Shown here one piece after another: positions 1 through 64,000 of a DNA stretch of 64,000 nucleotides. The DNA comes from Haloarchaeobius amylolyticus (GTDB lineage: Archaea; Halobacteriota; Halobacteria; Halobacteriales; Natrialbaceae): assembly GCF_026616195.1 (NCBI RefSeq), contig NZ_JANHDH010000004.1:186001-250000 (forward strand). The letters run 5' to 3'. Positions within the stretch are counted from its first letter, which is position 1. Every line of letters starts with the position of its first letter. The notes below the pieces were generated by a model. The model was not told where the DNA came from. It searched no databases and was given only the letters and a program-made list of their open reading frames with translations. The position numbers were made by a program, and so were the translations under genes.

Positions 1-1559
1 AGTTGATTGATACTCGGGACTGTTTCACCACTCTCTTCGCGCTCTTTGACTTTTTCGAGCAGCCACGGATACCCCTGTTCGAACACCGATTCTGCTTCCT
101 TGATAAGCGCGAGGTACCGACCGAAGTCGATGGGGTCCTCTGGTTCGTCTTCTCGAAGGAGCTTCACCAGTTGACTCCGGAAGGGGTCACCGAAACTCGC
201 CTTCAACGCGCCTGCGTGCTCAAAGTCCTCTCGGAAGTGAGATTCGATTGGTCGGAGGGTTCGTCCACCATTCGCCGGGTCCCACCGATGACGTGCGAGA
301 TAGTCAGGTAGCGCGCTCAGAGCCTCTCGGGCTGCATTGTGCCATTCCTCCAGTGCCTCTGAGATTGGTTCTCCGTTGTCGTACGCACGGAACGCGTGCA
401 GTATCTCCTGTCCGCGAAGGGCCTTCTCAATCGCTGTCTTTCGGTCGTCGCGATTCGACGCGAAACGGACTCGGAAGGCGTCGTAACGACGCTCGTCGTC
501 GAGGTGGTAGTTCTCGCCGCCCGTCCATGCAGCACGCAGCATACTCGCGCTGTCGAAACTTGAGACGTGGTTCTCACCGATATCATCGAAGGCGTCCGTC
601 TTCGCGAACCCAAAGACGTGTGTATCGATGCGTGTCTCGTGAGCCTCTTGGTAGTCCTCGACGACCGTGCCGACCTCATCAACGATGTTGCGGACTGCTT
701 TCGTGCTACTTCCCGCGACGCCACCGATACCGACATAATCGTAGCCCATACCGAGCACATGGCGCATTGCTTTGGCGTAGGAGGATGGGTCCCAGCCCTG
801 AATGGCGACCATCAGTCTGAACGAGTAATCACCCTCACGATACAGGTCCGCCATCTCCGCTGCATTGTCGAGGGTTAGATCGTATCGGAACTGCATATCA
901 TCGTCCCGGTAAACTGCACGCGGATCATCAGCAAGTCTCTCGATGACAGACGTGACATCGCCCTCAAAGTCAGAGCTGGTGAATGGCTCGATCTCCTCGC
1001 TGGTGCCCACGATGCTCGGTTCGTATTCGGCGACGTACGATGGCCAAGTTTCGGGCCAGGAGTCGACCATCACGTTCACTGCTTCAGTAAGCTTATCTGG
1101 GAGGTCACTCTTCGAGAAGCCTCCAGAGAACGCGCGTTTGTCCAGATAAAGCCTGCTAGCGTGGCCGGACCCGAGGACCAGATGGTCGATAGTGACACCG
1201 ACCGTGACATCCATTTCCTCGTAAAACTCCAGCATCCCCTCGTTGCCGTACGGGGGGAAGGGGAGTGATTTGTACCCCCAAGCACCGCAGTCGCTGATCG
1301 TTGGGAGCCACTCGGGGACGTGAAGACCCGAATCCTCACCATAGACACCATGTGAGGTCAACTTGTCGTACTTCCTCTGTGTCTCTTCTACCTGCTCTCG
1401 AGAGATGAGTACACCATCGATAGGAGTCGTTTCGTAATCAAAGAGGTCCCAGATGTACTGCAACTCCCGCTCTTCCTTTGACAGCCGCGAATGTTCGTCG
1501 TGGACGAAGTCGTAGTCCGCATCGACGTTGTCGTCCCACTCCGGTACATAGAACCGCAC
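1..1559 (-). CDS. dpdA: DpdA-like DNA 7-deazaguanine transglycosylase (partial)
   Basis: Open leftward frame from a GTG at 1559 to the window edge, 519 residues visible, 3' end missing. It has the look of the tRNA-guanine transglycosylase superfamily in its DNA-acting DpdA branch: opening RFYVPEWDD, TISDCGAWGYKSLPFPPY near residue 86 (first catalytic Asp region), VGVTIDHLVLG near 125, YVGIGGVAGSST near 270 and HVFGFAKTDAF near 313. DpdA enzymes exchange guanine in DNA for a 7-deazaguanine such as preQ0. No zinc-binding Cys cluster is evident in the visible part. The family assignment is from remembered motifs; DNA rather than tRNA as substrate is inferred from the DpdA-like N-terminus and the neighbouring nuclease and helicases. 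A TATA-like CAAATAAAG (read in reverse) at 1588-1596 suits a nearly leaderless transcript. Confidence 0.72.
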   Translation of the reverse strand, partial: MRFYVPEWDDNVDADYDFVHDEHSRLSKEERELQYIWDLFDYETTPIDGVLISREQVEETQRKYDKLTSHGVYGEDSGLHVPEWLPTISDCGAWGYKSLPFPPYGNEGMLEFYEEMDVTVGVTIDHLVLGSGHASRLYLDKRAFSGGFSKSDLPDKLTEAVNVMVDSWPETWPSYVAEYEPSIVGTSEEIEPFTSSDFEGDVTSVIERLADDPRAVYRDDDMQFRYDLTLDNAAEMADLYREGDYSFRLMVAIQGWDPSSYAKAMRHVLGMGYDYVGIGGVAGSSTKAVRNIVDEVGTVVEDYQEAHETRIDTHVFGFAKTDAFDDIGENHVSSFDSASMLRAAWTGGENYHLDDERRYDAFRVRFASNRDDRKTAIEKALRGQEILHAFRAYDNGEPISEALEEWHNAAREALSALPDYLARHRWDPANGGRTLRPIESHFREDFEHAGALKASFGDPFRSQLVKLLREDEPEDPIDFGRYLALIKEAESVFEQGYPWLLEKVKEREESGETVPSINQ

Positions 1560-1587
1560 AGTTACTACTCCCTAAAACAGTGAGTCT

Positions 1588-1715
1588 CAAATAAAGAGGT
1601 GTTGAATTCCCCCGACTGGACGAGGGACATTGCTGCTCCTGAATGCCCAATCTTAAATCCATTGTCGATAGACACGAGACGATTGACGTGATTGGCAGAA
1701 AGAATTTCTATATGC
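1588..1715. promoter_or_regulatory. Divergent promoter region between dpdA-like and nuclease genes
   Basis: The 190 bp between the two divergent genes contain two TATA-like boxes: reverse-strand CTTTATTTG at 1588-1596, about 30 bp upstream of the GTG at 1559, and forward TTTCTATATGC at 1705-1715, about 38 bp upstream of the ATG at 1753. The arrangement would let one regulator act on both genes; no clear operator was recognised. Confidence 0.45.
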
Positions 1716-1752
1716 TCTTTATGCGGTGAATGCGTCGGGTGATGTGTATAAG

Positions 1753-2931
1753 ATGTCTCAGGTTAGCGAGCTAGAAATATTCAAGCAGGTTACTTCCTAC
1801 CTTAGTGAGGAGTCATATACCTTCTTTGTACACATCCCAGAAGCCCACACGGACCACTACAAGAGTATTTTACAGCGTTACGACCGCCACAACATCACTA
1901 TCGATGGACTCTATCCTGACATTCTCGGCCGTACCCCAGCAGGACACGTGTTCGCCGTGGAGGTGAAGGGGTCGAGGGACATTGAGAAGGGAATCAAACA
2001 AGCAAAGCGATACGAAGACGGTGCTCACTACAATTACTTGGCAGCCCCGGCTAAATCACTAGAAAGGGTCGAAGAATCCATGGCGGAAATTGGAACGATC
2101 CGTGTTAAGCAGGCTATGACACCGATCCTCCGGGACCCACCAAGTGTTCAAATCAAGAACTCGCTTCTCGATGTCGAAACCCGTCTCAAGGCATTTCTCC
2201 AGGGAACGGTTCGGAACGGGTCCATCTCCAGTATGCAACTCTCACAACCGCTCAACTACATTTCCCCACTCCTCGTAGTAAGTAAATTTAGCGTCACAGA
2301 CAAAGAGGAAATTTGCGACATTATCGCAACGAAATTCGGTTTCGACGAAGGCGCTGCAGCAATAGACGGAGCGGTGGAACTCAGCCTATTGAATCAGACA
2401 GATCTCACGCTATCAGACCGTGGCCAGGTTGCCATCGACTTCTTTCGTGGACACGGTGTTCAGTCTCTGAGTGACTTAGACAGGATCAAAGGCGGTATCC
2501 CACAGAGAGGTTCCCTGTTCGAGGAGAATTCAACTATCGGGACATTCCTCCAAGATGTATTTCGTCGCCATCCAGACTTCGAACTTCTGTATCAGGCTAT
2601 CCAATCATTCAACCGGCAGTCTGTCACGGTCCCCGATGTTATTGAACGGCTGGTCACCCAGTATCCGAACGTCTTTCTGAGCCTCTTCTGTCTCCCGGAG
2701 CAACGGTCTACGGCAGTCGAATATCTTGAGGTAGGAGACGAGAGCGAGATCTACCAGAATGAATCAGTCTGGAAGGAGTTGATCAGGCAAAACATCATCC
2801 AGAACTTTACACTCCAGCTCAAGCACCTCGGAGTGATTATGCCCAGGACAAAAGTGCATTCGTCCACCCTGAGTTCATTCGACCCGACCAGCTATCCCTG
2901 GTACTTACGACACGATCACGGGTTCTGGTAG
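1753..2931 (+). CDS. PD-(D/E)XK-type nuclease-like protein
   Basis: A 392-residue protein. Near residues 43-62 it has GLYPDILG, a short gap, then FAVEVKGS, which fits the D...(D/E)xK core of PD-(D/E)XK nucleases and Holliday-junction-resolvase-like folds. The rest is mostly helical with no motif recognised; it ends in a basic and aromatic tail (WYLRHDHGFW). The ATG at 1753 is preferred over an in-frame GTG at 1726, because it sits about 38 bp from a TATA-like box and the frame upstream looks non-coding. It diverges from the DpdA-like gene. A nuclease next to a DNA-modifying enzyme suggests a modification/restriction pair, which is inference. Codon use is less GC-biased than in most of the window, consistent with transfer. 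Confidence 0.6.
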   Translation: MSQVSELEIFKQVTSYLSEESYTFFVHIPEAHTDHYKSILQRYDRHNITIDGLYPDILGRTPAGHVFAVEVKGSRDIEKGIKQAKRYEDGAHYNYLAAPAKSLERVEESMAEIGTIRVKQAMTPILRDPPSVQIKNSLLDVETRLKAFLQGTVRNGSISSMQLSQPLNYISPLLVVSKFSVTDKEEICDIIATKFGFDEGAAAIDGAVELSLLNQTDLTLSDRGQVAIDFFRGHGVQSLSDLDRIKGGIPQRGSLFEENSTIGTFLQDVFRRHPDFELLYQAIQSFNRQSVTVPDVIERLVTQYPNVFLSLFCLPEQRSTAVEYLEVGDESEIYQNESVWKELIRQNIIQNFTLQLKHLGVIMPRTKVHSSTLSSFDPTSYPWYLRHDHGFW

Positions 2932-2978
2932 GGCCAGCCTGGAATTAACTCGAATCTGGTCCTAAGAGACCTCTACCA

Positions 2979-3020
2979 CCAGATTTTGAGAGATAAGCGA
3001 TCTCAAAACCCAAAATCTGG
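2979..3020 (+). terminator. Strong hairpin downstream of the nuclease gene
   Basis: CCAGATTTTGAGA at 2979-2991 pairs with TCTCAAAA and AAAATCTGG at 3001-3020. It lies about 50 bp past the stop of the nuclease gene. It has no following T-run, so its role as a terminator or RNA stabiliser is a guess. Confidence 0.4.
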
Positions 3021-3087
3021 ATCCCAACCAGCTTCTGGTCGCGGGTCGCCGCTGTCTGGCGGTTTTACAAATCGAGGTGAGCGCCGC

Positions 3088-3225
3088 ATGAGCGAGCGGT
3101 GCGCAACCCACGGTATCTCCAAGGAGACGGTCTATACCCACGAGATACCGGCTCAGGACTGCCCGCGATGCGAGGCTGAGCGTAATCGCGCACGGACCGA
3201 CAGAGGTGACGGGCCGTGCCAGTGA
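3088..3225 (+). CDS. Small putative zinc-binding protein
   Basis: A 45-residue frame starting MSERCATHG, with CATH near residue 5 and DCPRC near 33, so two Cys/His pairs could bind one zinc ion. A longer frame opens at 2986, but its N-terminal part is low-complexity and overlaps the hairpin, so the ATG at 3088 (after GAGGTGAG) is preferred. The family is not recognised. It may be the residue of a longer gene, since the following 390 bp show decayed-looking sequence. Confidence 0.35.
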   Translation: MSERCATHGISKETVYTHEIPAQDCPRCEAERNRARTDRGDGPCQ

Positions 3226-3615
3226 TGCTCGACTTCGAGAGCGAGCGCGAAGACGCGACGACCAGCTCCAAAAGGACGTACTGACTGAATTAGGGGGCCT
3301 AACCTCGTTCGCGGAGATCGCTTGTTCAGCTGGACTTCCAAGAAGTCGAAGGGATTCTCAAACAGGACCTGCACCGAGAATTCGTCACCAACGGTTCGCA
3401 GATAAGCACCCCTACGGCTCAGTACACAGAAATAACTCCAACAACAAGGCCTGGCCGATACGGAGTTTGGGTGCCAGTACAACGAGTTATCGTGCAATAC
3501 CACACTCAACAAGAAATTTGAGAACGCGTTTTACCGGTTTCTCACACTTTTCGACAATCTATCACCTGTTTGGGTATCAACCCAGGTTAGGGTCGACTCA
3601 GACAACTCCTCGATC
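3226..3615. other. Gap without a supported gene
   Basis: Frames here are short and change every 100-200 bp. One stretch near 3278-3360 resembles helix-turn-helix-like coding sequence, but it is not continuous. It is probably decayed sequence separating the nuclease gene from the tail-to-tail gene train that ends at 3616. Confidence 0.4.
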
Positions 3616-4092
3616 TTAATCCTTCTGTTCAACGCCCATCATCTGGTCATCGAACGCCTTCACGATGTCTCCGAGAGTTCCCTGATATTCTTCCGTGTCG
3701 TGATTCTTGATGTAGTTCACGATCGCATCAGTTGGGCCCCCAGCCACGTGGCCAAATTCCTCCTCAGCCACTTCCAGACCACCCGCTGCATACTGTGCAA
3801 GTTTTTCTGCCTGTACGTCGACATCAACAAGTGCAGCCGGATCGCCGGTATCTTGGAAGGCAATCGAGGCCGTGATGATGCGGTACAGGTCGTTCGCGAA
3901 GAAGTTCTCGACGCCGATTTGGCCCTTCGTGCCGTCCGCGTCACTTCCCTGGTAATCCTCACGCTCAACTCGCCCTTCGCGATACCCCAACACTGCTAGA
4001 AATACGAGGAAATCGTACGAGTGCTCGAATACATCGTACTCATCGACGACTTTCGTATACAGGTCTGACTTCCGGTATGAGATGAAGTTCAT
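3616..4092 (-). CDS. Dnd-associated-like 158-residue protein
   Basis: Acidic 158-residue protein whose ATG overlaps the stop of the upstream ATPase gene by 4 bp, so the two are translationally coupled. The N-terminal half (SYDFLVFLAVLGYREGR near residues 25-41, then NDLYRIITASIAFQDTGDP near 68-86) resembles, from memory, the small Dnd system-associated protein 4 type found with phosphorothioation gene clusters. No catalytic motif or membrane segment is seen. Coupling to a DndD-like ATPase suggests it is a subunit or adaptor of that ATPase. The family call is tentative; the coding status is secure from length, composition and overlap. Confidence 0.6.
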   Translation of the reverse strand: MNFISYRKSDLYTKVVDEYDVFEHSYDFLVFLAVLGYREGRVEREDYQGSDADGTKGQIGVENFFANDLYRIITASIAFQDTGDPAALVDVDVQAEKLAQYAAGGLEVAEEEFGHVAGGPTDAIVNYIKNHDTEEYQGTLGDIVKAFDDQMMGVEQKD

Positions 4093-6125
4093 GAACGGGT
4101 ACCTCCTGCAGTGACACGCTCCGAACGAATCCGCGTCTGCGGGTATTCTCCGGTGCCGTTCCCTTCGTCGAAGTCCAACCAGTATTGTTGACCCACTCTC
4201 GTCTTCATCTCATCTTCGACAGGCCCCTCCCATTGGGAGTCTGTCGCGAAAACGACGACCTGATTGGCCAGCTTCGGGATAACCCGACTCACCTGACGGC
4301 GGTGCGATTTGTCGAGTGCACCGAACGGTGAATCCATGACTAGGGGGTAAATACCACCGGTGAAATACTCAGAGTCGGCATCAGACTCGTAGCGCTGGCG
4401 AGCAATGTCCACGAGACTCCCGACGAAAGCAAGGCTCGCAATTTGGCGTTCGCCGGTAGACTTGTCGACCTCAATGCGTTCCCCACCGACATCTTGCCAT
4501 ATCTTCAGTTTGAAATCTTCGGTGACTTCCGCCGTCATGTCCTTGCTAGCTATCGACCCAAAGGTTTCATTTATTTTTGAGTTCGAGAGTTCTCGGACTT
4601 TGTTCTTCAGGCCGGCGAACGCCTCATCCAGTTCGTCGCTGACCAATTCAGCCGCTCGTTGCCGTCGCTTCGCAATAAGCGCCTCTTCCTGTTCGTCACG
4701 CTGTGCGTCAATCCTTTCTTCCAATTCTGCGATGGCTTCCTCTTTTTGTTCAATCCGTTCTTCAACCCGTCCAAGTTCATTCGCCAACTGATCCCGTTCC
4801 TGTTGTTTCGATTCGCGCATTTTCTCCAGGTCTTTAATGGACTCGCCGGATTCTGTCGTTTGGTCCATGTCCTGAAGCTCCGAACTCACTTCGTCTATGA
4901 GTTCTTCCTTCTCGATAATTTCATCATGAAGTTCCTTCCGTTCTGCGATGAAGTCGTCTACGTTTTCGAAGAACTCTGACTCTAACTCTTCGATTTGGTT
5001 GAGGTGGCCAATGATCCGAATAGCGCTTTGCTCGACACCGTCAGCGACTCCCTCACCCTTCATCGATTCAATTTGACGGCGATGTTTCGTCCCCGATTCC
5101 AGAGACCGTCCACAGATGCACTGCTCGGCTTCCAGTAGTGAATCGATGTAAGAGTTGCTCAGATCGGAGGGTATCACTCCATCCTTCCGCATCTCGTCAA
5201 GTTGCTCAGCTGTATCCTCCAACAACGGCATGGCTAGCGGAACGAACCCCTTACCATCAACTTCGTTTCGAATGGCCTCGTTGATGTCCTCAACTTGCTC
5301 CTTCAATGCCTGCCGCTGGGTCTCATATTCCTCCCGTCGTTCCTGTAATGCGGCACTCTCGTCAAGACGTTCGAGCTTCTGGTCAATGTCCCGAATCTCG
5401 GTCTTGATTCGTTCCCTCGCCCGCTTCTTATCCTTGTGTTCTCGTTCGAGTGCTTCTAATTCCCCCTCAAGCTTCCGTTTCTTTTCAATTAGTCCCGCGA
5501 GTTCGTCGCTGGCGTACTCTTCGACTTCGTCCTCGAAGCGACCACTGACTGTGTCCAAGTGTCGTGTCGCTCGTTCGAGGATGGTGAGCCCCATGATATT
5601 CTGGATGGATTCCTGGATGCGGTCCTGGTTGTCAATACCAGCAAGCTCTTCGATATCTTCACCATCAAAGAAAAAGAGGCTACTCAGCCGTTCTGGAATA
5701 ATCTGATCGAGGGTATTTCTTGGATTTCCACGTTCATTCCACGTCTCGCCGTCTTTCGACTTGACCGTCAGGTCCATGTCGACCATCTCCCCGTCGAAGT
5801 CGGTAGCTGACTGCTTTTCGTAGACGGCTTGACGTTCCGCAACATAGGACACGTTGTCATGCTCGAACTCAAGAACCACAGACACGGTTAGTCGGTCCCC
5901 AACTCCTGCCTCGGCTATCGCGCCTTCTGTCACGAGCCTGTCTGGGCGAGTGTCGAAATCGACATCGTTGTAGAAGAGCCATGTAAACGCGTTCAAGAGC
6001 GTCGTCTTACCGGCACCGTTCGAGCCATGAATCACAGTTACACCCTCGTTGGCTTCCCGAGCGAACTCGATAGACTCGTCACGAAACTGCCGGAAATTCT
6101 CGAGCGAAAGCCGATGGAGTTCCAT
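4089..6125 (-). CDS. DndD/Rad50-like SMC-type ATPase
   Basis: A 678-residue SMC-like ATPase. It opens LHRLSLENFRQFRDESIEF, followed by Walker A GSNGAGKTT (residues 34-42). A long charged coiled coil fills roughly 200-285 and 375-530, broken by CICGR near 336, a zinc-hook-like apex. Signature-like STGERQIASLAFVGS is followed by Walker B LVMDSPFGALD near 595. Length and layout match DndD, the ATPase of DNA phosphorothioation, and related defence ATPases; RecF/Rad50-type repair ATPases are the alternative. It overlaps the 59-residue gene before it (ATGA) and the 158-residue gene after it, forming a tight three-gene unit. DndC and DndA partners are not in the window, so phosphorothioation itself is not shown. 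Confidence 0.75.
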   Translation of the reverse strand: MELHRLSLENFRQFRDESIEFAREANEGVTVIHGSNGAGKTTLLNAFTWLFYNDVDFDTRPDRLVTEGAIAEAGVGDRLTVSVVLEFEHDNVSYVAERQAVYEKQSATDFDGEMVDMDLTVKSKDGETWNERGNPRNTLDQIIPERLSSLFFFDGEDIEELAGIDNQDRIQESIQNIMGLTILERATRHLDTVSGRFEDEVEEYASDELAGLIEKKRKLEGELEALEREHKDKKRARERIKTEIRDIDQKLERLDESAALQERREEYETQRQALKEQVEDINEAIRNEVDGKGFVPLAMPLLEDTAEQLDEMRKDGVIPSDLSNSYIDSLLEAEQCICGRSLESGTKHRRQIESMKGEGVADGVEQSAIRIIGHLNQIEELESEFFENVDDFIAERKELHDEIIEKEELIDEVSSELQDMDQTTESGESIKDLEKMRESKQQERDQLANELGRVEERIEQKEEAIAELEERIDAQRDEQEEALIAKRRQRAAELVSDELDEAFAGLKNKVRELSNSKINETFGSIASKDMTAEVTEDFKLKIWQDVGGERIEVDKSTGERQIASLAFVGSLVDIARQRYESDADSEYFTGGIYPLVMDSPFGALDKSHRRQVSRVIPKLANQVVVFATDSQWEGPVEDEMKTRVGQQYWLDFDEGNGTGEYPQTRIRSERVTAGGTRS

Positions 6126-6304
6126 CAGTTCACCTCCTCTCGGAGTATTTGCTCGATTTCGTTGTTGATTCCTCGTGGGGTTTCGAGGTTCAACTTCTCC
6201 TTCTCTGCTTGCAACACTCGTTCACGAATCCGCCGGAGTGTGTCTTCGTCAAATTCTAACTCCACGTTCCCTATTGGTGTATGATCTGCCCGCTCGTCGC
6301 TCAT
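6125..6304 (-). CDS. Small 59-residue protein coupled to the DndD-like ATPase
   Basis: ATG at 6304, TGA at 6125-6127 overlapping the ATPase start. The protein has a short beta-like stretch (VELEFDEDTLRRIRERV, residues 14-30) followed by helical, charged sequence ending in NNEIEQILREEVN. This looks like a ribbon-helix-helix or small dimeric adaptor, comparable in position to DndE-type small partners. It is too short for function to be read, but the ATGA overlap and the TATA box 25-33 bp upstream make it a convincing gene and the first one of its unit. Confidence 0.6.
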   Translation of the reverse strand: MSDERADHTPIGNVELEFDEDTLRRIRERVLQAEKEKLNLETPRGINNEIEQILREEVN

Positions 6305-6328
6305 TATCTCAAATCACGTCACTTGGGC

Positions 6329-6337
6329 CTTATATCT
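6329..6337 (-). promoter_or_regulatory. Internal TATA box for the ATPase unit
   Basis: Reverse-strand GATATAAGG, 25-33 bp upstream of the ATG at 6304, in the only sizeable gap (6305-6394) of the leftward gene train. It suggests that the 59-residue, ATPase and 158-residue genes can be transcribed separately from the helicases, as a nearly leaderless message. Confidence 0.5.
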
Positions 6338-6394
6338 TCATTGGCTGGGCACTACGTGGATGGCACATATTTCCGTGACGGGGGAGCCGACCTT

Positions 6395-7807
6395 TCACGT
6401 GGCGAGAAGGTCGTATCGACGCCGGACCTCCTGAAGCGACCGACTCGTTGTTGGAACACCGTCGATGTCTGCGTCGGGGTGGTTGCGGGCCGAGTCAGCG
6501 AATGTCGAAACCCGTCCCAGTTCCTTCCGGATAAGTGTACGTTCGGCGTTATACCTGTCGTCTGATAGGACCTCTGGATGGCGTGTCGTATCCGGGATGG
6601 TGATGAAGTCGTGGATGACTGCGTACGGCTTGTCTTCGTGCTTTCGGAGGATGCGTCCACGGCGCTGGACGTACTGGCGAGGATTCGATGTACTTGAGAG
6701 CAAGTATGCTGTCCGGGTCGCTGGGACATCAACCCCCTCGTCGAGGCACCGTATGGAGGTTAGTACATCGATGTCACCTGATTCGAAGGCCGCAAGCAAT
6801 TGCTCGCGTTTCGATTGCTTTTCCCTGGCTGTGAACCGTTCGACGCACAGGCCGCAGTCCGACCGTAGGCGTTCAGTTGTAGCGTCCACGTGTCGCGTTC
6901 CGTCGTCCTCAACCCCTGTGGACCCGTCGCTACAGTAGACGAGCGAGTGCCGAGGGTCGTTCTCCTCCTCGAATAGGTCTACGAGCAACTCAAGTTTCTC
7001 GCGGGCGGTCCCGATAAGTCGAGCTCGTTTGAACAGCACGGTCTGGAGTGATTGATTGTCACTAAGGTCGAGATCTCCCTCATTCCCTTGTCGAGCGATG
7101 AGCCGCCCGATTTTCTCCGTCAATTCCATGTAGACAGTCATCTCGTCCTCCTCTAGTTCGACGATATGGGGGACGTAGTAGTACTCACACAGTGCACCGG
7201 ATTCGATTGCTTTCCCGAGCCCGTAGTCGAAGACGGTGCCGCCGAAGTACTCCTCTAACGCCTCCGTTCCTTCGTCGTCGTACCAGCGTTCGGGCGTTGC
7301 AGACAGTCCGAGTCGGAGCGAGAACTCCTCCATAAGAGCGTTCTGTGTGTAGGCCGCGCCGAGATGGTGGACTTCGTCCGCGATTAGCATCATCCCCCCA
7401 GTGGCCCGTCGAAGCGTTTTTCTTGCCGCTGGCTTCGAGAGCGTCCGGTGCGTTGTGACCACAACGGAGAGCTCACGGACACCGTTGTTGAACTCGAGGA
7501 GTTCCCGCTCTAACCGTGGTTGCCAGTTCTTTCGGGATTGGTACGCCAGAATCGGTGTTGCACCGAAGTTGCGCAGATCGGCAGCCCACTGATTGACCAG
7601 ATGCTGGTACGGAACGGCCACGACGAGAACGAACTTCCCATCGACGTGGCGAGCGACGTTCGAGGCCGCAAGTAACGCAGTCACCGTCTTCCCGGTGCCG
7701 GTCGCCATGTGAAGAATACCCCGTCCATTAGCTCCAAGCCATTTCTTGATGGCTCGCTGTTGATACGGCCGTGTCTCGACCCATTCGGGGGGAGATAGGT
7801 GACTCAT
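6395..7807 (-). CDS. SF2 DEAD/DEAH-type helicase (XPB/restriction-type)
   Basis: A 470-residue superfamily-2 helicase. Walker A ATGTGKT ends at residue 41, DEVH lies at 144-147, GLSATPER follows, then SIRCLDEGVDVP and motif VI QRRGRILR near 381. The compact form resembles the helicases annotated as restriction enzymes of DNA phosphorothioation systems, as well as XPB-like translocases. The ATG at 7807 (MSHLSPPEW) is chosen over an upstream in-frame start inside the previous gene, because it lies 4 bp after that gene's stop. It probably moves on or unwinds DNA in the island's effector complex; no nuclease domain is seen. Confidence 0.8.
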   Translation of the reverse strand: MSHLSPPEWVETRPYQQRAIKKWLGANGRGILHMATGTGKTVTALLAASNVARHVDGKFVLVVAVPYQHLVNQWAADLRNFGATPILAYQSRKNWQPRLERELLEFNNGVRELSVVVTTHRTLSKPAARKTLRRATGGMMLIADEVHHLGAAYTQNALMEEFSLRLGLSATPERWYDDEGTEALEEYFGGTVFDYGLGKAIESGALCEYYYVPHIVELEEDEMTVYMELTEKIGRLIARQGNEGDLDLSDNQSLQTVLFKRARLIGTAREKLELLVDLFEEENDPRHSLVYCSDGSTGVEDDGTRHVDATTERLRSDCGLCVERFTAREKQSKREQLLAAFESGDIDVLTSIRCLDEGVDVPATRTAYLLSSTSNPRQYVQRRGRILRKHEDKPYAVIHDFITIPDTTRHPEVLSDDRYNAERTLIRKELGRVSTFADSARNHPDADIDGVPTTSRSLQEVRRRYDLLAT

Positions 7808-7811
7808 ATTG

Positions 7812-10800
7812 TTACCAGTTGAATTCGTCTTCGATGCTGTCCAGAAGACTGCTATCCTCGTCGTCTTCACTACTCCTGATTTCACCGTTAGTTTTGTCGG
7901 TCGCTCTATCTCCGTTGCCAGTGTCGGTCACGCCATCAATCCGTGTCACTATACAGTCGCGCGTGCTGCTGAGCGAACGGCCTACTCCAGTTGAGGAGTT
8001 CCAGACCTTGTGACGTGCCTGTTCGATTCTGTAAGTCGCTCCAGTTTCCCAGTCGGCATCGATGTCGTGTTTTGACCAAAGCTGGAAGTCGAGTTCGCCT
8101 CCATCCGGCATCTTGACCTTCACGGTCGCGTCTCGTCGAGAACCGGGGTTGCGCTCATAGTCTTTGACCGACACTTCAAGCGAGTCAACCCGGCCCTCAG
8201 GTGGAATATTTTCGTGTGTATCGCGGCCCTCAGAGGGCTCATGGTCAGCGGTTGGCTGGGAGGGGAACTCGTCGAGGAGCGACAGCGCACGTTCGAGTTC
8301 TTCTTGCGTTTCAACGAGCACCGGCAGTCGTTCGCCAGAAACGGGCGCGACGGGCACGTGGGCCGTGGAACTATCGAAGGAAACGTTCATTTGGTCGACC
8401 TTCACGCACTGAGACTCAGGGAATGATGCGGTTTCGACGTGGTGGAACATCTGAACCCGGTTTCCATCGCCGTAGGTTTCGCGGTACTTCGCGATTGAGA
8501 AGTCGTTTCGTTTACTCTGCTGGGCGCCCAGTGACGGGGCGTCCGATGTGCCGTCGCCTGCCCAGTAGTCGTACACGGTGTCGTACCAGGCATCGGTTGT
8601 ATCACCCGCTTCGTTCTCAAGCTTGTCTGCTACTTCATCGACCATCGATTCAAAGTGGCCGAAAAAGTCGTAGAGTTCCGCGAGTTCGTTCGGCGGCAGA
8701 GACGGGTCACTCAGATGCGACTCACCAGTCTCATCAGAGGCTATTTCACTCGAATCAACGATGTCCACGTCGTCCTGCCCGGTGACGCCAGCCGCTTCGA
8801 GCGCGTTGGACCAGCTTCCCCAGTGTCGATACGCAGGCGTCGGCGACATCTTACCGTACTCCTGCATCTCGGACACTTTAGGGACGCGTCCGAGTTTGTC
8901 TGTCAAGCGTTGAATCTCCGCTTCAACTTCGGCTTTTGTGTACCCCGACCTGTGCAGATTTCCAGTATCTTCTCGCCCGCTTGCATTCCCACCACTATCG
9001 TCGCCTTTTGAATCCGAGGCTCTGGAGTTGGAAGTGGTGTCCATGGAGTCCTCACGTTCGGATTCCAGGGTTTCGTCAATCCCTGCAGCGGCGAGCGCTG
9101 TGTCTAGACTCCCGAACTCGGCCTCATACTCGGCTGGCGAATATTCACCGACCGTGTATAAGAGGCGTCGGTCGACATCTCTCGACCACTCGTCGTCGAG
9201 TCGTCTGAGCTCTGTTAGAAGCGCTTCACGGTGAGAGGACTCCCTGTCGGAGTCGTCGGCAACCTGATTTGCTTCGCCCTCGGACCCATCATCCTCCTCA
9301 GTACTGGAATCTGGTACTTCGCCCTCGGACCCATCGTCGATACCTGCAGCGACCAACGCTTTCTCTAGCCCTCCGAACTCGGTCTCGTACTCGTCAGGTG
9401 AGTACTCACCGACCGTGTACAAGAGGCGTCGGTCGACATCTTTCGACCACTCGTCGTCAAGTCGTCTGAGTTCAGTCAGCAAGTCCTCCTGATGAGACGA
9501 CCACTCCCGTGGGCTAGATTGTTCAGGGTCAGCAGGTGGGTCGTCAGGGCCGTCCTCATCGAGTCCTGCCTCCCGGATGGCCCGGTCCAGTTTGTCCTCA
9601 ACGGACTCTGATTCCTCGGCTGTCGCGTCTGCGTCGCTCGGTGTCTCTCCGTTTTTCTCGGGGGTGTTCCACTGGTTGAAGTCCTGGGCGGTAGCGATTG
9701 CGGCATCGAGACTCCCGAACGTGTTCTCGAAGGCTTTGGGATGGTAGTCGCTTACGGAATGAAGGAGAACACGGTCGATATCTTGAGACCACTCACGGTC
9801 GATTCTCGATAGTTCAGCGAGGAGTGCCTCCCGCGTCGGTTCATCCTCCGGTTCTGAGTCGTCGGATTCCGAGGACTCTCTATCTCCCGGGTCGGACCCC
9901 ACCTCGGAACCGTTGTCGGTGGTCGTGGGCCGCCCTTCGTCCTTCGGTCTGTCGGAGTCTTCAGTGTGGGTTGCACTGGAGTACAAGGGATCGGTGGCTA
10001 GCTGAATGTCAACGATGTCGTCTCGGACGACAGGGACAGTACCAGTTATCGACTTATATTCCGGATGGTGACATGTTATATCAAATGTGTCGATGTTTGC
10101 AGTCACAGATATCTCGACGCGCCCATCCTCGTCGGTGGTAGCGTGCTCGGCGACATCTCGCTCTGCAACCTCGATCGTTGCCGATTCGATGGGATCGTTG
10201 TCCTGGTCGTGGACGACGAACGTGACATCGACGCTCGACCACGTGCGAGTGCCGTCGTGTGCAAGCGTGTCCGTATTATTTGCGAGCTTTGTTTCGAGTA
10301 CTTTGAGCGCCGAGTCGAGTTCGGTACCGACATCGCCTGCATCCTGTGTAAGTGCTCTGCGTGCCCGGCATAGGTCAGCGTGGACTCGAATCCCTGTCTC
10401 ATGGTCGGGGAGTTCTCCATCGTTATCGAAACGCTCGACCGCGGCTTCCACGAATCCCGAAGCCTCCTTGTCCAGAACTTCCACTCGCTCGATTGTGGGT
10501 AATTCCGGGTCAGTCTCCGTCGTCCATGAATCGGCATCGCCGACTGCCGGCGCCGTAATCGTGCCCGGAGCGACGGAGCTCTCATCTTCACCGTCCCCGG
10601 ATTCGTCGTGCTCAACGTCCTCCTCGCATTCAAGACCCGTTTCGTCGTTTTCCTCGCCCCTGGATTCTGCTAACTCGTCGGTTTCGCCTTCGTGTTCGAT
10701 ATCGTCTTCAACAGTCTCCGTGCTGTCAGACCGGTCTTCAACGTCAGTGCTGCTGGCAGCGTCAGCGGTTGAATCTGTATCTTTCGGCGAGTCGTTCGAA

Positions 10801-11888
10801 CCTTCTTGCCTCTCGTGTTGCTCGTCGGTGGATTCATCATTCGACTGAGACGCCTCACGGGAGTCCTCCGTCATACTGTCGATGAGTTGGTCTACAGCGG
10901 CATCGAGAGCTCCCTCGTCTGTGTTCGAGAGTGACGACGATGCAGCAACTCGGTCTGCTCCGGATTCGTTGGACTTCCACGGTGGCAAATCGTCGTCCGC
11001 CGACCACGCGTACCCAACCGGTTCACGTTCGAGACCTTCCGTTTCCTCCACACCCGTCTCCGTGTCAGGGCCATCCGTCTCCTCTACACCCGACTCTGTC
11101 GTAATATCCGAATCCTCAGTCCCACCACTAGAAGCCTCTATCTGCTGGTCTTCGAATGGACTGGCTTTCGACCCACTGGACGATGAGGTACGGTCAGTAG
11201 AGGAATTCTGTTCATCTTCGACGTGGACACTTTCCGCAGATGACGCTGAATCATCCTCGGCGTTCGCATTACCAGCTAAATCGCTGTGCGCGTCCGTCAT
11301 CGACTCCGACGATGACTCGGTCGAGTCACTCGGTGCGATACCTTCTGTGGAGTCTTCCACCCCGGCTACTGCGTCGGTCGACACGGTGCCCCCCGCTCCG
11401 GTTGTCATCTCCGCAGTTCGTTCGCTCCGATATCGAATGTAGGCCGATCCAGCGTCGCTATTCGCTGACTTCCTCGTGTACAGGTGATAAGTCCTCCCTT
11501 CGGCCTTCACGACGATTTTGTCACGACGGATTCCCTTACTCACCTCCACCTTGTCGATTGTGTCGTACGAGATGGTCACGACCCGGTCTCGATTCTGTTC
11601 CCCGAACACGCAAAGGATGCGCTGGTTCGTCAGAATGATAGCAGCCCGGAAGTCGTCCTCCGGAGAGATGTTCTCTGTACGAGTTCCTTCCTCAATGTCA
11701 ATTCCACGCTTCCTGTTCTCGAAAACGAAGTTCGGGCGTTCCCGAGGCTGGAACCTCTGGACGAGGGGCTTCGTTGAAAAGTAACCTGAACTGAAAAACC
11801 CGCCAGCCCCCGTCTCAGTCAACAAATCGCGGTCAATGTCTCCCTCCGCACTCGCGACAATCTCGTCGATCTCTCGGTCACTCACCAT
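7812..11888 (-). CDS. Large PH / Ig-like / HNH-repeat protein
   Basis: A 1358-residue, very acidic protein. Residues about 60-140 resemble a bacterial PH (YokE/bPH) domain (LTNQRILCVFG, then ISYDTIDKVEVSKG). Residues 145-540 are low-complexity Ser/Glu/Asp linker. About 555-625 is an Ig-like, carboxypeptidase-regulatory-type fold (VVHDQDNDPIESATIEVAE). Three repeats at about 685, 796 and 888 share DDEWSxDVDRRLLYTVGEY. About 981-1033 is a homing-endonuclease-associated (HNH) repeat (LGRVPKVSEMQEYG, then HWGSWSNALEAAGV). A possible OB-like segment lies at 1250-1320. No nuclease active site is seen; the repeats suggest DNA binding. It shares the Ig-like module with the neighbouring helicase and lies 4 bp before the second helicase gene. 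Function unknown; a DNA-recognition scaffold is the inference. Confidence 0.65.
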   Translation of the reverse strand: MVSDREIDEIVASAEGDIDRDLLTETGAGGFFSSGYFSTKPLVQRFQPRERPNFVFENRKRGIDIEEGTRTENISPEDDFRAAIILTNQRILCVFGEQNRDRVVTISYDTIDKVEVSKGIRRDKIVVKAEGRTYHLYTRKSANSDAGSAYIRYRSERTAEMTTGAGGTVSTDAVAGVEDSTEGIAPSDSTESSSESMTDAHSDLAGNANAEDDSASSAESVHVEDEQNSSTDRTSSSSGSKASPFEDQQIEASSGGTEDSDITTESGVEETDGPDTETGVEETEGLEREPVGYAWSADDDLPPWKSNESGADRVAASSSLSNTDEGALDAAVDQLIDSMTEDSREASQSNDESTDEQHERQEGSNDSPKDTDSTADAASSTDVEDRSDSTETVEDDIEHEGETDELAESRGEENDETGLECEEDVEHDESGDGEDESSVAPGTITAPAVGDADSWTTETDPELPTIERVEVLDKEASGFVEAAVERFDNDGELPDHETGIRVHADLCRARRALTQDAGDVGTELDSALKVLETKLANNTDTLAHDGTRTWSSVDVTFVVHDQDNDPIESATIEVAERDVAEHATTDEDGRVEISVTANIDTFDITCHHPEYKSITGTVPVVRDDIVDIQLATDPLYSSATHTEDSDRPKDEGRPTTTDNGSEVGSDPGDRESSESDDSEPEDEPTREALLAELSRIDREWSQDIDRVLLHSVSDYHPKAFENTFGSLDAAIATAQDFNQWNTPEKNGETPSDADATAEESESVEDKLDRAIREAGLDEDGPDDPPADPEQSSPREWSSHQEDLLTELRRLDDEWSKDVDRRLLYTVGEYSPDEYETEFGGLEKALVAAGIDDGSEGEVPDSSTEEDDGSEGEANQVADDSDRESSHREALLTELRRLDDEWSRDVDRRLLYTVGEYSPAEYEAEFGSLDTALAAAGIDETLESEREDSMDTTSNSRASDSKGDDSGGNASGREDTGNLHRSGYTKAEVEAEIQRLTDKLGRVPKVSEMQEYGKMSPTPAYRHWGSWSNALEAAGVTGQDDVDIVDSSEIASDETGESHLSDPSLPPNELAELYDFFGHFESMVDEVADKLENEAGDTTDAWYDTVYDYWAGDGTSDAPSLGAQQSKRNDFSIAKYRETYGDGNRVQMFHHVETASFPESQCVKVDQMNVSFDSSTAHVPVAPVSGERLPVLVETQEELERALSLLDEFPSQPTADHEPSEGRDTHENIPPEGRVDSLEVSVKDYERNPGSRRDATVKVKMPDGGELDFQLWSKHDIDADWETGATYRIEQARHKVWNSSTGVGRSLSSTRDCIVTRIDGVTDTGNGDRATDKTNGEIRSSEDDEDSSLLDSIEDEFNW
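9146..9479. repeat. Near-identical internal direct repeat in the HNH-repeat gene
   Basis: 9146-9218 and 9406-9479 are almost identical at the DNA level (both contain ACCGACCGTGTA and AGAGGCGTCGGTCGACATCT). They encode repeat units two and three of the large protein. Silent positions are conserved too, which points to a recent duplication or gene conversion rather than old repeat divergence. Confidence 0.75.
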
Positions 11889-11930
11889 CCGTCTTCCCTC
11901 CGGGTCGCCGTATGTTGTCTGCTGGCATCG

Positions 11931-14654
11931 TCATCTGTCGTGCAATCGTACCGCTACTGTCGCGTTCGTTGGAGTGAATATAGACATCGTTTTCACGTCA
12001 AAGTCGGGGTGGTGAGCACTCACCATGGCTTCTGAATTTGGGTCGACTCCTTCAAGTTCTACCCGTCCCTTGTCGTCTGTAACACCGAACAACGCGCACT
12101 CCTGATTCGTAACACTGACCGCAACACCCGATATAGGCATTTTGTCACTGTCAGTCACGATACACACAACAGTGTCCTCATTGGACCTTGTAGTAGACGC
12201 GACGAACTCGACATCCTCCCGCTGGAGTCGAGGTGACTGCTCAAGTTCGAGATGTTCGGGAGCGCCTGCCACGGTGAGCTTTCGGCTCACCGGTTCGAAA
12301 TCAGGGTGTGTGGCGCGGAGCATCGCCTCGCCAGCCCCGCGAAGTGTGACCTCCCATTCGTTCGGGCCAGTCTCGAATACCGTTGCATCTTGGTCGTCGA
12401 CCGTCTCGATAGCGAGCTGTGCCGACTCCAGCGGTGCCCCAGCACTCGTCACAACTGACACAGACGTCGTCGATAGTGGCCGAGCTTCGTTGGACGCTAC
12501 CTCGTCGTATTCCCTCTTGCTCTCGAACCAACTGTACTCGCTCCACTCTCCGAGCACGGATGCCGGCGTGAGGTCGTCCGATTCATTGATGACGTCGAGA
12601 AGGCCTTTCAAGTGCGTCGTCTCCAGTTCGTCACTTGGCCAGTCGTATGTTCCCTCATCGATTAGTGTCTCGATGGCATCGAGACCCTTGTGCAGGAGGC
12701 GCGACACACCCTCCGAGTCCATGTCGCTCGTTGTCGCGAAACCAGGGAGGTTTTTGAACCGTCCGCCGAGGGCGCAGAATTCGCCTGCGTCCTCGATCAG
12801 TTGGCGGCCATCTTGCGCGGGTACCGCAGCGTCTCCATCCGGGACACCGACGACGTTGTAGAAGCGTGCGTGTTTTTCTTCCGACGGATTCCGGAGTACG
12901 CGCCCAATACGCTGTACGAGCTGCGCGTTCACACCACCGGTCGCCATGTTCACCGCGACGTTCGCTGCCGGGATATCGACGCCCTCACCGAGGAGGTCTC
13001 CCGTCCCGACAACGACGCCACCGTCCTCTGACTCGTCAAACGCATCTAACTGGTCTCGAAGTGCTTCTCTAGACTGGTCACTGGTCGCTGCTTGCACCCT
13101 TGTGGACATACGCTCGGCAAGTAAGTCTGTAAGCACCTCGACCTGCGCGTTGCTGTCCACGAGCACCAGCACGTGATCGTTCCGGTGCTCTGCAACCACC
13201 TCCACAATACCGTCGAGAGATGGCGCCAGATGCCACCGCTTCATTCGCCGCGAGAACAGCGCCGTCGACAGATCTCTGAACGCGTCATCATCGCGCTTCA
13301 ACGCTTTACCCTCAGTCGTGTGCGTGAACGTCCGTATGTCATCGAACGTTCGCAACCGGCGTTCCGTTGAAATTTCGCCCGACTCGATTCGGTCCCTGAA
13401 CGCTTCGAACGACTCGGTGACCGACCTGGAGAGCTCGACGAATTCATCGTCCCTCTCGTACGGCGCGTACCGGATCTCCCAGTCGAACGCCGGGATTACG
13501 CCGTCGCGTTGAGCTTCAGCAATCCCGTATCGCTTGATTTCCGGCCCTACGCTTTCTCGGAGTCGGTCTTGAAGCGCCTCGCTATCAGTCCCCGCATCGT
13601 CGACCGAGCCAGAGAGTGCGAGAATATCCGCGTCAAACGCCTCCAGCAGCGACCCCCACTCGCTCGCAGTTGCGTAGTGGTGCGCTTCGTCTAAAATAAC
13701 GAGGTCGTAATCGTAGTCCGACTGGTTGATCAAGCGTTGTGGCGTCCGGAAATGAACCTCCCCCCACGTCAACTCGATCTCGGCGGCGCCCCGCGTCCGA
13801 TCCTGTGGGATATTCAGGTGGTTGTCGAACTCTCGCCGCCACTGCTCAAGGATAAGGTCGCTATGCGCGACTATCAAAACCGTGTCAGTCCCCTGTTGAT
13901 CACGTTGCCCTTCTACGTCGTCGATTGGATGCAGGTGGCCGTAGCGAAGCGCAATCGCAGCGAGTCCCAACACCGTCTTTCCTGTTGCCGTCGCCATGTC
14001 TGCATACCCGCGATACCCGGCCTTCTGCCATGCCCGGAGCGCTTCGAGTTGATGATGCCACAACGGCGTCATCATCTGGGGTTCGTCGAGACGTGCCAGC
14101 AAACCCTCTTGGACGCTCTCCTCGAACTCGTCGACGAGCGTCTCTGCATGGCGTGCAACAGAATCATCGGAGAACAACTCCATCACAAGGTCTGCTGTCG
14201 TTCCAATCTCGGTCTGCGAATGTGTCGAAAAATCCACGCCAGTCTCCTGTGTGAGTAGCTTCTCCAGTACCGCCTCGATCGCGTTCTGCACATTCTCTAG
14301 ACCCGTGTCTGCCTGCTCGATCTCGTACTGGAGCTTGTTCAACTCGAACACGACCGTTCCCAACCCTCGTTCATCGATCGAGTTGTTCAGCACCGACTCG
14401 ATATCACCGTGAGTCCCGGATGCGGCGACCATCCCCTCCTCGTAGAACGGGCCGATCTCCCGAGCGAAGTTGAACCGATCTAGGCCGGTTGAACCGATAC
14501 CGATATTTTCGTCGATATCAACGGCGATGTCGTCGATGAATGACGGCCACTGACTCGTTGGATAACGCGATAGAAACGACTCATGGAACTGTTCTCCAGG
14601 TGAATGGGCGTTCCCTGTTCGGCTATCGACAATATCGTCGATGTTGTGTCCCAC
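11931..14654 (-). CDS. DEAD/DEAH helicase with C-terminal Ig-like domains
   Basis: About 907 residues. A 190-residue helical N-terminal region of unknown role precedes an SF2 helicase core: Q-motif-like TPLWHHQLEALRAW, Walker A ATATGKT near 221-227, VILDEAHH near 320, then GTGDLLGEGVDIPAANVAV and motif VI QRIGRVLR. After about 690 come two Ig-like/carboxypeptidase-regulatory-type units (SAGAPLESAQLAIETV and DSDKMPISGVAVSVTN), the same module found in the next gene. The frame is open to a TTG at 14660, but the GTG at 14654 is chosen, since a palindromic TATA lies about 26 bp upstream of it. It is the first gene of the leftward train and probably a DNA translocase. The next gene starts 43 bp downstream. 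Confidence 0.75.
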   Translation of the reverse strand: MGHNIDDIVDSRTGNAHSPGEQFHESFLSRYPTSQWPSFIDDIAVDIDENIGIGSTGLDRFNFAREIGPFYEEGMVAASGTHGDIESVLNNSIDERGLGTVVFELNKLQYEIEQADTGLENVQNAIEAVLEKLLTQETGVDFSTHSQTEIGTTADLVMELFSDDSVARHAETLVDEFEESVQEGLLARLDEPQMMTPLWHHQLEALRAWQKAGYRGYADMATATGKTVLGLAAIALRYGHLHPIDDVEGQRDQQGTDTVLIVAHSDLILEQWRREFDNHLNIPQDRTRGAAEIELTWGEVHFRTPQRLINQSDYDYDLVILDEAHHYATASEWGSLLEAFDADILALSGSVDDAGTDSEALQDRLRESVGPEIKRYGIAEAQRDGVIPAFDWEIRYAPYERDDEFVELSRSVTESFEAFRDRIESGEISTERRLRTFDDIRTFTHTTEGKALKRDDDAFRDLSTALFSRRMKRWHLAPSLDGIVEVVAEHRNDHVLVLVDSNAQVEVLTDLLAERMSTRVQAATSDQSREALRDQLDAFDESEDGGVVVGTGDLLGEGVDIPAANVAVNMATGGVNAQLVQRIGRVLRNPSEEKHARFYNVVGVPDGDAAVPAQDGRQLIEDAGEFCALGGRFKNLPGFATTSDMDSEGVSRLLHKGLDAIETLIDEGTYDWPSDELETTHLKGLLDVINESDDLTPASVLGEWSEYSWFESKREYDEVASNEARPLSTTSVSVVTSAGAPLESAQLAIETVDDQDATVFETGPNEWEVTLRGAGEAMLRATHPDFEPVSRKLTVAGAPEHLELEQSPRLQREDVEFVASTTRSNEDTVVCIVTDSDKMPISGVAVSVTNQECALFGVTDDKGRVELEGVDPNSEAMVSAHHPDFDVKTMSIFTPTNATVAVRLHDR

Positions 14655-14672
14655 CTTCAAATCCCTCGTTTT

Positions 14673-14687
14673 ACGATATTATATCGT
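14673..14687 (-). promoter_or_regulatory. Palindromic TATA promoter of the defence-like gene train
   Basis: ACGATATTATATCGT is a perfect palindrome centred about 26 bp upstream of the GTG at 14654, the usual archaeal TATA distance for a leaderless transcript. Its symmetry may also make it a target for a dimeric repressor. Confidence 0.55.
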
Positions 14688-14847
14688 AGTAGTGGTCGGA
14701 CGCTTGAACGTTCTGGGCGAATTCTTCCGAACCCGGCAAAGCCTGCTGATTACTGAATCGATTCGTCGAAGTTGACCCGAACGACACCGAGTTTTTTCTG
14801 TCCAACAGTCCTCTTCCGTAGTACAATCTCAATATTGAACTCTCACG

Positions 14848-15171
14848 CTACGGTTCCACCGGACCTTTGTATTTTGACCGGATCTTATCACCGTCTCGCC
14901 ATTGCCAGTAATAGTACCGATTGTCGTTGATTTCCTTGACCACGGTACTCGCTTTACCCGGTACACCGTCAGGACGGTCGTCGTCAATCCTCGCCTGCTC
15001 CACATCTTCTGCAGCTTCAATAGTGGCCCCTGCGGTTGATTCTTTCCAGTCCGCTAAGCGTGCCGCATACTCGGAAAGAGACCGGAGGTTGCTTGCATTC
15101 TGGCGGTTGAGTCCGTCGATAACGTACTGTGCCACCCCAGCAGGTGGGGTCGGTCTATCCTCGTCACTCAT
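14848..15171 (-). CDS. DUF6788-type small haloarchaeal protein
   Basis: A 107-residue protein. The C-terminus (KEINDNRYYYWQWRDGDKI, then SKYKGP) is the signature of the small DUF6788 type, a family common on haloarchaeal plasmids and near defence genes; no biochemical role is known to me. The N-terminal half is helical and acidic. Its start codon is 2 bp from a TTAACC palindrome (15173-15214) that recurs twice more in the window, so it is probably controlled by whatever binds that element, possibly itself. It lies at the border between the defence-like train and the origin region. Confidence 0.6.
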   Translation of the reverse strand: MSDEDRPTPPAGVAQYVIDGLNRQNASNLRSLSEYAARLADWKESTAGATIEAAEDVEQARIDDDRPDGVPGKASTVVKEINDNRYYYWQWRDGDKIRSKYKGPVEP

Positions 15172-15172
15172 G

Positions 15173-15214
15173 TTAACCTACAATTGGCTGGACTGGTGCA
15201 TAAATGTTGGTTAA
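15173..15214. repeat. TTAACC palindrome, copy 1
   Basis: TTAACCTACAAT at 15173-15184 and ATGTTGGTTAA at 15204-15214 form an imperfect inverted repeat with about 19 bp between arms. It abuts the start codon of the DUF6788 gene, so it would cover that gene's transcription start. Confidence 0.7.
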
Positions 15215-15363
15215 GCGAGTACAGACACCATTCAACGTACCCGGTGAAGTCTAAAGGGAAACGTGCTAAGACCAGATTTTACTGCGGACAGAGTGGTGTT
15301 CGGGGCTCTGAATTGTCTTATTATTCGTAACTCTCCCCACGTAGATACTCATCCATTGTAGAC

Positions 15364-15404
15364 TTAACCTACAATTTTTCAATCCCACCGGGATTGTTGG
15401 TTAA
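15364..15404. repeat. TTAACC palindrome, copy 2
   Basis: TTAACCTACAAT at 15364-15375 and ATTGTTGGTTAA at 15393-15404, 17 bp apart, the best-preserved copy. It lies inside origin A between two origin boxes, away from any gene start. Confidence 0.7.
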
Positions 15405-15696
15405 CTACAGTCTCAATAACTCGTCGTCCATCTCTAACAGTCATCGTCCGATGATACAGAACCTCGGCAGTAGAACAGTTAAATCGCCGATTTACTCCGG
15501 ACATTGTGGGGTTGTCTGTGGGATACTCAATTGTTTCTGTACATCTCGATTACATCGAATCGATACGAATCACTCGTCAACATGTCAGGACAGAGTCTCG
15601 GGATCCAAAAGTCAGAATAGAATTTGTAGACAATAGGTTGATATCCCTGAGGGTTGTTATCGAGACCGACTACGGGAGCGTGCTTGGATCGAACGA

Positions 15697-15918
15697 TTGT
15701 GTCGCGATGCGAATCGTATCTCATCGGATAGGTCAATCGATATCGAGAAGTTCAGAACACGGATCGGGGCCAGCGAACTGGCGGTTCCAGACGAGCTAAT
15801 TGAACGAGTAGAAGACGAGAGGGAGTACGTCGCGAACCGCACTCTAGAGACAGCGCAATCCTTTCTCCACGATTCGCCAGACCTCCCCGGTTTCTGTGAG
15901 CTGTACTGGAACGCCTGA
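15697..15918 (+). CDS. Possible small or decayed gene inside origin A
   Basis: A 73-residue frame opening at a TTG. From about residue 10 it has a haloarchaeal coding look (SIDIEKFRTRIG, then PDELIERVEDEREYV). No start signal, family or promoter is evident, and frames just upstream (15510-15690) also look vaguely coding in another phase. It may be the tail of a frameshifted gene. Coding status is uncertain. Confidence 0.25.
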   Translation: MCRDANRISSDRSIDIEKFRTRIGASELAVPDELIERVEDEREYVANRTLETAQSFLHDSPDLPGFCELYWNA

Positions 15919-16498
15919 CCTCGCTGTCGAGATAGATGCTACACCACGGTGTCCGCTGTTGTTGGTCCTCCGAAGAACAGCGGACATTATGGTGTTGTCC
16001 GAGACGAGTGAATGGATATATGCCACGAATTAGTCCTTCTATCCTAGATTTACAGCGGACATAGTGGTGTCAGACGCTGGGCGGTCACCCGGGGTACTCC
16101 TAGACACAAATACACTCAAATTCCGAGGACTCAGCACGTGGTCGAGTATCATCAACAATGAGCTCGGAGTGGGAAGGGCCACGAAGGGACACACCACTAT
16201 GTCCGCAGTTCTCTTCGTCATAGTCAGCAAGAACTGCGGACACGGTGGTGTGGTGGTGTGGGGCAGCCCAAATAACAGCGGACATTGTGGTGTCGGTTGA
16301 AGCCAATGTGTTCGAATAGACGCGTCCTATGGAGTGCAACGTGGATCGAAGGAAAGGACAGTGGATTTAGACTCTCCCCCCACTATGTCCGCTGTTATTC
16401 AGGAGAAGTCGTAGGGTGGGTTTCTCGTAGGATAGATCAGAGCTCCTGGAAGGACGGATACTATCGTATCCAACCTTCCTTTAGGTCTCCTACGGACT

Positions 16499-16550
16499 AG
16501 TTCAAAGTATTACTAAATAAAACTTTCTATAGGAAATGTGATTTCAAAGT
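16499..16550. other. AT-rich candidate unwinding element of origin A
   Basis: A 50 bp stretch rich in A and T (TATTACTAAATAAAACTTTC within it), between the reverse origin box at 16377-16396 and the forward boxes from 16576. Position and composition suit a DNA unwinding element. Confidence 0.5.
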
Positions 16551-16698
16551 TAGCCCTCTCCCTTCGTGAGACTAGAACAGCGGACAGAGTGGGGTGGGTG
16601 TGTCCCGGGATATACTTAAGTTATCGGGAACAGCGGAAACAGCGGACACTCCGGACACGGTGGTTTTATCGTCATCGCGTCACACTGGCAACCTATCG

Positions 16699-17952
16699 AT
16701 GGCGCTGTTCGAGCGGGACACAAACATCTACGACGACCGAGACGCGCTCCGAGAGGATTACCAGCCCGAGGAGTTGGTCGGCCGGAGCGAGGAGTTACAG
16801 ACGTATCAGGCAGCCCTCCAGCCCGTGATTAACGGTGAACAGCCCGACAACATCTTCCTCTACGGGAAAACGGGTGTCGGGAAAACGGCTGCAACGCGGT
16901 ATCTACTCAGTCATCTCACCGAGGACGCGGCCCAGTACGAGGATCTTGAACTCACCGTGGCCATGCTCAATTGCGATGGCCTGACGTCCAGTTACCAGGT
17001 GGCGACGCGGCTCGTTAACGAGTTCCGGGACGAGACGAACCAGATCAGCACAACCGGATATCCCAGGGCGAGTGTCTACGAGATGCTCTGGAACGAATTG
17101 GAAGACAATGGTGGCACCATCGTCATCGTCCTCGACGAAGTCGACCATCTTCAGGACGACTCGATTCTCTACCAGCTCCCACGTGCTCGTGCCAACGGGA
17201 ACCTATCCGAGGCTAAAATCGGAATTATCGGTATCTCCAACGACTTCTCGTTCCGGGAGGAACTCTCACCAAAAGTCAGGTCGAGCCTCTGTGAGCAAGA
17301 GATCCACTTCCCCGCCTACAACGCTGACGACCTCCGAGAGATCCTCGAGCAGCGAGCGACCGTCGCGTTCCACGATGGCGTTCTAGACGACGGAGTCATT
17401 CCGCTTTGCGCCGCTTACGGGGCGAAGGACGCGGGGGACGCCAGACAATCGCTCGACCTGTTAATGAGCGCAGGTGACCTCGCGCGCAAGGAAGAGTCTG
17501 AATCCGTCACCACAGATCACGTTGAGGACGGACGGGACGAACTCGAACGCGGTCGGATCCAGGAAGGCATCTCTGGGCTCACCGAACACGGCCATCTGGT
17601 CCTGTATGCACTAGTGACGCTTGACCTCGAAGGAGAAACTCCGGTCCGCTCACGAGATGTCCGTCCCCGGTACACGCGGTTCGCAGAGCTCGCGAACAGA
17701 GAGCCACTTGTCTCTCGCCGTATGCGTGACCACCTGAGCGAGCTCACGATGCTTGGCATCGTCGGAGTCACGGAACGAAACGAGGGCCGCCGGGGTGGAA
17801 CCTACCGTGAATACTCACTTGATCTCCAGCCATCGCTCGTTCTCTCCGCGCTTGAAGATACTCTCGAGTTGGTTGGCATCCACGATTCGGTTCTTGATGT
17901 TGTTGAGGACGGCAAATCAGACGCAGTTGAGGCAACCCTCGACGACTACTAG
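16699..17952 (+). CDS. orc: Orc1/Cdc6 replication initiator A
   Basis: A 417-residue Orc1/Cdc6 initiator of the AAA+ class. Walker A GKTGVGKT is at residues 56-63, Walker B IVIVLDEVDHL has DE at 146-147, and a winged-helix C-terminus starts near 300 (GHLVLYALVTLDLEGETPVR). These proteins bind origin boxes and load the MCM helicase. The frame is open back to a GTG at 16594, but the ATG at 16699 (MALFERDTNIY) is chosen, because the extra region consists of origin boxes and MALFERD is the usual opening. A TATA-like GATATACTTAAG at 16609-16620 overlaps the box cluster, so the gene is probably self-regulated. It is convergent with orc B. Confidence 0.9.
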   Translation: MALFERDTNIYDDRDALREDYQPEELVGRSEELQTYQAALQPVINGEQPDNIFLYGKTGVGKTAATRYLLSHLTEDAAQYEDLELTVAMLNCDGLTSSYQVATRLVNEFRDETNQISTTGYPRASVYEMLWNELEDNGGTIVIVLDEVDHLQDDSILYQLPRARANGNLSEAKIGIIGISNDFSFREELSPKVRSSLCEQEIHFPAYNADDLREILEQRATVAFHDGVLDDGVIPLCAAYGAKDAGDARQSLDLLMSAGDLARKEESESVTTDHVEDGRDELERGRIQEGISGLTEHGHLVLYALVTLDLEGETPVRSRDVRPRYTRFAELANREPLVSRRMRDHLSELTMLGIVGVTERNEGRRGGTYREYSLDLQPSLVLSALEDTLELVGIHDSVLDVVEDGKSDAVEATLDDY

Positions 17953-18188
17953 GTGCGGTAATCAGTTCTCTCCTCAGAATCATCGTATTGTCCCTCAGGG
18001 CACGTCCTATCGAACACCACTCTGTCCGGAGTAACACTTGCTTTTGCGAGGTATATCTACCAAAATTCAGCTTTGATAGAATCCCTCACCACTCGTGCGA
18101 CTGGCGGTTCCGCCACCCTTGGTATCACCGATTCAGACGATGGACTATCATACAGAAGTCGAAATGGCTCGTTCGCCTCTCACGAATT

Positions 18189-18607
18189 CCCCCACCGTGT
18201 GCGATTCGTATTTGCCATGCAAGCAGATTGTGCTATCCTGTCCACATTCCACCAAATGGAGGGGATAACCATGATCCGAACAGACTTACCCCACCCCGTG
18301 TGCGAAATGAATGAATTTACAAGCTACGCTATAGCTCAGCCCAGTGTTCTCCAGAGGGGAACCTCGAATTCGAATCTTCCGATTCGTACTTTTCTGCCTG
18401 TTGGGGCCTTCTATACTGGATAATTCAGATATCATGGAGAAGCCCCTCCCCGTGTGCGAAATGAAATCCCTAAATAATTTCGCTATATTTTTGATGGAAA
18501 ACTAGGTCGAAGTGGGTCAGACACACCGTGTGCGAAATGAATCGTGATTGTAAACGAGTTAGGACCACGATTCGTCTACGACGAACACACACCGTGTGCG
18601 AAATGAA
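18189..18607. other. Origin B box cluster, downstream side of orc B
   Basis: Five forward copies of a second box family with core CACCGTGTGCGAAATGAA lie between the two convergent orc genes: 18189-18210 (diverged end), 18289-18311, 18443-18465, 18521-18541 and 18587-18607. Several have a CCCC tail, the G-string of haloarchaeal boxes in reverse. The AT-rich segment at 18465-18505 (CTAAATAATTTCGCTATATT) could unwind. The sequence is unrelated to the origin A box. Confidence 0.78.
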
Positions 18608-18630
18608 TTCGTTAGCAAAGAACGCCGGCT

Positions 18631-19974
18631 TCAGTCGGCGAAGAAGTCCTCGACTTGGGCATTGACGACAGACCGAATCAGTTCCTCGTCTTCTTCGAAC
18701 TCTTCGAGACGGACGTCTGTCTGGAGCGTCTCCACTACGACTTCTGGATCGTCAACGAAGGTGTACTCCTTGTGAACCCCACTTCCGTATCCACGACCCC
18801 GTTTCTCCGAGGTGACGAAGTTGTACGTCTCCGCCTCGCTCATGTAACGGAGGTAGGAGTCCCGTGATTTCGCATCAGCGTCAATCAGGTCGGTTATGTA
18901 CTGATATACCTGATACGCCACGGTATTGGGGACAGCATCGAGATTACGCGATGAATATACCGAAACTATCGCAGTCGCGTACAGGGAGAGTTTCTTCTGG
19001 GTTGATAGTCCCTGCATTTGGGTCAGTGTCCGATCTCGCTCGGCCTCTTTCTGTGCGTTTCGCACGTGCTTTTCTCGAACTGTTTGCCCACCTCGTCGAT
19101 CAGCGATTTCACCCGCTTTCCGGAACAGGTCAATCGCCTTCCGTGCGTCACCGTGGTCCTGCGCCGCGAACGCAGAACTCAGTGGAATAATCCCGTCCTC
19201 GAGGACACCTTCCTGGTATGCGTCTTTCCGGCGTTCCAGAATCGACTGGAGTTGGTTGGCATCATAATCAGAGAACACGATATCTTGCGGGTTGAACGAA
19301 CTTTCTGCTCTCCCATCGAGGTCCTCCATGAACCGGGGGTCGTTGGTTAAGGCTGCAACCGAGACATGTCCCTCAATTCGTCCAAGCTGTGATGCTCGCG
19401 AGAGCTGGTACAGCAATTTCGAGTAAGCTGGCTCGTCGTTAGGGTTTCGCTGGCGCCCAACGAGTAAGTCGACCTCGTCGAGAATGATGATGACTGAGTC
19501 GAAATGCTCGCTCAAAATCTCGAAGAGTCGATGCAACTTCTGGTCAGTAGAGATACCACTTTGCGGGACATTGGGAGATACTCCCGCTGTCGCTGCCGCG
19601 CTCTCAACGAGTCGGTATACAGCACGGTCGTGAGATTTTATCGTCTGGCAGTTGATCTGGATCACCCCAAAGCGATCGCCCTGTGCTTCTGCTAACTCGG
19701 CGACCTGCTGGCACACCGCATTGATTATCAGCGACTTGCCCGTTCCTGACGGGCCATATAGAAGCATGTTGGGTGGTCGATTCCCCTGAAGTGCTGGTCG
19801 AAGATACGTGATGATGTCATCCAGCTGTTGATCACGTCCGACGATGCGATCCTCGTCGATGACGGCGTCAGGATCCAGCAATCCCTTCTCTCGGAATACG
19901 GAATTCTGTGCCCCATCTTGAAGGCGACTTTTTATCGATTGTGAGAGGGATTGCTGTTCGTCACCGTCAGCCAT
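18631..19974 (-). CDS. orc: Orc1/Cdc6 replication initiator B
   Basis: A 447-residue Orc1/Cdc6 protein. Walker A GPSGTGKS is at residues 74-81, Walker B VIIILDEVDLL has DE at 166-167, and the winged-helix C-terminus begins near 340 (KKLSLYATAIVSVYSSRN). It is clearly divergent from initiator A. The ATG at 19974 (MADGDEQQSL) is chosen over an upstream open frame to 20166, which is non-coding and contains origin boxes. A TATA-like TTTATGG lies about 25 bp upstream of that ATG, next to a degenerate box at 20005-20030, so the protein may repress itself. Boxes of the GTGTGCGAAATGAA type surround the gene on both sides and are presumably its binding sites. Confidence 0.88.
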   Translation of the reverse strand: MADGDEQQSLSQSIKSRLQDGAQNSVFREKGLLDPDAVIDEDRIVGRDQQLDDIITYLRPALQGNRPPNMLLYGPSGTGKSLIINAVCQQVAELAEAQGDRFGVIQINCQTIKSHDRAVYRLVESAAATAGVSPNVPQSGISTDQKLHRLFEILSEHFDSVIIILDEVDLLVGRQRNPNDEPAYSKLLYQLSRASQLGRIEGHVSVAALTNDPRFMEDLDGRAESSFNPQDIVFSDYDANQLQSILERRKDAYQEGVLEDGIIPLSSAFAAQDHGDARKAIDLFRKAGEIADRRGGQTVREKHVRNAQKEAERDRTLTQMQGLSTQKKLSLYATAIVSVYSSRNLDAVPNTVAYQVYQYITDLIDADAKSRDSYLRYMSEAETYNFVTSEKRGRGYGSGVHKEYTFVDDPEVVVETLQTDVRLEEFEEDEELIRSVVNAQVEDFFAD

Positions 19975-20004
19975 GATACCCGAATACATCTCGTTCCATA
20001 AATA

Positions 20005-20748
20005 GGTGAGGGATACCGCGTGCGAGATTAAATCGATAGAATTCGAATGATAGAACAGTTCTATTCTTCGCTGTCCCAGTGTGGCACCCAGACCGTGAGC
20101 AAAATCAAATCCATCCAGCCCCTCCCCGTGTGCGAAATGAATTACATTGTTTGTCCACAGACTCAAGTGGAGGAGACACTTCTGCTTACCAGATTGAACC
20201 CGTAAGAGTGTATGTAGACTCTCCCTGGGTCGACGGGGATACGAAACTCAACGGTCATTCAGACTCGAAGTGATCGGTTCAGTCGCGGCTGTCGACACCT
20301 TCGGATATTTTTCTCTCGCGTCTGTTTGAGTTGAGAGTGAATAAGATAACTCGGAGCCGTCCTCTTTGGGAGTGTCTGAACCCCCACCCACCGTGTGCGA
20401 AATGAAATTCACGAAGAGGAGTGTAAGCGGTTGACCGTTGTTTAATCGAACTGCATTGCGAGATTGGCTTAGACCATCACTGACGGGTGCTCAGGTTCTC
20501 TTTCAACTCTGATAGTGTCGATCAAAAACTTCGCCCTTTCACCACTAGTTCAAGAGCTCATACTCTAGTGCGGTTCTGGTTAAGAGCATAGAAATATAAA
20601 GGTTCGTGTTTTATTAGTTCAACTTACTTTATCGATGTATCCGTCTTTCTAATCGTGATTCTCTTCATTTCACCTGTCTCTATCGTCAATTCGTGAGGAT
20701 CGGTTACCCACCTTCGGCCCCGTTTCATTTCGCACACGGTGGGTGGGT
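20005..20748. other. Origin B box cluster, upstream side of orc B
   Basis: Copies of the CACCGTGTGCGAAATGAA box upstream of orc B: 20005-20030 (degenerate, over the promoter), 20087-20110 (degenerate), 20119-20141, 20382-20406 and, in the opposite direction, 20724-20748. The last two face each other across about 320 bp containing an AT-rich stretch (20595-20640), the usual layout of a haloarchaeal origin with inverted boxes around an unwinding element. This side is therefore the more likely site of initiation. Confidence 0.75.
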
Positions 20749-20785
20749 GTTCGAACTCTCGACCAATTCATCGGCAGATCCTTTG

Positions 20786-20827
20786 TTAACCTACAACTTC
20801 GTGTTCCCTCGACGTGTGTTGGTTAAC
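20786..20827. repeat. TTAACC palindrome, copy 3
   Basis: TTAACCTACAA at 20786-20796 and TGTTGGTTAAC at 20817-20827, the same geometry as copies 1 and 2. It lies 104 bp upstream of the TRAM gene start and 38 bp beyond the last origin B box, so the three copies bracket the two-origin module. Confidence 0.7.
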
Positions 20828-20930
20828 ATCCCCCCGAACTGGCCGATGTTAGGAGATGTATGGTCTCTCTTCGAGTTGAAGCATCTAGTGAAATTATGTA
20901 AGACCACATCGAAACGTGTGCTACCGTCAA

Positions 20931-21347
20931 ATGACAAACGTCCCAGATTCGCTTGAGCTACTCTTTACTGGACGGCTCCAGCGATCAGATGACACTTACC
21001 TAATCGAGGTTCCAGAAACTGAGGTCGACTACGGCTCACTGGTAGTCGGTAACAGGTATCGTGTAGCTCTCATTGAACACACCAGCAATTCTCCCGTTGA
21101 GAAAGAGAATACGTCCCCTGACTCTCGGGAACAGTACGGGAACCACACCCGACAGACGGGACCACCTGTTAGTGAAGGAGAAGTTCGCGAGGTGACCATC
21201 GAGACGACTGGCCAACAAGGGGACGGCATTGCAAAGGTCGAACGGGGTTTTGTTGTAATCGTTCCTGACGCACGCCCCGGAGACGAACCAGTCGTCATGA
21301 TCGAAAAAGTCCGGGAGAACGTTGCGTTCGCGAGCGTTCAACGCTAG
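20931..21347 (+). CDS. TRAM-domain protein
   Basis: A 138-residue protein. The N-terminal 50 residues contain YLIEVPETEVDYGSLVVGNRYRV-like beta sequence (quoted in part: EVDYGSLVVGNRYRVALI). After an acidic and polar linker, the C-terminal 60 residues form a TRAM domain (GDGIAKVERGFVVIVP, then GDEPVVMIEKVRENVAFASV). Archaeal TRAM proteins bind RNA and act like cold-shock chaperones. The ATG at 20931 (MTNVPDSL) is preferred to a GTG 15 bp upstream. It stands alone, pointing toward the partition operon. Confidence 0.8.
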   Translation: MTNVPDSLELLFTGRLQRSDDTYLIEVPETEVDYGSLVVGNRYRVALIEHTSNSPVEKENTSPDSREQYGNHTRQTGPPVSEGEVREVTIETTGQQGDGIAKVERGFVVIVPDARPGDEPVVMIEKVRENVAFASVQR

Positions 21348-21389
21348 TGAAATCGAAGCCTTCAGTCGCTAACAATACAATTAGAACGG

Positions 21390-21434
21390 TTGCAATGGGT
21401 GTTTGTAACGATGACTTGTAACGATTACTTGTAG
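21390..21434. repeat. 13 bp iterons, cluster 1 (downstream of the par operon)
   Basis: Four TTGTA/TTGCA units start at 21390, 21403, 21416 and 21429, exactly 13 bp apart, most followed by AC or AA. The same unit and period recur upstream of parA, so the operon is bracketed by the arrays. Confidence 0.8.
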
Positions 21435-21514
21435 AGCGTTTTCTCTTCCAAGCAGGCTCTTGATTAGCAACTGGCAGTTCGTCCAGCTAAAGGATGGACT
21501 TCGACGTGGTTCAA

Positions 21515-21997
21515 CTACTCGTCATCGAGCGCATAGCCCATCTTGAGGAGTTCTTCGAGGACATCATCACGATTTCGAAGAGCAGCACGATAGACCGCCT
21601 CCCGAACGTCAAACTTTGGCACGTCTCGACCGAGCTTCGACTCGAGTTCCATGAGAAGATCTCTCTCACCCTCGGCGACATCGTCGTGGACGAAGAACGT
21701 CAGCCGTTCGTCGCGCTCGAACTGGACGGACTTGTCCTGGACTGCCCGGCGAACGATGTAGGGCTGGGACTGCGACCCCGACTGGGATGTACTTGAAGCC
21801 GACGAGGGGTCGGAGTCGGGACTCGACATCGACGATTCAACCTCAGTTGCGGACGGACTCGAATTCGATTCGGCCGTCTCTGTCGGGTCGGGAGTAGACT
21901 CCGGCTCACCGGTGGCCTCGTTCTCTGGTTCTTCCTCCTCATCTTCGGATTCGTCACCCCACAGGTCGTCCCCGGCGCCTGATTTCAGACCCGTCAT
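21515..21997 (-). CDS. Acidic ParA-partner protein
   Basis: A 160-residue protein overlapping the end of parA by 4 bp (ATGA). Residues 1-75 are an acidic, Ser/Glu-rich disordered region. The C-terminal 85 residues are ordered (KSVQFERDERLTFFVHDDV, then DVPKFDVREAVYRAALRNRD) and could form a DNA-binding fold. Its place after parA suggests the centromere-binding partner, the role ParB or other adaptors play elsewhere, though no ParB HTH is seen. The 13 bp iterons on both sides of the operon are the obvious candidate target. Confidence 0.6.
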   Translation of the reverse strand: MTGLKSGAGDDLWGDESEDEEEEPENEATGEPESTPDPTETAESNSSPSATEVESSMSSPDSDPSSASSTSQSGSQSQPYIVRRAVQDKSVQFERDERLTFFVHDDVAEGERDLLMELESKLGRDVPKFDVREAVYRAALRNRDDVLEELLKMGYALDDE

Positions 21998-22890
21998 GGC
22001 TTGACCTCCAGGTCATCTTGTTCGAGGTTTCCGGGTTCTGGTTGGTTCGGTGCCTCGAGGCCACCTTGCTGCTCGAGGTTGCGAGCCAGTTCGTCGAACT
22101 TCGTCAGGGTATCGAGTTCATACTCTCGCTGGCGGTCGCGATGTTCGCGCACGTACGTGAAGGCACTACACTTCTGCCGCCAGCATCCTTCTAGAAGAGA
22201 CGTGCGGTCGCGGAAGATGACTGGGACCTCGAAGCCTTGCTCTCTGACCTCAGCGATGATCTCGTCTTGGTCTTTGGTCCCCTTGAACCGGTTCGGGACT
22301 GCAGCAAGGACACCGATGTTGATCTCCAGCTGGTCTTCGAGGTTCGTCACAAGGTCGTCGAGACCACTGACTGAAGCCTGTCCTTTCCCGGATGGTTCGA
22401 CTGGGATGACGAGGTTCCGGGTCGCGTCGAGTGCATTGTAGAGATGCGGTCCGGAACTTGCTGGCGGGTCGACGATGAGCACGTCGTAGTGCTTGTGGAC
22501 CTCGGCCTCACGGAGTACCCGCTGGAGTTGCGTCCACATTGGGAAGGACTCGCCGAAGTCACTCCTCGCCTCTTGCTCCTTACGGAGCGCTTCTCCGAGG
22601 TCTTCCAGTCGATTGTGTTCCGGGATGATGTCGACACCGTGTTCGACAGACTTGATCAGGTCCTGGAAGTCGCCTTTCCCTCGCCCAACAAGATGGTGGA
22701 CAAGCGTGTCGACCTCACTGTTGGAGCGGTCGTGGTCGACGTCGAAGAGGTAGCTCAGGTCGCCATCCTGAGGGTCGAGCGGAATCGCCAGCACGTCCAG
22801 TCCTGCCCGAGCGTGGGCGACCGCCAGATTCGCTGTGAGTGTCGTCTTTCCAACGCCACCAGCCTCGCTGTACACCGCGTATGAGAGCAT
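21994..22890 (-). CDS. parA: ParA-type partition ATPase
   Basis: A 298-residue ParA/Soj-type ATPase for plasmid partition. The P-loop is SEAGGVGKTT (residues 8-17), switch I-like DPQDGDLSYLF follows near 38, and DVLIVDPPASSG near 135 is the Walker B region. The deviant Walker A lysine of classic ParA (KGGxGKT) is Ala here, a variation I recall from haloarchaeal paralogues. The C-terminal 40 residues are a variable tail rich in Glu, Gln and Pro. The ATG at 22890 lies about 25 bp downstream of an ATTATAAG TATA box. The gene is co-translated with the acidic partner gene. Confidence 0.85.
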   Translation of the reverse strand: MLSYAVYSEAGGVGKTTLTANLAVAHARAGLDVLAIPLDPQDGDLSYLFDVDHDRSNSEVDTLVHHLVGRGKGDFQDLIKSVEHGVDIIPEHNRLEDLGEALRKEQEARSDFGESFPMWTQLQRVLREAEVHKHYDVLIVDPPASSGPHLYNALDATRNLVIPVEPSGKGQASVSGLDDLVTNLEDQLEINIGVLAAVPNRFKGTKDQDEIIAEVREQGFEVPVIFRDRTSLLEGCWRQKCSAFTYVREHRDRQREYELDTLTKFDELARNLEQQGGLEAPNQPEPGNLEQDDLEVKP

Positions 22891-22903
22891 ATACTGGTGT
22901 CAT

Positions 22904-22921
22904 TGTAGACTTCCATTATAA
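22904..22921 (-). promoter_or_regulatory. parA promoter with an iteron unit at the start site
   Basis: Reverse-strand CTTATAAT at 22914-22921 is the TATA box. One TTGTA unit at 22904-22908 sits between it and the parA start, where a bound protein would block initiation. This suggests the iteron-binding protein represses its own operon. Confidence 0.55.
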
Positions 22922-22954
22922 GTTTTAGTCAGACGAAGCAACTGCACCACACGT

Positions 22955-23430
22955 TTGAATGCTGCATTTGAAACATACAATTGTAGCAACTGTTTGTAAC
23001 GGGCGTTTGTAGTAAGTGGGTGTTCTCAGTATTTGATTTCCTTGATTGGCTCAAATACCTGTTCCTAGTACCTAAGATGGTCGAATAACAGAACCAAGTG
23101 TTTGAAACATACACTTGTAACAAGCATTTGTAGCGGATCCGATCCGACTTCAATCAGTATTGTCGTGGGTCTTGTAGGCACTGGCTATGCATTTGTAATG
23201 GGTGCTTGTAACAACCAGTTGTAACGAACCTACTACAGTTTGGAAAAGTGCCGACCCCGATTTCGAATGAATGGATCTCTCTGTTTGCAACAAGTAGTTG
23301 TAGCAACTAATTGTAGCAACGGCTTTTCTCGAGTCCTTCTTTTCTGCTCCATCGAGCTCCTGACGACGAATAGCTGGCCAGTCTATACATTTGAAACAAC
23401 TATTTGCAACAACTACTTGTAACCAACATC
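22955..23430. repeat. 13 bp iterons, clusters 2-6 (upstream of parA)
   Basis: Units of TTGTA, TTGAA or TTGCA, usually followed by RC, occur in phase: 22955, 22968, 22981, 22994, 23007; 23102, 23115, 23128; 23193, 23206, 23219 (plus a stray unit at 23172); 23285, 23298, 23311; and 23391, 23404, 23417. Within every cluster the step is exactly 13 bp, and clusters are 65-95 bp apart. All point the same way on the forward strand. No gene lies here. This is the layout of a centromere or replication-iteron region. Confidence 0.85.
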
Positions 23431-24282
23431 TGAATCAGGTTTCGCACCCGAGAGAGTACTTGGAAGAGGAGACTGGAGAAGACAACCCCCCGAGTCGCAC
23501 ACTCCCAGATACGCCAACACTTGGTGTACGAGAGGGAGGCGACGAAGTCGTGTATCTCGGAGGTGAGTAGAATATCGACGCTGTTCGACCTTCCCCAGAA
23601 GCACATTCAGGTAAGATGCTTCGATGATGTGTGGCACCTTGCCTGAGGGGGTCCTATACAACCACGAAGATGACATAGCTTCCGCAGTTGGAGGATGTCG
23701 GCTTCGCTGTGACCGATCTTGACCTGATCTGGGGGTGGGGTTCGTCGGCCGCGTCTGACTCATGTCGACGAGTGATTCGATTCTATCGCTCATCAGATTG
23801 TGAAGCCCGCTTTGGTCAGGGCCTTCACCAAGTTCTTGTATCGTGAACTCGGTTTCGTGGGTGACTGCAAGTAGCCATAGTACTTCGTCAGTGGCCAGCG
23901 GCCGGAAGTTCTTCGTGGCATCGGTCGGCTGGATACGAAGGCAGGGCCGAATTTCTCGTTCCGTCTTGTCGGACACTGTTCGAGGTGATGCAATGAGGAA
24001 TGAGGGACCTTCTGGTAACTGAGTGGTGTCTGACGTATGTGGGGCCTTGGTCGATGAATCCAGCAGGTCATAAACCAATTAGCGCGATACAAAGTGCAAG
24101 GCCCAGAAGTTGAGACTGGGGCTCTCAATGCATACGCGTTGGGACTGTTGCTTGGTAAGAAAACAGAACCGACTCATCAACCGGTCTCATGCAGCGTATT
24201 TCTGATCTAACACCGGTGAGTGATTCCTCCGGGTAGAGAATCTCCCCCTCCGGTTATCGTGACTTCTCACGTACTCGTACGT
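23431..24282. other. Gap with decayed sequence and an insertion-element end
   Basis: No convincing gene. The longest reverse frame (to 24078) has a stretch near 23820-23940 with regulator-like composition (ATDEVLWLLAVTHETEF), but the rest is Arg/Ser-rich and lacks family features. It is best read as a relic. The segment at 24090-24128 matches the right end of the IS4-type elements found at 47.5 and 62.3 kb. Confidence 0.4.
24090..24128. mobile_element. Solo relic of an IS4-type element end
   Basis: AGTTGAGACTG, a short gap, then CTCAATGCATA matches the right-end sequence shared by the elements ending near 47549, 47930 and 62349. No transposase sequence is attached, so this is a footprint or deletion remnant. 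Confidence 0.45.
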
Positions 24283-24570
24283 ATGGGAGAACTCGAAACT
24301 GAAGCCGAGAAAACGCGGTCCGAAATTGCATCGTACCTCCGCGAACTCGCCGAGCAACTCGACGGCGACGACGCTGTGACGCTCAAACTCGGTGGGCAGC
24401 AGGTCCAGTTGGACCCGACGAACCCGGTGACGTTCAAGCTGGAAGGCGAGTCGGACTGGTCTGAAGGGGATACCGAGGCAAAACAGAGTATCGAGTTCGA
24501 GCTGGTCTGGTGGCGTGAAGCCCAGACGGCAGAGGAAGGAGCGCTGGATATCACTACCGAAGGTCAGTAA
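24283..24570 (+). CDS. amphi-Trp domain protein
   Basis: A 95-residue acidic protein with the amphi-Trp layout: N-terminal helix (EKTRSEIASYLRELAEQLDG), then beta strands (VTLKLGGQQVQLD, then FELVWWREAQ) with the WW pair near residue 78. The family is common in haloarchaea and has no known enzymatic role. The ATG at 24283 is chosen because the frame upstream of it looks non-coding. It precedes two UspA-type genes. Confidence 0.7.
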   Translation: MGELETEAEKTRSEIASYLRELAEQLDGDDAVTLKLGGQQVQLDPTNPVTFKLEGESDWSEGDTEAKQSIEFELVWWREAQTAEEGALDITTEGQ

Positions 24571-24598
24571 CGCCCATTCAGTCCCTTAGACCTCTCCT

Positions 24599-25419
24599 AT
24601 GTACGACTAGATCATCTTTCCCACAGATGGGAGCGAGCCAGCAGCATCGGTCCTCGACTATGCCCTCCAGATAGCCGCCGAGCACGGGGCAACGGTCCAC
24701 GTCCTCAACGTCGTAGACACCAGCCAAGACAGCCCTCCCGGAGTACAAGATGATGTGAGTGACGCTCTGGAGCAGGAAGGAACGAAACAGCCCAGCGCGC
24801 TACAGAACGCGGCGTCACCGTGATCTCGGAGGTACTCCAGGGAGACCCGTATGAAGCGATTGTCGAGTATAGTACGCAGTCAGCCATCGAGTTGATGGTG
24901 ATGCCGACCCACGGACAGCGTGGATTGCAGCGGTTTCTCCTGGGAAGCGTTACAGAGCGCGTTATCAACACCGCAGACGTCCCGGTGATCGCAGTCAATC
25001 CCGGGACCCAACCACTCACCTACCCGAGCCAAGAGCTTCTGGTTCCGACGGACGGCAGCCGTGGTTCGGAACTCGCAGTGTCCGAAGGAGTTGCCCTCGC
25101 AAACGCAACTGGTGCCAGGCTTCATCTACTCCACGCTGTCGAGACAGGAAGCCTCGGTCCGGATGCTCGCTCTCTGGTGAAAGACGAGGAACTCACCACC
25201 CGAGCGGACGAGATTATCGCAGACGCTATCGAGACTGCAGAGGCGGCGACGATCGATAGCATCGAGAGTGAGATCGAATTTGGTGTTCCGTCGAAAGAGA
25301 TCCGAAGCTACATCGACGTGGCGATCCTCGGCACGCACGGCACGACCGATTTCAGCCGCTACATGATGGGTGGCGGAAGTGCGAAAATCGTCCGAACGTC
25401 GCCAGTTCCGGTGATGTGA
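24599..25419 (+). pseudogene. Broken tandem UspA universal stress gene
   Basis: From the ATG at 24599 the reading is M-Y-D-stop-IIFPTDGSEPA, so codon 4 (TAG at 24608) interrupts a normal UspA opening. A second lesion, a one-base-type frameshift between about 24771 and 24800, changes frame before TERGVTVISEVLQGD. The remainder (MPTHGQRGLQRFLLGSVTER, then LLVPTDGSRGSELAVSEG) is an intact-looking UspA tail plus a second UspA unit. A product could still start at 24820 and make 199 residues. An intact tandem UspA gene follows directly, so loss would be tolerated. Confidence 0.75.
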
Positions 25420-25512
25420 GTTCGGGAGCCGGAATCGAGTAGCGGGTGAGACGCCTCCGCTGGTGGGTGACAAGCCACTTGAGCGTGATGCCCGTAGGGA
25501 CTCACAGTACAC

Positions 25513-26382
25513 ATGTATGAGGACATTCTGCTCCCGTTCGATGGAAGCGATGGGGCTGCGGAGGCATTGCATCACACTGCCGAGATCGCACACTGGGCCG
25601 ACGCCACGATCCACGTTCTGTTCGTCGCGGATACGAGACGCGATAGTGTCACGGTCGTCGAAACCCAGGTCGTTGACGCCCTTGTTCAGGAGGGCGAGGA
25701 CATCGTCGAGGAAGCAGAAAAGACACTGGATACACTCGGCGTCGACTACGATTCCGACGTCGTCCAGGGGCATCCAGCGCCGACAATCGTCGAGTACGCC
25801 GAGCAATACGAGTACGACGTGATCGTGATGCCGACCCACGGTCGGGAGGGAGTGTCACGATACCTCATCGGAAGCGTCACGGAGAAAGTCGTCCGTCTAT
25901 CTTCCGTCCCTGTCCTCACAGCGCGGATGCAGCCCGACGAACAGCTGGTGTTCCCCTACGAGACCATCCTCCTACCGACCGACGGGAGTGCTGGTGCGGC
26001 CCATGCTGCCGAGCATGGCCTCTCCCTGGCAGCGGCTCTCGATGCGACCGTTCACGTGCTGTCTGTCGTCGACGATACGTCGCTAGGTCTGGACGTTCGC
26101 TCCACGATTTCGGGACGAGAACGTGAACAGGCAGCGACCGACGCCGTTGACGACCTCGTGTCCGAGGCAGAGACACACGGCGTTTCGAATAGTGTCCGGC
26201 ACGTCGAGCACGGGTCACCGATCGAGGTGGTACTCGACACCATCGACTCGAACGATATCCACGCCGTCGTGATGGGGACGACGGGGAGGCGCGGGAGCGA
26301 TCGAATCCTTCTCGGGAGCGTCGCCGAGAAGACCGTCCGCTCTGCACCAGTTCCCGTCATCACAGTTGGACATGGGGAGTAG
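25513..26382 (+). CDS. Tandem UspA universal stress protein
   Basis: A 289-residue protein of two UspA domains. Unit 1 opens MYEDILLPFDGSDGA and ends with MPTHGREGVSRYLIGSVTEK near 110-130. Unit 2 opens ETILLPTDGSAGAAHA near 152 and ends GTTGRRGSDRILLGSVAEK near 258. The G-x-x-G-x(9)-G(S/T) nucleotide motif appears in both, so it is of the ATP-binding type. Such proteins accumulate under stress; targets are unknown. It is closely similar in plan to the broken copy before it, so the pair came from duplication. Confidence 0.88.
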   Translation: MYEDILLPFDGSDGAAEALHHTAEIAHWADATIHVLFVADTRRDSVTVVETQVVDALVQEGEDIVEEAEKTLDTLGVDYDSDVVQGHPAPTIVEYAEQYEYDVIVMPTHGREGVSRYLIGSVTEKVVRLSSVPVLTARMQPDEQLVFPYETILLPTDGSAGAAHAAEHGLSLAAALDATVHVLSVVDDTSLGLDVRSTISGREREQAATDAVDDLVSEAETHGVSNSVRHVEHGSPIEVVLDTIDSNDIHAVVMGTTGRRGSDRILLGSVAEKTVRSAPVPVITVGHGE

Positions 26383-26454
26383 CGGTTCTATGAGCCGTTT
26401 CCGGGTATCGAACTTCCGTGCTTATTTACTGCGAGGGTTCAGTAGCAGGACACA

Positions 26455-27519
26455 ATGACCCCGCTCGAGCTTAGCCTCCGCTTGGTCGCTGGTCTCGCTC
26501 TCATCTTGACCAACGGCTTCTTCGTCGCCATTGAGTTTGCGCTGACCCGGGCACGACAGTTCAGCGAACAAGAGTTCATTGATGGCACCCCGGCCCTCGA
26601 ACGGGCGTGGGAGATGACGAACAACTTGGAGATCTATCTCACGACGTGTCAGGTCGGGATTACCGCATCCAGCATCGCAGTCGGGATCGTCGCAGAGCCC
26701 GCACTGGCGGCGTTATTCGAACCGTATTTCGCCACCACACCGCTCGCGTCGATCGGAGCGGGTGCGATAATCGCATTCGGGATCATCAATCTCGTCCATC
26801 TCACGCACGGCGAACAGACGCCGACCTACCTCGGTGTCGAGCGCTCCCGGCTGGTGTGCCGGTACGGGGCAACGCCGCTGTACTGGTTCAACTGGCTCAT
26901 TTCTCCGCTCATTACGCTTGGCGACTGGGTCGCCAAGGCCACGCTCAAGCTGTTCGGTATCGAGATGACTGGGGCGTGGCTAGAAACCGAAGAAGAGGTT
27001 CTCGAATCACGAGCTCAACTCCGAAACCGGTTGAATTCGCTACTGGAAGAGGGTGAACTCCCGGAGGAGCGCCGCGACGAAGTCCTCGGCGCACTCGACA
27101 TCGACGAGCTCTCGATTAGTGAAATTATGGTCCCGGCAGACGATATTATCGCGCTCTCGACCACCCGCTCGGTCGACGAGAACTTCGATCGCATCCGCAA
27201 CACGCCACACACCCGGTTTCCACTAGTTGGTGAGGAACTGACCGACTTCCACGGAATTGTGTACGCACCGTCGATCATTGACCATTACGAAGACCTCGTG
27301 GACGGCACCATCTCCTTCACCGAAATCGCGGCACCCCCGATGACACTCGCGGCGGAGACGAACGTCAGCGACGCGTTCGATCAATTCCAGGCCGAGGACC
27401 AGGAACTCGCGCTCGTCCTCGAAGATGGTGACGTTGTGGGACTCCTCACAGCGACCGACACCCTCGAAGCGGTGATGGGCGAACTTGAGGACCCCCTCGA
27501 CCAACGGGCATCGACCTGA
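26455..27519 (+). CDS. CNNM/CorC-like membrane protein with CBS pair
   Basis: A 354-residue protein. The N-terminal 170 residues are a DUF21/CNNM transmembrane domain (LRLVAGLALILTNGFFVAIE, then GITASSIAVGIVAEPAL and LVHLTHGEQTPTYLGVER). A cytoplasmic CBS pair follows from about 220 (ISEIMVPADDIIALSTTRSV, then ALVLEDGDVVGLLTATDTLE). The family exports or senses Mg2+ and related divalent ions, with the CBS pair binding nucleotides. The C-terminal CorC_HlyC domain of longer members is missing, which is normal for many archaeal forms. It stands 72 bp after uspA and may be co-transcribed. Confidence 0.85.
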   Translation: MTPLELSLRLVAGLALILTNGFFVAIEFALTRARQFSEQEFIDGTPALERAWEMTNNLEIYLTTCQVGITASSIAVGIVAEPALAALFEPYFATTPLASIGAGAIIAFGIINLVHLTHGEQTPTYLGVERSRLVCRYGATPLYWFNWLISPLITLGDWVAKATLKLFGIEMTGAWLETEEEVLESRAQLRNRLNSLLEEGELPEERRDEVLGALDIDELSISEIMVPADDIIALSTTRSVDENFDRIRNTPHTRFPLVGEELTDFHGIVYAPSIIDHYEDLVDGTISFTEIAAPPMTLAAETNVSDAFDQFQAEDQELALVLEDGDVVGLLTATDTLEAVMGELEDPLDQRAST

Positions 27520-27674
27520 AGATATCGCCTGCTACGAGCTCTGATCAGGGAAGCGGTTCCTTTTCACCAGCGATTCCGACTGTGACGAGGTGTTCGAGGA
27601 ACTCGTCGAACCGCATCGAGGCCTACACACAGGTCGTGGACTTCTTCGACGAACACGTAGCCCAGCGACCCCAC

Positions 27675-28136
27675 TCAGTCGTCAGGTTCGACGGGGATGT
27701 CGACGCCGCCGTCTGTCCTGTCACCGGACCCGTCCGTTTCCACCACTTCGGCGAGGTCCTCCAGTGCGAGCGTGACGTTGCGCTTGTTCGCCTTCCAGAG
27801 CGCGTCGAACACAGTACCGACGTAGGGGATGGATCCACCCGCCACGTCGATGGTAATGTTGGCGAGCATCTCCACCAGCGTTGTGAAGGAGACTCCGAGG
27901 TACGCCGACTCGGCGACGATGTACAGGGAGAAGGCGGCGCTCACCACGTCGCCAGCGAGGGGGAGTGCCCCCAGAACCGGGTCGACACCGATACGGACGC
28001 CGATGCCGGGGACGCGCACACTCTCGTCGAGGACGTACGCGACTGTCTCCATCCGCTTGAGCGCGGCCTCGTCGACGCTCCCCGGTAGTTCACCGTCGTA
28101 GTCGACGTCGAAGCGAGATTCGAAGTCCGCGGGCAT
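27675..28136 (-). CDS. DUF4112 membrane protein
   Basis: A 153-residue protein with the DUF4112 pattern: MRFD-like N-terminus, VRIGVDPVLGALPLAGDVVS near residues 50-70, a hydrophobic segment (AAFSLYIVAESAYLGV) and a second one (MLANITIDVAGGSIPYVGTVFDAL), then WKANKRN. The family is a small inner-membrane protein of unknown function. The ATG at 28136 (MPADFESRFD) is preferred to an upstream start whose extra residues are Arg-rich and atypical. The C-terminus is acidic. Confidence 0.75.
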   Translation of the reverse strand: MPADFESRFDVDYDGELPGSVDEAALKRMETVAYVLDESVRVPGIGVRIGVDPVLGALPLAGDVVSAAFSLYIVAESAYLGVSFTTLVEMLANITIDVAGGSIPYVGTVFDALWKANKRNVTLALEDLAEVVETDGSGDRTDGGVDIPVEPDD

Positions 28137-28328
28137 GGGGGTAATGTTACGGGTTGGTGACGGAAAGTCTGTGCGGTGGGCGTCGTCCCGACGCCAGTCT
28201 CGGACCATTCATTCGTTCAACTTTAATGGCGGAGGATGTCGTAGAACGATTACCACACTAAAGAGCTAGATGAACGCTGAGGTGGGATGATTCCGGTCGT
28301 GAGGTATTTTGGCCTGCACCGGATAGTA

Positions 28329-29186
28329 ATGAGAGTGTTCGGAGAAGACATTACGCCAGCAGCAGCAGTACTCGGTCCCGGAGATGACGCTGACGTAGCA
28401 ATTGTCGGGGGTATTCATGGTGATGAACCGAGTGGCGTTCGGGCAGTCCGGGAAGTTCTCGAATCCTCCACGAACTTACAGCGACCGATACAACTCGTAG
28501 TAGCGAATCCGCCTGCCGTCGCGAGCCATCGCCGATACCTCGATGCCGACATGAACCGAGTGTTTCCAGGCGATCCAGCCAGCGAGGACCGCGAACGCCG
28601 ACTCGCTGCTGCGCTCCTCAAAACAATCAGCGACTGTGGCGTCGTCCTCTCTCTCCATTCCACCCACTCCTACGATGATCCAATCGCGCTCGTTTCACGG
28701 TCACACCCCGAGGTACAGGCACTAGCCGCTCGCCTCCCAGTGTCTCACGTTGTTGACCAGACGCCCTGTTTCGAGGGAGCATTCGCAACGTCAGCACCCG
28801 TTCTCACTATCGAAGCAGGCCGAACGCGTACCGAGGAGGCGACAGAGAACGCGCGGCAAATCGTTGAGGCCTTCCTTCAGTTGGTTGATGCACTTCCTGG
28901 GGAACCGGTAGAGGTAGATTCGACATATTACACGATGACTGAAGCAGTCTTGACACAGCCGGACGCCAACTATGATCTCCTCGTCGACAACTTCGAAGTG
29001 GTCGAACCAGGGACAACCGTCGTACGTAGCGAGGGGGACGAATACGTAGCCGATACCTCCTTCGTTCCGATTCTGATGTCCGAAACAGGGTATGACGACA
29101 TCCTCGGATACAAGGGCGCTGTCGCCGGCGAGACGCTTTCGTCAGCGCGCAACGCCTGGGGAGTCTCCCCGACTCCCAGGAACTAA
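28329..29186 (+). CDS. Succinylglutamate desuccinylase/aspartoacylase-like zinc hydrolase
   Basis: About 285 residues. AIVGGIHGDEPSGVRAVREV gives the HxxE zinc ligands near residue 25, DADMNRVFPG follows near 75, and LSLHSTHSYD near 110 supplies the third ligand. EAGRTRTEEATENA near 165 carries the usual catalytic Glu region. The family removes acyl or amide groups from small substrates; which one is not readable. The ATG at 28329 (MRVFGEDITPA) fits the family N-terminus better than one 42 bp upstream. The neighbours do not suggest a pathway. Confidence 0.8.
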   Translation: MRVFGEDITPAAAVLGPGDDADVAIVGGIHGDEPSGVRAVREVLESSTNLQRPIQLVVANPPAVASHRRYLDADMNRVFPGDPASEDRERRLAAALLKTISDCGVVLSLHSTHSYDDPIALVSRSHPEVQALAARLPVSHVVDQTPCFEGAFATSAPVLTIEAGRTRTEEATENARQIVEAFLQLVDALPGEPVEVDSTYYTMTEAVLTQPDANYDLLVDNFEVVEPGTTVVRSEGDEYVADTSFVPILMSETGYDDILGYKGAVAGETLSSARNAWGVSPTPRN

Positions 29187-29565
29187 TTCATCCGTGTCGT
29201 TCCGTAGAGAGTAACTGTTTTCCTGAGGCAGACACCCCTGTCGTGAGTAGCCACCAGACTCTCTGCAGAAGGATGGCAACTGTTCTACGACATTCTCTAA
29301 TGAAGGCCTTGGGAACCCTTCTATGACACCCTCTTAGTGGCGAACAAAGGCGAACTCTTCTGATTCAACCTGTCTGCGAAAGCGTTCGTGGGTTCGGATT
29401 CTGTGCCGGCTCGAATATTAATTCGTCCAGATCGGGGACCTCCTATCCGAACACCATCCAAGCAACCACCCAAGGTTATAAAATAACGTCCCGAAGTTCG
29501 AGTGAACGCGTGATATTTCGATCGACAGCTGTCACGACAGTACCACAGTTTGTTCGGAGGAGTCG
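29187..29565. other. Intergenic region with a TATA box
   Basis: No gene seen. TTATAAAATA at 29477-29486 is a good archaeal TATA box, giving a leader of about 60 bases for the membrane protein gene at 29566. Confidence 0.45.
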
Positions 29566-30561
29566 ATGAGTGAGACGGCGTCGACAGCGAGTTCGGTCCG
29601 GAGTATCGAGGGAGTCGGTGAACGAGCGTTGCATTGGCTCCTCCTCGGTGGGGATCGAATCGCCGTCACCGGCGTTCTCGTCGGCGCTGTCGCGGCGCTG
29701 TTTTTCGCACTCACCCAGCTCGGGTTGTTGGCCATCGGGCCAGGGAGTGCTGCGGCGTCGGCCTTCGCGAGCGGATTTATCTCCGGCACGGTGACCCTTG
29801 TCACTATCGCGCTATCCATCAACCAGCTGGTCCTCTCGCGCATGTTCGGCTCCCCCAGGGAACTGTTCAACCAGATGGACGGCACGCGCGACCTCCGCCG
29901 TCGGGTGCGGGAGCACGCCGGTGAGTCGTCCGTGCCGAACGATCCGGCGGATTTTCTCGGCCTGATCGCTGAGACGCTCACTGAACGCGCGAACCGCCTC
30001 AGTTCGGCGTTCGAGTCCAGTGACGATATTCCCGCCGAGGCCGAGGACTACGCGGCGGGAATCGCCACCTACGGTGAGAGCATCTCGGAGAAGATAGAGA
30101 GTCAGACAGCCATCGCGAACGTTCTCGCGGTCATCCTGGGTACCGAATACGCACGGAATATGACCGCGACAGAACATCTCCAGAACGAGTACGACCAGTT
30201 CTCTCCGGCCGCGGAGTCGGAACTCGATGCGATCGACGACCTCTTGGAGGCGATCGCCGTCACACGACAGTTCTTCAAGACACTCTCGCTCCAGCAGGAC
30301 TTCGCTCGACTCTCCCGTGTGGTCGCGTACAGTGGCCTCGTAGCCCTCGCCGCCAGCGTCGCAATGGCCCTTATTTACCGGCCTGACTCCGTCACCGTTC
30401 CGGAACCGTATCTCCCGCTGTTGTTTAGCCTCGGTCTCGGGATCATCGTCACGCCACTTGCGGTGTTCATCGCGTACATGTTCCGTGCGGCAACCATCGC
30501 TCGCCACACTGTCTCAGTCGGCCCGTTCGTCCCACCCGAGGAGCGAACCGACAGCGAGTGA
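29566..30561 (+). CDS. Haloarchaeal membrane protein, paralogue 1 of 3
   Basis: A 331-residue protein with two N-terminal membrane segments (AVTGVLVGAVAALFFAL; SGTVTLVTIALSINQLVLS), a soluble middle of about 150 residues, and two C-terminal segments (VAYSGLVALAASVAMALIY; LLFSLGLGIIVTPLAVFIAY), ending RHTVSVGPFVPPEER. The same plan, including the INQLVLS-like and RxxSVGPF-like ends, occurs in the gene at 36709-37809, and its soluble middle in the fragment at 40724. The function is not recognised. The middle domain contains an RQFFKTLSLQQDFARLSR motif shared by the paralogues as HFKTLYFQWALIDLSR. Confidence 0.75.
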   Translation: MSETASTASSVRSIEGVGERALHWLLLGGDRIAVTGVLVGAVAALFFALTQLGLLAIGPGSAAASAFASGFISGTVTLVTIALSINQLVLSRMFGSPRELFNQMDGTRDLRRRVREHAGESSVPNDPADFLGLIAETLTERANRLSSAFESSDDIPAEAEDYAAGIATYGESISEKIESQTAIANVLAVILGTEYARNMTATEHLQNEYDQFSPAAESELDAIDDLLEAIAVTRQFFKTLSLQQDFARLSRVVAYSGLVALAASVAMALIYRPDSVTVPEPYLPLLFSLGLGIIVTPLAVFIAYMFRAATIARHTVSVGPFVPPEERTDSE

Positions 30562-30671
30562 TGCCTCCCACCGTCTCGTCCTACGAATGCTTTCGTGGCG
30601 GCTCCTCTCGGGCCCATGCAAACCGCCGACCCCTCGCGTCTACGACCGGCGGCTCCCGTGGGGTCGTTTCT

Positions 30672-30885
30672 TTACTCTTCGGTCGCCTCGATGGACTCGG
30701 CGACGGTCTCACCTTCGGTCCCCCAGACGACGTAACTGTAATTTCGCAGGGCGACGAACACGACGCCACCGACGAGGTTCCCCACCGTGGTGCGTGCGAG
30801 AAACTGCGCCCACTGGAGGTGGGAGATATCGGCGCCAGCGAGCATCCCGGCGATGACTTCGATGTTGCCAGCGACACAGTGTGAA
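30672..30885 (-). pseudogene. C-terminal fragment of an FNT (formate/nitrite-type) channel
   Basis: Read leftward from about 30885, the frame gives HCVAGNIEVIAGMLAGADIS, then TVGNLVGGVVFVALRNYSY, and stops at 30672. This is the last third of an FNT-family channel (formate, nitrite or hydrosulfide). Sequence upstream of the His codon does not continue the family, so the gene is cut at about 30885. It abuts the sulfur cluster, where an HS- channel would fit, but a fragment this short cannot form a channel. Confidence 0.6.
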
Positions 30886-30983
30886 AGGTGCCTGGTAGCT
30901 GACCGGCACAGCCCGCGAATGCTCCGAGAGTGGACGCCCCCGTCAGCTGGGGGAGCCTGCGACGGGAGAGCGGGCTCTGTCCG

Positions 30984-32132
30984 CTAGGCGGCACAGTTGT
31001 TCGGCCCCAGTTCGAGTTCCGTCGCCTCGCCCTCGTCATCGACGATCTCTTTGCCGATATTGATGGCGATAACTGTCTCGTAGTTCGGGGGCTTCTCCGG
31101 GGCATCCTCGGTCAATCGCTCGACGAACGCTTCGCGGTCGAGCCCGAGGAAGTCGAGTTCGTCGCGGAGGTTCCCGAGCCGGGCCTCGAGGGGTTCGCCC
31201 GGCGAGCCGTTCTCGTAGCGGCCGTCGCTCGTGACGGTGAGGTGGCCCGGCAGGATCGTCGTGTCGTCCGGGAGGTCGAGGATGGTCCCGTGGAGCGAGT
31301 CGTACAGTAGTTCTGCACCACGGGAGGCGTCGTCCTCGCCGAACTGGAGTTCCGTCCGCCCGACGGAGTCGACGAACAGCGTATCGCCCGTTAACAGGAG
31401 TTCGCCGTCGACGAGGTAGTTCATCATCTCCGAGGTGTGGCCAGGCGTGTGGTGCGCCTCGATCTCGACGTCACCCACGTCGATGACCTCGCCATCCGAC
31501 ACCGGTTCGTAGTCGTATTCGACACCGCGCTCGCTGGCTGCTTCGCCGAGGTGGTAGGGTACGCCGACCTCGTCGGCGAGCGCCGGACTGCCTGAGATAT
31601 GGTCGGCGTGGACGTGCGTATCGAGCACACGCGATATGGAGAGCCCAGCGTCCTGGGCAGCAACTTTGAACTGGTCGGTTTGTCTGGTCGCATCGACCAC
31701 CACGGCCTCATCCGCCGTTTCCGAGCCGATGACGTAGCCGAGACAGCCCTTCGCTCGGCGCTGGACCTGGCGGACGACGAGGTCGTCGCTGGCTGTCTCG
31801 ATAGGGACGACCTCGTAGAGTTTGCTCCAGTCCTCCATGCCGCCAGTGACGACCGAGACGTCGTCGTAGCCGTGCTCTTCGAGGTCGAACGCGAACGGCG
31901 TCGACGTCAACCCCTTCCCACAGATTGCGACGACCGGCCGACTGTCGACCAGCGCGTTCACCTCGTTCAGTTGGTCCTCGCTCAGCCCCTCGTCGGGATC
32001 GTACGGGACGTTCTCTGCGTGGCGCACGTGCCAGGCCTCGAAGCTGTCTTCGGGACGCACGTCGATGAGCGTGAACTGTTCGTCGGCGTCGATCCTCCCC
32101 GCAAGTCGTTCCGGAGTGATGTTTTTGACCAT
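30984..32132 (-). CDS. Rhodanese-persulfide dioxygenase fusion
   Basis: A 382-residue fusion. Residues 1-105 are a rhodanese domain (FTLIDVRPEDSFEAWHVRHA, active-site CGKGLTS near 71). From 120 on it is a metallo-beta-lactamase fold of the ETHE1 type: THVHADHISG near 173, HHTPGHTSEM near 232, GDTLFVDSVGR near 254, and a late His in LPGHLTV. Such proteins oxidise glutathione-type persulfide or related sulfane sulfur, with the rhodanese passing sulfur on. The product ends CAA. It is 62 bp behind a SoxB-like gene in the same direction, so the two are likely one operon. Confidence 0.85.
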   Translation of the reverse strand: MVKNITPERLAGRIDADEQFTLIDVRPEDSFEAWHVRHAENVPYDPDEGLSEDQLNEVNALVDSRPVVAICGKGLTSTPFAFDLEEHGYDDVSVVTGGMEDWSKLYEVVPIETASDDLVVRQVQRRAKGCLGYVIGSETADEAVVVDATRQTDQFKVAAQDAGLSISRVLDTHVHADHISGSPALADEVGVPYHLGEAASERGVEYDYEPVSDGEVIDVGDVEIEAHHTPGHTSEMMNYLVDGELLLTGDTLFVDSVGRTELQFGEDDASRGAELLYDSLHGTILDLPDDTTILPGHLTVTSDGRYENGSPGEPLEARLGNLRDELDFLGLDREAFVERLTEDAPEKPPNYETVIAINIGKEIVDDEGEATELELGPNNCAA

Positions 32133-32194
32133 GTATCTGCCTGTGTCGTGTCGAGTCCGTCGTTCGTCGGACCTGTCGCGTGCGCTGTCCCCAT

Positions 32195-33976
32195 CTAGCG
32201 CGTTCGATTACGCCCTTCTTCGGGGAACGTGTTCCCACGAGGAATCAAGGACGTCTCGCAGTACGCATCACCACCCTGATAGTCGACGCCCGGCTGGATG
32301 AACGGATACGGCCCGTCTGCGGGCGTGTTCTGCGCCCGCCCACCGTCGTCTGCGGTCTCGACCAGCCCCATCACCTCGTAGTCGACAGGCGAGTGCTCTT
32401 CAAGATAGTCGACGATGACATCGACCGGTATCGTGTCGTCCTCGACCTCGACGTCCTGGAACGGGAAGCCGCAGTTTCCGAGGTCGCGCTCGGGGTCGCC
32501 AGGCCGGCGGAACGTCGCCACCGAATACGTCTCCTCGGGGTCGACCGGCTCGCCGTCGATCTGCAACTCGACGAGGCGACGGCCGCGCTTCGCGGTCGGA
32601 TCGACAGTCACCTCGACGTTCGAGGAGAAGTTGCGGACCCGACCGTCTTCCTGATCGTAGGGGTACGGCGTGAAGTTGTCTTCGAGGAATTCCTCCATGT
32701 GGCTCGTGAGTTGCTGACCGTAGGCGACGCCGCGGGCAACGGGCGTTGTCATCGGGAAGAACGTATACAGCTGCCGGAGCGTGATGTCGCCGGGCGGGAT
32801 AGCGGTCCCGTACCGGAACCCGTGTGAGACGGCGAGGTCGGTGTCGAAGTGCGCCTGCAGTGCATCGTTGAACAGCGTGTTCCACGCGCTTTCGAGGAAC
32901 GACTGCCGGTAGAGTGGTTGCTCCGTCCGGCCGACGACCGTATCCAGCGGCCGGTCGAGCGCGCCCGCCCCTCGCTCGAATTCCGGGTCGGCCTCGAAGA
33001 AGGGCGCACGCACGGTTTCGACTGTCGCCTGTGCATCCTCGTCCGGTTCCGGCGTGTGCTCGCCGTCCTCGGTCAGACAGTAGAGGTGGTGACGGAACTG
33101 TATCTCCCCGTCTAGAACCCGGAGGTCAACACGGCCGAGCGCCTCGCCCATCCCGGACTCGACCACCACGGTGTTGGTCTCCTCGACGACGATCGGGTCG
33201 TAGGTGTACTCGTGGGTGTGTGCGCTGAACATCACGTCCACGCTCGCACAGTCCTTGGCGGCTTGGACCACCCACGGGAGGCCGATCTCGGTGACCGCGA
33301 CCACGACGTCGGCGCCGTCCTCGCGGGCGGCCTGTGCGGACTCCTCGAGGAGTGCGGGATGCTTCCCGAAGCGGTACTTCCCCTCGTAGAACGCAGGCGC
33401 CATCCGATCGACGTAGACGTTCGTCATCCCGACGACGCCCACAGAGAGTCCGCCGACATCGAGGATGCTGTACGCGTCGTACAATCGCTCGTAGGTCTCC
33501 CAATCGTAGAGGTTGTTCGCAAGAATCGGGGCGTCCACCTCGTCCATCAGTTCTACGAAGTTGCCATCCTCGGCGGCCTCGTTCGAGTAGTCCCAGTTCC
33601 CCGGGACATAGATGTCGGGCGCGACGTGTTCGTTGATGGGGTCGAGCATCGCTCGTCCATCGGTGTAGGTGGTCACGGCCGACCCATGGAACGTGTCTCC
33701 ACTCATGAGCGTACAGACGTCGTGGTCTTCGCGAAGTTCGTCGAGTTTGGCAGCGAGGAGGGGAATCCCACCGCCGCGCTCTATGATGCGGTCGTCGTCT
33801 CCGAAGTCGAGATCCGGCTTCGACGTCTGGTTGTCGTAGTAGACCTGGTGGCGTGGCGTCAGCTGTCCGTGGAGGTCGCTGACGTGGGCGAAGACGGCGT
33901 CGGGGGCGCCTGTATCGTCGCTGGCAGGGTCGCCACCGAGGGACGTCCACTCACCGAGTGCCGGGATATCGTTCAT
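32195..33976 (-). CDS. SoxB-like / 5'-nucleotidase-type metallophosphoesterase
   Basis: A 593-residue two-domain protein. The N-terminal metallophosphoesterase has HVSDLHGQL near residue 31, MSGDTFHGSAV near 90, GNWDYSN near 121 and SAHTHEYTYD near 245, all dinuclear-metal ligands. The C-terminal half is a 5'-nucleotidase-type domain (FNDALQAHFDTDLAVSHGFR, then ITLRQLYTFFPM). Sequence style and the sulfur neighbours point to a SoxB-like thiosulfohydrolase rather than a nucleotidase. Unlike bacterial SoxB it has no visible Tat signal, so it may be cytoplasmic. UshA-like nucleotidase activity remains possible. Confidence 0.75.
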   Translation of the reverse strand: MNDIPALGEWTSLGGDPASDDTGAPDAVFAHVSDLHGQLTPRHQVYYDNQTSKPDLDFGDDDRIIERGGGIPLLAAKLDELREDHDVCTLMSGDTFHGSAVTTYTDGRAMLDPINEHVAPDIYVPGNWDYSNEAAEDGNFVELMDEVDAPILANNLYDWETYERLYDAYSILDVGGLSVGVVGMTNVYVDRMAPAFYEGKYRFGKHPALLEESAQAAREDGADVVVAVTEIGLPWVVQAAKDCASVDVMFSAHTHEYTYDPIVVEETNTVVVESGMGEALGRVDLRVLDGEIQFRHHLYCLTEDGEHTPEPDEDAQATVETVRAPFFEADPEFERGAGALDRPLDTVVGRTEQPLYRQSFLESAWNTLFNDALQAHFDTDLAVSHGFRYGTAIPPGDITLRQLYTFFPMTTPVARGVAYGQQLTSHMEEFLEDNFTPYPYDQEDGRVRNFSSNVEVTVDPTAKRGRRLVELQIDGEPVDPEETYSVATFRRPGDPERDLGNCGFPFQDVEVEDDTIPVDVIVDYLEEHSPVDYEVMGLVETADDGGRAQNTPADGPYPFIQPGVDYQGGDAYCETSLIPRGNTFPEEGRNRTR

Positions 33977-34259
33977 CGTGGTGGTGTTCAGATACGCACT
34001 CCACCCGGTAGTGGGTTACGCCTAATACTCGACACATTACCCAGGTTCGTCTGCCAACACCGTCTCGCGGAAGCCCGGACTCCACGTCCGAGACGCGCAC
34101 ACCCGAGTCGGGTACAGGAACGTGTGGTGCGACCAGAGGCGATTGCAAAATACAGCCTGGAGCGGTCCTCTTCGGCTCTCGGATACATTACACTTAGATA
34201 GGGGGCCACGGTATATCTATAGAGATGCATCCACTGACTCGTTCGTGGGGGCGGTGTCG

Positions 34260-35045
34260 ATGACGAGTGACTGGGTTACGACGGGGTTGTCTGCGGTCGT
34301 CATCCTCGTCGCGTCAGTCGTTCACGGCATCGCTGGTTTCGGCTTCGCGCAGGTGTCGATGGGGATGATGCCGCTGTTTCGGTCGCCCTCGAGTGCGTCG
34401 ATCATCTTCACGGCGACGGCGGTCGTGAGTAACGCTCGCGTCTGGTGGAGCGTCCGCGACGCCTTTGACTGGGAGAAGTGGATTGTTCCTGTCGGTGGTC
34501 TCGTCGTCGGGATGCCACTCGGTATCTACGTGTTCAGCGAGTTCAATAAGGCCCAGATGCGCGTTGCCATCGGGCTCACACTTGTGCTGGCGGTCATCGT
34601 CGTTGGCGCGACCCAGCAACTCGATACTGTGACGGACTGGATCGAGGAGAAGGACTACCGACCGGGCAATGTTATCGGTGTGACGGCTGGGTTGCTCGCG
34701 GGGATCCTCGGAGGCGCCGTCGCCGTCCCCGGTCCGCCGATGATCGTCTACGGCGCCTTCATGGCGGCGAGCGGATTCTGGAGTGACGAGGAGATGAAGG
34801 CCACGTTCACCGCCTTCTTCGGGACGCTCATGCTGTACCGCCTCGGGACCCTTACGTACACGGGAGCCGTGACGACGCCACTGATGATCGAGGCTCTCGT
34901 CGCCATGCCGATGGTGTTCGTCGGTGCCTGGGTCGGCGTGTACATCTTCGACCACATCCCCGAGCGCATCTTCCAGTGGCTCGTGCTTTTGCTACTGACC
35001 GTGAATGCGTTCGTCCTCCTGTTCACGGCGGTTCCGGAACTCTAA
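34260..35045 (+). CDS. TauE/SafE sulfite-exporter-type permease
   Basis: A 261-residue membrane protein with the two halves of the TauE/SafE family: VVHGIAGFGFAQVSMGMMPL near residues 20-39, and GLLAGILGGAVAVPGPPMIV near 145-164, plus about eight hydrophobic segments in all. The family moves sulfite, sulfoacetate or similar anions. The ATG at 34260 (MTSDWVTTG) follows a TATA-like GTATATCTATAG at 34211-34222. It diverges from the SoxB-like operon, so export of oxidised sulfur products is the natural reading of the cluster. Confidence 0.85.
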   Translation: MTSDWVTTGLSAVVILVASVVHGIAGFGFAQVSMGMMPLFRSPSSASIIFTATAVVSNARVWWSVRDAFDWEKWIVPVGGLVVGMPLGIYVFSEFNKAQMRVAIGLTLVLAVIVVGATQQLDTVTDWIEEKDYRPGNVIGVTAGLLAGILGGAVAVPGPPMIVYGAFMAASGFWSDEEMKATFTAFFGTLMLYRLGTLTYTGAVTTPLMIEALVAMPMVFVGAWVGVYIFDHIPERIFQWLVLLLLTVNAFVLLFTAVPEL

Positions 35046-35152
35046 GCGTGTTCAGTTGTTCTCTTTACGAGGATTCCGGCCTCTCGCGACGCCGGTTGGA
35101 ACCAAAAGGCAGGACCGCAGCGGCGCCGATTCGTGTGCTATTCGGGAATTAG

Positions 35153-35251
35153 TCAGGTTCTCATCATATTCCGACAACTCTCGGCGCATTCCTGGAGGAC
35201 CTCGGAACAGACCTGGCAGTGGTCGGCATCGTAGCGCTCGTTCTCACTCAT
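35153..35251 (-). pseudogene. C-terminal remnant of a Csp-like four-helix copper-binding protein
   Basis: The 32 residues MSENERYDADHCQVCSEVLQ plus ECAESCRNMMRT carry the CxxC...CxxxC spacing of the last helix of DUF326/Csp cysteine-rich four-helix-bundle proteins. The three preceding helices are missing, and the frame upstream (to 35413) is unrelated in character. It is either a relic or a tiny Cys-rich peptide; a relic is more likely. Confidence 0.4.
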
Positions 35252-35660
35252 CCCGTCGCCGTCATCGGATTCAATAGAGCACTCGAAATGAGATTCACTG
35301 CCGGTATGAAATTCGCTCTTGAGAAGCAGATTGTTGGTAGCACTGACGAAACTCGTCTGGGGGCAGTAGAATCCCCTGTTCAGCTGGTAGCCACCCCGAT
35401 CTCCCACGGCCACGTCTGGTTCTCAGTAGCCGACAAATCACAAGAGGGGGCCTCAACCAACAATGTACGTCACAGCAGCGATGAAATTTAACAGGCGCTA
35501 TCTAGTTTTAGCTGGCGGGAATTACCCCACGACCTCCATGAGTTTGAGAAAGTCCGCGCCGGACTCCAGCAGACCGGGACTCGAAGCGCCCACCGGACGC
35601 TCGAACAGTCGAGTGGCCGAGAACCTCGATACGTCCTTGACGCACTTCACCGGGCGTCTC

Positions 35661-36116
35661 TCAGTCGTTGTGATACTCCTTTTCGAAACCCTGGAATTCG
35701 GTCCGGTGTGCCTCCTCATCGGCCAGAATCGCCACTGCGAGGTCTTCCGTGACGGGGTCGTCCGCGTCCTCGGCAGCCTTGATAAGTGATCGATACGTGT
35801 CGATAGCGTCCTCTTCGGCATCGAGAACGCCCCGAATGACCGAGAGCACGTCGGTCGAATCTTCGGGCGGTTGCAACGAGTCCTGTCGAGGAGTGAACTC
35901 TGCCGAGCTCGGCGGTCTAGCGTCCAGTTGCTTGAGACGGTTTCCTAGCTGTTGTGCGTGAGTCAGCTCCTCCTGAATGTCTTACTGGAGACTCTCCTTG
36001 ATTTCCTCGGCCCGGACGCCGTCCAACACTATCGCGTTCGTCTGGTAGTTCATGACGGTCTCCATCTCGTCGCCGTACGCCTTCTGGAGCAGATCGATGA
36101 CACGGTCTGAAGTCAT
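35661..36116 (-). pseudogene. Ferritin-like gene interrupted by a nonsense codon
   Basis: This is a close duplicate of the intact gene at 56422-56877, same length (151 codons) and nearly the same sequence (MTSDRVIDLLQKAYGDEMET, later DEEAHRTEFQGFEKEYHND). Codon 45, CAA in the intact copy, is TAA here (35982-35984), between KESLQ and DIQEELTHAQQ. Helices 2-4 could still be made from an internal ATG at 35876. The metal-ligand motifs downstream remain intact, so the lesion is probably recent. Confidence 0.85.
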
Positions 36117-36379
36117 ACGGGTTACGTTTTCATCCAACTGTCAATATATCCGTTGGCAGTTCCCGGTTCCTTGGAACATGTTGTCAAAGTATACTGACCA
36201 GACGCAAGCCCCGATAAACCACTCTGAAGAACACTTCTCACCCTCAATTTATATCAAATAATATAGAGGTATCACACAACCCCTCAAGTATATATATTAT
36301 ATATTAGAAGCCGAAATATTTGTTCGGTAAACTTGCGTGTGTCTCAAACCATCAGGTGATTTAACCGCTCTCCACCGCT
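36117..36379. other. Gap with a very AT-rich stretch
   Basis: No gene seen. 36240-36320 is unusually AT-rich for this replicon, with alternating TATATATATTATATATTA near 36290. It could serve as a promoter for the short gene at 36380, about 75 bp away, or be imported DNA. Confidence 0.4.
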
Positions 36380-36544
36380 ATGATCACTATGTCATCCCAG
36401 ACAACGCTTGGATGGTCGCTTCTGTCATCAGGTGTCGTGACAATCATTCTTACCCTCCTGCCCGGAGATGACCTTTGGTGGGGGATTGGCCTCTGTGTAC
36501 TCGGCCTCGCAGTTTTCTACACGCGTCGTAATCGGGGCTTCTAA
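36380..36544 (+). CDS. Small two-segment membrane protein
   Basis: A 54-residue frame with two hydrophobic segments, LGWSLLSSGVVTIILTLL and GIGLCVLGLAVFYT, separated by PGDDLWW and ending in a basic RRNRGF tail (positive-inside). Either the ATG at 36380 or the one at 36389 (MSSQTTLGW) may start it. The amphipathic pattern and clean membrane segments support coding; no family is assigned. Confidence 0.5.
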   Translation: MITMSSQTTLGWSLLSSGVVTIILTLLPGDDLWWGIGLCVLGLAVFYTRRNRGF

Positions 36545-36708
36545 CAAGTCTGTCGGCAATGCTATGAACCCGGACTGTAACTCGTCCTGTGACACCTGAT
36601 ATCCGGATAGCCGTACTGGACGATTCCACGGGTTCGAATTCGAAAACACGTCACGCACCCTCGGCTCCGAGAACGTCCGCTGGGCCGAGTGAACGGCCAA
36701 TGTCCGCG

Positions 36709-37809
36709 TTACGTACTCTCGTTGCCGACGCCCGCGCTCTCCCCGCTCTTCGCTTCGGTCTCGCCCCAGTCGAGGTCGCGGGACCGGTCGGTCTCCCGGA
36801 GGATGAACGGTCCGATGGAGAGGGTGCGCTTCGTCACGGTGACGATGCGAAGAATGTAGGATAACAGGAACGCGAACGGCAGCAGGGAGACGGCCACGCC
36901 CGCGCTCACCACCACGACGAGCGGGCGCGCGCCGAACACGGTCCCCGTGAACAGCGCCGGGTCGAGGTAGACGATGCCCGCAATCGCCGTGAGGAGTGCG
37001 GGCACGGACGCATACAGCATCGTCCGGGAAAGGTCGATGAGCGCCCACTGGAAGTACAGCGTCTTGAAGTGCTCGCGCGCTGGCCCGAACAGTTCGAGCG
37101 CGTCGATGAGTTCGTCGAACGCCGCGCGCGCGTCCTCGGTGAGCACGTCCTCGTTCTCCGCGCGGATGCGGCGCGCCGCGTACAACTTCCACGAGTAGTT
37201 GTAGTTCAGCGCGGAGAACACCACGTCGAACTCCCCGAACTGGGCGTCCGTGAGACCGTTCTCGACGGCGTCCGCGTTCCCCTTCACGTTCTCTGTGAAC
37301 GCGGCCACTTGGTCGGTGAGGGCCTCGTCGTCAATGTCCTGGATGGCATCCGAGACGGCTTTGGCGCGTCGCTTCGTGAGTTTCACGAGCGACCGGAGGA
37401 ACGCCGAGGGCTGGGCGGGACTCACGGGCTCCTTGATAACGTCCTCGACGTCCTTCCGAAACGACATCGCGCCCTCCATGCGTTCGCGCTGATCTCCAAC
37501 CGGCCCCAGTTCCTGAGAGAGGACGAGCTGACTGAGCGCGAGCACGAGCGTGACGCCCGTGATAATGGACGTTAGCAACGCCTGGAACAGCGTCTCGATG
37601 GGGTCCCCCCGGCTGAACAGCGCCGGTGTCCCGGTCGGGTGGAGGTGCCCGATGATGGCGAGCGTGAGGAACACGCCGCCCGAAATCCCGGCGGCGACCA
37701 GCCACCGGTTCGCGTTCAACAGTAGCCAGAACTTCCGACTGTTCTCCGGTACGCGCTCACGCATCGTGTCACTCGGGCGACTTCCATCACTGTCGCTCAT
37801 ACGAGCCAT
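36709..37809 (-). CDS. Haloarchaeal membrane protein, paralogue 2 of 3
   Basis: A 366-residue protein with the same plan as the gene at 29566: two membrane segments (LVAAGISGGVFLTLAIIGHL; ALLTSIITGVTLVLALSQLV), a soluble domain of about 150 residues, two more membrane segments (MLYASVPALLTAIAGIVYL; LVVVVSAGVAVSLLPFAFLL), then KRTLSIGPFILRETDR. The soluble domain includes FGPAREHFKTLYFQWALIDL. The start is either 37809 or the ATG at 37800 (MSDSDGSRPS). The function is unknown. The strong internal GC bias produces several long spurious frames over this gene. Confidence 0.75.
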   Translation of the reverse strand: MARMSDSDGSRPSDTMRERVPENSRKFWLLLNANRWLVAAGISGGVFLTLAIIGHLHPTGTPALFSRGDPIETLFQALLTSIITGVTLVLALSQLVLSQELGPVGDQRERMEGAMSFRKDVEDVIKEPVSPAQPSAFLRSLVKLTKRRAKAVSDAIQDIDDEALTDQVAAFTENVKGNADAVENGLTDAQFGEFDVVFSALNYNYSWKLYAARRIRAENEDVLTEDARAAFDELIDALELFGPAREHFKTLYFQWALIDLSRTMLYASVPALLTAIAGIVYLDPALFTGTVFGARPLVVVVSAGVAVSLLPFAFLLSYILRIVTVTKRTLSIGPFILRETDRSRDLDWGETEAKSGESAGVGNEST

Positions 37810-38110
37810 ATTCCGCTTACGATGGCAAATGCTTGAGGGCCATAGAAGAGATTTCCCGCCGTGTTATGGTACTTCCCGGATGTCTACACATTCGTAGTTG
37901 GTGATTGCGACGACGAGGCGAAGAGACCGGTGCCGACCCAGAGGAGATGCAGGAAGAGGATGCCGACAGTGCGGCGTCGGATACGGACGGAACGGATACG
38001 ACCCAGAGTTGACACGGTATTCCAGAATCGCCGTCGTGAGTTCACCCCGGTGAGCGTCCTTCAGAGCCTCGCACAGGGAGAAACGCCGCGCTGCGACCGC
38101 ATTTGGGTGA
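37810..38110. other. Gap with a coding remnant
   Basis: No whole gene. One frame at about 37925-38011 reads EETGADPEEMQEEDADSAAS followed by DTDGTDTTQS and a stop, typical of an acidic haloarchaeal C-terminus. Its upstream part is missing, so it is probably a truncated gene end. Confidence 0.35.
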
Positions 38111-38263
38111 TTTATAGAGAATCAAGGAGAATACCTGCGCCTTTAGGCGCAGGATGAATCCGAGAACTCCTTCACAATCCACCTTCGATGGCACGTCTGG
38201 ATATTCCACGCCAACCGGTACTATTAATAAAACAGTACGCATAACCGGTTATGAAGCCAGAAA

Positions 38264-39538
38264 ATGAGTCGGACCATCCGAACCTTCGAGGCCACCATCA
38301 CGAACCAGCGACAGGTTTATGACGACCTCGACCAACTCGGGTGGGCCGCCTCAAAGCTCTGGAACGTCGGTCGCTACTACGCACAAGAACAGTGGGACGA
38401 AACGGGCGAGATCCCCGATGACGGGGAACTCAAAGCCGAACTCAAAAGCCACGAACGCTACACGGACTTACATTCACAATCCAGTCAGCGCGTTCTCGAA
38501 GAACTCGCTGAAGCGTTCAACGGCTGGTTCGGCAAGCGTCGGAACGGCGACGACCGTGCTCGACCGCCCGGCTACCGCAAAAACGGAGACGCCCACCCAC
38601 GTTCAACCGTGTCGTTCAAAGCGGCTGGCTTCAAACACGACGCACAATTCACCCGTGTTCGCCTCTCGAAAGGCCGCAACCTCAAAGAACACCGCTCGGA
38701 CTTCGTTCTCTGCGAGTACGAGACTCGCCCGGATGTTGACCTGACCGAGTGGAACATTCAACAGGTTCGTGCCGTCTACAAGCGCGACGAGTGGCGGCTT
38801 CAATTCGTCTGTCGAACCACCATCGACCCGGACCCGCCGGGTGACGAGGTGGCTGGTGTTGACCTCGGGATTTGCAACTTCGCCGCCGTCTCGTTCGGCG
38901 GTGAGTCGGTGTTGTATCCCGGTGGCGCACTCAAAGAGGACGAATACTACTTGACGAAGCAGAAAGCCAAATGCGACGATTCTTCGTCCCGTGAGGCGAC
39001 CCGTCTTGACCGAAAGCGAACGGGTCGTCGGACACACTTCTTGCACGCACTCTCGAAAGCGGTTGTCGAGGAGTGCGTTGAACGAGGTGTCGGGACGCTT
39101 GTCGTTGGCGACCTCGGTGGCATCCGGGAGGACGACGAAAACGACGAACCCCGGAATTGGGGTGATCACGGCAATCTCGACTTGCACGGGTGGGCGTTTG
39201 ACCGCTTCACGACGCTCCTCGACTACAAGGCAGCAGCCGAAGGCATCGACATGGAGTTGGTGTCGGAACGTGATACGTCGAAGTCGTGTTCGGCGTGTGG
39301 ACAGACCGACGATGATCAGCGCGTTGAACGTGGACTGTACGTGTGTGAACAGTGCGATACAGTTGCGAACGCGGACGTGAACGGCGCAGAGAACATTCGA
39401 CAAAAGGTACTCCCGAGTCTCGCCACGGATGGCGGTGATAGGGATAACGGCTGGTTGGCACAGCCAGCGGTTCGCCTGTTCGACCGTAGCGAGGGCAGTT
39501 TCGCCCCGCGAGAACAGGTTGCGAACCGCGAACCATAA
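38264..39538 (+). CDS. tnpB: TnpB RNA-guided nuclease
   Basis: A 424-residue TnpB. RuvC motifs are GVDLGICNFAAVSFGG near residue 200 (D), LVVGDLGGIRED near 282 (E) and ANADVNGAENI near 370 (D). The zinc ribbon CSACG...CEQC lies near 340-360. All catalytic acids are present, so it should be active. TnpB proteins cut DNA guided by an RNA from the element's right end and help the element to persist. It starts at 38264 (MSRTIRTFEATI). The C-terminal 35 residues after GAENIRQK are a haloarchaeal-type extension. Confidence 0.92.
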   Translation: MSRTIRTFEATITNQRQVYDDLDQLGWAASKLWNVGRYYAQEQWDETGEIPDDGELKAELKSHERYTDLHSQSSQRVLEELAEAFNGWFGKRRNGDDRARPPGYRKNGDAHPRSTVSFKAAGFKHDAQFTRVRLSKGRNLKEHRSDFVLCEYETRPDVDLTEWNIQQVRAVYKRDEWRLQFVCRTTIDPDPPGDEVAGVDLGICNFAAVSFGGESVLYPGGALKEDEYYLTKQKAKCDDSSSREATRLDRKRTGRRTHFLHALSKAVVEECVERGVGTLVVGDLGGIREDDENDEPRNWGDHGNLDLHGWAFDRFTTLLDYKAAAEGIDMELVSERDTSKSCSACGQTDDDQRVERGLYVCEQCDTVANADVNGAENIRQKVLPSLATDGGDRDNGWLAQPAVRLFDRSEGSFAPREQVANREP

Positions 39539-39602
39539 TATCCCAACTCAGCGGTGCGGTGCCGTGGGATTCCCGCGTCTTCAGGCGCGGGAGGATGTCA
39601 AC
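39480..39602 (+). ncRNA. Probable omega RNA / right end of the tnpB element
   Basis: In this family the guide RNA scaffold comes from the 3' end of tnpB plus the right end. Here that region runs past the stop at 39538 to the hairpin at 39572-39591 and the terminal GGATGTCAA. Sequence just after 39602 would be the guide. The boundaries are approximate. Confidence 0.5.
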
Positions 39603-39608
39603 CGGTTT

Positions 39609-40358
39609 TTAGAGGTACGCACCGTCCCACTCGTCGGCCAAGTGTGCGTTGCCACAGTCCCCACACTCGAGCCTGTCTTGTCCGTCGGCGGAGACGTTCG
39701 TACTGCCACACTGTGAACAGAAGTACCCGTACGCATCCTGCTCGTCCTCCGCAGAGTACAACGTAAAGAATGGGGCCTCCGTGCCAGGAACGCTCTCGTC
39801 GCGGTCGAGTGGCCGGTCAACTCCGTCGATACTGACGGACTCAGGCACCGGGACGGTGGGTTCGTTCGACGTCTCCGTCCCTTCGCCCTCGGTGAACATG
39901 GTGACGCCGAGTTCCTCTCCACCGACTATTATCTGGTCGTGGCCACTTTCTTTGAGGCCGAACCCCTTGAGGAACTCGCCGCCCTCGGCGGCATCCTCGA
40001 GGACAGACGCTGCAATCGGCTTCTCGACAAATTCTTCGCGAACGCGACCGAGCAGCGTCGTGGCGATGCCCCTGCCCCGTGCCTCTGGATCCACGTGGAG
40101 CCACCGGATTGTCGCTTGCGTTCCGATTTGAACCGTGATGAACCCGGAAACCGTCTCCGTGCCGTCAATCGTCTCGTCGACGACGAGCACCGTCGTATCC
40201 GGATCGTCGAGCAGGTGGTTCAGTGAGGTGTCGTCGAACTCCTCTTCAAGTATCATCTCGATCTGCTGTGGGCTGAGCGAGTACGACGATTGCAGCGAGT
40301 CGCGCGCGATTGCTCTGATTCGTTCCCGGTCATCCGACTCCGCAGGGCGAATTTCCAT
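39609..40358 (-). CDS. GNAT acetyltransferase with C-terminal zinc ribbon
   Basis: A 249-residue protein. The GNAT core has IRWLHVDPEARGRGIATTLL near residues 84-103, the acetyl-CoA-binding RGRGIA motif. The C-terminus has YFCSQCGSTN and LECGDCGNAHL, two CxxC pairs forming a zinc ribbon, near 209-243. The zinc ribbon may dock the enzyme on a protein or nucleic acid. The ATG at 40358 (MEIRPAESDD) is the family-typical start; a longer open frame upstream is non-coding. It abuts the right end of the tnpB element. Confidence 0.85.
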   Translation of the reverse strand: MEIRPAESDDRERIRAIARDSLQSSYSLSPQQIEMILEEEFDDTSLNHLLDDPDTTVLVVDETIDGTETVSGFITVQIGTQATIRWLHVDPEARGRGIATTLLGRVREEFVEKPIAASVLEDAAEGGEFLKGFGLKESGHDQIIVGGEELGVTMFTEGEGTETSNEPTVPVPESVSIDGVDRPLDRDESVPGTEAPFFTLYSAEDEQDAYGYFCSQCGSTNVSADGQDRLECGDCGNAHLADEWDGAYL

Positions 40359-40723
40359 GTGATTAATTATCGTCGAACAGTCATAAATCATCGCCTGTTC
40401 ATTTTGCCCCAGTGGGCGCGGGCCATCTCGAACCCAGACCCGTGCTCTGTTCGACCAGTTCCACCCCGATCTCGCGCTGATCACGCTCTTTCGGGCCGAT
40501 ATCGTCCGAGTTTGAGTTAACCATACGACTGACTACAGCTCCCGTTCGCATAACCAGTGCGTGCCGGCATTCGCAACTCCGGGTTACGAGCGCGGGGCTG
40601 TTGACCGACCGAGTCAAGGCTGGCGAGATTATGTTGCCGGTGCGGTGTCGAAGACACAGGAACTGTACGCCCCGTAGCAGCGTACGGGGAGTTCGATCCC
40701 ACCGAACGGACCTGTTACGGGCT
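40359..40723. other. Gap without a supported gene
   Basis: No continuous coding frame or RNA fold recognised. It probably contains the decayed flanks of the membrane-protein fragment that ends at 40724. Confidence 0.4.
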
Positions 40724-41215
40724 TCATTGTGAGAGTTTCACCAGCGCCCACTGGATGTAGAGGTCCTTGAAGCACTCGCGGACTGGCCCGTACATTGTAA
40801 GCGCCTCAAGCAAACTTCTGAACGCGCTTTGTTCCTCGTCGGCGAGGGAGCCTTTGTACTCCATCCCGATCCGGCGAACGTCGTGCATCTTCCGATCGTA
40901 GTTGAAATCGAGCGCGGGCGATAAGACGTCGAAGGTGTCGAAGTCTGTGTCTTCGAGGTGATTGCGTGCGTGGTCGTCGTTCTCCAACAGGTTGGTGACG
41001 TACTCGTCCATCTTCTTGTAGAGCGCCTGATTTTCAGTCTCGGAAAGTGTGTCTCGTAGTGTCTTTGCTCGCTGTTCGCTCGTTTCGATAAGCGCATGCG
41101 GGTAGGTCGCAGGGTCGACAGGCGTTGTCATTCCGAGGAGGCTGTCGGTGTTCTGGCGGAAATCCAATTCCCAGTTGAATCGGCCAGCAATATTTCGTAG
41201 CCTGACATGGACCAC
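40724..41215 (-). pseudogene. Soluble-domain fragment of the membrane-protein paralogue (3 of 3)
   Basis: The frame codes only for the middle domain of the family seen at 29566 and 36709 (SEQRAKTLRDTLSETENQAL, FDVLSPALDFNYDRKMHDVR, CFKDLYIQWALVKLSQ). It stops exactly where the paralogues enter their third membrane segment. The two N-terminal segments are also missing. It therefore looks truncated at both ends. A soluble product is possible, but no start signal is clear. Confidence 0.65.
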
Positions 41216-41302
41216 TGGAATGAGGACGGAACGTTGTACCCGTATCCAACCTGCACAAGTACGGCCACAGATGTTTTACCCACTCCGCAGTTGTGTATCA
41301 AC

Positions 41303-41533
41303 ATGGCCGAGGAAGAAAAAGAGGGCGGAGCCGAAAACCGTTCGACAGACATCGAAGACCAAGGACAAGAGATCGATGCGGAGGTGGAAATTGACCCTGA
41401 CGTCGAGTCCGTCAAGGGCGACGAAAACGACCCTGGTCCCGAGGGCGAGGGTGCGAGGGAGGCAACCCAGAAATCCGGAGAGGCGCCAACTGAGATCGTT
41501 GACGAAGAGGACGATCCCGAAGACGGACAGTAA
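41303..41533 (+). CDS. Acidic 76-residue hypothetical protein
   Basis: Very acidic and largely disordered: MAEEEKEGGAENRSTDIEDQ and a tail EIVDEEDDPEDGQ. Composition is typical of real haloarchaeal small proteins. Residues 24-40 (IDAEVEIDPDVESVKGD) are the only ones with strand-like pattern. The ATG at 41303 is used because the upstream extension has Cys/Pro/Tyr-rich, non-haloarchaeal composition. No function can be read. Confidence 0.5.
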   Translation: MAEEEKEGGAENRSTDIEDQGQEIDAEVEIDPDVESVKGDENDPGPEGEGAREATQKSGEAPTEIVDEEDDPEDGQ

Positions 41534-41767
41534 CGGAAAGGGCTTACACCTAACGATGCTGAGCGCATATACTACCGGATATCCCGAGAGTGGTCCTCTG
41601 TTGGGAACTCACTCTGTATCTCACACGCTTGTTCTGACATCTCTCGGGTGGGTCGCTCTGACTCTGCGAGATACAGCACGCGAATGCAGTACGGGGTTGC
41701 CCTAGTGGGTGACTCTGAAGGAGTGAACACCCTCAGATATTCCCCTCGTCAGCGACAACCCTGTGGC

Positions 41768-41938
41768 ATGACTGAACACTGTGATAAGTGTGGGACTGAA
41801 CTTGACCCATCGCAGGCCCGCCACCAGCAATACCAAATCAAGCACGCATCGGATTCGGTCGAGACGCTGGAGGGTCGTCTGTGTTCGGATTGTTTCTGGG
41901 AGTTCAAAGAGTGGCTCGAAACGGAGCAGGTCACCTAA
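41768..41938 (+). CDS. Small CxxC zinc protein
   Basis: A 56-residue protein: EHCDKCGTELDPSQAR at the start and EGRLCSDCFWEFKEWLE near the end supply two CxxC pairs for one zinc. The spacing resembles small haloarchaeal zinc fingers of unknown role. The ATG at 41768 (MTEHCDKCG) is chosen; the longer upstream frame is atypical. Repeat copy R1 begins 29 bp downstream. Confidence 0.6.
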   Translation: MTEHCDKCGTELDPSQARHQQYQIKHASDSVETLEGRLCSDCFWEFKEWLETEQVT

Positions 41939-41966
41939 CGGCATTCCGAAGATTGCCCGACACATG

Positions 41967-42054
41967 CTCTGTGTCGGTCACCGCGTTACTTACTGACCGT
42001 ATGTGCGGAGTTTCTCAAGCGAGTGCTGAACGTATCGCGCGTATGCACCACTGA
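41967..42054. repeat. Dispersed repeat R, copy 1
   Basis: Contains CTCTGTGTCGGTCACCGCGT and, about 50 bp on, TCAAGCGAGTGCTGAACGTA followed by TCGCGCGTAT. A close copy is at 44017-44098 and a partial one at 42855-42883. Confidence 0.7.
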
Positions 42055-42141
42055 ATGATGTGACCCGAAACGAGTGAGATCCGGTCCCAGATCACGAAAT
42101 CAACCAAACCATAATAAAGGCCAAAGCCTCTTCAATTGGCA

Positions 42142-42807
42142 ATGGGAGTGCAGCAGACCTTACAAAATTTCCTCACGAATCCGATGTACCTCGCAACGTG
42201 GGGGGGACTCGTCGCGCTTTCACTCTCGGTACTCATCTGGGATCTCCGGAAGAACAACTCGGAACTTCCAAGTTTGATGAATTTCGTCTGGGGGTTCACG
42301 GTACTGTACTCCGGTCCGATCGCACTCGCTGGCTACTGGTGGTCGGGACGCACGCAGATTGACCACGACTCACTCTGGCGGAAGAGCTTTCGCTCGGTCA
42401 GCCACTGTTATTCAGGATGCGGAACCGGCGAGATCCTCGGCGTCTCTATTGCAGTCGGTCTGCTTGCGTTCAAAACAACCGGCACGATTCTTCTCTCCTT
42501 CACCTTGGCGTACTTGGGCGGGTATCTGTTGACGGTCGGGCCGCTGATGCAGGAAGGTGTCGGGCTCAATGAGGCACTCAAAGACGCCTTTTATTCGGAA
42601 ACCGCCAGCATCACCGTCATGGAGATCGTCGCCATAGGAACGGATGTCTGGCTCGCCGGCGAAGCTGGGATGGGCGAGATCCTGTTCTGGACGGCGCTGG
42701 TGTTCTCACTCACGATGGGGCTCATCGCAGCCTATCCCGTCAATCTCGTGCTCATCCACTTCGGCGTCAAGGAAGGGATGATGAACCCAGCGGAGATGAG
42801 TGCCTGA
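42142..42807 (+). CDS. DUF4396 membrane protein
   Basis: A 221-residue protein with about five membrane segments and the DUF4396 hallmark SHCYSGCGTGEILG near residue 86, containing His and two Cys that could bind a metal. The second half (FYSETASITVMEIVAIGTDV) carries further conserved acidic and His residues. The family's transport or enzymatic role is not known to me. The ATG at 42142 (MGVQQTLQNFL) is chosen over a TTG 6 bp earlier. Confidence 0.8.
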   Translation: MGVQQTLQNFLTNPMYLATWGGLVALSLSVLIWDLRKNNSELPSLMNFVWGFTVLYSGPIALAGYWWSGRTQIDHDSLWRKSFRSVSHCYSGCGTGEILGVSIAVGLLAFKTTGTILLSFTLAYLGGYLLTVGPLMQEGVGLNEALKDAFYSETASITVMEIVAIGTDVWLAGEAGMGEILFWTALVFSLTMGLIAAYPVNLVLIHFGVKEGMMNPAEMSA

Positions 42808-42854
42808 ACAGTTGGTTCTGAAGCACAGCCCATGAGATCAGTGCTGAATGAAGC

Positions 42855-42883
42855 CTTTGTGTCGGTCATCGCATTACTGACAG
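42855..42883. repeat. Dispersed repeat R, partial copy 2
   Basis: CTTTGTGTCGGTCATCGCAT followed by TACTGACAG matches the first part of the repeats at 41967 and 44017 with a few changes. GTGCTGAATGAAG, resembling the repeat's second part, lies just before it, so the order is altered. Confidence 0.5.
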
Positions 42884-43078
42884 ACACTGTGTAGTTTGAA
42901 AAGGCACTGCTGCATACACAGAGCTTATCTTGTCGATGTCATTTCGATGGATTTGCTGTTTGGGAGTCGTACGTATATATCGACATCAGGTCAGCCGGAG
43001 TGATCGGACGGTGTGTCCAAGATAGTTCGACCGATAGCCAGCCCTACTGTTATCCCTCTGGATCCCCTCCCGTGATAT

Positions 43079-43411
43079 ATGGCAGATGATAAACAGGGCC
43101 GAGATGAGCAAGCGGATGATGAAAAACGTCGCCAGCGAGAGCGGATGCAAGAGGAGGCACGTACCCACGACGATGAAGAAGAGCCGATGCGCGTTGACCC
43201 TGATGAAGGGCTTGGTGATCTTGATGAAGCGCTCAAATCGCACGACTATCCAGCCACGACAGATGAGTTGGTTGAGGTCTATGGCGACTATGAACTTGAA
43301 ACGCAGGGCGGCAAGCAATCCCTGGAGGACGTACTCTCTTCAACTGATGACCAAATATATGACTCAGCCGAGGACGTTCACAGACGGATACTGGAACTCA
43401 TAGGGCGATAA
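43079..43411 (+). CDS. DUF5789-type small haloarchaeal protein
   Basis: A 110-residue acidic protein. An N-terminal charged region (MADDKQGRDEQADDEKRRQR) leads to a folded C-terminal half (LDEALKSHDYPATTDELVEV, then RRILELIGR), the pattern of the DUF5789 family, which is widespread in haloarchaea and of unknown function. The ATG at 43079 follows GATATATGG closely, so the transcript has a leader. Confidence 0.7.
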   Translation: MADDKQGRDEQADDEKRRQRERMQEEARTHDDEEEPMRVDPDEGLGDLDEALKSHDYPATTDELVEVYGDYELETQGGKQSLEDVLSSTDDQIYDSAEDVHRRILELIGR

Positions 43412-43461
43412 CACAACGGCCCAACACACTTATCTCGCAAATTGGGCCGCCTGTGCTCAAA

Positions 43462-43982
43462 TTGACATCCTCCTCCGCGTGAACGCGGAGGAATCCCGAG
43501 CGGTGGGAGTTTCAGGTTTGTAGTCCAATCACCGGACTACCAGCCCTTTCGGGCGCAGGTAGTCCCACGGTATCGGACTGGTGGACTGCTGGCCATGCCA
43601 AGTGGCCGTTACCCCTATCCTCGACCGTGTGTGGCGTCCCAGTGTTGTTTTTGCCACGGGGACGCCAGCAGGCGTCAGCGGACTCGGGGGTACCTTTTGG
43701 TTCGCTTCAAGCAGTCGGCACGTCGGTACACCCTTCGAGGATGTGTCGTTCACCGGCTGCCCTTTCGGATACTGCCTCGTTAGGTGGGCGGACAGGCCGC
43801 CTCCGGAGGACGGTTCGGAATCCGCTCCGTTCCGACCGATTCCTACTCTCCGGTACGGCGGCCTGTCACTTAAACATCTCCGTGGGAAACTCAGCGCAGC
43901 CGTGCAACGGTGGTCTGGTGCCCAGTGACGGCGCGTATCCACGGCCTGAAGGCCGTGGTATTGCGCCTGTTCAGCCTATAAA
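43462..43982 (-). mobile_element. Non-autonomous relative of the tnpB element (PATE/MITE-like)
   Basis: Read in reverse, it begins with TTTATAG (43976-43982) and AATACC plus the hairpin CCACGGCCTTCAGGCCGTGG (43940-43959). It ends with GGATTCC, the hairpin CCTCCGCGTTCACGCGGAGG (43471-43490) and AGGATGTCAA (43462-43471). These ends match the tnpB element at 38111-39602. The 400 bp interior has no tnpB sequence, so it would need a transposase in trans. It resembles the palindrome-associated elements described in haloarchaea. Long frames inside it are Arg/Pro-rich and not counted as genes. Confidence 0.75.
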
Positions 43983-44016
43983 CTTCGTCTGTAGTTACCT
44001 CTTTGCTGAATCCACT

Positions 44017-44098
44017 CTCTCTGTGTCGGTCACCGCGTTACTGACCGTATCTGGGGGGTTTGTCAAGCGAGTGCTGAATGTATCGCGCGTATTCATCG
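44017..44098. repeat. Dispersed repeat R, copy 3
   Basis: CTCTCTGTGTCGGTCACCGC at 44017-44036, then TCAAGCGAGTGCTGAATGTA and TCGCGCGTATTCATCG at 44063-44098, close to copy 1 in both parts. It lies between the non-autonomous element and the permease gene stop. Confidence 0.7.
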
Positions 44099-44122
44099 TG
44101 AAAAGACGGTGAACGGACAGGG

Positions 44123-45478
44123 TCAGTTGCTCTCGTCGATAACTCCGGGATCTGGCTCGAACTGTTTGACTTCCTCCTCGATGATGTCGCGCTCGAAGTA
44201 GAGAAGTTCAACGGCAAGCACGACGACGGCGATACCAAGCACGATATAGAACGTGTTCGGTTCCCGAGTGTACAGGTTGTACATCATTAGCGGGAAGAAC
44301 GCCAGCGAACCGACTGTTCCGATTGCGGGGATGAGAGCGTTCACCTCGTCGTGATCACGCTGGCGGAACGCGAGGTAGCTCATTGACCCGAACACGAGGA
44401 TGAACGACAGCGATGCGAACGAGGTGATAGCACCGAGTCCCCCGAACCACGTAAACGCCCCAGTGATGACACCTAGGACGAGGACTGTCCGCTCGGGAAC
44501 CCCGTCAGCATCCGAACTCCCGATCTGATCGGGGAGGAGGTCGTCACCGAGCATTCCCTTGGCGAAATGCGCCGACGAGAACAGGGTCGCGTTGATGGCG
44601 CTCCCCGTCGAGAACAACGCCGACAGCGCAAGGACGACCGCTCCGAGTTGTGCTAGCCCGTAGGGCTGCATCATCAGTGAGGCAGCATCCTTCAGCGCGA
44701 CGTGTGGGTGGGATGTGAGCGCCTGCGGAACGAGGTTCACCGTCACCATTCCCACGAGGATGTAGATTGCAACGGCGACCGGGATGGAGATGTACACGGC
44801 CGTCCGGATGGTATCGACGGGGTTCTCGATGCCCTCTTGGTCGTAGTACAGGAGCTGCCAGCCCTGGAACGCCACGAACGAGATAGCCGCCGCCATGAGG
44901 GGGCCAAATCCACCAAGATGGCTAACACCATACTCGAACTGCGCACCACTGAATCCGAACGCATACACCAGCCCGAGAATACCGAACACGACGAGGATGC
45001 CGATCTTCAGTGCGACGAGGACGTTTTCTGCGGCTCCGGTAGTCCGCGACCCGAGCAGATTGAGGCCGACGAACCCGGCCACCGCCAAGACCGAGATGAG
45101 CGGTCTGGTCGGGAGCTCCAGAACGCTTTCGGGGATGATGCCGAAAGCAGCCGTGAACTCACCGAAGGCGAAGGCGTACATCGCCATCGAACCGATGTAG
45201 CCGAACAGGAGCGTCCAGCCGGCGATTCCAGCCAGAGTGGAGTTGTCGAGATAACACTGGACAAAGGTTACAGAGCCGCCCTGGTTGTCCGTGAGACTGT
45301 TGAGCTTGTTGTACGAGTAGCCCGCACACATGGCGACGATTCCGGCGGCAAGAAACGCGACCCAGACGGCGGACATCGTTATGTTTGCCACCACACCGAG
45401 AACGGCGTAGATGCCACCTCCGATCATGCCGCCGAGTGCCATTGAGATACTCTCTTTCAGTCCGAGGCTGTCAGCCAT
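44123..45478 (-). CDS. APC-family amino acid permease
   Basis: A 451-residue membrane protein with about 12 hydrophobic segments. SMALGGMIGGGIYAVLG near residues 12-28 is the substrate-binding TM1 motif of the amino acid-polyamine-cation superfamily, and LVALKIGILVVFGILGLVYA sits near TM5. The C-terminus is a short acidic tail after YFERDIIEEEVKQFEPD. The substrate cannot be told. No soluble UspA domain is attached, unlike some haloarchaeal members. Confidence 0.85.
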   Translation of the reverse strand: MADSLGLKESISMALGGMIGGGIYAVLGVVANITMSAVWVAFLAAGIVAMCAGYSYNKLNSLTDNQGGSVTFVQCYLDNSTLAGIAGWTLLFGYIGSMAMYAFAFGEFTAAFGIIPESVLELPTRPLISVLAVAGFVGLNLLGSRTTGAAENVLVALKIGILVVFGILGLVYAFGFSGAQFEYGVSHLGGFGPLMAAAISFVAFQGWQLLYYDQEGIENPVDTIRTAVYISIPVAVAIYILVGMVTVNLVPQALTSHPHVALKDAASLMMQPYGLAQLGAVVLALSALFSTGSAINATLFSSAHFAKGMLGDDLLPDQIGSSDADGVPERTVLVLGVITGAFTWFGGLGAITSFASLSFILVFGSMSYLAFRQRDHDEVNALIPAIGTVGSLAFFPLMMYNLYTREPNTFYIVLGIAVVVLAVELLYFERDIIEEEVKQFEPDPGVIDESN

Positions 45479-45594
45479 GGCAATCGAGCTCCATTCAATC
45501 CCTCTGTTCTAGGTCAGAGCGGCTTGCGAGGCGTGAAGCCTTCGCTTGTTGCGGCAGGATAATTGCGAGGTTCCACTCTGATAGAGACACCTAT

Positions 45595-47549
45595 ACTGGC
45601 CAGTTAGACGGACTCTTTAGCGTGTCGTGGCTAGCATCTCGTAGTGGCTGCGACCTGTGAGTCACAACGCACTGTCTTTCGACGAATCGCTCAACAGCCG
45701 TACGTCGAGTGGCCAGTCTATGACTCGACGCCGTTGTACGATCGAACCTCACTCGCCGGGTTAGAATCGGACATTCGAGCCGTTTCGGAAATCTGGTTTA
45801 CTCACCACGAACACGATTCAGTCGAGCAGTTCGTATTCGAACTCCCATTAGCCTACTTCAGATTCGAGGCCCACGATCGCTACGGGAGTTCGACATGCTA
45901 CGAGATGGACACCCTCTTTCGCGTGTTCATCCTGAAAGAATGCCACGAGTGGGACCACGAGACCGCGCTGATCGAGTATCTCAATCGTAGTCCAGCACTC
46001 TGCGAACAATTGGGTCTGGAGACAGTGCCGGACCAATCGACGCTGTGGCGCAGTTGGCACGAACGGTTCAGTGTCGAGCTTCGCAGTACAGTCGAGACAG
46101 TTTCCCGGGCGATTCTCATCAAGGCCCAGAATGCAAGTGTCTCGGTCCCACGCGACCCTGAGCGTAAGCTCCGTTATCGGAACAACGACGACGAGGATTC
46201 GACACCTGACGAGCAACGCGTCTTGGAGCGGACGGAAGCGATCACGGACCACGTCGGCCGAATTGTCTTCCCGGCGTTCTCGCTGGATCGAGGAGAGGGA
46301 TGTGAGATCCACGAGAACGCCTACTGGAGCTTGCAGACGTATCTGGGGCTCCGTGAGAACCTCGCTGCCAACGAGGGCGCTCGTAGTTTCACCTACGAGT
46401 CGGCTCGTGAGCGGACGCCGTTAGGGCACGCTCATCGAGACCAGATTCGCGATCTCTCTATCGAGCAGATTCGCGAGATGTACCGACAGGCCGTCACCAG
46501 ACTCATGAGCGAAGTCGCGGAGACAGAGGAGTTCTTCCGAGCCGGGATCGTCGCAATCGATATCACCGAAGCTGATCCCTTCACCGGCGATAGAACGGGC
46601 CACGAAGACGAAATCATCGGCACGAAGGAGAAAACTGACGAGTACGCCTACCAGTGGGCGACAGTCCAATTAGTCGGCAACGCCGTCCCAATCGTGCTGG
46701 ACGCGCGGCCAGTTCGGAATGGTGAGTCCCGCTTAGAAATCGTCAAGGACCTCTTGGATTCTGCCGAGGACCTCGTCCACGTCGATAACGTCCTGATGGA
46801 CCGGGAGTTCGACAGTCAGCGCGTCCTGGAGATGATCAGCCAGCGTGGGCTGTCGTACGTCGTCCCGAAACGGATGCAGACCAGCGAGAAAGCCCAAGCG
46901 AAGCGGTTGCTCCAGCGTGATCAAGACCGGTACGAGACCAACCGTAAACTCCATCTCGGCAAGAACGAGTGGCACGAGACGACGCTGATCTACCGACGCA
47001 AAGAGAACTCAGAGCACGACGATCATCAACAGTATTCGGTGTTCATGACGAATCGAGGGAGCGGGCACCTCACGGAGTACGGCTACCGTTGGGAAATCGA
47101 GAGTGGGTACAGGTCAATCAAGCGATTCATGGCCGCGACGACGTCCAAGGACTTCGGACTCAGATTCTTCTACTTCGCGTTCGCGTGTCTGCTCTACTCG
47201 ATTTGGCGAGCAGTCGATCTGCTCGTCCAGGTCGAATTGATTGGGGAGTACGAGCACGCACCGATTGTGACGGCAGATAATACGCTGACGCTGCTGAAGA
47301 AGGAGACAGGAATCGGATAGTAGGGTCCTCGGTCTGGGTCAGCGCAGATTTCTGAGTGGCAACGCTATCGAGAGTCTCAGAAAAGCCACGATCTGGTCGT
47401 TAGTGCGACAGGAAGAAGCACACGAGAGAGGGTTTAAACAGTTCCCGCTCCCTGATTCGTCGGAAACCACGCATCACAGCCCCGCTAAACCCGCTGTAGT
47501 CTCAACTTCAGGCGGCCGCGAGGAGTTGAGACTGGCCATCTCAATGCAT
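45595..47549 (+). mobile_element. IS4-type insertion sequence, copy 1
   Basis: The extent is set by similarity with copy 2. The left end near TACTGGCCAGTTAGAC (45594) and the right end, read in reverse, GATGGCCAGTCTCAACT share TGGCCAGT, a weak terminal repeat. The right end contains a hairpin: AGTCTCAACT at 47498-47507 and AGTTGAGACT at 47524-47533. The boundaries are approximate. Confidence 0.65.
45644..47320 (+). CDS. IS4-superfamily DDE transposase, copy 1
   Basis: A 558-residue transposase from a GTG start. IVAIDITEADPFTGDRTG near 305 (D), VLMDREFDSQRV near 383 (D) and YGYRWEIESGYRSIKRFM near 476 (E) make the DDE triad. The last segment fits the YREK signature of the IS4 family exactly (Y, 2, R, 3, E, 6, K). 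The N-terminal 150 residues include a DUF772-like DNA-binding region (YEMDTLFRVFILKECHEWDH). It is the same length as copy 2 at 60447, and most differences lie outside the catalytic half. It appears intact. Confidence 0.88.
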   Translation: MAATCESQRTVFRRIAQQPYVEWPVYDSTPLYDRTSLAGLESDIRAVSEIWFTHHEHDSVEQFVFELPLAYFRFEAHDRYGSSTCYEMDTLFRVFILKECHEWDHETALIEYLNRSPALCEQLGLETVPDQSTLWRSWHERFSVELRSTVETVSRAILIKAQNASVSVPRDPERKLRYRNNDDEDSTPDEQRVLERTEAITDHVGRIVFPAFSLDRGEGCEIHENAYWSLQTYLGLRENLAANEGARSFTYESARERTPLGHAHRDQIRDLSIEQIREMYRQAVTRLMSEVAETEEFFRAGIVAIDITEADPFTGDRTGHEDEIIGTKEKTDEYAYQWATVQLVGNAVPIVLDARPVRNGESRLEIVKDLLDSAEDLVHVDNVLMDREFDSQRVLEMISQRGLSYVVPKRMQTSEKAQAKRLLQRDQDRYETNRKLHLGKNEWHETTLIYRRKENSEHDDHQQYSVFMTNRGSGHLTEYGYRWEIESGYRSIKRFMAATTSKDFGLRFFYFAFACLLYSIWRAVDLLVQVELIGEYEHAPIVTADNTLTLLKKETGIG

Positions 47550-47586
47550 ATGCCTCAAGCCCTCACTGCTCAGTCGTGCAGAGTTG

Positions 47587-47930
47587 GTCGATTTGCTCGT
47601 CCAAGTCGAGTTGACGGGTGAGTACGAACACTCACCTATTGTGACGGCCGACAATACGCTTACGCTGCTGAAGAAGGAGACCGGAATCGGATAGAGCGGT
47701 GCTCTGTCCGGGGCAATGCGGATTCCTGAGTGGCAACGCTGTCGGGAATCTTGGAAATTCCTCGATCCAGTTGGCAGTACGACACGAGAAAATCTTTGAG
47801 AGGGGATTCTAAGCGTCCTCCACTTACAAATTCGCCCGAAACCACGCATTACAGCCCCGCTAAACCCGCCGTAGTCTCAACTTCCACTGGCAAGAGTGGT
47901 TGAGGGTGGTTGTCTCAATGCATATGGTTC
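47587..47930 (+). mobile_element. 3' remnant of a third IS4-type copy
   Basis: 47589-47694 codes for the last 35 residues of the same transposase (VDLLVQVELTGEYEHSPIV to the stop). The wording TGEYEHSPIV agrees with copy 2 rather than the adjacent copy 1. The right-end sequence follows, including CTCAACTTCC and CTCAATGCATATGG near 47930, with a decayed hairpin. It is therefore a truncated third element directly downstream of copy 1. Confidence 0.75.
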
Positions 47931-47954
47931 CCTCCTACGAGTGCCCGTGCAGAC

Positions 47955-48260
47955 ACGAATCACGTGAGTACGTCTTTGTTCCGGGACTGGACCCCTCACA
48001 AGATGTCGCTGATCCGGAGTGACTATTACTACCGATCGACGTTCAAAATTACAATGGAGGAAGCGATTGCCCACCGGCTCCGTTGGATTTACCTTCCGCT
48101 GTTTGCCGTGATCCTCGCAGCGTGGGTCATTCGCGTTACGGCGTTCGTTGAGCACCCCCGGCTAGAGAGTCTGCTATCGGCCAGATTCCCGGCGTGCTCG
48201 TGATTGGTGTTGCCGTCCTCTATACCGTGATTCCCGTGATAGCCGTCGTTAGTTTTTGAG
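47955..48260 (+). pseudogene. Truncated, frameshifted DUF2270 membrane protein
   Basis: The frame YYYRSTFKITMEEAIAHRLR, then WIYLPLFAVILAAWVIRVTAF is the C-terminal part of a DUF2270 protein. Near 48175 the frame must shift to continue as GQIPGVLVIGVAVLYTVIPV and stop at 48260. The N-terminal two-thirds is missing, lost at the junction with the IS remnant. It is a pseudogene, probably disrupted by insertion and deletion. Confidence 0.65.
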
Positions 48261-48262
48261 TG

Positions 48263-48784
48263 TCATTCTCGGTGACCACGAACGAATGCACGTCGCAAGA
48301 CAGTCAGAAGAACGTGCGTTTCGTACTTCTGGGTTCGGCAATGCTCGCAGGGCTGCATATCCGTGACAATGTCCTCGATTTCGTCGTCGTACTCGTCCGT
48401 GAGCGTGGTGAGGGCATCCGTAATCTGGGGCTGGATAGCGTCGATCATCTCCTCAACGGCGGAGTCGGCCGAATCTGGTAGTGAGTACGAGAGGACGATC
48501 GTGTTCGCCCCGTAGTATTTCGTCGTCCCACCGCGCCCCTCCTCGAACCGGACGACATCGACGAGGCCCGCGTCCCGGAGCTCGTTGATGTGGTGGCGCA
48601 CGGTGTTTTCTGTTCGGTCGATTCCGCGGTCGGCGAGGCGCTCGTGTACGTCGCTCGCCGTCAGCGTCTCGTCAGCAAGAATATCGAGAATCATCGCTCG
48701 CATCGGTTCATCGATCGCATCGGAGACCCCCGTATCTCGAACGGCGATATCCTCGAGTTCGTGCTCGGCATCAGATGTGCTCAT
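48263..48784 (-). CDS. Winged-helix metal-type regulator (ArsR-like)
   Basis: A 173-residue regulator. The winged helix spans about residues 20-95 (EPMRAMILDILADETLTASD, then TENTVRHHINELRDAGLVDV, FEEGRGGTTKYYGANT). A helical segment follows, then MQPCEHCRTQKYETH near 143-157, a CxxC plus His that can bind metal. It diverges from the HMA chaperone and P1B-ATPase genes, so it probably senses the metal they handle and controls them. Direct TTCAAACA repeats in the shared intergenic region are candidate operators. Confidence 0.75.
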   Translation of the reverse strand: MSTSDAEHELEDIAVRDTGVSDAIDEPMRAMILDILADETLTASDVHERLADRGIDRTENTVRHHINELRDAGLVDVVRFEEGRGGTTKYYGANTIVLSYSLPDSADSAVEEMIDAIQPQITDALTTLTDEYDDEIEDIVTDMQPCEHCRTQKYETHVLLTVLRRAFVRGHRE

Positions 48785-48891
48785 ATATGGACCGAGAGCG
48801 TGTACAGGCTAAGTAGTGGCGACCATCGCACGGACTCCACCTGATGCCCACCTCGGAGGCCTGTCATAGCTCTAGATGACTCGTTTGTCCG

Positions 48892-48941
48892 TTCAAACAC
48901 TCCGTATCCATATTCAAACATATCATCTAAAAAATACTTTA
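48892..48941. promoter_or_regulatory. Operator-like repeats and TATA box of the metal unit
   Basis: TTCAAACA at 48892-48899 and 48913-48920, 21 bp (two helical turns) apart, precede the AT-rich TATA-like AAAAAATACTTTAGA at 48930-48944, about 27-40 bp upstream of the ATG at 48970. The layout suits a dimeric activator or repressor acting on the chaperone gene. Confidence 0.5.
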
Positions 48942-48969
48942 GAGGGTATGGGCACTACGTAGAACTGTG

Positions 48970-49185
48970 ATGAGCGAAACAACGCAACTCCGCGTGATGG
49001 ACTTCGATTGTCCGAGCTGTGCAAGCACCGTCGAACGCGCCCTCGCGAATCAGGACGGCGTCGAAAATGTTGAAGTTCACTACGCGACTGGCCGGGTCGA
49101 GATTGAGTACGACGACAACGTCGCCGATCCCGCCACGTTCGAACAGACGATCGAGAACCAGGGCTACACGCCCCAGCCCACCTGA
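48970..49185 (+). CDS. HMA heavy-metal chaperone
   Basis: A 71-residue HMA domain: MDFDCPSCASTVERAL near residues 10-25 with the metal-binding CPSC, and beta strands NVEVHYATGRVEIEYD. It is the free-standing form of the N-terminal domain missing from the ATPase 12 bp downstream, to which it presumably delivers metal. A GTG lies 3 bp before the ATG used here. Confidence 0.85.
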   Translation: MSETTQLRVMDFDCPSCASTVERALANQDGVENVEVHYATGRVEIEYDDNVADPATFEQTIENQGYTPQPT

Positions 49186-49196
49186 GGAGAAAAGCC

Positions 49197-51116
49197 ATGG
49201 ATACCCAATCAGTCAAACAGTACTATCGCAAACACCGGCAGGCCATCATCGTCGCGGTGAGTGGCCTGCTGTACGCCGGCGGCTGGACGCTCGGCTACGT
49301 TTCGGCCTTCGACACGGCGAGCGCTGCGATCTTGATCCTCGTGGCGATCGTCGGCGGCTACGACATCGCTAAAACCGCCTACCACGAGGTCACCAACCGG
49401 ACACTCGGCATCAAGACGCTGGTGACGCTGGCCGCCATCGGTGCCATCGTCATCGGAGAGTACTGGGAGGCCGCAGCCGTCATCTTCCTGTTCAGCCTCG
49501 GCAGCTACCTCGAGGGGCGGACCATGCGGAAGACTCGGACGGCACTCCAAGAGCTGCTGGAGATGACGCCCGACACGGCGACCGTCCGGCGCGACGGGGA
49601 ACTCCAGGAGATTCCCGCCCGTGAGGTCGAAGAGGGCGAAGTCGTCGTCGTAAAGCCGGGCGGAAAGATTCCGGTCGACGGTGACGTCGTCGACGGCGAG
49701 AGTGCAGTCAACCAGGCGCCGGTCACCGGCGAGAGTGCGCCCGTCCACAAGGCTGACGGCGACGAGGTCTACGCCGGGACGGTCAACCAGGAGGGCGCAC
49801 TAGAAATCCGGACGACGGGTGCGGGCTCGGACACGACGCTCGAACGTATCATCCGTCGCGTCGAGGAGGCCCAAGAGGCCCAGTCGCCCACGGAGAGTCT
49901 CATCGACCGGTTCGCGAAGTACTACACCCCAGCCGTCATCGCGTTAGCAATTGGCGCGTATGCAATCACGCAGAACGCGATCCTGTCGCTGACCCTGTTG
50001 GTCATCGGCTGTCCGGGCGCGCTAGTCATCGGGCCGCCGGTCAGCATCGTCTCGGCCATCGGCAACGCCGCCCGTTCGGGCGTCCTGATGAAGGGCGGCG
50101 AACACCTCGAACGCGCTGGCAAGATCGACCTCGTCGCCTTCGACAAAACGGGGACGCTCACGAAGGGCGAGAGCACCGTCGCCGACGTCGAGGGGTTCGG
50201 CGTTGTTGATAACGAGGTCCTCTCGCTCGCGGCGACCGCCGAGAAGAAGAGCGAACACCACCTCGCCGACGCCATCGTCGACACGGCCCGCGAGCGCCCG
50301 ACTGCTGCGACGGACGGTGGGGCGACGGTCGCCCAGGCGGACAATACGGACGCCAGCCTCCAGTCGATTTCCGATCCGGACGATTTCGACGTGGTCGCTG
50401 GTAAGGGCGTTATCGCCCATACCGATGGCCACGAAGTTGTCGTCGGCAACCGCGCACTGCTGGACGACCGCGACATCGACGTCCCCAGTCGGATCGCCGA
50501 CTACGTCCGCGAGCGTGAGGAGCGCGGCGAAACGGTCGTCCACGTCATCCGAGATGGGGACATCATCGGCGCAATCGCGCTGCGGGACGAACTCCGGGAG
50601 GCCGCTCCTGGCGTCGTTGCGGCGCTTCAGGACGCCGGCATCGAGACGGTGATGCTGACCGGCGACAACGAGCGGACGGCCGCCGCCGTCGCCGAGGAGG
50701 TCGGCATCGACGACTACCGCGCCGAGCTGCTCCCCGAGGATAAGCAGTCCACTATCGAGGAGCTTCAGACCGACGGCCACGTCGTCGCAATGGTCGGCGA
50801 CGGTATCAACGACGCACCATCGTTAGCAACTGCCGACGTCGGCATCGCGATGGGTGCCGCCGGGACGGACACCGCCATCGAGACCGCCGACATGGCGCTG
50901 ATGGCCGACGACCTCGAACGCATCCCCTACGCGGTCAAACTGAGCAAAGCGACGCGCTGGAACGTCCTCGAGAACGTCGGGCTCGCGGTGCTGACCGTAA
51001 TCGTCCTCCTCGCAGGCGTGCTGACCAGCTACGTCACCCTCGCCGCTGGGATGCTGGTCCACGAAGCTAGCGTCCTCGCAGTCATCCTAAACGGGATGCG
51101 ACTGCTTCGCTACTGA
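49197..51116 (+). CDS. P1B-type heavy-metal ATPase with a CPG motif
   Basis: A 639-residue P1B-ATPase. The phosphorylation site DKTGTLTKGES is near 316, GDGINDAPSL near 533, and the actuator loop VTGESAPVHKADG near 180. The membrane metal motif reads CPGALVIGPPVS (near 271) instead of the usual CPC, SPC or TPC. TM8 ends GMLVHEASVLAVILNGMRLL, closer to the Zn/Cd/Co groups than to Cu transporters. There is no N-terminal HMA domain; it is supplied by the separate upstream gene. GGAG 8-11 bp before the ATG is a Shine-Dalgarno sequence. Metal specificity is not secure. Confidence 0.88.
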   Translation: MDTQSVKQYYRKHRQAIIVAVSGLLYAGGWTLGYVSAFDTASAAILILVAIVGGYDIAKTAYHEVTNRTLGIKTLVTLAAIGAIVIGEYWEAAAVIFLFSLGSYLEGRTMRKTRTALQELLEMTPDTATVRRDGELQEIPAREVEEGEVVVVKPGGKIPVDGDVVDGESAVNQAPVTGESAPVHKADGDEVYAGTVNQEGALEIRTTGAGSDTTLERIIRRVEEAQEAQSPTESLIDRFAKYYTPAVIALAIGAYAITQNAILSLTLLVIGCPGALVIGPPVSIVSAIGNAARSGVLMKGGEHLERAGKIDLVAFDKTGTLTKGESTVADVEGFGVVDNEVLSLAATAEKKSEHHLADAIVDTARERPTAATDGGATVAQADNTDASLQSISDPDDFDVVAGKGVIAHTDGHEVVVGNRALLDDRDIDVPSRIADYVREREERGETVVHVIRDGDIIGAIALRDELREAAPGVVAALQDAGIETVMLTGDNERTAAAVAEEVGIDDYRAELLPEDKQSTIEELQTDGHVVAMVGDGINDAPSLATADVGIAMGAAGTDTAIETADMALMADDLERIPYAVKLSKATRWNVLENVGLAVLTVIVLLAGVLTSYVTLAAGMLVHEASVLAVILNGMRLLRY

Positions 51117-51143
51117 CTACTGGACACGAACTCCATTACACGC

Positions 51144-51797
51144 ATGACAACAGATTCGACTGCGACCGACGGAACCGAGCATAGCACGAACTGGCAGGTC
51201 AACTACGACGTTGCCCCGATCGAGATTCGCGACCCTGTCGCGGAAGCTCTCGGCGTCCTTGAACCGGGCGATCCGTTCGTCATCACCTACAGAGACGCGG
51301 TGAAAGAGGCGGGACACTCCTGCCCGACAGCCTCGGGCGCTTACCGGATCGTCCAGCTCGGCCTCGACGCGCTGTACGCCGACGAGCATCCGGTCCGGAG
51401 CGAGATCGAGGTGCAGGCGGCCGGTCCGCGAGACGATGCCGCGTACGGCGTGATGAGTCGCATCATCTCGTTTGTGACCGGTGCGACCGAAGACGACGGC
51501 TTCGGTGGACTCGCCGGCGGCTACGGTGGGCGCCGTGATCTCCTGCGTTTCGACGCGTTCGACTCGGAGACGCCGGACCCGACGTTCCGTTTCCGACGAA
51601 CCGATACGGACGATACCGTCGCCGTAACGTACCACGTCGGAGACGTCCCTGACGGGGGACCGGCAATCGGGAATCTCCAGGGGATCCTCGATGGGTCAGC
51701 CAGTGACCAGCAACGGGAGGCCTTCGCTGACGCATGGCATCGCCGCGTCCAAGTCGTCCTGGCGGACGACTCGCTGTTCACTGTAGAACCCGTCTAG
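51144..51797 (+). CDS. FmdE-like protein
   Basis: A 217-residue protein. VKEAGHSCPTASGAYRIVQL near residues 52-71 is the metal/cofactor-binding signature of the FmdE (formylmethanofuran dehydrogenase subunit E-like) domain, which occurs in many proteins unrelated to methanogenesis. A Gly-rich loop (GFGGLAGGYGGRRDLL) follows near 120. It is 27 bp after the P1B-ATPase, so it is likely co-transcribed and involved in metal handling. The exact role is unknown. Confidence 0.7.
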   Translation: MTTDSTATDGTEHSTNWQVNYDVAPIEIRDPVAEALGVLEPGDPFVITYRDAVKEAGHSCPTASGAYRIVQLGLDALYADEHPVRSEIEVQAAGPRDDAAYGVMSRIISFVTGATEDDGFGGLAGGYGGRRDLLRFDAFDSETPDPTFRFRRTDTDDTVAVTYHVGDVPDGGPAIGNLQGILDGSASDQQREAFADAWHRRVQVVLADDSLFTVEPV

Positions 51798-51849
51798 ACA
51801 CGGCGTCAACCACGGTACGACAGTCGGCCAGGATTTCGCCGTCGGGCTA

Positions 51850-52491
51850 TCACACTTCCATATGCTCCTCGACGAACCAGTGGATGATGTGGCCCTCCGC
51901 TCGGTGCAACACGTCGCTACACGTCGCGTTCGCGATGTCGAGTGCCGCAGCCACCTCGCCTAATGTCGATTCCCGTGGTGTCCGGTAGTAGCCTGCTTCG
52001 ACAGCAGCCAGAAGCACCTCTTGCTGTCGGTCCGTGAGCAACTGGTCTGCTTGGCTCGCGTCGATTTCGCGAACAGATTCGATCGTGAAGCCGATGCCTA
52101 AATCCTCGAGGTGATCGCCGAGACTCGAGAGCCGCCTCGTCGATGTCGTCACCTCCCACGTAGCGACACCGTTCTGAATATCGAAGGGCATTCTGAGTGG
52201 AACACCGGCTCGCAGGACCGGGAGAAGTGGAAGTGGGTTCACCGTCTTTATCTGGAGGAGCGCCTCGTCTTCGTGCTTCCAGAGTAGCTCGAGGTCCTCG
52301 ATGTCGTCACGGGATTGAATGTCGGTAATGAGTGGAAGTGGGTCAGCGGTCTTGAGCCTGACAAGCCCGATACCGGTCCCTTCGCCAGGAATACTCGTGA
52401 CGACTTGAAACACCACCTCCGGATGAGCAGCCGAGAGATCTCCGATCCAGGTATGGTCGGGGATATCTATGGAAAGTTTCGCGTGTGGCAT
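51850..52491 (-). CDS. HTH-10 (bacterio-opsin-activator-like) regulator
   Basis: A 213-residue regulator. The C-terminal 55 residues are the HTH-10 domain (LTDRQQEVLLAAVEAGYYRT, then TLGEVAAALDIANATCSDVL). The N-terminal 150 residues are the usual Bat-type sensor region (PHAKLSIDIPDHTWIGDLSA). The ATG at 52491 (MPHAKLS) is the family-typical start, with another ATG 30 bp upstream. It ends in WFVEEHMEV, slightly longer than many relatives. It diverges from the RND exporter unit, whose regulation it may control. Confidence 0.82.
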   Translation of the reverse strand: MPHAKLSIDIPDHTWIGDLSAAHPEVVFQVVTSIPGEGTGIGLVRLKTADPLPLITDIQSRDDIEDLELLWKHEDEALLQIKTVNPLPLLPVLRAGVPLRMPFDIQNGVATWEVTTSTRRLSSLGDHLEDLGIGFTIESVREIDASQADQLLTDRQQEVLLAAVEAGYYRTPRESTLGEVAAALDIANATCSDVLHRAEGHIIHWFVEEHMEV

Positions 52492-52605
52492 CGTCTGTAG
52501 CGTACCTACTATTTCGCTCATTATACCGAGTTATACGAATATGTTAGGGTGCGCCTCAATTTCTCGCGCTGATCACTAACCAGCCGAGGCGTGTACGGAC
52601 ATGTA

Positions 52606-52767
52606 ATGTCGGAACTCCGCGAACGCGTGGCTAGCAGCCCGGGAGCGAAATTTCCCGATGTCCAGATTTCTGTCGCCAGATCGCTGGCCTGCGTCACGCT
52701 CAACGGGGCGGTTACGGTGGATCGTACCTCGTCCACGCCGTCGAAACTGGGGGTGTATGTTCAGTAA
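52606..52767 (+). CDS. Small 53-residue protein overlapping the RND gene
   Basis: ATG at 52606; its TAA overlaps the RND ATG at 52767 by one base (TAATG). The product MSELRERVASSPGAKFPDVQ, then ISVARSLACVTLNGAVTVD, ends LGVYVQ. Stop/start overlap and absence of a separate promoter suggest translational coupling, so it could be a leader or partner of the exporter. Short length makes coding uncertain. Confidence 0.4.
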   Translation: MSELRERVASSPGAKFPDVQISVARSLACVTLNGAVTVDRTSSTPSKLGVYVQ

Positions 52768-55700
52768 TGGTCGACGTGAGCGAGTGGATCACGGACAATG
52801 CTCGGCTCGTTATTGCGGTCATGGTCGTCGCGTCCGCGGTGGTCGCCGCCGGAGTGCCGATGGTCGACCGATCGACGTCCCTCGACCAGTTCCAGACCGA
52901 CGCCGACGAAGCCGATGCGCTCGATTACGTCGACGCGAACTTCTCGAGCGGGTCGACGGATACGACCTCAGCACAGGTCATCGTCCGGGACGACAACGTC
53001 CTCGATAAGGACACCCTCGTTTCTATTCTCGAATACGAACGGGCGCTCGAGACCAACGAAACAGTCAACGAGACCCTCGTCGAGAACGACTCCACGCGAA
53101 GCGTCGCGAACCTCGTCGCGACCACCTCGATCCGGGAAGACCGGGCCGCCGAGCTCCAGACCCGCGAACGTGAATTAACCAGGACAGAGGCGAGCCTTGC
53201 GGAGGCCATCGATTCGCTCGCGAACAACCCGAACGCGAGTGTTCGCCCCGCGTTCGAGGCCGTCGACGCCAACACGTCGGTGACCCTCACCGAGGCGGAC
53301 TACCGGCTGTTCGCGGACGCTGTCGAGGAGCGACGCGCGCAAGACGAGACCGGTGAGAGTACGGGGAACGTCACGAAACAGATTCTCGCGGACGAGTACG
53401 CAACGCTCGCCGAGGACAGAAACGAGCTGGAGAGCCTCGACCCAACTCTCGAGACGCAGATCGAGGAACTCCGGTCGCTAAACGACTCCGAAGTCGAGGC
53501 TCTCGTCGCGGACGTACTTTCCAGTGAATCGGACCGGTCGGCACGCGCGCTTGCCTTCATGCCCGACTACTACGAGCCGGGATCGACGGAGACGAACGCG
53601 ACTCTGCTCGTCGTGACCCACGAGTCCGCAGGCGGATCGTTCGCACCCGGTGACGCACCCGAGGAGATCGAGGACGCACAGGCCACGATGACGGACCTGG
53701 CGCCGGACGACGACTCGATGGCCGTCCTGGTCTACGGTGACGGTGTCGTCTCGACGGAGATCACGGACTCGATGATCGACAGCGTCCTCCTGGTCGGTCC
53801 ACTGGCGATCGCGTTCGTCTTGCTCGTTCTCGTGGTCGTCTACCGGGACCTGCTGGACATCCTGCTCGGTCTCCTGGGGATCGCGCTCGTGCTCGTGTGG
53901 ACGTTCGGTGCGATGGGGTGGTTCGACATCGCGTTCAGCCAGCCGTTCATCGTCGTCCTCGTCCTGTTGATCGGCCTCTCTATCGACTACGGCCTCCACG
54001 TCGTGATGCGTTATCGGGAGGCTCGCGAGTCGAGCGAGACGTCGCCCAGTCGCGCGATGGCTGTCGCACTCGGGAGCGTCGGTGTCGCACTCGTCTACGT
54101 CACCACGACGACAGTCATCGGCTTCCTCTCGAACCTTACGAGCCCGCTCGGGGTGTTCCGCGAACTCGGCGTCGTCAGCGCTATCGGCATCGTGGCCACG
54201 CTGCTCGTCTTCGGCCTGCTCGTTCCGGCGCTGAAAGTCGAACTCGACGAGCTCCTCGAACGCCGTGGGATCGACCGCCTGAAACCAGCTGTCGGAACGG
54301 GTGGCGGGCCGGTCAGTCGCGTCCTAGGTACGGGGGCGACGCTCGCGACGAAGGCCCCCTACGTCGTCATCGCCGTCGCGCTCCTCGTCAGCGCGACGGG
54401 TGCGTACGGGGCGACAGGTATCGACGCGAGCTTCGAGCAGTCGGATTTCCTCGCGGAAGATCCCGACGACTGGTTGAAAGACCTCCCCGATCCGATCGCG
54501 CCCGGGACGTACACGGCAGAGAGGGCGATCGACACGCTCGACCGTGACTTCGTCAGACAGGACACCACAGCCACGATACTCGTCAGGGGCGACGTGACTG
54601 ATCCCGTGACACTCGACCGGCTCGACGCCGCACGCACGAACGCGAGCGACATGTCGGCGACGGAGACGTACGCCGACGGAGAGCCCGCGGTGACCGACCC
54701 GATCACGGTGATGGACCGCGTCGCGGCGGACAACGCGTCGTTCAACCGGACGCTAGCGGCAGCCGACACCGACGGCGACGGCGTCCCTGACGAGAACGTG
54801 ACTGCCGTCTACGACGAACTGTATCGGGTGGCACCCGAGGAAGCGGCCGACGTCGTCCACAGGGAGGACGGCGAGTATCGGGCTGTCCGGATGGTCGTGA
54901 CCGTCGACAGTGGCGTCGACGACGACGTCGTCCACGACCAGATGGGGTGGGTTGCCGACGACGCCGACGGGGAGGGCGTTTCCGTCATCGCGACCGGCGA
55001 CGTGATCGTTAACCAGATCACGGCCGACCAACTCGCGGAGACGGCGCTCCTGAGTCTCGTCGTCGCGCTGCTCTCGGTCGTCGTCGTCCTCGCGGTCGCT
55101 TACCGGCTCACCGAGGGGAGCGCATCACTCGGCGTCGTCACGATCGTCCCCGTTGCGTTCACCCTGACGTGGGTGCTCGGGACGATGGCGCTGCTGGACA
55201 TCCCGTTCAACATCGTCACCGGCATGATCACCGGGCTCACGATCGGGCTCGGCGTCGACTACAGCCTCCACATTAGCGAGCGATTCAACCAGGAGCTAGC
55301 CGGGGCTGAGACGGTTGCCGCGGCGCTCCACGAGACCGTCACCGGGACCGGCGGTGCGTTACTCTCGAGTGCGGCGACGACCGCCAGCGGGTTCGCTGTG
55401 CTGCTCGTCGCGATCCTCCCGTTCCTGCAGTCGTTCGGCCTCATCACCGCGCTGACGATCGTGTTCGCGTTCCTCGCCAGCGTGTTCGTCCTCCCGAGCT
55501 TGCTCGTCGTCTGGGCACGGGTGGTGAATCGAGATTCCGGACTGAGGGAATCCACCACCGGTACGGCGACAGAATCACCCGATAGCACAGCTGAAGGCAA
55601 GGCTGACGTGACGCGAACGGTTCACCGCTCCTACCTCTCCCCCGACCAGGTGGTTCCAGTGACTGTCTCGCTCCGGAACGTTCGCGATCGGATGATACTC

Positions 55701-56078
55701 AGGGAATCAGTCGATGGCGAGATCGGCAATATCGACCTCTCTCCCGAACCAGTTGCCGTAGACCGGGATGACGGAACCATCACAGTGTACTGGAACATCG
55801 CTGATTCGGTGGTCGACGCGAGCCTCGAGTACACGGTCGAACTCCCCGCGGAAGCAGCGGATGGCGATGTAGTCACGTTTGAGGGGACCGTCGAAAGCAG
55901 TGACTGCCGATGGTCGGTCGGTGGAGACGAGACGGCCACTGTCGTTGAGGATATCTTCCAACGCGTGCTTGAGCGTGGTGCAGTCACTGCCGCGGACATC
56001 GAGGTCGCTATCGAGCGTGACGATATCACTCCCAAAGAAGTCGCACGTCTTCGCCGTGCTTGGCTCAAAGGGGACTGA
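52767..56078 (+). CDS. RND-superfamily (MMPL-type) exporter
   Basis: A 1103-residue RND protein. TM1 lies at about 10-30, a large external loop at 35-330, five membrane segments from 339 to about 486 (with GLSIDYGLHVVMRYREAR, the RND D/Y motif), TM7 near 529, a second external loop, and the last segments at 759-921 (including LGVDYSLHISERFN). It moves lipophilic or other substrates using the ion gradient. After the last segment a 150-residue tail adds a beta-rich domain (VVPVTVSLRNVRDRM) and a helical end (VTAADIEVAIERDDITPKEV), not usual for the family. Substrate unknown. Confidence 0.85.
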   Translation: MVDVSEWITDNARLVIAVMVVASAVVAAGVPMVDRSTSLDQFQTDADEADALDYVDANFSSGSTDTTSAQVIVRDDNVLDKDTLVSILEYERALETNETVNETLVENDSTRSVANLVATTSIREDRAAELQTRERELTRTEASLAEAIDSLANNPNASVRPAFEAVDANTSVTLTEADYRLFADAVEERRAQDETGESTGNVTKQILADEYATLAEDRNELESLDPTLETQIEELRSLNDSEVEALVADVLSSESDRSARALAFMPDYYEPGSTETNATLLVVTHESAGGSFAPGDAPEEIEDAQATMTDLAPDDDSMAVLVYGDGVVSTEITDSMIDSVLLVGPLAIAFVLLVLVVVYRDLLDILLGLLGIALVLVWTFGAMGWFDIAFSQPFIVVLVLLIGLSIDYGLHVVMRYREARESSETSPSRAMAVALGSVGVALVYVTTTTVIGFLSNLTSPLGVFRELGVVSAIGIVATLLVFGLLVPALKVELDELLERRGIDRLKPAVGTGGGPVSRVLGTGATLATKAPYVVIAVALLVSATGAYGATGIDASFEQSDFLAEDPDDWLKDLPDPIAPGTYTAERAIDTLDRDFVRQDTTATILVRGDVTDPVTLDRLDAARTNASDMSATETYADGEPAVTDPITVMDRVAADNASFNRTLAAADTDGDGVPDENVTAVYDELYRVAPEEAADVVHREDGEYRAVRMVVTVDSGVDDDVVHDQMGWVADDADGEGVSVIATGDVIVNQITADQLAETALLSLVVALLSVVVVLAVAYRLTEGSASLGVVTIVPVAFTLTWVLGTMALLDIPFNIVTGMITGLTIGLGVDYSLHISERFNQELAGAETVAAALHETVTGTGGALLSSAATTASGFAVLLVAILPFLQSFGLITALTIVFAFLASVFVLPSLLVVWARVVNRDSGLRESTTGTATESPDSTAEGKADVTRTVHRSYLSPDQVVPVTVSLRNVRDRMILRESVDGEIGNIDLSPEPVAVDRDDGTITVYWNIADSVVDASLEYTVELPAEAADGDVVTFEGTVESSDCRWSVGGDETATVVEDIFQRVLERGAVTAADIEVAIERDDITPKEVARLRRAWLKGD

Positions 56079-56421
56079 GTCCGGTAGTATCACTCGACGT
56101 CAACGGTTTCCAGTCGCTCGCGGATTACGCTCTTGGCCGGCAGGGATTTTTCGTGTTGTTCTTCCGAATGTCGTTTACCTGTGCGGTGGTCCTTCTTCAT
56201 CCGCAACCCAATCAGCAACACATAGCTGAGGTTGCAGGTATGCGTCCCGACACTCGTTAATCTCCCTCTCGAATACCGTCTGCGACATACTGTACTCAAC
56301 TACTGAAAGGGGAAACCTGGTCGAAGAGGATGCGATCTGTGGTTACGTACTCTTCAAGCACGGTTGGAGCGAACAGGTGCGGCGGTGGATATATCGGCGC
56401 TTGGATGGTAGTGTAACTTGT

Positions 56422-56877
56422 ATGACTTCAGACCGCGTCATCGACCTGCTTCAGAAGGCCTACGGGGACGAGATGGAGACAGTGATGAACTACCAGACGA
56501 ACGCGATCGTTCTGGACGGAGTTCGTGCCGAAGAGATCAAGCAGAGCCTCCAGCAAGACATCCAAGAGGAACTGACCCACGCCCAGCAACTTGGCAACCG
56601 TCTCAAGCAACTGGATGCCCGACCGCCCAGCTCGGCAGAGTTTACCGCTCGGCAGGACTCGCTGCAACCCCCCGAGGATTCGACCGACGTGCTTTCGGTA
56701 ATCCGAGGTGTCCTCGACGCTGAAGAGGACGCTATCGAGACATATCGGTCGATCATCGATGCTGCTGAGGACGCTGACGATCCGGTCACCGAAGATCTCG
56801 CCGTGACAATTCTCGCCGATGAGGAAGCCCACCGAACCGAATTCCGGGGCTTCGAAAAGGAGTATCAAGACGACTGA
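56422..56877 (+). CDS. Ferritin-like diiron protein
   Basis: A 151-residue four-helix protein: DEMETVMNYQTNAIVLDG, then EELTHAQQLGNRL (ExxH, near 50), EEDAIETYRSIIDAAE near 108 and ILADEEAHRTEFRGF near 135 (ExxH). The two ExxH motifs and Glu pairs fit a ferritin/Dps or bacterioferritin-like iron site. The ATG at 56422 is chosen from agreement with its duplicate at 35661-36116, which is broken by a nonsense codon; this is the working copy. Confidence 0.8.
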   Translation: MTSDRVIDLLQKAYGDEMETVMNYQTNAIVLDGVRAEEIKQSLQQDIQEELTHAQQLGNRLKQLDARPPSSAEFTARQDSLQPPEDSTDVLSVIRGVLDAEEDAIETYRSIIDAAEDADDPVTEDLAVTILADEEAHRTEFRGFEKEYQDD

Positions 56878-56953
56878 TCTCCCTCGTCAGGGAGCGTAAC
56901 GCGCACAATATCGTCCAACACGAAATGGGCGGGAATGTAACCGGTCCGAGTAC

Positions 56954-57346
56954 TCAAGCGGCAGTTGCTTCACGATCCATTTTGTTAGTCTTTCGTGCTC
57001 TCCAGTAGAGGTACGTGAGCACGACGATGAGCGCCCCTTGGAGTATTTTATCCACATACCCGAGCGTCGTGAATTCGCCGGCATTCGCTACGTACCAGAG
57101 TGGGAACTGAACTGCCGTATAGACGATCCCAACTATATAGAGAAGAGATCGCCGATAGTCTAAGAGGAACAATACGGCGGCACCGAGGAACCCGACTCCT
57201 GCGAGCGAAACGGGAATCCGTCCTTCGACAAATCCGGCGTACACGTGGATAACTCCCGTTATCAGGACGAGCAATATCGCAAGCCAGTGGGTTGTGGTAA
57301 GTGAGTCTGTCTCGGTGTAGCTGCTAACTGTTTGTCCCATGGGCAT
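56954..57346 (-). CDS. Small four-segment membrane protein
   Basis: About 130 residues with four hydrophobic segments: WLAILLVLITGVIHVYAGFV, VSLAGVGFLGAAVLFLLDY, LLYIVGIVYTAVQFPLWYV and ILQGALIVVLTYLYWRAR. GVIHVYAG and the length match a haloarchaeal DUF family of DoxX-like small membrane proteins (DUF7475 by memory). The start is either 57346 (MPMGQTV) or 57340. Function unknown. Confidence 0.65.
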   Translation of the reverse strand: MPMGQTVSSYTETDSLTTTHWLAILLVLITGVIHVYAGFVEGRIPVSLAGVGFLGAAVLFLLDYRRSLLYIVGIVYTAVQFPLWYVANAGEFTTLGYVDKILQGALIVVLTYLYWRARKTNKMDREATAA

Positions 57347-57402
57347 TAAACATACTGCGAGCAATTATACTCTACCTCGAACATTTTCGCCACATCCTCA
57401 AA

Positions 57403-57647
57403 TTACAGGGACATCGGCGGGTCGATGTCCATCCGTACGAGTTCCAGTGCGAACAGCGCCGTCGCCACTACAATAGAAGCCGCCCCGATCAGAACCAGTA
57501 CTGGTGGTAGATTGAGATAGATCTCCGAGAGGATACTGGTGCATGAGAAGTCCGACGAGTGCCAAGAGCGAAATCCAACGAGCGCGACCCTGACGTACGG
57601 GCAACCACAGAAGCAGTACCCCGAAGACAACAACTGGCCATCGACAT
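57403..57647 (-). pseudogene. Frameshifted small membrane protein gene
   Basis: Reading leftward from about 57640, one frame gives VVFGVLLLWLPVRQGRARW, then ISLLALVGLLMHQYPLG. A second frame continues SEIYLNLPPVLVLIGAASIV, then ALFALELVRMDIDPPMSL and a stop at 57403. Both parts look like one membrane protein broken by a frameshift near 57520. The start region (MSMAS) is in a third frame. It is either a pseudogene or contains a base-call error. Confidence 0.5.
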
Positions 57648-57808
57648 AGTTATTAGGTGAATTGAGGGAAGGATATCGCTGAAAAAGTGTAGTCTCTGAA
57701 TTGTCTCAGCGTATCCGACCACGAGACGCCAACTAAGTACGAATATATTCGATATACTCTATGATATCCGTAGGAATCTCTTTCGGGCCTGCCTCCGTAT
57801 ATGTAACT

Positions 57809-59101
57809 ATGGCACGCCACCCGATTCGGTTCACTCCCTTTCACCTCGCAGGTGCGCTGTTCCTACTCGCCGGTCTCGTATTAGCTGTCTATCACGGCCT
57901 CGAGCAGTTCAATCTCGTCCCGCGGGTCGGCTGGGTTTCGTGGAGTCACATTCACTTCGTGACGATCGGCGGCTTCACGCAGCTCCTATTCGGAATGCTC
58001 CCCCAGCTTACGGCTCGAAAACTCGAGCGTCCACTGCCCTCGAAGTACTACGACTGGCTGAACTTCGTCGGATTGAACGGTGGATTTCTCCTGCTGTGGT
58101 ACGGGCGTGGATGGGGTCACACGTGGGCGTTCGATGGCGGACTCATCGCGATCTGGCTCCTCGTCGCCGGGTTGCTGATAGTGATGTTGCGGATGGTTAT
58201 GCAAAGCGATCTGGCGTGGAACGCGACGACTGGACTGTATCTGGTGTCAGTCTTCGTGTTCCTGTGGGGGATCACGTACGCGTACGGCCTGTTTGCCCAC
58301 GTCTGGCAGGTTCCCGGCGGCTGGCTCGGCTTGCGCGAAGCGCACGTCCACGCTAACGCGTGGGGCTTTCTCGGGCTCGCGGCCATCGGCACGCTCTACG
58401 ACCTCTTTCCCCGCCTGCTTGGTACCGATCTCTACAGTGAGAGGTTACGGGACTACTCGGCGTGGTTCTTCGTCGCCGGCATCTTTCCGCTGATTACCGG
58501 CCCCTGGGTCGGGATGGGGCGGACAGTCACGGCGACCGGGTTGGTCCTCTTCGCGACGGGATTTGCACTGTACCTGTACAACCTCGTCCAGACGTATCGA
58601 TCGACAGACTCCCGATCGGGTATCGCGTTGTCAGTTCTGGTAGCCCAGTTCTGGATGCTCGGGCCGGCGGGATTCGCACCGTTCGTACTCTTCGGCGTCG
58701 AGTGGGTGAATCCGGCGTATATCGAAGACGGCGCACTCCACTTCTTCTTCGTAGGATGGGCGCTCCCGATCGCACTCGCCGGCTTGCTGCTCTACTTTCG
58801 GAATCTCCCTGCCCTGAGCGAAGGGGGGTTGGGGGGCAGTACCTCCGTTGATGCGTCTGATCCCCTCCCAGATGGAGTCATCCCGTCGGTGATCTCGACG
58901 TGGATGGTCTGGGTGTGGAACATCGCAATCTTGGTGGTTGGCGTCGGCTTCTTCTACCAGGATCAGTCGTGGTCGGCGTATTTCTTCGGTCCCGGATACA
59001 CCGCTCTTGTCATCCTGTGGCTCTATGAACTGGCACAGGCGTTCCGCTTGCGTTGGGCTCTCCGGACTGAATCCGAGACGACTACCGATACGAGGGTCTG
59101 A
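57809..59101 (+). CDS. Haem-copper-oxidase subunit I-like / NnrS-like membrane protein
   Basis: A 430-residue protein with about 11-12 membrane segments. His-rich motifs recur at helix ends: SWSHIHFVTIGGFTQLLFGM near 55-75, REAHVHANAWGFLGLAAIGT near 180-200, and GALHFFFVGWALPIALAG near 310. The same arrangement occurs in haem-copper oxidase (CcoN-type) and NnrS proteins, which bind haem through these His residues. The copper-ligand set of a true oxidase is not evident, and no subunit II is nearby, so a non-respiratory haem protein is likelier. The start at 57809 (MARHPIRFTPFHL) follows a TATA-like CCGTATATGTA. Confidence 0.75.
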   Translation: MARHPIRFTPFHLAGALFLLAGLVLAVYHGLEQFNLVPRVGWVSWSHIHFVTIGGFTQLLFGMLPQLTARKLERPLPSKYYDWLNFVGLNGGFLLLWYGRGWGHTWAFDGGLIAIWLLVAGLLIVMLRMVMQSDLAWNATTGLYLVSVFVFLWGITYAYGLFAHVWQVPGGWLGLREAHVHANAWGFLGLAAIGTLYDLFPRLLGTDLYSERLRDYSAWFFVAGIFPLITGPWVGMGRTVTATGLVLFATGFALYLYNLVQTYRSTDSRSGIALSVLVAQFWMLGPAGFAPFVLFGVEWVNPAYIEDGALHFFFVGWALPIALAGLLLYFRNLPALSEGGLGGSTSVDASDPLPDGVIPSVISTWMVWVWNIAILVVGVGFFYQDQSWSAYFFGPGYTALVILWLYELAQAFRLRWALRTESETTTDTRV

Positions 59102-59214
59102 TACATGGAACAGCAGGCCTACCACGGCCACTCGTCACGTTCATCCGGGAGGGTATCCAACCATGATAGCATGGGAGCTGATCCGACCCCTGTGTGTACC
59201 CACTGGACTGAAAC

Positions 59215-60276
59215 ATGACGCTGTACGATTGCATTGCGGACCTCCCGTTGACAATATCGGGTTCGGACCGGACCAGTCGTCGTCGAGAGATGGTGGGCGA
59301 AACGACTCGCGTCACTTCAACGTTCGTCCTGCTGGCGGAAGATGAATTCGGCGCTGGCGAAGACATCACTCACGAGGCTGTCGACCACGAAGCGTTGCCA
59401 GATACACTACCGTTCGATTTTGCAGGCGAATATACGTTCGATGAGTTCTCACAATCGCTCGAAGCCGTCGACCTCTTTCCGACGAAGTCACCCAAGCGCG
59501 AGGCCTCGCGGGCGTATCGACGCTGGGCACTCGAAAGTGCCGCACTCGACCTGGCCCTCAAACAAAACGACACGACACTGGCGTCACGCTTCGGTCGGGA
59601 GCGCTCACCGGTTCGATTCGTTGTCAGTACTCCAGTCCCGGATGGGGATACGACTCGAGTCGAAGGGATACTCGCAGTCAACCCCACATGCGAGTTCGCG
59701 CTTGAGCCGACGGATGAATGGACCGCGGACACCTTCGCGAGACTCGCGGAGACCGACGCAGTCCGCGTACTCGATTTGAACGGCCAGTCCGGCGGAGACG
59801 GCGACAGTCAAGCACCGAATCCCGAGTTCTATCGCCGGGTTTTCGAGACGCTCCCCGATGCCATCGTAGCAGATCCTGTCGTCTCCGACGATGTACACGA
59901 CCTGCTCGCGGCGAATTCGGATCGTCTCTCGTTGGGTGCGTCTGTCCGCAGCACAGCCGACATCCGTGACGCGCCGTTCGAGCCGAGCTGGTGTCGTATC
60001 GTCCCCTCGCGATTCGGAACCGTCCGGTCGCTTCTCGAGACTATCGAGTACTGTGCAGAGCAGGATATCAGTATGTACGGCGGCGGGCAGTGCGAGCTCT
60101 GTGTCGGACGCGGGCATATCCAATTGCTCGCATCACTGTTCTACCCTGATGGACCAAATGATGTCGCGCCGCGGGCGTACAACAAGCCAACGATTAGAGC
60201 GGACCTGATCTCAAGTCCCCTCGAACCACCCGAGGCCCCGACCGGGATGGAGTGGAAGCAACTCGAATTTGAGTAG
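59215..60276 (+). CDS. Enolase-superfamily-like protein
   Basis: A 353-residue protein. The N-terminal capping-domain look (TSTFVLLAEDEFGAGEDITH) and the C-terminal MYGGGQCELCVGRGHIQLLA with SLFYPDGPNDVAPRAYN suggest a haloarchaeal group of enolase-like (mandelate racemase/muconate lactonizing type) proteins. The expected Lys base and the Asp/Glu metal triad are not plain: VLDLNGQ and VADPV stand where ligands usually sit. It may be a divergent or non-catalytic member. A 37-codon frame at 59105-59218 overlaps its start (ATGA) but is too short to trust. Confidence 0.6.
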   Translation: MTLYDCIADLPLTISGSDRTSRRREMVGETTRVTSTFVLLAEDEFGAGEDITHEAVDHEALPDTLPFDFAGEYTFDEFSQSLEAVDLFPTKSPKREASRAYRRWALESAALDLALKQNDTTLASRFGRERSPVRFVVSTPVPDGDTTRVEGILAVNPTCEFALEPTDEWTADTFARLAETDAVRVLDLNGQSGGDGDSQAPNPEFYRRVFETLPDAIVADPVVSDDVHDLLAANSDRLSLGASVRSTADIRDAPFEPSWCRIVPSRFGTVRSLLETIEYCAEQDISMYGGGQCELCVGRGHIQLLASLFYPDGPNDVAPRAYNKPTIRADLISSPLEPPEAPTGMEWKQLEFE

Positions 60277-60384
60277 CGGGCAACGTGTCGAAGAGTTCAG
60301 CCGCGTACCGGTAGAGCGCATTTACCTCACTCTATATCTTTCACGGCGTTCTTGTATCGAGTAATCCAGCAAACCGAACGGTAC

Positions 60385-62349
60385 GTAAGTTCTCTGTACT
60401 GACCAGTCAGATGAGTTCTTGAGCGAGTCCTGTCCAGTGTTTCGTAGTGTCTCAGACTCGTGATTCTCGGCGAGCAGTCTTTCGGAGAATTGCCCGGCAA
60501 TCATACACTCAGTGGCCTGTATACGATTCGACGCCGCTGTACGAGCGAAGCTCGCTCGACGGGCTGGAATCAGATATCAGAATCGTCTCGCAGACCTGGT
60601 TCAGACACGACCGCCATGAGTCGATCGAGAACTTCGCTTGTGCACTTCCGCTGGCGTATTTCGAATTCGGTACGCACGACCGCTACGGGGGGTCGACTCA
60701 CTACGAGATGGACACGCTCTTTCGTGTATTCTTGCTGAAAGAGCTCCACGGATGGGCCCACGAAACCGCACTGATCGAGTATCTCGAGTGCCGTCCAGCA
60801 CTCTGCGACCAACTGGATCTGGAGACAGTGCCGGACCAATCGACGCTGTGGCGTAGTTGGCACAAACGGTTTCCTGACGAGTTTCGCAGTACAGTCGAGA
60901 CAGCCGCGCGCACTATCCTTGTCAAAGCTCAGAACGCGGATGTCGCTGTTCCACGCGAACCAGAGCGGCGTCTTCCGTCTCACGATGCGGAAGAGGACGA
61001 ATTAGAGCTAGAGGATCAAGCTGTCCTCAACGAAGCGGAAACGATCACGGAGCATGTCAGCCGTATCGTCTTCCCGGCGCTTTCGCTGGATCGTGGGGAC
61101 GGCTGTGAAATCCACGAGAACGCCTACTGGGACTTACAGACGTACCTGGGGCTTCGCGAGAGATTGGCTGCTAATGAAGGGGCTCGCAGTTTCGTCTACG
61201 AATCGACTCGGGATCGGACGCCGTTGGGCCACGCCCACCGAGAGCATATTCGTGATCTTTCAGTATCAGGGATCCGCAAGATGTACCGACAGGCCGTCAA
61301 CAGGCTCCTAAGCGAAGTCGCGGAGACGGAGCAATTCTTTCGAGCTGGCATCGTCGCTATTGACATCACCGAAGCTGACCCGTTCACCGGTGATAGAACG
61401 GGCTATGAAGACGAGATCATCGGCACGAAAGAGAAGACCGACGAGTACGCCTACCAGTGGGCTACCATCCAGTTAGTTGGTAATGCAGTTCCGATTGTAC
61501 TGGACGTGCGGCCAGTTCAGAAGGGAGAGTCCCGCCTAGAAATCGTCAAGGACCTCTTGGATTCTGCTGAGGAGATGGTACACGTCGATAACGTGCTGAT
61601 GGATCGGGAGTTCGACAGTCAGCACGTCCTAGAGATGCTCAGCCAGCGTGGCTTGTCGTATGTCGTGCCCAAGCGGATGCAGACCAGCGAGAAAGCCCAG
61701 GCGAAGCGATTGCTCCAGCGGGACCAGGATCGGTACGAGACTGACCGCAAACTACATCTCGGGAAGAATGAGTGGCACGAGACGACGCTAATCTATCGTC
61801 GAAAAGAAGACTCAGAGCACGACGACCATCGACAATATTCGGTGTTCATGACGAATTGCGGGAGTGGTCACCTCACGGAGTACGGCTATCGCTGGGAGAT
61901 CGAGAGTGGGTACAGGTCGATCAAACGGTTCATGGCGGCGACGACGTCGAAGGATTTTGGGCTTCGCTTCTTTTACTTCGCGTTTGCGTGTCTGCTGTAC
62001 TCGATCTGGCGCGCTGTTGATTTGCTGGTACAGGTCGAGTTGACCGGTGAGTATGAACATTCGCCGATCGTAACGGCCGACAACACGCTTACGCTGTTGA
62101 AGAAGGAAACCGGCATCGGATAGCGAAGATATCTAACCGTGGTAGCGCGATGTCTGAGTGGCTACACTACCCGCGGTCTCGGAAACATCCCGGATGAGTT
62201 GACTATCCAACTATAACGTCCGGCCAGAAAGCGATCTGAATCAGTTTCTGGTCATCGATTCGGCCGAAACCACGCATCACAGCCCCGCTAATCCCGCTGT
62301 AGTCTCAACTTCCCCGCCTCACAGAAGTTGAGACTGCAGTACCCAATGC
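60385..62349 (+). mobile_element. IS4-type insertion sequence, copy 2
   Basis: Left end near TGTACTGACCAGTCAGATG (60395); the right-end hairpin AGTCTCAACTT at 62301-62311 and AAGTTGAGACT at 62325-62335, followed by CCCAATGCA near 62349. The pattern matches copy 1. Exact ends and target duplication could not be fixed by eye. Confidence 0.65.
60447..62123 (+). CDS. IS4-superfamily DDE transposase, copy 2
   Basis: 558 residues from GTG at 60447, the same length as copy 1. The catalytic half is nearly identical (IVAIDITEADPFTGDRTG; VLMDREFDSQHV; YGYRWEIESGYRSIKRFM), whereas the N-terminal third differs at many sites (MSQTRDSRRAVFRRIARQ against MAATCESQRTVFRRIAQQ). The three DDE residues and the YREK signature are intact, so it should be functional. 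It is inserted between the enolase-like gene and the HTH-10 regulator. Confidence 0.88.
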   Translation: MSQTRDSRRAVFRRIARQSYTQWPVYDSTPLYERSSLDGLESDIRIVSQTWFRHDRHESIENFACALPLAYFEFGTHDRYGGSTHYEMDTLFRVFLLKELHGWAHETALIEYLECRPALCDQLDLETVPDQSTLWRSWHKRFPDEFRSTVETAARTILVKAQNADVAVPREPERRLPSHDAEEDELELEDQAVLNEAETITEHVSRIVFPALSLDRGDGCEIHENAYWDLQTYLGLRERLAANEGARSFVYESTRDRTPLGHAHREHIRDLSVSGIRKMYRQAVNRLLSEVAETEQFFRAGIVAIDITEADPFTGDRTGYEDEIIGTKEKTDEYAYQWATIQLVGNAVPIVLDVRPVQKGESRLEIVKDLLDSAEEMVHVDNVLMDREFDSQHVLEMLSQRGLSYVVPKRMQTSEKAQAKRLLQRDQDRYETDRKLHLGKNEWHETTLIYRRKEDSEHDDHRQYSVFMTNCGSGHLTEYGYRWEIESGYRSIKRFMAATTSKDFGLRFFYFAFACLLYSIWRAVDLLVQVELTGEYEHSPIVTADNTLTLLKKETGIG

Positions 62350-62644
62350 ACGAACTCGATTCATGATCATCGACCGAGCTTACACCTGGTGGCTCAGAGA
62401 ACTCGTCGAATCGTCGCTCGACACCCTCGTTGAGCAGATCAGATCGGGTAGCATCGTACTGGGCAAGGAACTCAGTGCTCTCTGCTTCCTCTGACGCGCA
62501 TGGTTCCCAGACAGCCACGCGCCAGAGTCACAGCCTCTGCTGGACTGTGCGACCGGGTACACGCACTTTCTGGTAGATACCCCTCCCTGGAACGAGTCCA
62601 CAGCGGTACACAGGACTATTTCGACGCGGACCAATTGTTCGGCC
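62350..62644. other. Gap without a supported gene
   Basis: No convincing frame or RNA. The right end of the IS lies just before it, and the promoter of the regulator at 62645 must lie within it, but no clear TATA box was recognised. Confidence 0.4.
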
Positions 62645-63313
62645 ATGGCTACCGAGGCGACGTTTACAGTCCCACCCGACGAGTTCCCCCTAGGGACGAT
62701 CTTCGAGTCTGTGCCGGGCGTGACGGTCGAACTGGAGCGCATCGTCCCACGCGAAGACGTGATCATCCCGTACTTCTGGGTGCGGGGCGTCCATATCGAC
62801 GACGTGGAGGCAGTCTTTTCACCTCATCCCGGTGTGAAGGATATTCGACCGATAGACTCCATCGATGACGAATACCTCTTGCGCGTCGAGTGGGACCCAA
62901 AGTACGAAGGAATACTCAGCACGCTCGGCGAGACGGGAGTACCACTCATCACGGCGATCGGCACGAACGACCGGTGGACCTTCGAGATCCGCGGAGACCA
63001 GCAAAGCGATATCGCCACGTTTCAGCAGCGGTGCCGAGAACGCGGCATCCCGGTGACGCTGACGGCCCTGCACGCGCTGACGCCGGTCGAGACTGCCACC
63101 GAGGCCGCACTCACCGATTCCCAGCTGGAGGCGCTGGTGCTGGCGTACGAACGTGGCTACTTCAACTCGCCGCGCGACGTGACGATGGCCGAACTGGGAG
63201 AGGAACTCGGAATCTCACAACAGGCGATCGCTTCTCGCCTCCGGCGTGGTACCCGCAATATTCTCGGTCAGACCCTCACCGCCCTGGTGGGTGACGTCCA
63301 ACGGTATAAATAA
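62645..63313 (+). CDS. HTH-10 (bacterio-opsin-activator-like) regulator 2
   Basis: A 222-residue regulator. The C-terminal HTH-10 (LTDSQLEALVLAYERGYFNS, then TMAELGEELGISQQAIASRL, LRRGTRNILGQTL) follows an N-terminal 150-residue sensor half of the Bat type (TFTVPPDEFPLGTIFESVPG, then VRGVHIDDVEAVFSPHPGVK). It is the second such regulator in the window and lies upstream of a kinase with the same HTH type. Confidence 0.85.
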   Translation: MATEATFTVPPDEFPLGTIFESVPGVTVELERIVPREDVIIPYFWVRGVHIDDVEAVFSPHPGVKDIRPIDSIDDEYLLRVEWDPKYEGILSTLGETGVPLITAIGTNDRWTFEIRGDQQSDIATFQQRCRERGIPVTLTALHALTPVETATEAALTDSQLEALVLAYERGYFNSPRDVTMAELGEELGISQQAIASRLRRGTRNILGQTLTALVGDVQRYK

Positions 63314-63408
63314 GGATTGTATAAACAAAAGCCAGGGTGAACCGGGGCCGTCCGCTACTGGACAGCAGAGCCAACCAAGACTGATTGCGCAACGAGGCTC
63401 GTCACAAA

Positions 63409-64000
63409 ATGACTGAAAAAAAAAACCACCGGTAGACGAGTTCGACCCACCCGCAGAACAGCGGCCCAACGCGTTGACGCGTTGACCGCAGCGGAACGCG
63501 AGACGCTTCGAGTTGCGCTCTCGAAGGGCTACTTCGAGGTCCCGAGGCAGACGCCCCTCGTCGACATCGCCGAGGAACTCGGCCGGTCAGACGTTGAGAC
63601 CTCACGACACATCCAGCGTGGAATGGGAACCGTTCTGCGGGCGACGAACGCCCTGGAGGGGAGTGCAAGTGGGGCTGATTGCCCCAGTGAGAGCGCAGTG
63701 GGTAGCGTAGAAGAGGCGACCGACGCAACCGAACGCGAACGACAGCTACAACGTCGAGTCGAGCAACTCGACCGGTTCGCGAGCGTCCTCAGTCACGACC
63801 TCCGGAACCCGTTGAACACCGCCAAGATGAGCCTCGAACTGGCCCGCGAGGACCCCGAGTCTGTCGAGAGCCATCACGAGCGTATCGAACAGTCACTTGA
63901 CCGTATCGACGAACTCGTGACCTCGTTGTTGCTCCTGGCCCGCGAAGGGCAGGTCGTCAGCGACTTCGAGACTGTCTCACTCACCGAGACCGCAGCGCGA
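63409..64000 (+). CDS. HTH-10 plus histidine kinase (partial, start separated by a 10-A tract)
   Basis: The body frame runs open to the window edge. It has an HTH-10-like domain (LTAAERETLRVALSKGYFEV, then DIAEELGRSDVETSRHIQRG), a linker, and a HisKA domain (DRFASVLSHDLRNPLNTAKM, the H-box) cut by the edge. The only good ATG in reach, at 63409, is in another frame: ATG ACT GAA followed by ten A in total leads to TAG at 63433. Nine A would join the ATG to the body. So either the A-tract is a sequencing error, or slippage sets the frame. DNA-binding and kinase domains in one chain are unusual. Confidence 0.6.

Follow-up and report, generated by a model that had tools for sequence, protein, structure and literature searches.

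A candidate centromere of 13-bp iterons and its putative reader beside a ParA-like gene in haloarchaea

Described partition systems and the haloarchaeal locus

In an archaeal review, plasmid centromeres are listed as an open question. In the delta/omega/parS system of pSM19035, the ribbon-helix-helix (RHH) protein omega binds contiguous, non-palindromic repeats of 7 bp that overlap the par promoters, with one dimer per repeat, and at least four contiguous repeats are needed (PMC9499535). Among archaea, SegAB of the Sulfolobales is chromosomal and pairs a ParA homologue with a DNA-binding partner encoded downstream; of its two palindromic sites, both upstream of segA, one is at the start codon and the other at -59 (PMC5120986). 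The archaeal plasmid pNOB8 has the three-protein system AspA-ParB-ParA, in which a site-specific dimeric adaptor recognizes a single 23-bp palindrome, with spreading, upstream of the operon (PMC5120986). Finally, in the ParMRC systems of Clostridium perfringens plasmids, driven by the actin-like ParM, cognate centromere-binding specificity sets compatibility, and the same family is not found in one strain (PMC9426499).

We analyzed a window of 64,000 nucleotides from Haloarchaeobius amylolyticus (contig NZ_JANHDH010000004.1) in which arrays of short iterons accompany an operon coding for a ParA-like ATPase and a small partner protein (Table 1). Judging from sequence, these arrays are probably (at roughly 0.8) the centromere, i.e., a parS/parC analogue, of a plasmid and megaplasmid partition system specific to Halobacteria and composed of the ParA-like ATPase, the partner, and the iterons. 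Its closest working analogue is, judged by its parts, pSM19035 delta/omega/parS, with which it shares a ParA-like ATPase with a small partner and a centromere (a candidate one here) whose contiguous short repeats overlap par promoters (PMC9499535). The haloarchaeal units probably also take one dimer each, and the window has clusters of three to five units where pSM19035 requires at least four repeats (PMC9499535). However, the haloarchaeal unit is 13 bp long and mostly near-palindromic, its word has diverged into many classes while the pitch has stayed constant, and the partner has a long acidic linker and no detectable similarity to solved structures. SegAB is similar in its ParA homologue, its downstream DNA-binding partner (putative here), and its palindromic sites upstream of the operon, but it has no long fixed-pitch iteron array (PMC5120986). 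AspA-ParB-ParA shares the archaeal plasmid setting, the dimeric adaptor (predicted here), and the location of the site; membership in this system was rejected because the haloarchaeal locus has two genes and many iterated 13-bp units, not three genes and a 23-bp palindrome (PMC5120986). As in ParMRC, the DNA-word specificity of a (predicted) centromere-binding protein would sort the replicons, although the motor here is a ParA-like ATPase (PMC9426499).

Open-access papers, to which the search was limited, yielded no account of a haloarchaeal centromere or of the partner family. The preliminary description of this DNA had taken the arrays as a strong candidate for a haloarchaeal centromere whose type had not been described, and this view is supported by the recurrence of the 13-bp step at other loci, by the lack of an account in the papers searched, by the way in which the word tracks the partner, and by the different words of co-resident systems. 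For replicons in 53 of the 77 haloarchaeal genera sampled, the outcome is a predicted centromere with its predicted reader and word classes, so that haloarchaeal segregation, incompatibility, and vector design become directly testable.

The array in the window and the adjoining genes

Table 1. Features of the candidate partition locus (positions within the window)
Feature	Position	Strand	Remark
Cluster 1	21390..21433	+	four TTGNA units, 13-bp step; downstream of partner gene
Partner, putative centromere-binding protein, 160 aa	21515..21997	-	three-part architecture
parA-like ATPase, 298 aa	21994..22890	-	AAA_31 E 2.3e-19, CbiA 1.7e-14
TATA-like TTATAA	22916..22921	-	~28 bp before parA ATG, between gene and arrays; read from sequence
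Cluster 2	22955..23011	+	five units, 13-bp step; closest to parA promoter
Cluster 3	23102..23132	+	three units, 13-bp step
Cluster 4	23193..23223	+	three units, 13-bp step
Cluster 5	23285..23315	+	three units, 13-bp step
Cluster 6	23391..23421	+	three units, 13-bp step

We counted exactly 21 TTG[T/A/C]A units in the window, grouped into six clusters, all on the plus strand and with a strict 13-bp step, in agreement with the preliminary description, which had counted at least 21. Within the array region, neighboring units are 13 bp apart in 15 pairs and in none at steps of 8 to 12 or 14 to 18, and simulating the region 5,000 times with a first-order Markov model never produced a run of three or more units. 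The pattern TTGNA-N8-TTGNA-N8-TTGNA has nine matches in the whole 4.6-Mb genome, all of them at this array, compared with a single match for the reversed control pattern and zero for a control version with a 12-bp step. The true unit extends beyond TTGNA and is a near-palindrome of ~10 bp (GTTTGNAACA) occurring every 13 bp. At 10.5 bp per turn, the step corresponds to a rotation of ~86 degrees; that is, it is not a multiple of the helical turn and successive units rotate around the helix, as had been pointed out before, and four units (52 bp, 4.95 turns) are therefore back on one face. Five of the clusters are located upstream of parA, 65 to 530 bp before its ATG and spread over 470 bp. They are short (3 to 5 units in all six), and relatives mostly have one or two longer runs near parA. 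The claim that arrays bracket the par operon is thus correct for the window, with five clusters upstream and one downstream, but not as a general trait: only 5 of ~110 loci were found to have chains on the downstream side of the partner gene, and the downstream cluster of four is a peculiarity of this locus.

The parA stop and the partner start overlap by 4 bp, here and in most loci. The P-loop of the ParA-like protein spans residues 10-16 and, with such an early start, the protein lacks an N-terminal DNA-binding domain such as that of type Ia. A Walker ParA ATPase without that domain, a small partner next to it, and iterated sites (a candidate centromere) adjoining the operon are traits of type Ib, and all were found here. 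The deviant Walker A signature is KGGxxGK[T/S], with its signature lysine. In 142 aligned sequences of the ParA-like family, the Walker A motif is instead SEAGGVGK[T/S] or AGGVxK[T/S], with an invariant alanine (A10) at the position of the signature lysine. Since this lysine is missing, we have named the protein ParA-like and have not filed the system as a type Ib member, although it would work like one. A TRAM-domain gene adjoins the par locus both in the window (20916-21347) and in Halorientalis marina (L028 1657-2130).

The 13-bp step across haloarchaea

Relatives of the ParA-like protein (E <= 1e-60) were present in 169 of 292 Halobacteria genomes, distributed over 53 of 77 genera. The first set comprised 135 loci that, together with earlier plasmid loci, made 146, or 143 after duplicate removal. 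We scanned lags 7-24 in the DNA upstream of parA, assuming neither a word nor a period. Lag 13 ranked first in 138 of the 146 loci before duplicate removal and in 135 (700 bp upstream) or 138 (350 bp) of the 143 non-redundant ones. By comparison, no parA coding region, used as a control, had 13 as its top lag, nor was 13 among the six commonest lags in far-upstream, downstream, or shuffled controls. Mean identity at lags 13, 26, 39, and 52 was 0.40, 0.38, 0.35, and 0.33 over the 143 loci, the background being 0.25. Using the partner profile, we recovered a second set of 40 loci, most of them absent from the first ParA list; 39 have a ParA, whose identity to the nearest query is no more than 41-59% in nearly all cases, and lag 13 was the top one in 34 of them. 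The preliminary description had proposed looking for this step beside parA on further haloarchaeal plasmids, and both sets bear out the expectation behind that proposal. What the family conserves is the 13-bp step and not the TTGNA word. Arrays of the Haloarcula-like class e2 are weak (about 0.50-0.56), and in the window genome, contigs C3 and C5 carry distant ParA paralogues that have neither a partner nor a 13-bp array. The full parA-partner-array module was also found in two IMG/VR contigs classed as viral (L167 and L198; 47.7 and 53.5 kb), both with a class b partner (TVQLHLQ) and the class b word TATCTTAGATA at step 13. One was retrieved with the partner query L145 and the second with two ParA queries; three other partner queries had no match in these scans.

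The array is nearly always directly upstream of parA, its end being at a median of 49 bp before the ATG, a position that would also suit a mere operator through which the partner autoregulates the parA operon, the real centromere being elsewhere. This seems unlikely, however, since the number of units (median of 10 per 600 bp, up to 28) far exceeds what an operator needs, and the clusters of the window reach 530 bp upstream and are found behind the operon as well. Furthermore, known RHH partition sites have both roles (PMC9499535), and the lack of shared words among arrays of one cell (see below) fits a centromere. That the units are replication iterons for Orc1/Cdc6 or another initiator is considerably less probable. 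An orc1/cdc6 gene is indeed located 1.2 kb from the left cluster, but of 135 array loci only 9 have such a gene at a distance of up to 1.5 kb (as do 2 of 13 larger loci), and it is the par partner that the word follows. In haloarchaea, ORBs are long and bear a G-string (PMC3528665), unlike the 13-bp units, which have none; an Orc1/Cdc6 origin with ORB repeats was rejected on the rarity of the gene near the arrays and the absent G-string.

The partner, its word, and co-resident systems

The partner comprises an N-terminal peptide (MTGLKSGAGDD), an acidic Ser/Glu/Asp linker with a net charge of -20, and an 80-residue C-terminal domain with invariant R84, R95, D130, E133, A134, L150, and G154. 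The peptide is conserved as GxKxGxGDD, K5 and G7 being invariant. A phylum-wide search found the partner only in Halobacteria, save for one marginal match (E 7.6e-4). Scanned together with 42 relatives, it matched no family consistently in Pfam, NCBIfam, or PHROGs, and a ParB-CTPase (ParABS) was ruled out, as neither ParBc nor any other Pfam family was detected in these 43 partners. Their profile matched no related chain among PDB sequences, the sole comparison bearing on the SegB family. The sequence pattern of the domain is strand-helix-helix, with DLREA aligning on the REAL motif of RHH proteins, which makes an RHH fold plausible and, in our opinion, probable. HHalign against haloarchaeal RHH_1 proteins gave the right register in global mode, although not significantly. 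AF2 monomer models were weak (pLDDT ~60), with three helices and no resolved strand; Foldseek retrieved nothing with them at E <= 0.001, and structure comparison placed the NikR RHH domain (Z 3.1) amid unrelated rows. UBA-like three-helix domains, with low Foldseek and VIA-align scores on the same weak models, were set aside as a common arrangement. Decayed loci were also seen: locus L003 has remnants of a second partner copy (4733-5784) downstream of the intact one, and a plasmid of Halomarina sp. BCD28 carries a frameshifted partner with neither ParA nor array.

We grouped the loci by the putative DNA-contact segment of the partner. The class of the window (LTFFVH) has the word given above; class b has TATCTWAGATA, the VPLFLQ class TGTTCAT(TA), the VPYFLR class TATAGCTATA, the RPIFLR class words of the TAGCTA or GCTG types, and the NEHVAFLR class TTGAAYCA, and there are smaller classes beyond these six. 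Word similarity is 0.57-0.85 within classes and about 0.31-0.40 between them. In most classes, the unit is close to a palindrome (self-reverse-complement similarity of 0.66-0.95), as expected for binding by a dimer, with the exception of class c (0.29), whose words are not palindromic. Across 110 loci, the partial correlation of the word with the partner C-terminus, given ParA, was 0.52, a link that is partly phylogenetic, while that with ParA, given the partner C-terminus, was 0.12. Word following the partner far more than ParA points to the partner C-terminal domain as the reader of the array. Specific reading by ParA itself, which could explain its uncorrected correlation with the word (r 0.68), is hardly credible given the drop to 0.12 and a P-loop that leaves no place for a type Ia DNA-binding domain. 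The beta-strand could not be upheld as the sole determinant of the word, as the partner helices correlate equally well.

The window genome has a second system on its 2.4-Mb chromosomal contig C1, with a ParA 63% identical, a partner with a different strand, and denser TGTTCAC units at step 13 in long perfect stretches (L029 4450-4730). We compared 142 arrays from 111 genomes, including 39 same-genome pairs, taking a similarity of >0.6 as a shared word. None of the 39 pairs shared a word, versus 13% expected (P 0.003 by label permutation, an optimistic value given the non-independence of related genomes that have the same replicon sets). The absence of shared words in one cell is what would be expected of a centromere read by its cognate partner, and the best reading of these sequences is that the word sets incompatibility.

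With the exact array, the family-wide 13-bp pitch, the array-partner specificity classes, and the same-word avoidance per cell obtained by computation, we infer for this candidate centromere a mechanism of partner binding, ATPase stimulation, segregation, and autoregulation. The C-terminal domain, probably as a dimer, would bind each near-palindromic unit of ~10 bp, one dimer per unit, and adjacent dimers 13 bp apart would pack as a spiral with about four per 52 bp. The flexible acidic linker would then present the N-terminal GxKxGxGDD peptide to the ParA-like ATPase, which would move or position the plasmid. As the array is on the promoter side of parA, the same binding at the promoter-proximal cluster probably represses the partner's own operon. 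We are inclined to see here a partition family specific to one archaeal class, driven by a ParA-like ATPase without the signature lysine, in which a frozen pitch (13 bp, ~86 degrees per unit) would be combined with at least 10 mutually exclusive word/reader classes, and the words may thus represent a natural incompatibility code of haloarchaeal replicons. The system also poses a structural question, namely, why the 13 bp are fixed and yet the word is free.

One further class, with the strand KQRPIFIRPEV (L120, L121, L123, L125-L127, L129, L130, L132, and L133), has a short, weak array near parA, and systems of class b and of the NEHVAFLR class are present as well in several of its genomes.

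Follow-up and report, generated by a model that had tools for sequence, protein, structure and literature searches.

A run of ten A directly behind a start codon in Haloarchaeobius amylolyticus leaves that start in a different reading frame from the HTH_10/histidine kinase gene that follows. The statement best supported by the sequence is that this frameshift probably arose by slippage and that a single additional slip would bring the gene into frame. A further reading, which we hold only tentatively, is that the gene is a young chimera whose frameshifted 5' end represents the OFF state of a recent contingency-like switch. A broken gene, a start further downstream or a miscount of the run accounts for the observations almost equally well. 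The gene lies at the end of the window, the whole stretch of 64,000 nucleotides that was analysed (positions 186001-250000 of contig C4, in a genome of 4,608,248 bases and six contigs). The features of the region are as follows.

60447-62123, plus strand: transposase gene (DDE_Tnp_1/DUF772), left flank.
62645-63313, plus strand: intact gene for a BAT + HTH_10 transcription regulator of 222 aa (Pfam PF15915, PF04967).
63409-63435, plus strand: ATG-started frame with ten A, read directly; homologous ATG in L059, L060 (alignment) and L064.
63416-63425, plus strand: ten-A run, a slippage-prone tract (sequence reading, run counts, shuffles).
63426-63468, plus strand: linker PPVDEFDPPAEQRP, apparently coding in an ancestral (third) frame (codon log-odds; match to relatives).
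63469-63486, plus strand: 8-bp tandem duplication, ACGCGTTG x 2.25, the second frame-shifting change (TRF and period scan).
63482-64000 and on to C4:250381, plus strand: HTH_10-HisKA-HATPase_c frame, 299 aa from TTG 63482.
63485-63634, plus strand: HTH_10 domain, residues 2-51 (Pfam PF04967, E = 2.1e-11).
63767-63946, plus strand: HisKA domain, residues 96-155 (Pfam PF00512, E = 8.7e-15).
Beyond the window end, plus strand: HATPase_c domain, residues 197-295 (Pfam PF02518, E = 2.6e-19).

After the ATG (63409-63411), direct reading gives ACT G and then exactly ten A, the tract starting seven bases after the A of the ATG. The earlier note had called a ten-A run in this position conspicuous, and the counts bear this out. 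The window has one such run, whereas shuffled sequences have 0.01 on average (one was present in 1 of 100 shuffles), and the next longest A run in the window is 6. On both strands of the whole genome there are only two A runs of at least 8, each exactly 10 long. The other one, at C4:67798, looks like a terminator: read on the opposite strand, it is a T run that directly follows a gene encoded there, which we take to be copper-protein-like.

With ten A, the product of the ATG is eight codons long (MTEKKNHR) and ends at TAG 63433-63435, just as the earlier note had it. The kinase frame lies one base off the ATG frame. It is open from 63413, behind a stop at TGA 63410-63412, and contains no ATG, GTG or TTG upstream of TTG 63482. 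Thus, a homopolymer long enough to slip stands within the 5' coding region, and a change of one unit in its length toggles the full-length frame: by frame arithmetic, the loss of one A would connect the ATG with the kinase. A GAGG at 63394-63397 precedes the ATG, a weak signal by our own reading.

Other roles for the tract were considered. The ATG frame contains A_AAA_AAC in phase, presumably a slippery motif, but a -1 ribosomal frameshift would enter the linker frame, with a TGA at 63483-63485, and not the kinase; it was rejected. A minus-strand terminator was likewise rejected: one weak match (63451-63431) with a partial T run was found, against a shuffle mean of 1.5, and no gene that it would serve was seen. 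A scan with a sigma-70 promoter model, which is not suited to archaea, gave no match.

Is the tract an old feature of this locus? The downstream start was read in eight of 52 distinct BAT-HTH_10 loci (L059, L060, L064, L065, L066, L070, L072 and L141), chosen for a far-reaching or high-scoring match. At L065, L066, L070 and L072 the gene in this place is unrelated or unalignable, and these loci were excluded from the tract comparison. A comparable start is present in the other four, Haloarcula pelagica (L059), Haloplanus rubicundus (L060), L064 and L141. Their products begin M-[TA]-E-K, and their start-proximal A runs, of 6, 6, 7 and 8 bases, all leave the start in frame with the sequence behind them, so a slippery length is not kept among the four relatives. 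The context of the tract, searched with 6-14 bases between fixed ends, is absent from viral contigs. No second copy of the locus was found among the matches listed, none of which, apart from the window's own, extends past query base 746 (window 63345).

In L060 and L064 the start runs straight into an HTH_10 homologous to that of the window (59% and 58% identity), although that of L064 scores 16.9 bits, below the Pfam cut-off of 23.1. Across L060, L064 and L108 the identity of this domain to the window's is 58-64%. The HTH_10 is followed by DUF7344 in L060, L064 and L151 according to Pfam, and in L108 by reading. L108 and L151 (Halorarius halobius) encode an HTH_10-DUF7344 protein with neither this BAT gene ahead of it nor an A run. 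In L141, DUF7344 comes directly after the start (Pfam). The HTH_10 is missing from L059, where reading from the homologous start gives 57 codons (L059:5810-5983) and then a stop that overlaps the ATG of an annotated DUF7344 gene; this locus seems to lose and swap domains.

The comparison also indicates how the frame was lost. In the alignment, A6-C-A of the relatives stands opposite the ten A of the window. By our own reading this amounts to a single C-to-A substitution plus the gain of two bases, so that the tract is two bases longer than an in-frame 8. The second change is the duplication of ACGCGTTG, which stands between the linker and the HTH, 43 bases beyond the A run. One copy of ACGCGTTG fits the frame of the relatives; the duplication was not seen in L060 and L059, where the alignment is gapped, nor, by reading, in L064. 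The net shift in the window is 2 + 8 = 10 bases, one out of frame. The earlier note had placed the interruption at 63409-63480, which is the right region, although its right-hand limit cuts through the duplication.

The linker between the two changes matches the relatives in a third frame (PPVDEFDPPAEQRPNAL), distinct from both the ATG frame and the kinase frame. In this frame the window reads KKPPVDEFDPPAEQRPNAL, compared with MAEKTPAVDEPDQ in L060, MTEKNSPVDESDQ in L064 and MTEKTPPVNESGQ in L059, matching the PAVDEPDQ, SPVDESDQ and PPVNESGQ of these relatives. Codon statistics from 29 mechanically chosen ORFs of the window give the linker a log-odds of +1.6 in the third frame, -6.1 in the kinase frame and -8.9 in the ATG frame with ten A. 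For in-frame stretches of 42 bases from the same ORFs the median is 5.1 and the 5% point -0.9, and the 95% points of their two wrong frames are 1.0 and 0.8. The third-frame codons are thus coding-like, which points to a linker that was coding until recently. The claim of the earlier note that nine A would join the ATG to an HTH_10/kinase holds in its arithmetic: with nine A the two shifts sum to 1 + 8 = 9 bases and the gene opens, the linker then being read as TTGRRVRPTRRTAAQRVD. It does not hold as the ancestral reading, judged by the relatives and the codon statistics.

What does the gene encode? Both catalytic domains of a histidine kinase, HisKA and HATPase_c, are present with their conserved residues, and the 299-codon frame has no internal stop. 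The earlier note spoke of a sensor kinase, a term that the domain search does not bear out: Pfam finds no PAS, GAF or other N-terminal sensor domain, and only the HTH_10 precedes HisKA. Nor does the kinase have the make-up of a Bat-type regulator, as its HTH_10 is N-terminal and Pfam finds no BAT. The HTH_10, whose match in the TTG product covers profile positions 2-51 of 53, is of the kind found in HTH_10-DUF7344 regulators. From about residue 73, the protein is 61% identical to a kinase of the same genus (L020, PAS-type by reading), and the similarity starts at the linker preceding the HisKA of L020. The gene therefore looks, from its sequence, like a chimera of an HTH_10 and the transmitter half of a PAS-type kinase.

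The kinase domain is not visibly decaying at the sequence level. In a leave-one-out test against 46 homologues from the loci examined (stop-bearing, partially covering and identical sequences having been excluded), the window kinase keeps 42 of 43 columns with a conservation of 95% or more and departs at one. Among the 47 sequences, including that of the window, 27 depart at none of the columns, 14 at one, five at two and one at three.

The fusion has no close parallel in the material searched. The kinase matches listed, apart from the window's own, begin at residue 20 or later, the one in G055 at residue 20, and no orthologue of the exact fusion gene is among them. In a plasmid search, the top match among the best 30 of 2441 records (H1) begins at residue 11 and is a receiver-PAS-kinase without HTH_10; 51 plasmid records have a place that covers at least 80% of the kinase query. 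The joined kinase has no match in viral contigs, and a search of the contigs of genomes with the kinase gave nine loci, all with remote kinases of 23-33% identity. When 20 loci with an HTH frame were read out, none continued into a kinase: 13 end at most 13 residues past the HTH, three enter a DUF7344-type stretch and four have acidic tails. No other HTH_10-kinase fusion was found among the matches listed and these 20 loci, which are not a census. A 2018 census of archaeal two-component systems has a passage that describes HTH_10 in response regulators, as REC-PAS-GAF-BAT-HTH_10 (PMC5847659).

Some other kinase loci of this genome have peculiarities of their own. Of its 17 counted kinase matches, two are listed with an internal TGA (G000:C1:33766-34446 and C1:978982-979674). 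At L002, in the G000:C1:1735083 region, a GAF-type kinase (by reading) stands behind in-frame VVEPDDYE repeats.

The gene upstream of the kinase encodes a Bat-type regulator, with a BAT domain followed by a C-terminal HTH_10. Its protein is 85-89% identical to those of L060, L059, L064 and L141, yet the gene and its locus have no match at E <= 1e-25 in any of the five other genomes of the genus. This distribution suggests that the locus was gained by horizontal transfer. A second transposase lies behind the kinase (L009:4005-5681) in the same orientation as the first. The two transposase genes, each of 558 aa and 74% identical over 1.6 kb, flank the pair of BAT-HTH_10 and kinase genes, an arrangement that may be a composite mobile unit.

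A conserved element, TTGTATA-NNN-AAAA (window 63319-63332), lies a short way past the stop codon of the BAT-HTH_10 gene. Exact TTGTATA is found behind these genes in 28 of the 52 distinct loci, with near-misses by eye in many others, and in none of 52 control stretches of equal length inside the gene. The element is also present where the next gene differs, and could therefore serve the regulator's own circuit as a promoter or operator.

How, then, is the interrupted frame to be understood? If the tract acts as a switch, a ten-A run that is presumably unstable in replication would now and then lose one A or gain two. After either change, the combined shift of tract and duplication would be divisible by three, and the ATG would thereby be connected to the kinase. 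Ahead of the HTH fold, the linker would then be translated in a foreign frame, which is probably tolerated. The sequenced state with ten A would be OFF, the switch would be of recent origin, and it would determine the number of cells that produce a soluble DNA-binding kinase without a sensor. Reversible switching of the kinase by the tract is something that we infer from the sequence, and the locus may be a contingency locus of an archaeon. A linker with two shifts is also what a decaying gene would be expected to show, and this counts against a switch; with the duplication, the history of the gene resembles damage no less than design. A young pseudogene, that is, a chimeric kinase gene flanked by mobile elements that lost its frame through two indels, with the A run as a scar, is somewhat unlikely in our judgement. 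The two frame-shifting changes lie within 71 bases of each other, the reading frame of the relatives is lost, transposases stand on both sides and the locus is missing from the five other genomes of the genus. The two TGA-bearing kinase matches likewise favour decay, and other damaged kinases may exist in this genome. Against a pseudogene stand the stop-free frame, the conserved kinase columns and the nearly complete HTH_10 match, although the intact downstream frame says only that the damage is recent or that the protein is still made. The gene may never have been important, since it lies between two transposases and is a recent chimera of domains.

The remaining explanations leave the kinase expressed, each by a different route. 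Homopolymers are a common place for assembly errors of one base, and the true tract could be nine A long, with the gene intact and a +1 change in the tract compensating the 8-bp duplication. The cancelling of the two shifts at nine A, the good conservation of the kinase and a similar case in genome G392, one base off at a nine-A run, favour a miscount; it is nonetheless distinctly unlikely, given that the tract is ten in the only copy found and that the nine-A product would carry a foreign-frame linker of poor codon quality. Improbable, too, is constitutive expression from TTG 63482 with the ATG and the tract in a 5' leader. A start there would keep almost all of the HTH_10, and the loss of the upstream frame would cost nothing; in favour of a downstream start in general, the annotation of the H. 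rubicundus gene begins at a GTG that lies seven codons past the ATG and corresponds to GTA in the window. The earlier note had raised the possibility that all relatives use a downstream start, yet in L060, L064, L108 and L151 the position of the TTG is occupied by an ordinary leucine codon (CTG or CTA). By our own reading, which is weak on this point, no Shine-Dalgarno-like run precedes the TTG, whereas the ATG has its GAGG, and the codons of the third-frame linker still look coding. To our knowledge, nothing is known of slippage by haloarchaeal RNA polymerase, and a literature search found no report of it. This makes it very improbable that the gene is rescued at the RNA level, by a polymerase that slips on the ten A so that some mRNAs with nine A give the kinase, even though the tract is long enough. 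In bacteria, such slippage has been described at nine-A runs, and disrupted genes with runs of this length could be restored in the mRNA, according to a passage in PMC1088944.

A survey of the pattern ATGNNNG-A9 places the frameshift, and the switch that we tentatively read from it, in a wider setting. The pattern occurs at three places in 382 genomes of the order, the window among them, and a control with the reversed pattern gave none in the same genomes. The second case is this one:

G392:C11:522784-522799, minus strand: start-proximal poly(A) frameshift, L152, ATGACAG-A9.

With nine A, this ATG meets a stop after 28 codons. A frame of 346 codons lies one base off it, starting at the tract, and its phase is reached with ten or seven A. 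By our own reading this frame carries a Tat-type (twin-arginine-like) signal; Pfam gives no match. A homologue in Halorussus vallis (29% identity) has a frame unbroken through its own RR signal, with an annotated start further downstream. The G392 gene was found in only one of 15 genomes of its own genus. At the third place (L153) no phase holds a long frame, and A9 tracts at a start therefore occur also without a gene. Thus, at two of the three places the long frame that follows is off by one, and at none is a following long frame in phase, a pattern that fits equally with switching genes, broken genes and miscounted runs. The wider proposal that haloarchaea carry rare start-proximal poly(A) contingency genes, with the kinase off at ten and on at nine A and the exported protein of G392 off at nine, is an unlikely one on present evidence.

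Slipped-strand phase variation has been described mainly for host-dwelling bacteria, and searches of a collection of open-licence papers showed no homopolymer-switched archaeal gene. A passage of PMC2831843 reports that runs of 8 A are over-represented in the coding genes of four of 18 archaeal genomes, and that in only one are A or T runs of 8 and of 9 both over-represented. In a 2025 review, a passage on archaea looks forward to archaeal data (PMC11868660). If the tract does switch the kinase, an archaeal signalling protein would be subject to simple-sequence phase variation, in a genome otherwise nearly free of long A runs. With a poly(A) switch close to a kinase start in a free-living halophile, bet-hedging away from hosts could be put to a direct test. 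Should the tract be no more than a scar, the locus would still be a clear case of domain reshuffling, in which the HTH_10 of a DUF7344-type regulator was joined to a kinase.

Start-proximal poly(A) frameshifts are known from bacteria, and the closest likeness is to Listeria inlA, where a one-base change in a 5' poly(A) tract near the start gives an eight-residue product, as in the window, and to Bacillus subtilis swrA, where a 5'-proximal poly(A) tract in a comparable position switches the gene (both in passages of PMC2831843). In contrast to inlA, the archaeal gene encodes a kinase, needs a second indel to explain its frame and, in the one copy found, has shown no variation in tract length; swrA is called phase variable in the same source, whereas for the window the likeness is one of anatomy. 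In the dnaX gene of Thermus and in IS-element genes a run of at least nine A stands at a frame junction, as it does in the window, but the passage describing them places the slippage in RNA and not in DNA (PMC1088944).

A two-component system has its own bacterial precedent in Bordetella pertussis, where the frameshift reportedly lies in a poly-C tract inside bvgS, so that both tract and position differ from those of the window. Frameshift phase variation of that system (Stibitz 1989, as cited in PMC11868660) concerns the same type of gene system, in a bacterium. Also similar are the HTH_10-DUF7344 regulators, which share the HTH_10 module with the window, L060 and L064 sharing also the locus and the start. 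They differ in carrying DUF7344 where the window has HisKA-HATPase_c, and those of L108 and L151 stand at other loci.
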